IMG/VR virus record: IMGVR_UViG_3300047387_000127
Span: 1 to 25,775 of that record
Direction: 5' to 3' (one strand)
Source: a virus
Length of the DNA stretch: 25,775 nt
Shown: piece by piece, positions 1 to 25,775 of the stretch
Numbering within the stretch: position 1 is the stretch's first letter
Layout: the number at the start of each line of letters is the position of its first letter
The notes under the pieces: generated by a model
Seen by the model: only the letters and a program-made list of their open reading frames with translations
The model's database searches: none
What the model was told of the DNA's origin: nothing
Position numbers and translations under genes: made by a program

Positions 1-367
1 TTGAACCAAAGTAGTGAGCAATTAAAATTGCTGAAGATTGCTCAACTTCATCCATAGGAATTGCATCTAAAAATTCATAAAGAGAGTCTTCTAGCCTGTC
101 TTCCCTTATTAGCTGAGTAAGCTCTTTTGATGTTCTAGTAAAAGCAAAAAGCGCAACAGCGATGTCATAGGGTTTCCAATCATCAATCTGCCCGGTTGCA
201 AGCGGGTGATTGATGTTCGAAAGAAATAAACCGTGGCCAAAGGTTATATCAACCAAAGGAACGCCGCCAACGGTCTTACCCTTTGGCATAAAAGCCTCAA
301 GAATTTCACTAGGGGTTTTCCCTTCTGTGTTTTGGATAGCTTTTTGAAGCTGCTCAAGGCTAGGCAT
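1..367 (-). CDS. Partial tail-region protein, runs off left edge
   Basis: An open frame of 122 complete codons begins MPSLEQLQKAIQNTEGKT and continues past the left edge without a stop. Its ATG shares one base with the TAA of the upstream tail-tube-like gene (TAATG), so translation is probably coupled. The visible part is acidic and helix-rich, with no membrane segment or signal peptide. Its place just after a candidate tail tube gene is where siphoviruses often encode tail assembly chaperones (gpG-like), but no family motif was recognised. That role is inferred from position alone. The reading frame is well supported and the function is not. Confidence 0.7.
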   Translation of the reverse strand, partial: MPSLEQLQKAIQNTEGKTPSEILEAFMPKGKTVGGVPLVDITFGHGLFLSNINHPLATGQIDDWKPYDIAVALFAFTRTSKELTQLIREDRLEDSLYEFLDAIPMDEVEQSSAILIAHYFGS

Positions 368-750
368 TAAGCAAAGTAAGGATAATGTGTTACTGTGAAG
401 CTTACTGTTGCTGTGTTTGTGCCAGCGTGAGTGATGCTCGCTGATTCAACAAAAGCTTCCCCAGCAGTAAAATCAACACCGTCAATTGCAGATGCAAATG
501 TAACCGCAGTCCCTTTTGATGGGAGGGTTGGAGATGATGCGGTTACTAAACTTGAAAAAGAAACAGTATTTTTTTCGCCGTGGTCAACTCTGGCAACCAT
601 GTCACCATCTTCATCAGCTATCTCAGCTACGTTGCCGTCAGTTGAAATTTCAAAGTCTTGAACGATTCCAGCAACAAGTGAGTCTGCTACTGTCTTCCCT
701 GCTGCCGGGATGCCCCAAGATACGGTTGCGCCGTTAATTGTAACTGCCAT
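367..750 (-). CDS. Candidate major tail (tube) protein
   Basis: This 127-residue protein starts MAVTINGATVSWG. It is rich in Ser, Thr, Val and Ala in alternating patterns, ends in a run of beta-like segments (ATVSFTVTHYPYFA), and has no hydrophobic helix or signal peptide. The small size, beta-rich look and position between a tail-terminator-like gene and a candidate chaperone gene fit a tail tube subunit of a long-tailed phage. No diagnostic motif was identified, so a head-decoration or other virion protein remains possible. The start codon is ATG with an A-rich leader and no clear Shine-Dalgarno sequence. Confidence 0.55.
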   Translation of the reverse strand: MAVTINGATVSWGIPAAGKTVADSLVAGIVQDFEISTDGNVAEIADEDGDMVARVDHGEKNTVSFSSLVTASSPTLPSKGTAVTFASAIDGVDFTAGEAFVESASITHAGTNTATVSFTVTHYPYFA

Positions 751-771
751 GATAATTTTCTGTTGTCAAAA

Positions 772-1176
772 TTAAGCCGGGCCAGCAATAAGCCTGTAAG
801 TTTGAAAGTGCGTCCACTTGGTTTCTTCCCGTCCTGCTTCAATAAGTTGCGGATGCCACACTGATGCTTGAAAATTCCCAGAATTTAAATAAGCAGTTAC
901 ATCTTCGTAATCTGCAAGCTCATTAAACAGTTCAGCGGAGTCAGTTTCAGCCGTTTCAATTGTAACATCATCGGCATCATGGAACACGGCAACAATCACG
1001 TTAAAATCCCAAACGTAAGCTTGATTTGCTCCCATGTCTTCAGCAGAGCTTATACGAACAACTGCGCAAGGTGGGGTTAAATCACCGTCATCTTCTTCAG
1101 TTAAAATGGTGATATTACCATCATAATGAGTTTGTAAATAGCTTTGAAGCCTTTTAATTATGTCTGTCCTAATCAT
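772..1176 (-). CDS. Candidate tail terminator or tail completion protein
   Basis: This acidic 134-residue protein starts MIRTDIIKRLQSYLQTHY. An N-terminal helix is followed by alternating beta strands, and the C-terminus ends HFQTYRLIAGPA. The size, the layout of an N-terminal helix then strands, and the location between a basic virion protein and a tail-tube-like protein resemble lambda gpU-type tail terminators. That resemblance is structural inference, not a sequence match. Its ATG overlaps the stop of the upstream gene by four bases (ATGA), so the two are co-translated. Confidence 0.5.
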   Translation of the reverse strand: MIRTDIIKRLQSYLQTHYDGNITILTEEDDGDLTPPCAVVRISSAEDMGANQAYVWDFNVIVAVFHDADDVTIETAETDSAELFNELADYEDVTAYLNSGNFQASVWHPQLIEAGREETKWTHFQTYRLIAGPA

Positions 1177-1952
1177 TTTTTGCGCATTTTGCGGTTTGTT
1201 TTTTCAGCGTTTTTCTTCATTGCAACCCCTATCAATGCTCTTAGGTGACGCTCTGAACGATAAATTGACTGATTGATTCTAGCGGCTGCATCTTTAGGGT
1301 AATAGTTTACCTTGTTTGCAATTGTGATAGCCAAGCCCCGTTTGCTTTTTCTGAAAATAGCATATCCCGGTTTTGGTGAGTGTCTGGTTATCCATTTGGG
1401 GGTCGCTGCTTTGGCGAGTTTTAAATCTCTTGCAGCGTTAAGCCAGCCAGCGTTCAGCAAACCAATCTTTGCAAATTGCCTTTTCTTAAATTCATTTTTG
1501 ATTTGGGTTCTAGTTAAAGCCATATTTGCAGAAGCTCTCCCTGCATTCACTCTTCCACGCTTGTTTCTTGATTGTTTGTGAATTCTTTCAAGCTCTGCAA
1601 TTGAGCCAGCAAACTGCTTTATTTGTCGCAATCCCAATGCAGTTTTAAATTCTTTGCCACCTGCGATTTGCCCTTTTAGCTTATTTTCTTCAACGGCAGA
1701 AGTGGGAAACAACTTAGCAACGTCTGAAGTGATTACTTTTTTTGCATTTTGAAATGCTGCATTTGAAATGTATCCTTTTTTGTTTAAGAAATCATTTCCC
1801 TGTCTCTTTCCCGGAGGTGTAATTGCAATCAAATTACCAAGAATTACTTTTGTCTGGTCTTTGATTATTTCATTTAAATCTTTGTAATTCTCAGCAGCAA
1901 GCTCTGCCATGAGATAATTCATTTTGCTTGTGTCTACTTTAGCGGTGAACAT
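1173..1952 (-). CDS. Basic phage structural protein, possibly neck or tail completion
   Basis: This strongly basic 259-residue protein is rich in Lys, Arg and Ala, with Lys/Arg clusters near residues 130-165 and at the C-terminus (RKMRKK). A TTG six bases upstream could also open the frame, but the ATG beginning MFTAKVDTSKMN is preferred. No membrane segment is seen. Its position between a repeat-bearing virion protein and a tail-terminator-like protein suggests a neck or minor tail role similar to HK97 gp10-type proteins, but it is about twice their usual length. I do not recognise the family with confidence. Confidence 0.55.
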   Translation of the reverse strand: MFTAKVDTSKMNYLMAELAAENYKDLNEIIKDQTKVILGNLIAITPPGKRQGNDFLNKKGYISNAAFQNAKKVITSDVAKLFPTSAVEENKLKGQIAGGKEFKTALGLRQIKQFAGSIAELERIHKQSRNKRGRVNAGRASANMALTRTQIKNEFKKRQFAKIGLLNAGWLNAARDLKLAKAATPKWITRHSPKPGYAIFRKSKRGLAITIANKVNYYPKDAAARINQSIYRSERHLRALIGVAMKKNAEKTNRKMRKK

Positions 1953-1976
1953 GGTCAAAGTTTCATGCTAGATTTA

Positions 1977-3257
1977 TCAGTCGTGAGGAATCCATTCGGG
2001 TGCTACTGTAGAGCCACCAGCGTGAGCTAACACAAACCATTCTCCATCTGGATTTGTTGATGGTGGTTTAGCTAACGTCACCCAAGTTGAGCCGTTGTAG
2101 TAAAGAATATCACCAGAATTTGCCGAAGGTAAGCCAGAAGTCCATTGAGGAGCTACTGTCGAACCACCCATGTGTGTTAAATCATAACCTCCTCCATTTG
2201 AATTTGTTCCTGATGGTTTTGCTAAAGTCACCCAAGTTGTGCCATTGTGATAAAGAATGTCACCAGAGCTGCCAGACGGTAAACCATTGCACCCTGCCGT
2301 GATAATTTGCTCACCCACTGAGGTTACAAGCCCATCTTTCCATTGAAGAAGGGTTGTGTCATCACCATCACAATCCATCCATAATATAGTTCCATCTACA
2401 TTATTGCCTTCAACTGTAATAGTTCCGCTATTGTCATCATTTACATTTATTTGAGGGTCACTAGCTCTTTCTGCAATTGCTGAAAACTTGATTGCGTCAT
2501 TTTGGTCATCATCTTCGGTATTAACAAAATCAACAATTACTTTTCCATAAGTTCGACCAGAAGGCTCATGTTGCTTTAGTGTTCTAAAGTCATACCTATC
2601 AGCCGCTCCGTCCCAATCTTTATGGATATATCTTTCACCGCCAACATTGCGAAAGGTTGGGAGCCTTGTGTGTTCAATATCGCTTTGCTGGTAGACAATT
2701 ATTTTAGGTGAACCGTTATCAACACTTAGCTTGAAAAGTTTTACGTTATAATTACCATATGCACCACTTCCTGCACCTGATGCAGGTTGGTGGTGCGTGC
2801 TGTTTGGGACAGTAGATGCAACATTAATTACTGGTGTACTGGTCACAAAGCCTTCTGCACTTGTCCAAAATTGCACATAAGCATATTGGTCATGTGCAAG
2901 TGTTACTTCATTTCTTGGCCGTGTTGACATTGCTGCCCCGCCTAAATTTACTTCGTGAAAACCTACAGCATCAACAGTTGAGTCATATCTTGTTTTCCGC
3001 TCAATTACCCAGCCTTCTTGAATTTCAACAGCATAAGTGTTGCTTGTTGTTTGCCGCAAACTTAAAACAGAAAATGGTGGAGCTTGTGATTGCCTTATGT
3101 CTCTTGGCTGTTTAGCTGAGATAATGCTTCCGCTGCTAGTGCTGTTTTCAATCTTGATGCCTTTGCCAGCGTTAAGCTGATTGCCTTTTAAATACTCACC
3201 AAGCTGCTTCCACTTGTAAGATGACGGCCCACCTTGGAAAATTTGGTGTAAGTCCAT
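1977..3257 (-). CDS. Virion protein with C-terminal 50-residue tandem repeat
   Basis: The 426-residue protein starts MDLHQIFQGGPSSYKWKQLG; its ATG shares a base with the TAA of the upstream gene (TAATG), which decides this start. The central part is beta-rich. The C-terminus carries two near-identical 50-residue units (about residues 325-374 and 375-426), each with GDILYxNGxTWVTLAKP and ending GGSTVAP.W. Such units are typical of appendages or surface-exposed minor virion proteins. It sits among head-tail genes, so it may be a head fibre, baseplate or tail appendage protein. No enzymatic motif is visible. Confidence 0.6.
   Translation of the reverse strand: MDLHQIFQGGPSSYKWKQLGEYLKGNQLNAGKGIKIENSTSSGSIISAKQPRDIRQSQAPPFSVLSLRQTTSNTYAVEIQEGWVIERKTRYDSTVDAVGFHEVNLGGAAMSTRPRNEVTLAHDQYAYVQFWTSAEGFVTSTPVINVASTVPNSTHHQPASGAGSGAYGNYNVKLFKLSVDNGSPKIIVYQQSDIEHTRLPTFRNVGGERYIHKDWDGAADRYDFRTLKQHEPSGRTYGKVIVDFVNTEDDDQNDAIKFSAIAERASDPQINVNDDNSGTITVEGNNVDGTILWMDCDGDDTTLLQWKDGLVTSVGEQIITAGCNGLPSGSSGDILYHNGTTWVTLAKPSGTNSNGGGYDLTHMGGSTVAPQWTSGLPSANSGDILYYNGSTWVTLAKPPSTNPDGEWFVLAHAGGSTVAPEWIPHD
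1980..2285 (-). repeat. Two-unit tandem coding repeat, about 150 bp per unit
   Basis: The two units are 2285-2136 and 2135-1980, read on the minus strand, and encode the C-terminal repeats of the virion protein. They share most residues, including GDILY, NG.TWVTLAKP and GGSTVAP. Differences are concentrated in the middle of the unit (GGGYDLTHM versus GEWFVLAHA), consistent with duplication followed by divergence. Confidence 0.75.
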
Positions 3258-3985
3258 TATGAATAAATGTCTGCGTCCCAGCCGTTTCTTCCAGATAACT
3301 TCCAAGTGCTGGTGACTTGGTATATATGGCCTCTGCGGACATATGTTTCACCCCACGCCAACCAATCACGGCCTGATAAAGTTGGCGGTGAGCCTGCTGG
3401 TGTTTCAATTGTTCCAACGTCACGAATTCCTGTTGGCCTTGATGTTTGAAATTTTGTCTCCCTCCATTCAGCCCCGGGAGCTAAATAAGATTCAATTCCT
3501 GCTTTTTCGTTTGCTGTTCCTTTAAAAGCAAACTCTTTCCAAATAGCATTGCTTTTTCTAGACCCAAAACCCGTGTCTGGGTCAACAAATACAGAGCCAT
3601 TGATTGGTGGGTTGGTGCTTGGTGTTCCTGCAAACGTTGCAAAGTCTGGGTGTGTTTGAATTGGCTCCTGACTTAAAGACGTTGTAAGTTCATAAGTGGG
3701 GTCTGGCAAACTTACTAAAAAACCTTCAAAAACATAGTTTACGGTCCACCAACCCGGCTTGCCGCGCTGCCCGGTTCTGCGAGTCAACGACATATTTGGA
3801 TAAGCAGAACTACTTGCAGGAGGTCTTATGGGATAAGTAGCACCCTCAATAAGCATTTGTGATGGAAAACTGGCGTTTGGTATTTCAACCGTCATTTCAA
3901 TAGAATCAACTCCAAACCGGTCAGTTTCAAACCGTTCAGAAATCTGAGTTACGACCGAAGTTGCACCGTTTGTAGAGGAAGGCAT
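3257..3985 (-). CDS. Hypothetical virion-associated protein
   Basis: This 242-residue protein starts MPSSTNGATSVVTQISERFE. An in-frame start farther upstream (4105) would run through the plus-strand promoter and into the plus-strand gene, so the ATG at 3985 is preferred. It is rich in Trp, Pro, Gly and Thr (for example GKPGWWTVNYVFEG and GRDWLAWGETYVRRG), as in beta-structured virion proteins, with no membrane segment. It lies between head-completion genes and the repeat-bearing virion protein, and it is transcribed away from the adjacent plus-strand regulator. I do not recognise a family. Confidence 0.55.
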   Translation of the reverse strand: MPSSTNGATSVVTQISERFETDRFGVDSIEMTVEIPNASFPSQMLIEGATYPIRPPASSSAYPNMSLTRRTGQRGKPGWWTVNYVFEGFLVSLPDPTYELTTSLSQEPIQTHPDFATFAGTPSTNPPINGSVFVDPDTGFGSRKSNAIWKEFAFKGTANEKAGIESYLAPGAEWRETKFQTSRPTGIRDVGTIETPAGSPPTLSGRDWLAWGETYVRRGHIYQVTSTWKLSGRNGWDADIYS

Positions 3986-3991
3986 TAAAAT

Positions 3992-4020
3992 TTGCCAAAC
4001 TGTCAATTTTTGTGTAATTT
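3992..4020 (+). promoter_or_regulatory. Sigma-70-like promoter for the plus-strand gene pair
   Basis: A -35 box TTGCCA (3992-3997), a 17-base spacer and a -10 box TAATTT (4015-4020) face right. Counting the last -10 base as -7 places the transcription start at 4027, the A of the ATG of the first plus-strand gene. No Shine-Dalgarno sequence is present. Together this predicts a leaderless mRNA. The call rests on box similarity and spacing only. Confidence 0.5.
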
Positions 4021-4035
4021 TGTTGCATGCAACAA
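4020..4035. promoter_or_regulatory. 16-bp perfect palindrome over the predicted start (operator candidate)
   Basis: TTGTTGCATGCAACAA is identical to its reverse complement. It covers the predicted transcription start and the start codon of the HTH gene at 4027 and touches the -10 box. A repressor bound here would block the promoter. The HTH protein encoded immediately downstream is the obvious candidate, making this a likely autoregulatory site. Confidence 0.5.
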
Positions 4036-4398
4036 TTTTACTGGGAAAACGGTGAGCGAGTTCCGGCATACGACCCACGGGAAGAAGAGAAAGTGACGAA
4101 TTCAATTGAGTCGCCCGTGCTTGTTATGATGAGACGATTGCTTGGGTTTTTAAAAGCATCACCGCACCCTGATTTAACCATTGATTGCCTTTGCCTTATT
4201 TCTGGACTTTGTTATGAAGGAAAAAGCATGGCCGAGATAGCACGAGAGCATAAGGTGAGCAGAGCTACCGTTTCCCGCCGCTGTGTTGACTTGTGTGAAG
4301 CTTTTGGAATAGAACCGACAAGAGCCATGCGAAGCCGTAAAGGGCGTGAAAACTGCCGCAATGCGAGATTTAAGAACGTAGAAAATACAATCAAATGA
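4027..4398 (+). CDS. Small HTH DNA-binding regulator (sigma region 4-like fold)
   Basis: This 123-residue protein carries a helix-turn-helix at about residues 64-88 (EGKSMAEIAREHKVSRATVS), of the kind found in sigma-70 region 4 and transposase or regulator HTH domains, followed by a basic Arg-rich tail (RAMRSRKGRENCRNARFK). It starts exactly at the predicted transcription start, under a 16-bp palindrome, and overlaps the next gene by four bases (ATGA). It is transcribed against all surrounding virion genes. It most likely regulates its own operon and perhaps the divergent structural gene. A second possible start is the ATG pair near 4126, which would leave the HTH intact. Confidence 0.7.
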   Translation: MQQFYWENGERVPAYDPREEEKVTNSIESPVLVMMRRLLGFLKASPHPDLTIDCLCLISGLCYEGKSMAEIAREHKVSRATVSRRCVDLCEAFGIEPTRAMRSRKGRENCRNARFKNVENTIK

Positions 4399-5009
4399 CA
4401 AATGAACTAACACAAAACGGGCCGGGTGAAGTCGGCATGACATTTCAAGCTGAATTACCTTTTGAAGAGTGGCGGGAAATCGGGCAACGATTTGGAGAAG
4501 CCACGAAGCGGTTTAGTTGGGCATTGGGTGACTGGCTTGTCTATGGCGGCACCAACTTCAAAAAACGCATTTCATCAGAGATGTTTGAAGAAGCCGAAAA
4601 GACGACTGGAGTTGATAGGGCATCATTGTTGGCCTTGGCTACTGTCTGCCGAAGAATTCCGATGGAAAAGCGGATTGCTCACCTTAGCTTTGAGCATCAT
4701 CAAGCAGTTGCATCAATTGCAAATGAAGAATCTAGGTTTGGCTGGCTTCAGTTTCTTGCCGGGAAAGATTCACAACCGTCAAAAAAGATTCTTAAGCTTT
4801 CAATTTCATGCTCACCCAAAGAGCCAAGGCTAATCACTAAAGAAGAATATGAGGGTCGCAAGCGCAAGTTTGGTTCTGACAATTACATTGTTCACCTTAC
4901 CCGGTTGCTTTCCGTTTTAAGAAAGACACTGCCAGCGATGGACGAAGACGAACGTGCTGCACTACGGGCTGACACCAAAGACTTGAAGCGATTGCTTGAG
5001 CTTCTTTAA
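4395..5009 (+). CDS. Hypothetical alpha-helical protein, partner of the HTH gene
   Basis: The 204-residue protein starts MTNELTQNGPGEVGMTFQAE. It has a helix-rich core with FSWALGDWLVYGG (about residues 39-51), then a stretch resembling TGVDRASLLALATVCRRIP and LSFEHHQAVASI, and a charged C-terminal helix (DTKDLKRLLELL). No catalytic motif or membrane segment is seen. Pairing by ATGA overlap with a regulator suggests a joint function, possibly DNA binding or partition-like, but no family was recognised. Its TAA shares bases with the TAA of the convergent head gene on the other strand (both stops lie within TTAA at 5006-5009). Confidence 0.65.
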   Translation: MTNELTQNGPGEVGMTFQAELPFEEWREIGQRFGEATKRFSWALGDWLVYGGTNFKKRISSEMFEEAEKTTGVDRASLLALATVCRRIPMEKRIAHLSFEHHQAVASIANEESRFGWLQFLAGKDSQPSKKILKLSISCSPKEPRLITKEEYEGRKRKFGSDNYIVHLTRLLSVLRKTLPAMDEDERAALRADTKDLKRLLELL

Positions 5010-5320
5010 CGCCTAGCCGGGCGGCAACTTATTTCACCGACTAGTGCGCCGGGTTGTGTTCCAACTCTTGAAACTCTGAAGTTTCTTGAGCGGAATAACA
5101 CGGGCTTTCCAAGGCTTGGAATTTGAGTCAGGTCAGAAAGTAAAACTTTTACTTCAATGTCACCTTCGTCAGCAAAGCCGCCTTCCATAAGCTCCCGGGC
5201 AAACTGCGACTCTGAAACAATTGCCGTCACAGTCTCGCCGTCAATCGTAATGCTTACACCGTAGTCAGCACGGTGCTGCACAAAAGCATCTTTAATGCTA
5301 TTTGCTATCGCCGTCTGCAT
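5006..5320 (-). CDS. Small head-tail joining or head-completion protein
   Basis: This 104-residue protein starts MQTAIANSIKDAFVQHRADYG: a short N-terminal helix followed by beta-rich sequence (VSITIDGETVTAIVSE; KPVLFRSRNFRVSRVG). The size, layout and location just after the capsid and a small Ala/Lys protein fit small lambda gpFII-like or head-closure proteins. The assignment is by layout and position. It overlaps the upstream gene by 23 bases. Its TAA overlaps that of the convergent plus-strand gene. Confidence 0.5.
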   Translation of the reverse strand: MQTAIANSIKDAFVQHRADYGVSITIDGETVTAIVSESQFARELMEGGFADEGDIEVKVLLSDLTQIPSLGKPVLFRSRNFRVSRVGTQPGALVGEISCRPARR

Positions 5321-5531
5321 CTATCTTTTTGGCTGCTTTCTTGGCTGCTTTTTTTGCAGCTTTCTTTTTTGGCTCGGCTTTTGGTTTTGGCTCGGCCTTT
5401 GGTGCAATTCTTGCTCTGCCACTTACAAGTAATTGAGAAGCTACGCTGTTGTCTACGTTCTTAAGGATTGCTCCGGGTTCGACAGGTTCACCTTTTACAA
5501 AACAAGATTCGATGATTTCCAGATTCTTCAT
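5298..5531 (-). CDS. Small head-region protein with Ala/Lys-rich tail
   Basis: This 77-residue protein has an N-terminal part resembling small phage proteins near capsid genes (VKGEPVEPGAILKNVDNSVASQLLVSGRAR). Its C-terminal half is low-complexity, with Pro-Lys-Ala-Glu repeats and then a run of KKAA units like those in histone H1-type tails. The tail may bind nucleic acid or acidic surfaces. It is the only gene in this block with a good Shine-Dalgarno-like sequence (AGGAAAG, about 5 bases before the ATG), which may allow independent translation after the terminator that lies upstream. Confidence 0.6.
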   Translation of the reverse strand: MKNLEIIESCFVKGEPVEPGAILKNVDNSVASQLLVSGRARIAPKAEPKPKAEPKKKAAKKAAKKAAKKIDADGDSK

Positions 5532-5548
5532 GTTCTTTCCTAAAAGTC

Positions 5549-5583
5549 AAAAAAGGACGGTGAGGATTAACCCCACCGCCCTT
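5549..5583 (-). terminator. Rho-independent terminator after the capsid gene
   Basis: Read on the minus strand, AAGGGCGGTGGGG pairs with a CCTCACCGTCCTT-like arm (about 13 positions, with two G-U pairs) across a short loop, followed by TTTTTT. It lies directly after the protease-capsid gene and before the small head genes. It should end part of the capsid transcript, leaving the downstream genes to readthrough. Confidence 0.8.
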
Positions 5584-5608
5584 GTGATTGTTATTGCGCT
5601 TTGGCTAA

Positions 5609-7495
5609 TTATGCACCCAGTGCGTCGAGCATTGCGGCAAACGACTTAGGACGGCGAACACCACCGTCATAGTAGGTGTTAGCAACCAAGGTGTGCAAGC
5701 CGGTCTTGGCGTTAGCACTGTCGCGGAGAAGCTCAAGGTTCAGTCCGCCCCAGTAGCCAATTACATAGTCAGCGAAGTTACCAAAGAAGATTGCAGATGC
5801 AACTGATGAACTTCCTTTGGTCAATGTGCGGCTAACTGCGTTAGTGAACTCAGCGCGGTATCCGTTAATGGTGTTTGGGCTTCCATCAGAGATGATGAAG
5901 TTGCCTTCAACTCCAGAAGCTTGCTTGCTGGTCTGCTTGAGTTTCGCACGAATTTGGCCGTTTGTAACATAAGCAAGTCCACCTTGCAGAGCATTCTGAG
6001 CGTCAACCTTCTCTTCAAGAGAAACGATGTCAGCATAGTCAGGAGCGGCTCCGTGCGTTCCACCAATTACGTCACCAATTCCAGAAGCATCAGCAACGCC
6101 GTTCGCTTCGTTGGTTCCACCGCCGTGGAAAAATGCTTTTTCCTGAGTCTCAAGCATTTGAGCAGTCAAGTGTCCGCGAAGCATTGCTTCAATTGCGGAA
6201 GAGGACTGTGCCAAAAGCTGGTCACTGATGTCGATAAATGCAGGAAGTCGCTTAGGAGTAAGGCTCAACTGTGCAGTAGTTGGGCTGACTTCGTCGGCTG
6301 CTGCGTTCTCGGCCTTTTTAGCGGCTGCTGTTCCGGCTGCAAGAATCGGAATGTCAAGGTTGCCGCTAAGTCCGGTGAGAACAGTAGCACCAAGCTGATT
6401 CATTACTGAAGAAGCGAAGAAGTCATCAAGAAGCCCAGCTTTATCAGTTGCAACAGTGTGGCCGCCTTGGTTGGCAGTTCCAGCAGTCATGTCACGCTTG
6501 TTAACGTAGAACGAAGGAAGCATAATACCGCGAGATTGACCAATGCCAGCGTTCTTAGCTTCGCGAATTCCTTCTTCAACAACTTCACGCTCTGCACCTT
6601 CCAGTTTAGCACCGGAGTAGTGAGCGCGAAGGGCGGCACCAAGGTCAAAACGGCCTAAATCACGCTTTTCAGACTTGGAAAGGTCGGCTGGGACAAACTC
6701 AGCTTTCTTTTCGCAAACCTTATCAAAAGCGGCCTGACGGAAATCGTCAGCAGATACACCTTCAGCAACAGCTTTGCTTACATCAAGGCTGATGCCGCGC
6801 TCTTTAGCTTGCTCGGCTACTGCTTGAATGCTTGCGATGCGGCTACGCTCGGCAGAGACAGCACTGTGACGCTCGGCGTTGATGTCAACACGGGGAGCTT
6901 CGTTAATTACCTCCACGGAGCGTTGCTCGGGAGCCGATGTGATGTCGTTATTTTCGGACATATTTTCAGTTTTTAAATTTTGGGTTTCCGTTTGTTCGTT
7001 TTTCATCGCCCTGCCGACACCAACGGAGTCATCTGCGGGGATGCTTACCAAGCTAAGTTCAAACGGCTCCCAATCAGTCGCGCGGATAGACTCCCGTCCT
7101 CCGTCTAACTTCTCAGAATCCATATCGTAAATGCGATAGCCAACCGAAACCAATCGGCGAATGCCATCTTTTACGTCTTGGAAAATCTCTTCGGCTCTTG
7201 CCGACTTTGAAAACTTAACGACCGCGCGACCCTTTTTGTCGTCATCAATCCATGCTCTCTCTACAACACCAATCTGGTCGTTGCGGTTGTGTTCCATCAG
7301 GAAAGCACCGCCGTTGTTTAGACGGTCAAGGCGAACGCTTTTAGAGCGGTGGTCTAGCACTTCGGTGCCATAACCGCGCTCTACTTCAGCTTCAGAAGAA
7401 AACGCAATTTCAATTGTGCGGTCGTCTTCGTTAATAGCCCGTTGATTTAATTCAAAGGAGCGGTGTGATAGTTCTTCAACCTTCTTCTGGCTCAT
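5609..7495 (-). CDS. Prohead protease fused to HK97-fold major capsid protein
   Basis: The 628-residue protein has two parts. Residues 1 to about 165 match the HK97-type prohead protease (peptidase S78): FLMEHN with His69, and WEPFELSLVSIPADD with likely catalytic Ser148. After a linker and a helical, charged delta-domain-like region (about 200-300), the rest has the look of an HK97-fold capsid protein (GATVLTGLSGNLDIPIL, RLPAFIDISDQLL, AFFHGGGTNEANG). Fused protease-capsid genes are known in some phages; self-cleavage is expected to release the capsid subunit. The ATG at 7495 overlaps the portal gene by 20 bases. A TTG at 7516 is an alternative start. A strong terminator follows. Confidence 0.9.
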   Translation of the reverse strand: MSQKKVEELSHRSFELNQRAINEDDRTIEIAFSSEAEVERGYGTEVLDHRSKSVRLDRLNNGGAFLMEHNRNDQIGVVERAWIDDDKKGRAVVKFSKSARAEEIFQDVKDGIRRLVSVGYRIYDMDSEKLDGGRESIRATDWEPFELSLVSIPADDSVGVGRAMKNEQTETQNLKTENMSENNDITSAPEQRSVEVINEAPRVDINAERHSAVSAERSRIASIQAVAEQAKERGISLDVSKAVAEGVSADDFRQAAFDKVCEKKAEFVPADLSKSEKRDLGRFDLGAALRAHYSGAKLEGAEREVVEEGIREAKNAGIGQSRGIMLPSFYVNKRDMTAGTANQGGHTVATDKAGLLDDFFASSVMNQLGATVLTGLSGNLDIPILAAGTAAAKKAENAAADEVSPTTAQLSLTPKRLPAFIDISDQLLAQSSSAIEAMLRGHLTAQMLETQEKAFFHGGGTNEANGVADASGIGDVIGGTHGAAPDYADIVSLEEKVDAQNALQGGLAYVTNGQIRAKLKQTSKQASGVEGNFIISDGSPNTINGYRAEFTNAVSRTLTKGSSSVASAIFFGNFADYVIGYWGGLNLELLRDSANAKTGLHTLVANTYYDGGVRRPKSFAAMLDALGA

Positions 7496-8915
7496 CGACA
7501 ATCTCAGAATTGTCAATTTGGTCAGGGTCTAATTTTAAGCCATAGCTTGCAGCAAGTTCTTCATCTTCTTTAACCTTCGCAAGAACGTCATAGATGTCAT
7601 CCCCGGCATCAGCAATAATGTCACGAAGTGGCCTGATGCGGTTACGCATTGCAAGGACAGCGGCTTCCATGTCTTTCTTGGGGTCAACCCAAGCCCATCG
7701 GCGTCCCCGAAATTCTGGGGCGTTGAATTTAAAGAACTTATCGAATGGCAAACCAAGGCGACCAGAAAGAAGCTCGACTTCAAGCCATGCTTCAAAAACT
7801 GGCTCAAGAACGTGGTCAATCATCATGCGTTGGACTGCCTTCCAAACTTCGCGCTCTTCAATCAACCCGGCGCGGATGCTTGAATAGTTTACTCCCTCCA
7901 AATCATTTGAAAGAGCATTGTAAGAAATGCCAAGAGAAGTAGCAACTCCGCGCAGGCATGATTTAACGAAATCTCCATAGCCTGAATTTGGGTGGTTGGT
8001 ATCCCAGCTTTTGAAGTCAACTCCTGCAGGTAGCTCTTCAATTGTGCCGGGCGACGAATCAACAGGAAGATTTCCGTCATCATCAATTTCACCCGTCCAC
8101 CCGTCTGGTGTTGCTTTGGTGAAAAAGCCCATTTTAGCGGCCCCGGTTCTAGCTGCAACAAGTTCGGCTTCTGCATAGCCGTCTAACATCTTGAGCCTGT
8201 TCATTGAGCTTACAAGCCAAGGGATGCCCCGGCTTTGCTCTGGTCGCTCTGTTTTAAACGGGTGAATGATTTCTTCGGCTGGCACCCGGATTCTTCGCTT
8301 AAAATCAGCGTTGAATTGAGAATCTCCGGGATGGTTGCCAAGCAAGTGGTAAGCAACTGGTCGGCGGTATGAATCAAACTCAACACCAAACCGGATTTCG
8401 TTACCGTTGTCAGCCCGGGCGTTGTAGCTATCGTCTAAAAGGTCGGCTTCAAGAATCTGTAAGCATAAGCCAGTGCTTTTCTTAATCATTCGAATCAGCA
8501 CCTCACCATCACGTGCAATGCATCGAAGGATTAAGCGTTGCACGTCAATCCATGAGTGGCGTCCTGTAACTTCACAGTTGCCAACTTTGCTCCATTGCTT
8601 CCAAGCCCGCTCAATTATATTGTTGGCGATTTCGTCAAGCTGTCCATTAGCTTCTTTTGCCCTTACCTGTAAAGATACACCTTTTTCTCCAAGTGTGTTG
8701 TTCTCAAGGCTACGCAAGAAACCTTTTACCCATTCATTATTTCGCTCCAAGTCACGCGAACGGTCACGAAGAATTGGAAGCTGCCCTTTGAGCTCACCAT
8801 CTTGCGACAGGCAGGCAGTAATCCAGTCGAGCGTCAAACGGCTTGACTGGGTGGCGTTGAATCTGCGAACGGCTGTTTTTGGCGGCGAGAATTTGCGCTT
8901 TAGGTATTGAATCAT
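7476..8915 (-). CDS. Portal protein, lambda type
   Basis: The 479-residue protein forms the dodecameric portal ring through which DNA enters the head. It resembles the lambda portal family: RDRSRDLERNNEWVKGFLRS near residue 50, the WI/RDGEVLIRM segment, EIIHPFKTERPEQSRGIPW, and GVDFKSWDTNHPNSGYGDFV followed by SLGISYNALSNDL. Length is typical for the family. Its ATG overlaps the stop of the gpW-like gene (ATGA), and it sits between that gene and the protease-capsid fusion, the standard order. Confidence 0.92.
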   Translation of the reverse strand: MIQYLKRKFSPPKTAVRRFNATQSSRLTLDWITACLSQDGELKGQLPILRDRSRDLERNNEWVKGFLRSLENNTLGEKGVSLQVRAKEANGQLDEIANNIIERAWKQWSKVGNCEVTGRHSWIDVQRLILRCIARDGEVLIRMIKKSTGLCLQILEADLLDDSYNARADNGNEIRFGVEFDSYRRPVAYHLLGNHPGDSQFNADFKRRIRVPAEEIIHPFKTERPEQSRGIPWLVSSMNRLKMLDGYAEAELVAARTGAAKMGFFTKATPDGWTGEIDDDGNLPVDSSPGTIEELPAGVDFKSWDTNHPNSGYGDFVKSCLRGVATSLGISYNALSNDLEGVNYSSIRAGLIEEREVWKAVQRMMIDHVLEPVFEAWLEVELLSGRLGLPFDKFFKFNAPEFRGRRWAWVDPKKDMEAAVLAMRNRIRPLRDIIADAGDDIYDVLAKVKEDEELAASYGLKLDPDQIDNSEIVDEPEEG

Positions 8916-9154
8916 CTGAATTGAATTTTCAAAGTTTTGCGGTGACGGTTAACTGATGCCTTTAATGTTTCCGCTTCTTGTCTCCAACGGTCACGGCTTT
9001 TTTCCAAATCAGCGATGCTTGCAAGTGTCAAACTTTGGTCTCCAAAGCTGGTTGCGCTAGCCGTTTTTTCATAAAGTGTTCCAAGAGTCGTTTCAATCTT
9101 CGTAATCATCGCCAACGCTGCAGTCAGCTTTTCCTCGTCAGTTTTGTCGGCCAT
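8912..9154 (-). CDS. gpW-like head-tail joining protein
   Basis: This 80-residue helical protein contains SFGDQSLTLASIADLEKSRD (about residues 36-55), resembling the short beta-hairpin and second helix of gpW-type joining proteins that seal the portal. It lies between the large terminase and portal genes, exactly where lambda has W. A coiled-coil-like helix follows, ending with a basic tail (NRHRKTLKIQFR). It overlaps the portal start by four bases. Confidence 0.75.
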   Translation of the reverse strand: MADKTDEEKLTAALAMITKIETTLGTLYEKTASATSFGDQSLTLASIADLEKSRDRWRQEAETLKASVNRHRKTLKIQFR

Positions 9155-9177
9155 TGAATTTGACTAAATGTCAAACT

Positions 9178-11004
9178 CTACCAATCATTCACCCACCCGC
9201 CTTTTTTTCCACGGGCATTCTTTTTTGGTTTGGCGGCTTTTTTCTTAGGCGGGTCTTGAATGGTTTTCTTTAGTTTGTTCCAGTTAACTCGCATCAATGA
9301 TAATGCGGCAGTTGCATAAACTCGGATGTCAAGAGCTTCGTTTCGTGCTTTGCTAGGATTCTCAAAACGTGTAAATGGCACACCATTTTTGTAGCGAGTC
9401 ACTTTTGTTTCACTTGTTAATTGACGAAACCAATTTTCTTGTCGATCGTTTGGAAAATGCATAAAACCCGATCCTTTTTCACCTAAGGAAAGTCGTGAAT
9501 ATGTCAACTCTTTAGCTGTATCTGTCCCAATGCTAAATAATGCTGCTTTGTCTACACCCCTTCTTGTTGGTCTTCCAAGTAATGGCACACCCGGACCTCC
9601 AACACCTTTACAAGCATAAACACGTCTTGTTTCGCGAGGTTTCGTAAAAGCGTAAACAGCTTTTGTTTTGTGTCCTGAGTCAATAAAAACACAACTTATA
9701 AAAAGCTCCGCACCGCTTGGATGTATAAATTTCTTTTGCAAAATTTCATCAAGTGCGGCATGTGTTTCTGGTATATTAAAATCTCCCATAACACAATGGT
9801 ATTCAATGCTCCATGATTCCTCACCTTCTCCCCAGCCTACAATTTCAACCTCAAATCTATCGCCTTGAATGTCAACGCCAGCGGTCAAAATAAGAGCATT
9901 TTTAGGAAAATCACCCCAATCTTCCCGCCGTTGCATTAATGGTTCCCACGCAACTTGTTCTCCTTCATCTTCCCACGTCTCTGCCAAAAACGTATTTATC
10001 CACGTCCTAAGCGACTCTTTTCCTGCTTTTTTAGCTTTAATGTTTTCCGATGCCATTTGATGCAATCTAGAAACAAAACCTTTTTTATGACGAAAAAGTG
10101 AAGCAATGCCCGGTAAATGATAACCTTTCAATGTCCTTTCTGGATATGTTGCAATCCATTTACCTTTTTTAACCATTTCAATGCGATTTTCATCGGTTAG
10201 GTGCTCGTCGCATCCTTCACATTGTAACCAAGCATCACTCCCGTCGTCGGCTTTCCATTTAACATTCACCCATTTTAAAGTTTGCGCATATTCACATTTT
10301 GGGCAATTAACGAAAAATCTACGCTGATCGCTGGCTTCGAATTCAGTTTCAACACGACTTCTTCCTTTTACGGTAGGGGTAGATGTCATAACCACAACTG
10401 CATTCCAAAATGTTTCTGTTCGGCGTATAGCCAAGCTTGATGGGTCACCTTCACTTCCAGCCGTTACCGGGTAGCGATCAACTTCATCAAGCAAAACAAC
10501 CCGCCTTGGACGTGACGCCAATCCAGCCGGAGCATTAGCTCCAGCAATTGCCAAATTGCCGCCCGGAAATGTTTTGTGCAATATTGTGTTACCGCTAGTT
10601 CGCGATTTTACATCTGCAATCTTGTCTTTGATTCTTGGCGTGTCCCGGCACATTGGTGCAAGTCGCTCTTTACTCCACGCTTCACCCATCTCAATCGTCG
10701 GTTGAACCATTAAAATTGGTGCTGGCTCAATATCAACAAAATATCCAATCATGTTATTCAAAACCTCAGTTTTGCCAAGTTGAGCCCCTACCATTAACAC
10801 CGTCCCGGTTGCTTGCGGATCGTTAATTGAGTTCATCCACTCCCTTGCATAAGGAGTTACCGTTGATGAGTATTTACCGGGCTGACCTGATGATTCTGGT
10901 GACAAATAACGATAACTGTCAGCCCATTCAGAAACAGTTACCCTAGGAGGTGGCTCAAAAACATTAAGCCACGATTCAACTATTTTGGTAATTTCATATT
11001 TCAT
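9178..11004 (-). CDS. terL: Terminase large subunit, gpA type
   Basis: The 608-residue packaging motor and nuclease belongs to the lambda gpA-like family. Visible features in order are a Walker A-like MVGAQLGKTE (about 71-80), a Walker B VVLLDEVDR (about 169-177), a TSTP coupling motif (about 207-210), and a zinc-binding pair CPKC (234-237) and CEGC (262-265). The nuclease domain opens with TAGVDIQGDRFEVEIVGWG and proposed metal ligand Asp378. A Lys-rich C-terminus ends the protein. Length is normal for the family. It overlaps the small subunit by 11 bases, confirming the pair. Confidence 0.95.
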   Translation of the reverse strand: MKYEITKIVESWLNVFEPPPRVTVSEWADSYRYLSPESSGQPGKYSSTVTPYAREWMNSINDPQATGTVLMVGAQLGKTEVLNNMIGYFVDIEPAPILMVQPTIEMGEAWSKERLAPMCRDTPRIKDKIADVKSRTSGNTILHKTFPGGNLAIAGANAPAGLASRPRRVVLLDEVDRYPVTAGSEGDPSSLAIRRTETFWNAVVVMTSTPTVKGRSRVETEFEASDQRRFFVNCPKCEYAQTLKWVNVKWKADDGSDAWLQCEGCDEHLTDENRIEMVKKGKWIATYPERTLKGYHLPGIASLFRHKKGFVSRLHQMASENIKAKKAGKESLRTWINTFLAETWEDEGEQVAWEPLMQRREDWGDFPKNALILTAGVDIQGDRFEVEIVGWGEGEESWSIEYHCVMGDFNIPETHAALDEILQKKFIHPSGAELFISCVFIDSGHKTKAVYAFTKPRETRRVYACKGVGGPGVPLLGRPTRRGVDKAALFSIGTDTAKELTYSRLSLGEKGSGFMHFPNDRQENWFRQLTSETKVTRYKNGVPFTRFENPSKARNEALDIRVYATAALSLMRVNWNKLKKTIQDPPKKKAAKPKKNARGKKGGWVNDW

Positions 11005-11458
11005 TTAATTTGCTTTTCAGCCTTAGTAAATTTTTTAGACATTTATCTTTAGCTTCCTCTGTTATTTTATCATTTAAAATGGAATTTTTAACAATAGCCA
11101 TTATTTCTTCTCCAGCTTTAATAACTTCATTTTTTTCAATTAAATCTCCTCTTGTTTTAGCGTTGGCCAATTCTAATTTATCAGCCTCTTCTTTAGTTCG
11201 TCGCAATTGGTGTTTTTTTAATTCCGTAGGATTTTCAGACTCATTGTCCCACTGATTAACCTTTCTTTCTTGTAAGTATTCAATGTAATTAGAAATAGAA
11301 GACCATAAATCATATCTACCTCTTCCGGTCCTAATTACAATCCCATCAGAAGCAAGTTGTTGAATTCTGACACTAGTTAAATTAAATAATTTAGCTAAAG
11401 AAGATACAGGAACTGATGGATTTTTTCCTTTTGGATTTAATGGCTTTTTTTCGCTCAT
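10994..11458 (-). CDS. terS: Terminase small subunit, Nu1-like
   Basis: The 154-residue protein has an N-terminal winged-helix-like DNA-binding region (VSSLAKLFNLTSVRIQQLAS, about residues 18-37) and IRTGRGRYDLWSSI after it. A middle and C-terminal helical oligomerisation region with QLRRTKEEADKLELANAKT, typical of lambda gpNu1-type small terminases, completes it. Such proteins recognise the packaging site and recruit the large subunit. It overlaps the upstream glycosyltransferase-like gene by four bases and the large terminase by 11. It shares the AT-rich composition of the upstream pair rather than of the terminase. Confidence 0.85.
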   Translation of the reverse strand: MSEKKPLNPKGKNPSVPVSSLAKLFNLTSVRIQQLASDGIVIRTGRGRYDLWSSISNYIEYLQERKVNQWDNESENPTELKKHQLRRTKEEADKLELANAKTRGDLIEKNEVIKAGEEIMAIVKNSILNDKITEEAKDKCLKNLLRLKSKLNEI

Positions 11459-12315
11459 TTCTTTTTGTGGTGTTCATCCAATATTTTAGGAATTGCGTTT
11501 TTCCATGAAATCTTGTGATGGATACGATTCATGCGAGGCAGATATGTCGCTTTGGCAAATGAAGGATTAATAATCACTGAATAAAATGATTTTACATAAG
11601 TGCCGCTTTCCAGATAAGCATCAGACATTCCTCCTGCATTTGATTGTGTTTGTTTTTGATTTAAAGCAACTTCTGGAATAGAAAAAAAGATGTCTCCTTT
11701 TTTGCCTAATTCTAGATAGGTATTAACATCCTCGTTTAATCGACTAAAAAACCAAAACCTTTTTTCTGTACTGCAAAAAAATGAATTCATTGCTTTTCTT
11801 CTTTTAAAAGGAAAAGGTTGACTGACTAAAGCCAATACTCCACCAATAAGATCACCACCTTGAATAAAGCAAACGGATTTAACTCGATCATCAACATTTA
11901 GAAAATTTAAACAAATTTCACAAAGTTTATCGAAATCTTGAACATAGGATCTTACAAAATTCCCTTTTTTATCAAAGTTATGACGAAATGCTGTATAATC
12001 ATCATCAAGGACTAAAAAATATTTATATCCTAATTTCTCGGCAAAATCAAAGCAAGCATTTCTTGCATGAGTTGTTGTTCTTCTGTTTTCAAAGTTGTCA
12101 CAACTGTCGATTTTATTTGCATATTTTAGCTTATCAAAAACAAGAATCTTTTTTTTCCCGTAGTTTTTTTGATATTCTTTGATTTTTTCGTCTTCGTTAT
12201 CACATACAATATATGTCTCTCCAGTATAATTGCATCCCTTTAAAGTTTTAAGAGTAACAATTGAATCTGGACGACCGTGGCTAATTACAAAAATACAAAA
12301 TTCATTAAGCTTCAT
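11455..12315 (-). CDS. TET-associated glycosyltransferase-like (TAGT) DNA-modification enzyme
   Basis: The 286-residue protein resembles phage TAGT enzymes, GT-A-fold transferases that add sugars to oxidised or hydroxymethylated bases in DNA. Visible motifs: N-terminal FVISHGRPDSIVTLKTL (about 9-25), ETYIVCDNED (33-42), VFDK (59-62), THARNACFDFAEKLGYKYF (82-100), and the metal/nucleotide-sugar motif LVLDDDY (101-107, DDD at 104-106). The start MKLNEFCIFVIS is preferred over an upstream start that would overlap the ParB gene more. It lies between a ParB-like protein and the small terminase and is unusually AT-rich. No TET/JBP oxygenase is in this window, so the substrate base is unknown. Confidence 0.75.
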   Translation of the reverse strand: MKLNEFCIFVISHGRPDSIVTLKTLKGCNYTGETYIVCDNEDEKIKEYQKNYGKKKILVFDKLKYANKIDSCDNFENRRTTTHARNACFDFAEKLGYKYFLVLDDDYTAFRHNFDKKGNFVRSYVQDFDKLCEICLNFLNVDDRVKSVCFIQGGDLIGGVLALVSQPFPFKRRKAMNSFFCSTEKRFWFFSRLNEDVNTYLELGKKGDIFFSIPEVALNQKQTQSNAGGMSDAYLESGTYVKSFYSVIINPSFAKATYLPRMNRIHHKISWKNAIPKILDEHHKKK

Positions 12316-13099
12316 CGTCTTCTTCTGTAAGTATTTGTTCAACATCTTCCTTCAGCTTTAAATAACCTAATTGCATCGCTTTTTGAAAATCAATAACAAC
12401 AAGAGCTGAATCTTCCATTAGTTCTTGTGTCTCTTTGTTCATGTGACAGTAAAACTCGGCAATTTTTTCGTAATTAAATGTCAGATGACGATTTGCAGCC
12501 TCAAGTAAGAAATTTTGAATATCAGGATCAATATTTGCTTTTTTAATCTTATCAGCAAGCAGTTCGGTTCTTTCTTTGTCTACAAGTTCGGAAATCTTAG
12601 GTTTTTCTCCTTTTGGTTCATAAACAGGGGTATCAATTTTATGCGTGTATTCATCACTTAATGTTGATTCCTCAGTTTCTGGATTTAAAAATGCTTCAAT
12701 TTCATCAGCATCAAATCCCGTCAGATTTAAATCAAAATCAATTTCCCTCAAATCGGTTAACTCAATTGCTAAAAGTTCTTCATCCCATCCTGCATTTAAG
12801 GCTAATTTGTTGTCGGCAATGACGTAAGCTCTTTTTTGTGTTTCTGTTAAATGACCTAAACGAATACATGGCACTTTTCCAAATTTAAGTTTTCTGGCTG
12901 CCAAAACTCTACCGTGGCCAGCAATAATATCGTTGTCGTTTCCGATCAATACAGGATTGGTAAAACCAAACTCCAAAATGCTTGCAGCTATTTGCGCCAC
13001 TTGATCTTCGGAGTGTGTCCTGCTGTTTTTAGCGTAAGGAATTAAGCAGTCTAAATCGACCAATTCAATCGCATCTGGTTGGTGTTTTTTGTTTTTCAT
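12305..13099 (-). CDS. ParB/Srx-fold protein linked to DNA modification and packaging
   Basis: The 264-residue protein carries a ParB N-terminal domain: LIPYAKNSRTHSEDQVAQIA (about 19-38), GFTNPVLIGNDNDIIAGHGR (45-64), then VPCIRLGHLTETQKRAYVIA (76-95). Many phage relatives are fused to a methyltransferase; here the C-terminal half instead has helices of unknown type (LLADKIKKANIDPDIQNFLL and onward) and an acidic end. ParB domains use CTP or act as nuclease-like modules, and they recur beside phage base-modification and terminase genes. The ATG at 13099 is preferred over a TTG six bases upstream. The gene overlaps the glycosyltransferase-like gene by 11 bases. Confidence 0.8.
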   Translation of the reverse strand: MKNKKHQPDAIELVDLDCLIPYAKNSRTHSEDQVAQIAASILEFGFTNPVLIGNDNDIIAGHGRVLAARKLKFGKVPCIRLGHLTETQKRAYVIADNKLALNAGWDEELLAIELTDLREIDFDLNLTGFDADEIEAFLNPETEESTLSDEYTHKIDTPVYEPKGEKPKISELVDKERTELLADKIKKANIDPDIQNFLLEAANRHLTFNYEKIAEFYCHMNKETQELMEDSALVVIDFQKAMQLGYLKLKEDVEQILTEEDDEA

Positions 13100-13148
13100 T
13101 TTCAAAAATAAAATGGCATTTAAAAAAAGTTTTGCCTAGAAAAATGTC

Positions 13149-13241
13149 TCAATGACTGATGACTGCAGGTAAGATACCTCCAGAAGGAACCACGTTAACG
13201 CCAGACGCCCTAGGATCATTTCCTAGAGCGTTTTGGATGTT
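13149..13241 (-). pseudogene. Possible remnant reading frame in an intergenic gap
   Basis: In the roughly 200-base gap between 13099 and 13299, a 30-codon frame without a usual start ends in TGA and reads QNALGNDPRASGVNVVPSGG, followed by ILPAVISH. It looks protein-like, and its GC content is clearly higher than its AT-rich flanks. It contains the arms of the hairpin at 13206-13230. It may be the tail of a gene lost by deletion, or chance coding in a structured RNA. Confidence 0.25.
13206..13230 (-). other. Stable hairpin upstream of the ParB-like gene
   Basis: On the minus strand CGCTCTAGGA pairs with TCCTAGGGCG around the loop AATGA, giving ten pairs with one G-U. On the plus strand the same position is a C-A mismatch, so the structure fits minus-strand RNA better. 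No U-tract follows on that strand, so it is not a classic terminator. A smaller hairpin (TACCT/AGGTA arms, 13167-13179) lies downstream in the same leader. Function is unknown. Confidence 0.4.
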
Positions 13242-13298
13242 TTATTGGGATTTTTATTTTTATTATATGACACGACTTAAAGCGCGGCGTGTGTTGTT

Positions 13299-13604
13299 TT
13301 ATGCTTCATTTTTAATTTCCACAAATAATTTAATGGGTTTCCATTCTTCTAATGCTCGCCCTTTATTACCAATATCAGCTTGTTTAATATACTGTCTAAC
13401 TAATATGCAATTGTCTTCATTTGCTTCCGCGCCAGTCATTATCTTTTTCTCGCCAGTTGGTTCATCTGAAAAATGCTTTTCAAAAATATGATTAGAATTT
13501 AAATATTGCTTCCATTTTTTTTGTTTCTTAATGCCTTTTAATCTACCTATGTAATCCTTTTCAGAATTTGACCATGCTTTTGCTAATGGGTTTATTTGTC
13601 TCAT
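13299..13604 (-). CDS. Hypothetical small protein
   Basis: The 101-residue protein starts MRQINPLAKAWSNSEKDY. Its N-terminal half is basic (GRLKGIKKQKKWKQYL) and its C-terminal half mixed and acidic. No recognised motif, membrane segment or signal peptide. It is the last gene of a cluster of small unknown genes, and its ATG overlaps the preceding stop by four bases (ATGA), supporting it as a real gene. The sequence is AT-rich like its neighbours. Confidence 0.55.
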   Translation of the reverse strand: MRQINPLAKAWSNSEKDYIGRLKGIKKQKKWKQYLNSNHIFEKHFSDEPTGEKKIMTGAEANEDNCILVRQYIKQADIGNKGRALEEWKPIKLFVEIKNEA

Positions 13605-13849
13605 AGCTTTGATTTCACACTGTTAATTGCTTGTGTAAGGTTATCTTTCCAAATATAAGGAAAATAATCTGTTTGAATGTCAGGATAATCATGTTTCATT
13701 CTAATTGAAATGCTTTGAATTTCTCCATCGTGTTGGCTAAATTCAATTACCCAGTTACTTTCTTTGATTTCTGCTTGGTATCTCCATTCGCTTTTTTTTA
13801 CTTTAAACCCCGTTCTTTGAAGTTTTTTAAGTGCATTTTGTAGTTTCAT
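13601..13849 (-). CDS. Hypothetical small protein
   Basis: The 82-residue protein starts MKLQNALKKLQRTGFKV. It reads as a helix followed by alternating strands (YQAEIKESNWVIEFSQ; IQSISIRMKHDY) and a C-terminal helix, a compact alpha/beta layout. It contains several aromatic residues but no catalytic signature I recognise. The overlap with the next gene (ATGA) supports translation. Function unknown. Confidence 0.55.
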   Translation of the reverse strand: MKLQNALKKLQRTGFKVKKSEWRYQAEIKESNWVIEFSQHDGEIQSISIRMKHDYPDIQTDYFPYIWKDNLTQAINSVKSKL

Positions 13850-13855
13850 CTCTAT

Positions 13856-13885
13856 TTGCTTTTACTTGCTTTTACTTGCTTTTAA
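13856..13885. repeat. Three 10-bp direct repeats
   Basis: TTGCTTTTAC is repeated three times (13856-13865, 13866-13875, 13876-13885, the last ending AA). The repeats span the stop codon of the 74-residue gene and the leader of the next gene. On the minus strand each unit supplies an A-rich AAAAGCAA segment like the one just before the start at 14096, so the array may be duplicated translation-leader sequence or replication slippage. Confidence 0.8.
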
Positions 13886-14096
13886 GTGCATCTAATTCGT
13901 TGACATAATGTTTACGTATGACGCGCGCGTATCCATGTAAAATATGCCAATCTGTTTCATATATGACTTTTCTATCGTCTACAATTTGAGCTTTAAACTC
14001 AACATCTCCACGTGGTCTGCCGCCTTTAATGATAACACCTAAGTCGTTAATGCGGGGATGATTTTTTAGCGTATCTGGTAATTTGTATAGTTTCAT
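13872..14096 (-). CDS. Hypothetical small protein
   Basis: The 74-residue protein starts MKLYKLPDTLKNHPRIND. It includes GGRPRGDVEFKAQIVDD (about residues 25-41) and ends with a helix (YVNELDALKSK). It is charged, with no membrane segment. It is separated from the upstream RHH gene by a perfect stem-loop. No family was recognised. The start is preceded by TAAAAAGCA without a Shine-Dalgarno sequence. Confidence 0.55.
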   Translation of the reverse strand: MKLYKLPDTLKNHPRINDLGVIIKGGRPRGDVEFKAQIVDDRKVIYETDWHILHGYARVIRKHYVNELDALKSK

Positions 14097-14104
14097 TGCT
14101 TTTT

Positions 14105-14144
14105 AAAAATAAATCTTGATTGTTATCATGTAAAGCAATCAAGA
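14105..14144 (-). terminator. Perfect 9-bp stem-loop with U-rich tail (terminator or operator)
   Basis: On the minus strand TCTTGATTG and CAATCAAGA (14136-14144 and 14114-14122) form a perfect nine-pair stem around a 13-base loop, followed by TTTATTTTT. It overlaps the stop of the RHH gene at 14139. The AT-rich stem makes it a moderate terminator. It could instead be an operator for the RHH protein. Confidence 0.5.
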
Positions 14145-14321
14145 CAAATTTAATTTGATTTGCTTTGCTATCCATTTGGAGCGGCTTAAATCACCCCGGA
14201 TTGCGTCCAGCTTATCCCATACCGTTGGCGGGAGATTGATGCTGCTGGTTTTAACAGTGCGGCCTTTGCCGCTGCCTTTGGGCCTTCCGGCCCCTACTCG
14301 TTTTCCTCCATGTTTATTCAT
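14139..14321 (-). CDS. Small ribbon-helix-helix-like DNA-binding protein
   Basis: The 60-residue protein has a basic, Gly-rich N-terminus (GGKRVGAGRPKGSGKGR, about residues 5-21) with an AT-hook-like GRPKGSGKGR, then SINLPPTVWDKLDAIRG and SRSKWIAKQI, which fit the strand-helix-helix of RHH repressors. It probably binds DNA as a dimer, perhaps regulating its own small-gene cluster. It overlaps the upstream gene by eight bases. Confidence 0.65.
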   Translation of the reverse strand: MNKHGGKRVGAGRPKGSGKGRTVKTSSINLPPTVWDKLDAIRGDLSRSKWIAKQIKLNLS

Positions 14322-14589
14322 TTGTTATTTTTTCTACTTTTATGGTTTTTCGCTCTACCCAAGTTTTTCTACTAGCGACAAGAAACGATTCAACCTCTAT
14401 GAGGGTCTGATTGTATCTATTTCCTTCCACGGCGTAGGTATCAATGAAAGTGTGATACAATTTTTTTTCCTCAATAATGCAATACATCTTTTCCTTGTAA
14501 TCTTTTAGAGAAGAAGCGTAAAATTCAGTAATTACATCATCTTCAATAAAGAGTTTGATGCGGGTAGGAAAATTGTTAAATTTTTTCAT
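14314..14589 (-). CDS. Hypothetical small protein
   Basis: The 91-residue protein starts MKKFNNFPTRIKLFIEDD and reads as alternating beta strands and short helices (VITEFYASSLKDYKEKMY; IEEKKLYHTFIDTYAV), ending KVEKITNE. There are no recognised motifs, signal peptide or membrane segment. It is preceded by A-rich sequence. It belongs to the early small-gene cluster. Function unknown. Confidence 0.55.
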   Translation of the reverse strand: MKKFNNFPTRIKLFIEDDVITEFYASSLKDYKEKMYCIIEEKKLYHTFIDTYAVEGNRYNQTLIEVESFLVASRKTWVERKTIKVEKITNE

Positions 14590-14590
14590 T

Positions 14591-14845
14591 TTAGTAAATC
14601 CTTTCTGATAGCTTGATTACTGGCACTAACCCTTTAAGTGACTTTTGGTTTTGCCTGTCTTGCTCAAGTGCGCTTTGTGCTTCTTCAACCCACCTTGAAA
14701 CAGGCAAGTGAGTCATAGCTGACACCATGACTAAGTCAGCGTTTAATGCACCGTGTGCATTTGTAAAATAAAAGCAACCGCTTCCGTTGCCGCCTTGTAT
14801 CTCAAGCCCAAGGTGGGCGATGGCTTTGTTGATTTTTGCTTTCAT
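14591..14845 (-). CDS. Hypothetical small protein
   Basis: The 84-residue protein starts MKAKINKAIAHLGLEIQG. The segment GGNGSGCFYFTNAHGALNAD (about residues 18-37) and the following hydrophobic helix suggest a small alpha/beta fold; a charged helix and a beta-like end follow. No enzymatic signature was recognised. It lies in the small-gene cluster between two other unknowns and shares the A-rich leader style. Confidence 0.55.
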   Translation of the reverse strand: MKAKINKAIAHLGLEIQGGNGSGCFYFTNAHGALNADLVMVSAMTHLPVSRWVEEAQSALEQDRQNQKSLKGLVPVIKLSERIY

Positions 14846-14854
14846 ATCAAAAGG

Positions 14855-15088
14855 TTAGTCTTGCCAGTCTCGCTCTCGATCCTCCTCGCCTTGCACCATG
14901 TAAGTGCCATACTGCTCCAAGCCTTCGGCATAGGCCACTCTCCAAAGCCTATGAGGGATTTCTCCGTTTGAGAAAATTTCTGGGATTATCCACCCACGGT
15001 AAGAGCTTGGGCAAGTCATGCTCTCCTGTCCTCGGAGTCCTGCCTGATAAGCGAATTCATACAACTGGTCTGGTGTTATTTTTTCCAT
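14855..15088 (-). CDS. Hypothetical small protein
   Basis: The 77-residue acidic protein starts MEKITPDQLYEFAYQAGLRG, is rich in aromatic residues (RGWIIPEIF; HRLWRVAYAEGLEQYG) and ends EEDRERDWQD. It has no recognised motif. The start is preceded by TAAAAAACGAT, identical in core to the leader of the 59-residue gene at 22974, suggesting shared translation or regulatory signals. Confidence 0.55.
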   Translation of the reverse strand: MEKITPDQLYEFAYQAGLRGQESMTCPSSYRGWIIPEIFSNGEIPHRLWRVAYAEGLEQYGTYMVQGEEDRERDWQD

Positions 15089-15100
15089 ATCGTTTTTTAT

Positions 15101-15268
15101 TTAGATTGATTTTTTGAACTCTTTAACTTTTTCAAGAAGTTCAAGGACTGAAACATCTTCAAGCTTTTGATATTTAATAACATCTTCAATATATTGAAGT
15201 TGGTTAACAACTCCTGTAAGCTCTTCTTGGACTAGGTTAATAGTTTTTTGTTTATCTGCTTTTTTCAT
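15101..15268 (-). CDS. Small coiled-coil-like protein, first gene after a promoter
   Basis: The 55-residue protein starts MKKADKQKTINLVQEELTG and is almost entirely charged helix with heptad-like spacing (LVQEELTGVVNQLQYIEDVI; VLELLEKVKEFKKSI). A longer frame extends upstream to 15352, but it would run through the predicted promoter, so the ATG at 15268 is preferred. This start lies about four bases from the predicted transcription start, giving a very short leader. Function unknown. Confidence 0.6.
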   Translation of the reverse strand: MKKADKQKTINLVQEELTGVVNQLQYIEDVIKYQKLEDVSVLELLEKVKEFKKSI

Positions 15269-15278
15269 ATCTGTTATG

Positions 15279-15307
15279 ACTATATGCCAAAATTTGATTC
15301 TTGTAAA
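15279..15307 (-). promoter_or_regulatory. Sigma-70-like promoter for the small-gene cluster
   Basis: On the minus strand TTTACA (15307-15302), a 17-base spacer and TATAGT (15284-15279) form a near-consensus promoter. The predicted transcription start, near 15272, is only about four bases before the ATG at 15268. It follows a terminator, as expected for a new transcription unit. Confidence 0.6.
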
Positions 15308-15368
15308 CAACAAAAATGCGTTAAAACGTGAAAAAATGCATCTTTTTTGCAATCTTCACAATAAATAG

Positions 15369-15408
15369 GGGACACCAGAAAATTAAGTTGTCCCTAATTA
15401 GAAATTAG
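15369..15408. promoter_or_regulatory. Two inverted repeats between terminator and promoter
   Basis: GGGACA (15369-15374) and TGTCCC (15389-15394) form an inverted repeat separated by 14 bases; CTAATT-AGA-AATTAG (15394-15408) forms a second, adjoining it. They lie between the replication terminator and the small-gene promoter, where operator or termination elements are plausible. No bound protein can be named. Confidence 0.35.
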
Positions 15409-15420
15409 AAAATGTGTAAT

Positions 15421-15455
15421 AAAAAACGGGGCAGGGCTTTTACACCCCACCCCGT
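15421..15455 (-). terminator. Rho-independent terminator of the replication operon
   Basis: On the minus strand, ACGGGG and CCCCGT (ends of 15426-15455) pair, with inner GGG/CCC continuing the stem, followed directly by TTTTTTATT. It lies just after the SSB-like gene at 15478, closing the replication operon before the next promoter. Confidence 0.8.
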
Positions 15456-15477
15456 GATGATTACGTACATGCAAATC

Positions 15478-15762
15478 TTAAAACGGGATTTCGTCCCCGT
15501 CATCCATATCGGCAGCTACTTGCTCCCCGGTTGGTCTCTGACCAGCCCACTTGCCATTTCCTAGAATGGCACCTTTGATGCCCTGCTTGCGCTCTTCTTG
15601 GCTTACATCTTGGACAATCATGCCATCATTGCCGTATTCATCAGGCTCGTCCTTAAGCAATACAGCGGCATTAAGGTAGACTCCTTTTTTGCCTTTATAG
15701 AGCTTGGCTTTATCGATATTGCTGACGTTAAGCGACAGCCTTAGTATTCCTCCCTTGTTCAT
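15478..15762 (-). CDS. Small SSB-like protein with acidic C-terminal tip
   Basis: The 94-residue protein starts MNKGGILRLSLNVSNIDKAK, has beta-rich sequence (VYLNAAVLLKDEPDEYGNDG) typical of a small OB-like fold, and ends in a flexible tail MDDGDEIPF. This is very close to the conserved acidic DDxIPF tip of bacterial SSB, which recruits replication and repair partners. It is shorter than standard SSB and may be a phage-specific single-strand-binding protein. It follows a DUF3127-like gene and the helicase gene in one operon. Confidence 0.65.
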   Translation of the reverse strand: MNKGGILRLSLNVSNIDKAKLYKGKKGVYLNAAVLLKDEPDEYGNDGMIVQDVSQEERKQGIKGAILGNGKWAGQRPTGEQVAADMDDGDEIPF

Positions 15763-15799
15763 TCTGTTGTTTTATTTTGGGTTGTTTTTTTGGTTTCTA

Positions 15800-16078
15800 T
15801 CACTCAGCACATTCGATGCGCCAAGCGATGAGATTTGTGTAATGCTTTCCATCTTTTCCACGGTTTCCTTTAATGTCGTAAAAGACTTTGACGAAGTCAC
15901 CCGGCTGGTAGACGCTGGTAATGTCAGCCTTTTCATTGTGTAACTCAAAGACTAATTCCTGAGAATATGCACCGGGCGTTTCAATAACAAAGCGAGATTT
16001 ACGGAAGCCATTTTCATATACTTCTTCCGGTTGGATTTCAATAATTTCACCCAGCTTGGTGTCTGGCTTACGTTTCAT
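15800..16078 (-). CDS. DUF3127-like OB-fold protein
   Basis: The 92-residue protein resembles DUF3127 proteins, thought to be OB-fold, single-strand-binding-like: GEIIEIQPEEVYENGFRKSR (about 10-29), FVIETPGAYSQELVFEL, GDFVKVFYDIKG and HYTNLIAWRIE. Length matches the family. It sits between the helicase and an SSB-like gene, which fits a role in phage DNA replication. DUF3127 is often seen in Bacteroidota and relatives, a weak clue to the host. Confidence 0.75.
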   Translation of the reverse strand: MKRKPDTKLGEIIEIQPEEVYENGFRKSRFVIETPGAYSQELVFELHNEKADITSVYQPGDFVKVFYDIKGNRGKDGKHYTNLIAWRIECAE

Positions 16079-16124
16079 TTCTTTCTAATTATTAATTTTT
16101 TTAATTTTTGAGCAAGTGTTTTTT

Positions 16125-17426
16125 TCATAATTCACGAAAGAAAATTTTGTCTGCATCTCTAATAATTGGCAGCAGCAGCCCGGAACGTCCGGTGTGCCTG
16201 TCTTTTTTGATTGTGATGCCTGTGACGGAAAGATAATCGTCATTTTTTTCATCCATTTCTTGAACTAGTGAAAGCACATAATCAGCGTCTTCATTTATTG
16301 AAGTGGCATATTTTAAATGTCCTTCCTTGTTTTGTTGGGACAGCACAAAAATCAGCAAATCTAGCTCTTTAGCAATGCCTTGCAGAGCGTGTGAAATCTG
16401 AGTCAATTCTTGTTCCTTGCTGCTTGCGTCAGCAACTTGAATAAGTTGAAGGTAGTCGATTCCAATAACTTTTACACCATAGCGTTTGTGTGCTCGTCGT
16501 ATCATTGTGATAATTTGACCGATTCGCGGCGACACTGGCTCTTCAAAATGTAGCGGCATGTCTTTAATGGCCCTGTAAGACTTTCTGAAAGCATTTAACT
16601 CCTCCTTGGATACTGTTACCCTATTTTGCTTTCGAGCGTATGAGAGCGGGTCTGAGAGCAATTCAGACGGTAGTCTGCCATATGTCCCTATGAACCGCTG
16701 CATGATTTGCTGGGCAGTCATCTCGCAAGAAATCATTAGGCATGGTGTCCCGGTGCTGGCGATGTCAGTCAGGAACTGTCCGGCAAGCAATGTTTTACCA
16801 CTTCCGGGGAATCCAGCAATCACGCAGTAGCGTGGCGTCTTAAATCCCCGCAATGCTGCCGATAGCGTAGACAGTGAGACTTCAAAACCATTAGGCTTAA
16901 CCTTACCATTGACCAAATCAGCAAATTCATCGGCCACCGCTTTAAGCAATGCCGCCCGGTCTCTGGTTGTTTCTGTATCGGTTGCTGACTCGGCTACTTC
17001 TGTCATGGGTTGCCCGGTCGCATCAATAAAACCTGTTTTGTCGTTCAAATCGGCTGCTCGCTCTGCAAGGTTCTTGGCTGCATCGATTGCCAGCCTTCTG
17101 CTGTAACAATCACGCATTGCTTCAATGCTTTGACCAAAGTGGCTAATGGTTGGAGCATAAATAAGAATTTTAGCAATTTCCGCTACGCCATCAGTGCCAT
17201 CAATCATGCCGCGCTGCTTCAGTGCTTCGACGGTCAAAGATAAATCGCCTTGAACGTCAGCCGGTAGCTTATTACTAATTGCAAATTCGTAAAGTCGCCG
17301 GTAGTGCTGCGAGTAGAACCACTCTGGTTGAATCGGTTTATCATCCCATCCGGGTAGTTTTTGCAAAACTACACTTAAAACATATTTTTCAGCTTCTAAG
17401 GCTGTTGGTTTTTCAATTTCAATCAT
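16125..17426 (-). CDS. DnaB-like replicative helicase
   Basis: The 433-residue protein has an N-terminal DnaB helical domain (residues about 1-110), a linker and a RecA-like motor domain with Walker A GFPGSGKT (205-212), ISCEM (232-236), and Walker B VIGIDYLQLIQ (320-330). VLSQQNKEGH (361-370) and DRHTGRSG (near the C-terminus) are further helicase motifs. It would unwind the replication fork. Length is typical of DnaB-type helicases. It overlaps the upstream replication-initiator-like gene by four bases, suggesting loader and helicase are co-expressed. Confidence 0.93.
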   Translation of the reverse strand: MIEIEKPTALEAEKYVLSVVLQKLPGWDDKPIQPEWFYSQHYRRLYEFAISNKLPADVQGDLSLTVEALKQRGMIDGTDGVAEIAKILIYAPTISHFGQSIEAMRDCYSRRLAIDAAKNLAERAADLNDKTGFIDATGQPMTEVAESATDTETTRDRAALLKAVADEFADLVNGKVKPNGFEVSLSTLSAALRGFKTPRYCVIAGFPGSGKTLLAGQFLTDIASTGTPCLMISCEMTAQQIMQRFIGTYGRLPSELLSDPLSYARKQNRVTVSKEELNAFRKSYRAIKDMPLHFEEPVSPRIGQIITMIRRAHKRYGVKVIGIDYLQLIQVADASSKEQELTQISHALQGIAKELDLLIFVLSQQNKEGHLKYATSINEDADYVLSLVQEMDEKNDDYLSVTGITIKKDRHTGRSGLLLPIIRDADKIFFREL

Positions 17427-18193
17427 AACATTTCTTTCGTAAGAATTCTTATTGGTTTCTTTGCTGGCTGCTCAGGCAAATCCAGCCACTTTTCATTTTT
17501 TATCCATAAATGCAGACCCGGAACAAAACTGCCTCCTTCTTTTGTCCAGTCGTCACATTTGTTCCATGCTTGAATTGCGTTTACGATTGCTTGTTTTTCA
17601 GGTCTGTCTTTTTTCTTAATCTTTTTCCATTCATCGGCCACTTGTTTACGGCTACTTCTTCGCCTTGCCCGCTCCGGTGCAAAGTTCCAGACAGAGCGAA
17701 GCAAATCTTTATCTAACTCATCCGCATTTGCGGAATTCTTAGTTATATTTTCCTTCCCTTTCTTTTCCTTTCCTTTCTTTTCGTTTCGCTCATGGTTACC
17801 CATATGGTTATCCTTATGGTTATCCATATGGTTTTCTTCCTTTATTCCATCAGGGTTTTCGGTTGGCTTAACTTTTCTTGGACGGCCACCAAGCTTGCCT
17901 TTTTCGCGTTTAGATTTAACTGCTGCTTCAGACTCAACCGGATAGAATTTAACCACTAAGTTTTCACCTTTAAACCCATAAAGTTCGCTAGTGGTTTTTA
18001 CTTCATCTTCGGTCACTCCTGCAAGCTGTTGCCATTGCCGACTTTTCCAAGATTTGCAGTTTTCAATCGTTCCGCTGTTTTCTTGTGTCGCACACCAACC
18101 AAGCAATGCTAGCCATGTGGCTCGCTCTACCGGGTCCGCGCCAATAAATTCTACACCGCGTAAAATGTCGGTGTGGATGTTTAAATAATTCAT
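17423..18193 (-). CDS. Phage replication initiator or helicase-loader-like protein
   Basis: The 256-residue protein has an N-terminal winged-helix-like part (ATWLALLGWCATQENSGTIE; WQQLAGVTEDEVKTTSELYG), a Lys-rich low-complexity linker with a four-residue tandem repeat (NHMD, NHKD, NHMG, NHER at 121-136), and a conserved C-terminal module (WNFAPERARRRSSRKQVADE; GSFVPGLHLWIKNEKWLDLP). This layout, next to a DnaB-like helicase (ATGA overlap), matches phage O-like or DnaD-like replication proteins. The start is preceded by TAAAAACGA rather than a Shine-Dalgarno sequence. Confidence 0.7.
   Translation of the reverse strand: MNYLNIHTDILRGVEFIGADPVERATWLALLGWCATQENSGTIENCKSWKSRQWQQLAGVTEDEVKTTSELYGFKGENLVVKFYPVESEAAVKSKREKGKLGGRPRKVKPTENPDGIKEENHMDNHKDNHMGNHERNEKKGKEKKGKENITKNSANADELDKDLLRSVWNFAPERARRRSSRKQVADEWKKIKKKDRPEKQAIVNAIQAWNKCDDWTKEGGSFVPGLHLWIKNEKWLDLPEQPAKKPIRILTKEML
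17786..17833 (-). repeat. 12-bp coding tandem repeat in the initiator linker
   Basis: On the minus strand four units of the type AACCATATGGAT encode NHMD, NHKD, NHMG and NHER. The first three differ by one or two bases; the last is diverged. Such in-frame repeats can change copy number by slippage and so change linker length. Confidence 0.8.
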
Positions 18194-18269
18194 TCGTTTT
18201 TAGTATTTTTTTAGGTTTCTTGTCGTTTTTTTGTGAGCCTATAAAGCTCCTATTTTGCTTTGTCTATTT

Positions 18270-18806
18270 TCATTCTGGAAATTCTGTAAGTAATTTTTCA
18301 ATTGGCAAATTAAACATATTGGCTTTCACCGTAAATCCGTTAGACCCGTCAACTTGCCCTTTTTTAAGGTATCTGGCGTGACTAAAATATTTATCACTCT
18401 GCATAAACCCGCAAAGCCACAAAGATGTAGGGCAATAATATTTAACATCTTTACCAAAGCCAAACTTTTTGGAAAAAGTAATAGACATAAAGGCATAGAA
18501 ATCGGTTTGTTGGTGTTTACTGGATTCAGCAATTGAAACCTCATAATGTGGCTGTGGATCAACCGTTCGCCTTTTTGTTTTTACTTCGATTTTTTTACCG
18601 TTTTTAAGCAAATCAAAATCGTATTTATACTTTCCCGGATCACATGACACGTTTTTGCATCCTAAGTGCTCACAAAGTGCAATTTCCGAAAGATATCCAG
18701 CGACATTGCCAGCACCTTTGGTAATTGAATTGTTTATTTCTCCCAATTGATTAGCCTTATCAACGGCTTCACTTATCATTTGTTTATTAAACTGTATTTG
18801 TTTCAT
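18270..18806 (-). CDS. PD-(D/E)XK nuclease-like protein
   Basis: The 178-residue protein shows GYLSEIALCEHLG (about 37-49, Glu41), KYDFDLLKNGKKIEVKTKRR (about 61-80) with Asp63/Asp65 and Glu74-Val-Lys76, the spacing of the PD-(D/E)XK nuclease core, as in restriction-endonuclease-like and Holliday-junction-type enzymes. Its location between a metallophosphoesterase gene (ATGA overlap) and the replication initiator suggests DNA processing during replication or host DNA degradation. The exact substrate is not evident. Confidence 0.65.
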   Translation of the reverse strand: MKQIQFNKQMISEAVDKANQLGEINNSITKGAGNVAGYLSEIALCEHLGCKNVSCDPGKYKYDFDLLKNGKKIEVKTKRRTVDPQPHYEVSIAESSKHQQTDFYAFMSITFSKKFGFGKDVKYYCPTSLWLCGFMQSDKYFSHARYLKKGQVDGSNGFTVKANMFNLPIEKLLTEFPE

Positions 18807-19939
18807 CCTTCACATCGTTCACATATCCAGCCCTGTGCGTAATTATGGTAAAGATTTACCCCGCATTTGCAAACCTTCTGGTCAGTATCAACGTAATGCG
18901 TCAACCGGGCAACTTGGCCATTGTCGTAAGAATGAATAAATGCTTCCACCGCCTTCGGGCTTCGATAGCCCTTCTTTGCGTGCCATGCGTCACTTGCTGA
19001 CGGGCTGCGAAGATATTCGGCAGTCACCCCAATAAAGTCCTGCCCAGCCATAAATTTAGCGGTTTGTTTGTGGTGAATGTGATGCAGATAGATATAGCGA
19101 TGAACGCTATTGCTCCACATATTCGGGCGCTCTGTCGCCATCAGCAAAGGGGTGTCGGCAAGTTTAGCACCGTCACCATGCGAAAAGCTCAAAAGGTTTT
19201 TGCCGTAGGCCGTATACTTTCGGTGTGCAATTGAGACATCAAAGGTAATATTTTTGGATTTTCGGAAATATGCTTTGATTGTTTGAGCCAACATAAAGCC
19301 ACTCATGAAATCGTGATTTGACGGCGCAAAAATAATTTCAACATCGGCAAGCGGCAGGCATTTTTCAATTGCTCTGACATACATATCGCGAGCCGCTAAA
19401 AAAGCATCGTGCCACTTCCCATCCATGTCTTGGCTTGTCCCGCCAGTAGTGACGGGTGAGCTTGATGAGTCGATATGAAGGCAGTCGTTGCCAATCACAA
19501 AGATGATTTTGTCTAAAGGAAACCCGGCAGCCTTTTGCAGAAGGGAATCAATGCCGGAGTCAACAATGCTCACGGCCTTCTTCACATCGTAGCTCTCTCC
19601 GGCTTCATGGTTTACTGCGAGCTTACCAACGTGAATGTCGGATGGGTCAAGGATTAGGCAGTGTGGGTTTTTGATTTTGCTTCGCTTAATCTTTCGGAAC
19701 TTTGGCGAGTATCGCTGAACGTCCTTGATAATAGGGTCGAAAACATCTTCCAACTGCAACCCGTCAGTCTTGCTGAAAATTGAAAACTTTTCTGATTTAT
19801 ACCAAAAGTGCTTTACGTTTGAGAGCGGCAGCCCGGCTTCATCACATTGGTTTACAAGCTCGCTCGCCACTCCTTTTTTGCGAAGCTGCTTAATTAAAGC
19901 ATGCTCGTCTTTAGTCAGTCTAATTCTCGGAACACTCAT
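18803..19939 (-). CDS. Calcineurin-like metallophosphoesterase with C-terminal zinc ribbon
   Basis: The 378-residue protein has the metallophosphoesterase motifs in order: SDIHVGKL (100-107), IGND (149-152), PSNHD (206-210), FSHGDG (252-257) and HHIHH (286-290). The C-terminus holds a zinc-ribbon-like CKC...CERC (Cys357, 359, 373, 376). Phage proteins of this kind resemble SbcD/Mre11-type DNA nucleases or other phosphodiesterases; the neighbours favour a DNA role. The ATG at 19939 overlaps the upstream stop by four bases (ATGA), so it is preferred over a start 57 bases upstream. Confidence 0.85.
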   Translation of the reverse strand: MSVPRIRLTKDEHALIKQLRKKGVASELVNQCDEAGLPLSNVKHFWYKSEKFSIFSKTDGLQLEDVFDPIIKDVQRYSPKFRKIKRSKIKNPHCLILDPSDIHVGKLAVNHEAGESYDVKKAVSIVDSGIDSLLQKAAGFPLDKIIFVIGNDCLHIDSSSSPVTTGGTSQDMDGKWHDAFLAARDMYVRAIEKCLPLADVEIIFAPSNHDFMSGFMLAQTIKAYFRKSKNITFDVSIAHRKYTAYGKNLLSFSHGDGAKLADTPLLMATERPNMWSNSVHRYIYLHHIHHKQTAKFMAGQDFIGVTAEYLRSPSASDAWHAKKGYRSPKAVEAFIHSYDNGQVARLTHYVDTDQKVCKCGVNLYHNYAQGWICERCEG

Positions 19940-20226
19940 TCTCTTAATCGTTTTTGGGTTCGCTCCCAAGCGGGAAAGAATACTTCGTCCATGCACCTTA
20001 CAACGGCTTCCTGTTCATAATTTTCACACCAGCCGACACCGGAAAGCAAAAGCGAAGCTTCAAGCATTTCATGCCGTAAGGTTGTCTCTAGCGTCCAGCC
20101 AGTGATTTCTTTGCCTAAAACTATTACCCGGTCGTCGTGGCGATACTGGCCGAAGCAGTCGTCTAGCTCTGCACGTTTTATTTTAATTCGTTGCCCTGCA
20201 ATTAGGACGCTTTGCGGGAATGGCAT
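19936..20226 (-). CDS. Small metallopeptidase-like protein with HExxE motif
   Basis: The 96-residue protein contains TLETTLRHEMLEASLLLSG (about 45-63). It resembles short phage zinc-peptidase-like proteins, but the classical HExxH is HEMLE here, with Glu replacing the second His. HE..EA variants occur in related small phage proteins as I recall them, so it may be a divergent active form or a non-catalytic one. It overlaps the zinc-ribbon gene by 25 bases and the phosphoesterase gene by four. Confidence 0.5.
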   Translation of the reverse strand: MPFPQSVLIAGQRIKIKRAELDDCFGQYRHDDRVIVLGKEITGWTLETTLRHEMLEASLLLSGVGWCENYEQEAVVRCMDEVFFPAWERTQKRLRE

Positions 20227-20450
20227 TGTAAGAATTGGTAATGTTTTAAACGTGGCTCATGCACCACGTTAATTTGCCGGGCAAGTTCCAGATAGTTTTC
20301 ATCTGGCAAAACATGCTTGCGGCATTTGCACTCTGCAAAGGTCACGCCCGGCTCATATTGGATTTGTGGCTGGCACTTGCACTTGGGGCAATAAGAGACA
20401 AGCCACTGAGCTTGGTTGAGTTCGTCGTGATGTTTAGTTATTGCGCTCAT
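20202..20450 (-). CDS. Small zinc-ribbon-like protein
   Basis: The 82-residue protein contains CPKCKCQPQIQYEPG (about 21-35) and AECKCRKH (about 39-46), a spacing of cysteines that could bind zinc. No other domain is visible. It overlaps the RuvC-like gene by 17 bases and the HExxE gene by 25, so it is tightly packed in the operon. Possibly a DNA or protein-binding accessory factor; the exact role is unknown. Confidence 0.55.
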   Translation of the reverse strand: MSAITKHHDELNQAQWLVSYCPKCKCQPQIQYEPGVTFAECKCRKHVLPDENYLELARQINVVHEPRLKHYQFLQCHSRKAS

Positions 20451-20928
20451 GCTCCTGCCAGTGGTGTCTCGCTATTAAGTAAGCGTCAATTATACCGTCA
20501 TGCGGTTTCTTAGCTCTTTCGCTTCCAAGCCAGTTTTCATCAGGGCAAAGACGGCTTGCTTGACGTAGGGCAAAAGCTTTGGTTTCACCCCTTGGCACCT
20601 TGCCGAGCATAGCCTTCTGCCACTCTCGCACTTGCACCCTTACGACTTGCTGCACTCGACTTTCTGCCATTCCTACAAGTTTGCCAAATGACAAAGCCAT
20701 AGAGCGCACTGCCGCACTACTCTTGGCGTGCGGCAGCGGCTCTTCAATGGCTAACGTGTAAGGTGAATGAAGGTCACACAGCCAACGGTAGACGGCCAAT
20801 GAGTCAACTTCACGCTTGTTGCCCACCTTCTTAGTTGGCATTTTTATGCGGTCAATCAAATCACCGTTGTGGGTCGAGATTGCTGCCAACCCGCCGTCAA
20901 GTCCGTTGTCTATGCCGACGATTATCAT
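20434..20928 (-). CDS. RuvC-like Holliday junction resolvase
   Basis: The 164-residue protein has the RNase H/RuvC-type acidic residues: IVGIDNGLDGGLA (3-15, Asp7), TLAIEEPLPH (58-67, Glu62 or Glu63), and KPHDGIIDAYLIA (141-153, Asp144 and Asp148). Length is close to RuvC (about 170). It should cut four-way junctions made by recombination, clearing concatemers before packaging. It overlaps the MarR-like gene by four bases (ATGA) and follows the ERF/exonuclease pair. Confidence 0.85.
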   Translation of the reverse strand: MIIVGIDNGLDGGLAAISTHNGDLIDRIKMPTKKVGNKREVDSLAVYRWLCDLHSPYTLAIEEPLPHAKSSAAVRSMALSFGKLVGMAESRVQQVVRVQVREWQKAMLGKVPRGETKAFALRQASRLCPDENWLGSERAKKPHDGIIDAYLIARHHWQEHERNN

Positions 20929-21236
20929 TTGAATATGTCGTCAAGGATGTCTTGAGCCTTGTGAGTCAAAGAATACCTGCAAGTGTTAGTTCCACGCTTT
21001 CCGCCTTCGTGCTGAAGAATCACCAAACCTTTTTCGGCAAGCTGAATCATTAAAGCCCTCACACTGCTGCGAGTCGTGTTTAATATTTTAGCCAGTTCTG
21101 TTGTTTTGATTCTTGGGTCAAAATCAATGGCAAGCAGTGACATCTCTTGGCGTTTAGTCGTCACGCCAGCATCAATTACTCTTCTCAATGCCGTCAACTT
21201 AGCAACGTGACTTGTCTGCATTTTACTCGTCTTCAT
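20925..21236 (-). CDS. MarR-like winged-helix regulator
   Basis: The 103-residue protein shows a winged helix with IKTTELAKILNTTRSSVRAL (about 43-62) and LAEKGLVILQHEGGKRGTNT (about 66-85), then a C-terminal helix. This matches MarR-type repressors, although it is shorter than most. It could regulate the recombination operon it belongs to. An alternative start at 21221 (MQTSHVAKL) would avoid the overlap with the exonuclease gene. Confidence 0.7.
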   Translation of the reverse strand: MKTSKMQTSHVAKLTALRRVIDAGVTTKRQEMSLLAIDFDPRIKTTELAKILNTTRSSVRALMIQLAEKGLVILQHEGGKRGTNTCRYSLTHKAQDILDDIFK

Positions 21237-22068
21237 CTTGCATCGCTGCCCAAACCGGGCGGTTTAAGATTGGAGTCTCGTTCTCTGCTAGCATTGGCCA
21301 GTGGTCTTCCTGCGCGGCGTGTTTGAGCTTACCAAGTAATCGCAGTGCAGTCTTTAGCCCTGCCGCAATCTCATCCCGGTGAAGCTCAGTTACACAAACT
21401 TCATAAGGTGGCTGGCTTGACTGCCAAACAATTTTAAACCGCTGCCGGGTGTCTTCCGGGTGTGTTGAGTTCCAGAGTGCTAGATAAAGCCCAGCTTGCA
21501 CATGATAGCCAAAATTTGCAATGGCTTTGCTGAAGCCTTCAAGCGTGAAATCCATGCCTGTTGTCTTCAAATCAACAAGGTAATCTTTGCCGACCGGGGC
21601 AAGGTCAACAAGCCCTTTGAATTGCACACCGCTAATTTTTGCACCAATGATTACCTGTTTTAGGCTGCCATCAAATATCTCAGCAGATTGAACATTAGTC
21701 TGCATTAGCATTTCAGATGCTTTAACACCTTCATCAAATTGCTGTTGGGTGATTATTGTCTTTCCAACAGCAAGCTGTTCATCACGCCATTCCTTGGCTT
21801 CCTTTGTGCGGTAGCTTGAGAAAGGTGATATTCTTATTTCTTCGTCTACTAGCTCCGGGGTAGTGGTTAGGCAATCAACTAGGCTGCCCCACTGCATTGC
21901 TGGAGTCGGTGAGAACTCCCGGGGGTGAAATCGCCATTTGAATAAGCTGCTACTGTTAAGCTCCCAGAGAACTGATTTTGAGAGATATGACTCCGGGGCA
22001 AATATGTCAGCCCGGTTGCAACGCAAGAGCGTGTGATAGTCGGCACTGCTTACTTCGTGAATCTTCAT
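21223..22068 (-). CDS. RecE-like PD-(D/E)XK exonuclease
   Basis: The 281-residue protein matches phage exonucleases of the RecE C-terminal/YqaJ type: SADYHTLLR (8-16), AMQWGSLVDCLTTTPE (57-72), KGLVDLAPVGKDYLVDLKTT (151-170, with Asp155, Asp166 and Lys168 as the core), and NFGYHVQAGLYL (185-196, Gln191). It would degrade one strand from a double-strand end, giving single strand for the ERF protein encoded just upstream (ATGA overlap). Confidence 0.85.
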   Translation of the reverse strand: MKIHEVSSADYHTLLRCNRADIFAPESYLSKSVLWELNSSSLFKWRFHPREFSPTPAMQWGSLVDCLTTTPELVDEEIRISPFSSYRTKEAKEWRDEQLAVGKTIITQQQFDEGVKASEMLMQTNVQSAEIFDGSLKQVIIGAKISGVQFKGLVDLAPVGKDYLVDLKTTGMDFTLEGFSKAIANFGYHVQAGLYLALWNSTHPEDTRQRFKIVWQSSQPPYEVCVTELHRDEIAAGLKTALRLLGKLKHAAQEDHWPMLAENETPILNRPVWAAMQDEDE

Positions 22069-22646
22069 TGCAGTGGTTCGATAGTGTTTTGAATTTTGCT
22101 CTCAAGCACCGTTTTTGATTTCACGAAATCAATCTTTGGAATGTCTTTAATTAAATCAACTCCAAGCCACTTCAAAAACTTGTCTTTGTCTGAGCCTGTC
22201 TGAGTTATTAGGGCTTCTAACTTCTTAGCCTGTGCCGCTGTAATTGTCTGCACGGTGTGCCGCGCTTGGTGGCTGTCGCTGTCTTCACTAGCATCAAGGC
22301 AAAGCAACCCGGCCAAAGCATACTTGCGAGCGTAGCTTGAAGCAGAGCCGCTGATTTGCTCCATGCTCATGCCTTTACGGCTAGAGTCGAGTTCGGCATA
22401 GCCTGTTGATGATAAGGCAATATCGCCGTCACTAATTGTTGCGGTCGCCTTAACAAATAGGCGGCCATCAACTTCGTAAAGGTCATCACTGATGTTAAGC
22501 AGTAGCTTGTGCTTCTCAAGCAATGGCTTGCAAGCCTGAGTGATGTCTTCAACGTTTCGATATTGAAACTTTGCAAAGCTGTTTTTTCTTTGCTTAGGTG
22601 TTTTTAGTTCAGCAATTAATGCAATTGCGTTTTTTGGTGTTTTCAT
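22065..22646 (-). CDS. erf: ERF-family single-strand annealing protein
   Basis: The 193-residue protein fits the ERF superfamily: FAKFQYRNVEDITQACKPLL (about 24-43) and QISGSASSYARKYALAGLLC (about 97-116), followed by DASEDSD. ERF proteins anneal complementary single strands and pair with exonucleases for phage recombination and genome circularisation. Gene order (small TM gene, ERF, exonuclease, regulator, resolvase) makes a complete recombination module. It overlaps both neighbours by four bases. Confidence 0.88.
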   Translation of the reverse strand: MKTPKNAIALIAELKTPKQRKNSFAKFQYRNVEDITQACKPLLEKHKLLLNISDDLYEVDGRLFVKATATISDGDIALSSTGYAELDSSRKGMSMEQISGSASSYARKYALAGLLCLDASEDSDSHQARHTVQTITAAQAKKLEALITQTGSDKDKFLKWLGVDLIKDIPKIDFVKSKTVLESKIQNTIEPLQ

Positions 22647-22795
22647 TGGTTTTTTCTGTTTTGTTTCTTGTCGGCTCTTTGCTTGAGCTTTCTAAGGTGT
22701 CTTTCGTTGCTGCGCTTCATGTTGAGTGCAACAATTAAAATGGTAAACGGTGCCATAAGAACAATGGCCAATATAGTAAGAAATGGATGATTCAT
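22643..22795 (-). CDS. Small single-membrane-segment protein
   Basis: The 50-residue protein starts MNHPFLTILAIVLMAPFTIL: one strong hydrophobic segment (residues about 5-25) followed by a basic tail (KRSNERHLRKLKQRADKKQN). The ATG shares a base with the upstream TAA (TAATG), and the stop overlaps the ERF start (ATGA), which supports expression. It is probably an inner-membrane protein with a cytoplasmic basic tail. Function unknown. Confidence 0.6.
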   Translation of the reverse strand: MNHPFLTILAIVLMAPFTILIVALNMKRSNERHLRKLKQRADKKQNRKNQ

Positions 22796-22974
22796 TACAA
22801 AGTCTTTAAAATAATTTGATTTTGCTCATCAAGGCTTAGTGCTTTGTTTACATCAGCAAACCAAGAGTATGCGGGAAGCCACTTTCTGACACTTGCTAAA
22901 TTAAAGGCACCCCTTTCATCAATGATGTCTTGGGTGATTTCTTGCAGGGTTTCTTTTGCGAATTGTTTTTTCAT
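22795..22974 (-). CDS. Hypothetical small protein upstream of the recombination genes
   Basis: The 59-residue protein starts MKKQFAKETLQEITQDIIDE and looks like a small helical protein (FNLASVRKWLPAYSWFADVN). The start is preceded by CTAAAAAACGAT, nearly the same as the leader of the gene at 15088. The stop shares a base with the next start (TAATG), so this gene heads the ERF operon. Function unknown. Confidence 0.6.
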   Translation of the reverse strand: MKKQFAKETLQEITQDIIDERGAFNLASVRKWLPAYSWFADVNKALSLDEQNQIILKTL

Positions 22975-23061
22975 ATCGTTTTTTAGTTGGTTGCCCGTCT
23001 ATTCCGGGCTGTCAGGTGTAGAGTTAGGACGCACCACGGTCCGGTAGTAGGCTGCCAGCCG

Positions 23062-23142
23062 TTAAACTTGCCCGCCTGCCCATGCCATTAAGATTAAAAT
23101 GGCGATGTAGGCGATGGCTTGGAGAATCTCTTTTAGGTTCAT
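23062..23142 (-). CDS. Very short membrane peptide (tentative)
   Basis: A 26-codon frame (MNLKEILQAIAYIAILILMA and onward) encodes one hydrophobic helix. It lies in the gap between 22974 and 23180. However, its ATG overlaps the TATAAT box of a predicted promoter, so transcripts from that promoter would miss it. It would need upstream readthrough. The rest of the gap to 22974 holds no other clear gene. Confidence 0.3.
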   Translation of the reverse strand: MNLKEILQAIAYIAILILMAWAGGQV

Positions 23143-23169
23143 TATATATTGTTGTGAAAATCTTCGGAA
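23141..23169 (-). promoter_or_regulatory. Promoter candidate for the recombination operon
   Basis: On the minus strand a perfect -10 box TATAAT (23146-23141) follows a 17-base spacer after a weak -35 (TTCCGA, 23169-23164). It points to the ERF operon, with a predicted start near 23134. A 12-bp perfect palindrome lies just upstream, so activation or repression by a bound protein is plausible. Confidence 0.4.
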
Positions 23170-23170
23170 T

Positions 23171-23182
23171 TAACGCGCGTTA
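23171..23182. promoter_or_regulatory. 12-bp perfect palindrome next to a promoter
   Basis: TAACGCGCGTTA is identical to its reverse complement. It lies at the end of the 106-residue gene and directly upstream of the predicted -35 box. It is an operator candidate for the recombination operon. The MarR-like protein encoded in that operon is one possible ligand. Confidence 0.4.
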
Positions 23183-23500
23183 GAGGTTGTTGTATTTTGA
23201 GCGTAGATCAACTCGGACTTGATTCCGCCAAATATAAAACAGCTCATAGAATGATGAACGAGGTCCGCCAAACTCAGGAAAATGATCTTCGAATTCATGG
23301 AGAAGCGTATCTAATGAAGATTCGAAAGCGATTTGCTCAGGGTTAGCCGTTTCTTTCAATCCTTCAACTAGTGTCTTTGCGTCTTCTACAGTCATTAAAA
23401 TACTGCCATCGGATTTGTAGACGTTCCTAAGGTCATTTGTGCTGGTAAAATTATCCAACAATGCAATCAGGAGTTCATTTTTTGTTACTTGTTTTTTCAT
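23180..23500 (-). CDS. Hypothetical acidic protein
   Basis: The 106-residue protein starts MKKQVTKNELLIALLDNFTS. It is helical and acidic, with hydrophobic stretches in helices but no membrane segment (EFEDHFPEFGGPRSSFYELF, about 69-88). ATGA overlap with the upstream gene supports it. Located at the beginning of the early region after the lysis genes. No family recognised. Confidence 0.55.
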   Translation of the reverse strand: MKKQVTKNELLIALLDNFTSTNDLRNVYKSDGSILMTVEDAKTLVEGLKETANPEQIAFESSLDTLLHEFEDHFPEFGGPRSSFYELFYIWRNQVRVDLRSKYNNL

Positions 23501-23715
23501 AATGTTGTTTTTTCTTTGTTGTTGTTAAAGGCGGAAATCTTCACGTGATCTTTTGGACTCGGCTTGTTCCCGCATCTTTTCGAATAAACATCACCGTTTG
23601 CATTGGTTTTCGTTTCTAGTCGCTCTAGAGCTTCAATTAAAAAATCATCTATGTCATTCATATCGCCGTGACTATTCCACAAATGCACCGGGAGTAAAAG
23701 ACTTTTTTTATCCAC
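23497..23715 (-). CDS. Hypothetical small protein, GTG or internal ATG start
   Basis: The frame opens with GTG at 23715 (72 residues, starting MDKKSLLLPVHLWNSHGD) or with ATG at 23661 (54 residues, starting MNDIDDFLIEALERLETK). Neither start has a clear Shine-Dalgarno sequence. The protein is mixed-charge, with no recognised motif. It follows the hairpin after the amidase gene and overlaps the next gene by four bases. Confidence 0.45.
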   Translation of the reverse strand: MDKKSLLLPVHLWNSHGDMNDIDDFLIEALERLETKTNANGDVYSKRCGNKPSPKDHVKISAFNNNKEKTTL

Positions 23716-23731
23716 CCAAGCAATTTTCTGT

Positions 23732-23753
23732 AAAATCCCTTATAGAATAAGGG
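23732..23753 (-). terminator. Stem-loop after the amidase gene
   Basis: CCCTTAT and ATAAGGG (23737-23753) form a perfect seven-pair stem with a three-base loop, one base after the amidase stop, followed on the minus strand by ATTTTA. The short U-run makes it a moderate terminator closing the lysis operon. Confidence 0.55.
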
Positions 23754-23754
23754 T

Positions 23755-24372
23755 TCAAGCAGCAAAATAATTCTTGAGTGCGTCAGCGTAAACGTCTGCA
23801 AGCACCTCCTGATTGCCGTCAAACAGCACCCATTCGCCCGGGTTGCTGCCAAAGAACGGCTCACAGATGATGGCAGTTGGCTCTGTCTTCACTAGAAATT
23901 TGTAACCACGCTCACCAACCCGCACCATCTTTGCGCCCCGATTGTTCTGTGCTGGAATCGCTGCTTCATGCTGGTCAGCAAATGCCTTGGCTAGCTTCTC
24001 CCCGCTCTTGCTTCCATGATAGTAAAGGTATTCAAAGCCTTTTGCTGAAGTGCTTGTGTAGCTGTTAAAATGAAGCTCAATGGCAACATCAAATCCCCAT
24101 GTTCTTTCCCGCACCCAGTCCATTGATTTGCCGTAGGTCTTAAATGGGTAGTCATTAATAACTTTGGAAGCAATTCCACGCTCTTTCAGCTTCTCGTTTA
24201 AAAAGATTGCAACGGCATTATTGAACTCCCACTCACTAACTCCACCCACACTTCTAGCTCCGCTATCGTTGATTCGGCTGTGGCCTACGCATATGGAAAC
24301 CTTTCTAACTGGCTCGGGCTTTGGCTCACGTTTAAAAAACAAAGCGAGCAGTTTTTGAATGAGTGACTTCAT
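23755..24372 (-). CDS. N-acetylmuramoyl-L-alanine amidase (Amidase_3), endolysin
   Basis: The 205-residue zinc amidase cuts between muramic acid and the stem peptide of peptidoglycan. Motifs: VSICVGHSRINDSGAR (25-40, His31), SEWEFN (46-51, Glu47), IELHFNS (98-104, His101) and IICEPFF (168-174, catalytic Glu171). The N-terminus is MKSLIQKLLALFF then a Pro/Lys linker, perhaps a weak membrane-associating segment. It overlaps the lipoprotein gene by four bases and ends the lysis cassette. Confidence 0.9.
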   Translation of the reverse strand: MKSLIQKLLALFFKREPKPEPVRKVSICVGHSRINDSGARSVGGVSEWEFNNAVAIFLNEKLKERGIASKVINDYPFKTYGKSMDWVRERTWGFDVAIELHFNSYTSTSAKGFEYLYYHGSKSGEKLAKAFADQHEAAIPAQNNRGAKMVRVGERGYKFLVKTEPTAIICEPFFGSNPGEWVLFDGNQEVLADVYADALKNYFAA

Positions 24373-24599
24373 TTGGCTATGATTATGGCTCTTCGATAGG
24401 AATAGTCACTGTGAAACTTCTGCCCGCGCCCGGGAAGGATGCCTTCTTGGAATTGATAAAACTGGCCATCAATCAGAGTCACTGTCGGCGGGTCGTAGAG
24501 TGCGCTCTCGTTTAAGCCTTTTAGCGAGTCGTTCAATGCGCAACTTGGCAGCAGCACTGCCGTCAGCAGCAAGCTCATCAATCTCATCCTCAAGGCCAT
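24369..24599 (-). CDS. Small lipoprotein, candidate outer-membrane spanin
   Basis: Starting at 24599 (MALRMRLMSLLLTAVLLPSC), this 76-residue protein has a two-Arg n-region, a hydrophobic core and the lipobox LPSC with Cys20, so signal peptidase II processing is expected. The mature part contains YDPPTVTLIDGQFYQFQEG and FHSDYSYRRAII. A TTG at 24635 and ATGs at 24587 and 24578 are alternative starts. Most of its first half lies inside the preceding 67-residue gene in another frame, as in Rz/Rz1 spanin pairs, and it precedes the endolysin. Confidence 0.6.
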   Translation of the reverse strand: MALRMRLMSLLLTAVLLPSCALNDSLKGLNESALYDPPTVTLIDGQFYQFQEGILPGRGQKFHSDYSYRRAIIIAK

Positions 24600-24672
24600 A
24601 GATGTAATTTCGTTGCAACCAATCCAAATGAGCAATATATGCTCTCAGAGCGGCTGTCAGGAGCTTTATCAC
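24469..24672 (-). CDS. Small helical protein, possible inner spanin partner
   Basis: The 67-residue protein starts MIKLLTAALRAYIAHLDWLQ. Its N-terminal segment is only weakly hydrophobic, followed by a charged helix (GLEDEIDELAADGSAAAKLR) that could form a coiled coil, and a basic then acidic tail. It overlaps the lipoprotein gene in another frame, the usual layout for Rz/Rz1. The missing strong membrane anchor argues against a classical inner spanin. It overlaps the membrane gene upstream by four bases. Confidence 0.55.
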   Translation of the reverse strand: MIKLLTAALRAYIAHLDWLQRNYIYGLEDEIDELAADGSAAAKLRIERLAKRLKRERTLRPADSDSD

Positions 24673-24848
24673 TTATCTTTAGCCTTAAACACGTTAAGGG
24701 CAAGCCAGTCAACAAGTTTGTAAGCTTTGCCGATGATGGTGTCATCTTTCGGGGTAGGTGTCAGCGCAGCGATTGCAGAAGCGGCTGCGATAACGGCGGT
24801 GACAACTCCAAAAAGTTGCTCTTTGTTTTCAATAATGTAATCAATCAT
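24669..24848 (-). CDS. Small membrane protein, holin-like
   Basis: The 59-residue protein starts MIDYIIENKEQLFGVVTAVI; one hydrophobic segment (about 13-30, rich in Ala/Ile/Val), then PTPKDDTIIGKAYKLVDWLA and a Lys-rich end. Small proteins with this TPTPKDD pattern are frequent in phage lysis regions. It lies between another membrane gene and the lysis genes, overlapping both by four bases. Confidence 0.6.
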   Translation of the reverse strand: MIDYIIENKEQLFGVVTAVIAAASAIAALTPTPKDDTIIGKAYKLVDWLALNVFKAKDK

Positions 24849-25027
24849 TTTTTGCGGTTTTTAAATTTTTGCCAAGTGTTTGCGAGTGAAAGTATTCCAA
24901 TAATCAAACCAATAATTGCAGAGATGAATCCAATGGCCATCTCAAAATAATCAAAATAAGCTGAGATAGCCGACCAGCTAGATGCAATTATCCCAGTTAT
25001 GGGGTGTGTAATATGTTGTTGCATCAT
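24845..25027 (-). CDS. Small membrane protein, holin candidate
   Basis: The 60-residue protein has one strong membrane helix (about residues 30-52, AIGFISAIIGLIIGILSLAN) and ends in a basic tail KNRKK. Two adjacent ATGs (25027 and 25024) are possible starts. It heads the lysis cassette. As a holin it would permeabilise the inner membrane to release the amidase. A second small membrane protein follows it. Confidence 0.6.
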   Translation of the reverse strand: MMQQHITHPITGIIASSWSAISAYFDYFEMAIGFISAIIGLIIGILSLANTWQKFKNRKK

Positions 25028-25365
25028 TCAAGTTCGTTTTGTGGCTTTGGTTTAATCGCTAAGAACTCCAGTTGCGTCAACTCCTGCACTCCATCGGTCC
25101 CCTCAAGCATCGCGTCATCGTTAGCGGTGAATCTCCAGCAGTCGATGGCTATGAGTCGTCCACTACCATCAGTAGCTTCTGCAAGGTTAGCAACAGGTGG
25201 AAGTCCAGTGAGCGTAGTGCCTTGTTTGTTAGGATAGCCACGGTCAGAGTCTACGGCTGCAACAAGTCCCGTGTAGAGTTCGTCGGGCTGAACAACATAG
25301 TATCGAAACCCTGTATCAGCGCGGGATTGCTCAATGTCTGTGAGTGGTTCTTGTTGTTCGTCCAT
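25024..25365 (-). CDS. Hypothetical protein, tail-fibre region
   Basis: The 113-residue acidic protein starts MDEQQEPLTDIEQSRADTGF. It contains FRYYVVQPDELYTGLVAAVD (about 20-39) and RLIAIDCWRFTANDD; no membrane segment. It shares a TAATG junction with the upstream gene. Location between a tail-fibre end and the lysis genes suggests a virion or fibre-associated role. No family recognised. Confidence 0.55.
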   Translation of the reverse strand: MDEQQEPLTDIEQSRADTGFRYYVVQPDELYTGLVAAVDSDRGYPNKQGTTLTGLPPVANLAEATDGSGRLIAIDCWRFTANDDAMLEGTDGVQELTQLEFLAIKPKPQNELE

Positions 25366-25688
25366 TAGTCTATCAGTTCAAGTTCGTCGAGAAGCTCAAG
25401 GTCTTCTTCGATAGGTGGCTCCCAGCGTAGGCGTTGAAGATAAGTCTCAAGGTTAATCTCTTCGATACCCTCTAGGTCAAAATCGTCGGTCTCAAGGATG
25501 CCACTGCGCTTAACACAATACAGGCGGTCGCTGTTGGTCTCTGGGTCTAAGAAAGTCTTATCCCAAAGAGCAAGCCAGCGTTCGCTTTGTTCGTCTGGTA
25601 GGTTCCTTGCGGTGTTACCAGCGGTCGTGAGCTGCTCGTAGGATGCCTCGTTGCTGAACCTAAAGAATCGATGAGTTTCGTCTGTCAT
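25365..25688 (-). CDS. Hypothetical protein, tail-fibre region
   Basis: The 107-residue acidic protein starts MTDETHRFFRFSNEASYEQL and ends with an acidic run (EEDLELLDELELID). It contains ARNLPDEQSERWLALWDKTF (about residues 28-47). No membrane segment or known motif. It begins three bases after the stop of the tail-fibre-like gene, so it is probably part of the same transcript, and may be a fibre-assembly or host-takeover protein. Confidence 0.5.
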   Translation of the reverse strand: MTDETHRFFRFSNEASYEQLTTAGNTARNLPDEQSERWLALWDKTFLDPETNSDRLYCVKRSGILETDDFDLEGIEEINLETYLQRLRWEPPIEEDLELLDELELID

Positions 25689-25691
25689 TTT

Positions 25692-25775
25692 TTAAAGTGT
25701 TACGCCATTAACAATTATTACCCAGCCTTTGGATTTAAGCGAGGCGAGTGTAGAGTATGCTGGTGTGCCGGTAGC
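25692..25775 (-). CDS. Partial CDS: C-terminus of a tail-fibre- or surface-protein-like gene
   Basis: The final 27 codons of a gene that begins beyond the right edge read YSTLASLKSKGWVIIVNGVT near the end, then TAA. The pattern of a helix with ...L.SKGW.I.V.G resembles ends of repeat-containing surface proteins and phage fibres (for example leucine-rich repeat types). Only this fragment is visible, so the assignment is tentative. Confidence 0.4.
   Translation of the reverse strand, partial: ATGTPAYSTLASLKSKGWVIIVNGVTL

Follow-up and report, generated by a model that had tools for sequence, protein, structure and literature searches.

We read the locus described here, with moderate confidence, as a two-gene DNA glycosyltransferase module with an exchangeable tether. 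The window, meaning the whole stretch of DNA analysed, comprises all 25,775 bases of the IMG/VR virus record IMGVR_UViG_3300047387_000127 and is probably a fragment of a larger genome. It encodes a glycosyltransferase of the TAGT family next to a protein in which a ParB/Srx domain precedes an unnamed domain, here called CTD. The TAGT family was already known; what appears to be new, judging from sequence comparisons, is that CTD and TAGT form an obligate pair and that the CTD can carry a clamp-type motif in place of ParB.

The genes for ParB and TAGT that were named in the original prediction were recovered with exactly matching coordinates and lie, with those for the small and large terminase subunits, on the minus strand (Table 1). 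The overlaps claimed between ParB and TAGT (11 bases) and between TAGT and the small terminase gene (4 bases) also hold, and the two terminase genes overlap by a further 11 bases. The ParB reading frame runs from an ATG at 13099 to a TAA at 12305, with an alternative TTG start at 13105. That of TAGT runs from an ATG at 12315 (MKLNEF..., 286 residues) to a TGA at 11455, and an in-frame ATG upstream at 12345 would give 296 residues; the small terminase gene starts at 11458. Downstream of the terminases are genes for a portal and a protease-capsid fusion, which places the cassette among the late genes of an ordinary tailed phage. The fusion (5609-7516) is a single 635-residue protein joining a prohead protease (S78) to a major capsid domain. 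The G+C content is 31-34% at 11000-14000, which takes in the cassette and its immediate upstream genes, compared with 39-51% elsewhere in the window, and this dip suggests a separately acquired block.

Table 1. Features of the module and the adjoining terminase genes in the window.
Feature	Position	Strand	Length and basis
ParB/Srx-CTD fusion, first gene of the module	12305..13099	-	264 aa; ORF, phrog_620 (E = 5e-62), AlphaFold model (mean pLDDT 88)
ParB/sulfiredoxin-fold domain with AGHGR motif	12686..13066	-	residues ~14-140 of the 266-aa ORF; Foldseek
CTD, unnamed mainly helical domain	12356..12649	-	~100-115 aa, residues ~153-250; alignment of relatives
TAGT-family GT-A glycosyltransferase	11455..12315	-	286 aa; PF20691, phrog_842, structure model
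TAGT DDD motif (DxD, expected metal/nucleotide-sugar site)	11998..12006	-	D114-D116 invariant in 53 sequences
TAGT ED motif (candidate catalytic acid/base pair)	11728..11733	-	E205-D206 invariant in 53 sequences
Small terminase subunit	10994..11458	-	phrog_57 (E = 1e-19)
Large terminase subunit, GpA type	9178..11004	-	PF05876 (E = 7e-83), PF20454 (E = 4e-83)

The assignment of the 286-residue protein to the TAGT family is firm, as it matches PF20691 with 115.2 bits (curated cut-off 27.5; E = 5e-33) and phrog_842 with E = 3e-60, and the HGRP, HARN and LVLDDDY motifs that had been read in it are all present. Residues R25 (HGRP), R95 (HARN), D114-D116 (LVLDDDY) and E205-D206, numbered on the 296-residue reading frame, are invariant in 53 TAGT relatives; by analogy with GT2/GT-A enzymes, E205-D206 may be the acid/base pair. 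A structure model built from the 53 relatives (mean pLDDT 86, pTM 0.87) matches GT-A enzymes such as glucosyl-3-phosphoglycerate synthase and SpsA at 8-15% identity. These matches are generic to the GT-A fold, with no specific cell-surface glycosyltransferase family prominent among them, and a search of PDB sequences with TAGT gave no matches. The fold and the invariant motifs support a predicted active enzyme and say nothing about its acceptor. Neither TAGT nor the ParB gene is a chance reading frame.

The original prediction had paired TAGT with a ParB protein. The protein stands as the partner and the ParB domain does not, as the conserved part is the CTD, a domain of about 115 residues that lies behind ParB. 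The gene before TAGT matches the window's ParB protein in all 93 related records with upstream DNA (L021 and L027, in which the sequence starts within or at TAGT, are outside this count), and in many of these relatives the match covers only the final ~115 residues, the ParB domain is absent and the partner is about 131 residues long. ParB as the invariant partner was rejected, since it is missing from about one third of the dereplicated modules, which retain the CTD. The CTD has the consensus YTxKIxxPxYEP...AAxRHxVFNYEKIADYYAHASKEMQELMExSALVIIDFxKAIxxGYVKL, with 28 invariant columns in its alignment. It has no credible match in Pfam or NCBIfam, and a search of PDB sequences gave weak, unconvincing matches and no convincing solved relative. 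A scan with a CTD-only query, together with the earlier loci, yielded 170 CTD reading frames, every one of them with TAGT directly downstream (169 by script and L172 from its annotation), a count in which exceptions could be missed because sampling covered the closest relatives and neighbours of TAGT supplied the CTD profile. The two genes overlap in 167 of 169 cases.

The pair is present in phages of Escherichia, Lactobacillus, Vibrio, Nocardia and Porphyromonas and of the archaeon Haloarcula. TAGTs were few overall in surveys of prokaryote classes, where loci with a strong TAGT match have the CTD upstream; two weaker loci above the cut-off (L181 and L185) have no CTD and do not match our own TAGT profile. 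The distant TAGTs of Aeromonas phage 65 and Vibrio phage 1.124.O have no adjoining CTD by profile. The idea that the CTD is itself a hidden handle-making hydroxylase is disfavoured, as the Porphyromonas member does not have the domain's sole conserved histidine and a 2-His-1-carboxylate pattern is not conserved.

Several variants of the module were also observed. One phage contig carries two tandem CTD-TAGT pairs (L162:5962-8472), and five records (L045, L051 and L087-L089) have two TAGTs for a single CTD. A radical-SAM gene, which may encode a further modification step, follows the TAGT gene or genes in four records (L088:10880-11836, L089:10854-11813, L173:5865-6827 and L090:7883-8866). A P-loop-like N-terminal extension (MIYIF/IVGxSCxGK) with weak Pfam support, reminiscent of kinases in other hypermodification routes, is found on the TAGT at L090:6498-7901 and on the ParB-CTD protein at L049:13089-14384. 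The gene after TAGT at L137:7379-8230 is by our reading PAPS-reductase/nucleotide-alpha-hydrolase-like, with no Pfam match.

Dereplicated modules fall into two forms, with the CTD fused to ParB in 60 and standalone in 28 (two broken loci were excluded later). Standalone CTDs mostly start with MKQxxLF; near the N-terminus, 21 of the 28 have Q..[LMI]F and 27 have LF or MF, while the Q is absent in seven and L168 is without any such motif. An N-terminal QxxLF occurs in none of 58 ParB-fused CTDs, one of which has QEWLF within ParB, and the background rate of QxxLF is 3 in 1154 genes. Q-L-x-L-F is the experimentally established clamp-binding consensus of bacteria (PMC4549789), and the QxxLF of standalone CTDs looks like a predicted docking peptide for the sliding clamp. 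The window protein is missing this peptide and carries ParB instead.

The two forms also differ in their neighbourhoods. Standalone modules commonly lie near genes for DNA polymerase A, DnaB, primase/helicase, the clamp and SSB, with a sliding (beta) clamp gene directly after TAGT in L045 and L085, whereas the neighbours of ParB-fused modules are terminases. Where the downstream DNA was long enough to tell, 45 of 46 ParB-fused and 2 of 21 standalone modules are followed by a large terminase gene. The predicted terminase linkage thus applies only to the ParB-fused form, and a rule that the module always lies beside the terminase was rejected for the standalone form. Phage L049 has both, a ParB form directly before the terminase and, about 3.5 kb upstream, a QLRLF form at ~9.6-10.9 kb. 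On the TAGT tree, ParB and the clamp-type motif were exchanged about seven times on the best tree, and since the well-supported branches require just two of these changes, the association's Fisher value of 2e-13 exaggerates independence; a test on independent pairs found two supported pairs, too few for significance. The association is strong in counts, with few sure events behind it. Clamp tethering is known for a proven DNA glucosyltransferase, the T4 alpha-GT, which is bound to the clamp gp45 (PMC13216743); this enzyme has a GT-B fold and binds the clamp directly, whereas in the CTD family the predicted tether is on the separate CTD protein.

The ParB domain that had been claimed for the window's partner protein was borne out by phrog_620 and by matches to the ParB fold; the Pfam ParB_N score is 20.8 bits, under the gathering cut-off of 26.3. 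Foldseek matched the N-terminal part of the model to Noc, ParB and KorB (29 matches at E ≤ 1e-3, the best being Noc at 9e-7) and more weakly to free serine kinase and sulfiredoxin, so that Foldseek and phrog_620 together place the domain in the ParB/Srx superfamily by its ParB/sulfiredoxin fold. No HTH profile matched the protein, which has the helical CTD in that place. Fusions of a ParB domain to a DNA methyltransferase are frequent in phages, and a 2025 study describes the role of ParB beside these enzymes as unexplained (PMC12783734). The ParB domains of such fusions are up to 65% identical to that of the window, and the fusion in phage P8625 lies shortly before the terminase, as does the ParB-CTD gene of the window, in which the CTD and a separate TAGT gene replace the methyltransferase domain. 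The Dpd system similarly combines a ParB/Srx protein, the ParB-like ATPase DpdB, which assists DNA base exchange, with a DNA base-modifying enzyme, DpdA (PMC12839542), although the chemistry of that enzyme differs from that of the TAGT module. In Pasteurella phage Pmp13 (L177:3995-5640), a ParB domain overlaps a gene for an ABC-type ATPase-GNAT acetyltransferase just before the terminase, and this could possibly be another DNA modification enzyme delivered by ParB.

In the module that we propose, TAGT would attach a sugar to phage DNA, the CTD would bind TAGT and serve as an adaptor, and the cargo of the CTD would set where TAGT works. The ParB/Srx cargo of the window phage, encoded beside the terminase, would have DNA modified late, at or before packaging, and the QxxLF cargo of other phages would dock on the sliding clamp as the DNA is replicated. 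Candidate acceptors are an ordinary base, a base handle of host origin, and a handle produced by an enzyme that is encoded elsewhere in the genome and escaped recognition. The purpose is likely protection against host nucleases or the marking of DNA for packaging. DNA is favoured as the substrate because both tethers are DNA-related, because the T4 alpha-GT binds its clamp, and because of the methyltransferase fusions of ParB and the part of DpdB in base exchange noted above. A hypermodification cassette, as originally predicted, is still the best reading of the locus, with DNA as substrate argued from context and with the CTD rather than ParB as the partner.

The near absence of known handle makers counts against this tethered DNA glycosyltransferase. 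The window was said to contain no TET, methyltransferase or hydroxymethylase gene, which is true for the proteins scanned. Among 50 related records, complete genomes included, Tet_JBP and a C5-methyltransferase were found in one record each, and a thymidylate-synthase-like (dCMP) hydroxymethylase in none, in a search that detected its positive control; the dCMP hydroxymethylase was found in T6. The Tet_JBP record is L072, with the match at G040:C1:4240-4668 on the same contig as TAGT and a standalone CTD of the QVNLF type. Among 28 records, N6/N4 methyltransferases were found in five and 2OG-FeII_Oxy_6 in none, the latter with a profile that matched no positive control either. The complete or near-complete genomes of Lactobacillus phage c5, jlb1, HHTV-2 and Nocardia phage NTR1 have neither TET nor a thymidylate-synthase-like hydroxymethylase, and the larger Vibrio phage pv27, which has the pair, carries a thymidylate-synthase-family gene that may be an ordinary thymidylate synthase. 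The Pfam TAGT model is common to the window's enzyme and to TET-associated and J-base/GREB1-type glycosyltransferases, and the E. coli relative is named ‘GREB1-related protein’ in RefSeq. The TET/JBP linkage behind the family's name is thus found in just one of the 50 window relatives, and most of this TAGT group is not TET-associated. Several phages (e.g., NC_019449 and NC_021340) carry the label beta-glucosyl-HMC-alpha-glucosyltransferase through phrog_842, which is unsupported since these genomes of the TAGT group show no HMC pathway. A tentative possibility is that glycosylation needs no handle, in which case CTD-TAGT would act directly on an ordinary or host-methylated base and the ParB or clamp tether would choose between packaging- and replication-time modification.

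The same survey bears on the classical route, in which TAGT glycosylates a hydroxymethyl-pyrimidine as in T6 and TET phages, the handle maker lies outside the 25.8-kb fragment and the CTD is an accessory. The ggt enzyme of T2/T6, the beta-glucosyl-HMC-alpha-glucosyltransferase, belongs to the same family as the window's enzyme (PF20691, phrog_842), and in T6 it adds a second glucose onto alpha-glucosyl-HMC (PMC13216743); the window is an incomplete record, and L072 shows that a TET/JBP gene can share a contig with TAGT. However, T6 ggt lies between uvsX and the dCMP hydroxymethylase gene with no adjoining CTD gene annotated, whereas the window module has a CTD partner and no known hydroxymethylase or first glucosyltransferase, and c5, jlb1, HHTV-2 and NTR1 lack both kinds of maker. 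We consider this route unlikely.

A target other than DNA, either a protein (ParB, terminase, portal or capsid) or a polymer of the host surface, for example for superinfection exclusion, with a regulatory role for the ParB partner, seems quite unlikely. The generic GT-A matches do include protein and wall enzymes (GalNAc-T, TarP), and the E. coli prophage pair adjoins the moron-like gene trkG, but both forms of the module have DNA-related partners (ParB or the clamp-type motif), their neighbours are replication or packaging genes, and DNA modification is proven for members of the family such as T6 ggt. Very improbable is a packaging or partition device centred on ParB, with TAGT a non-catalytic or site-specific helper marking a cos/pac or parS-like site: the ParB-fused form is nearly always directly before the terminase, the ParB gene of phage c5 starts ~80 bases from the cos site and the upstream gene of NTR1 begins at base 3, yet standalone CTD-TAGT pairs occur without ParB and usually without an adjoining terminase, and the catalytic motifs of TAGT are invariant.

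The tethered DNA glycosyltransferase that we prefer has relatives in a tractable host. The E. coli pair, 43-52% identical to the window's proteins, lies between trkG and the terminase in Rac-like prophages, and at least 80% of the two-gene stretch is present in 863 of 5,426 complete E. coli genomes (~16%), which makes testing in laboratory strains possible. In K-12-derived strains the stretch is reduced to ynaK, a stump comprising its first 254 bases. The intact ynaK of the strain inspected (L178:6001-6792) is annotated in RefSeq as a partial gene despite an open reading frame of 263 residues, perhaps because the K-12 stump serves as the reference. In a 2026 study, 288 of 753 glycosyltransferase-bearing phage genomes have TAGT without an alpha- or beta-glucosyltransferase, described there as potentially novel transferases (PMC13216743). 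The present comparison indicates that a large TAGT group has an obligate partner domain of its own, the CTD, and that ParB probably tethers modification enzymes to DNA, as it is exchanged on the CTD for a seemingly clamp-docking peptide. The functions of orphan TAGTs, and of ParB beside modification enzymes, thereby become testable.
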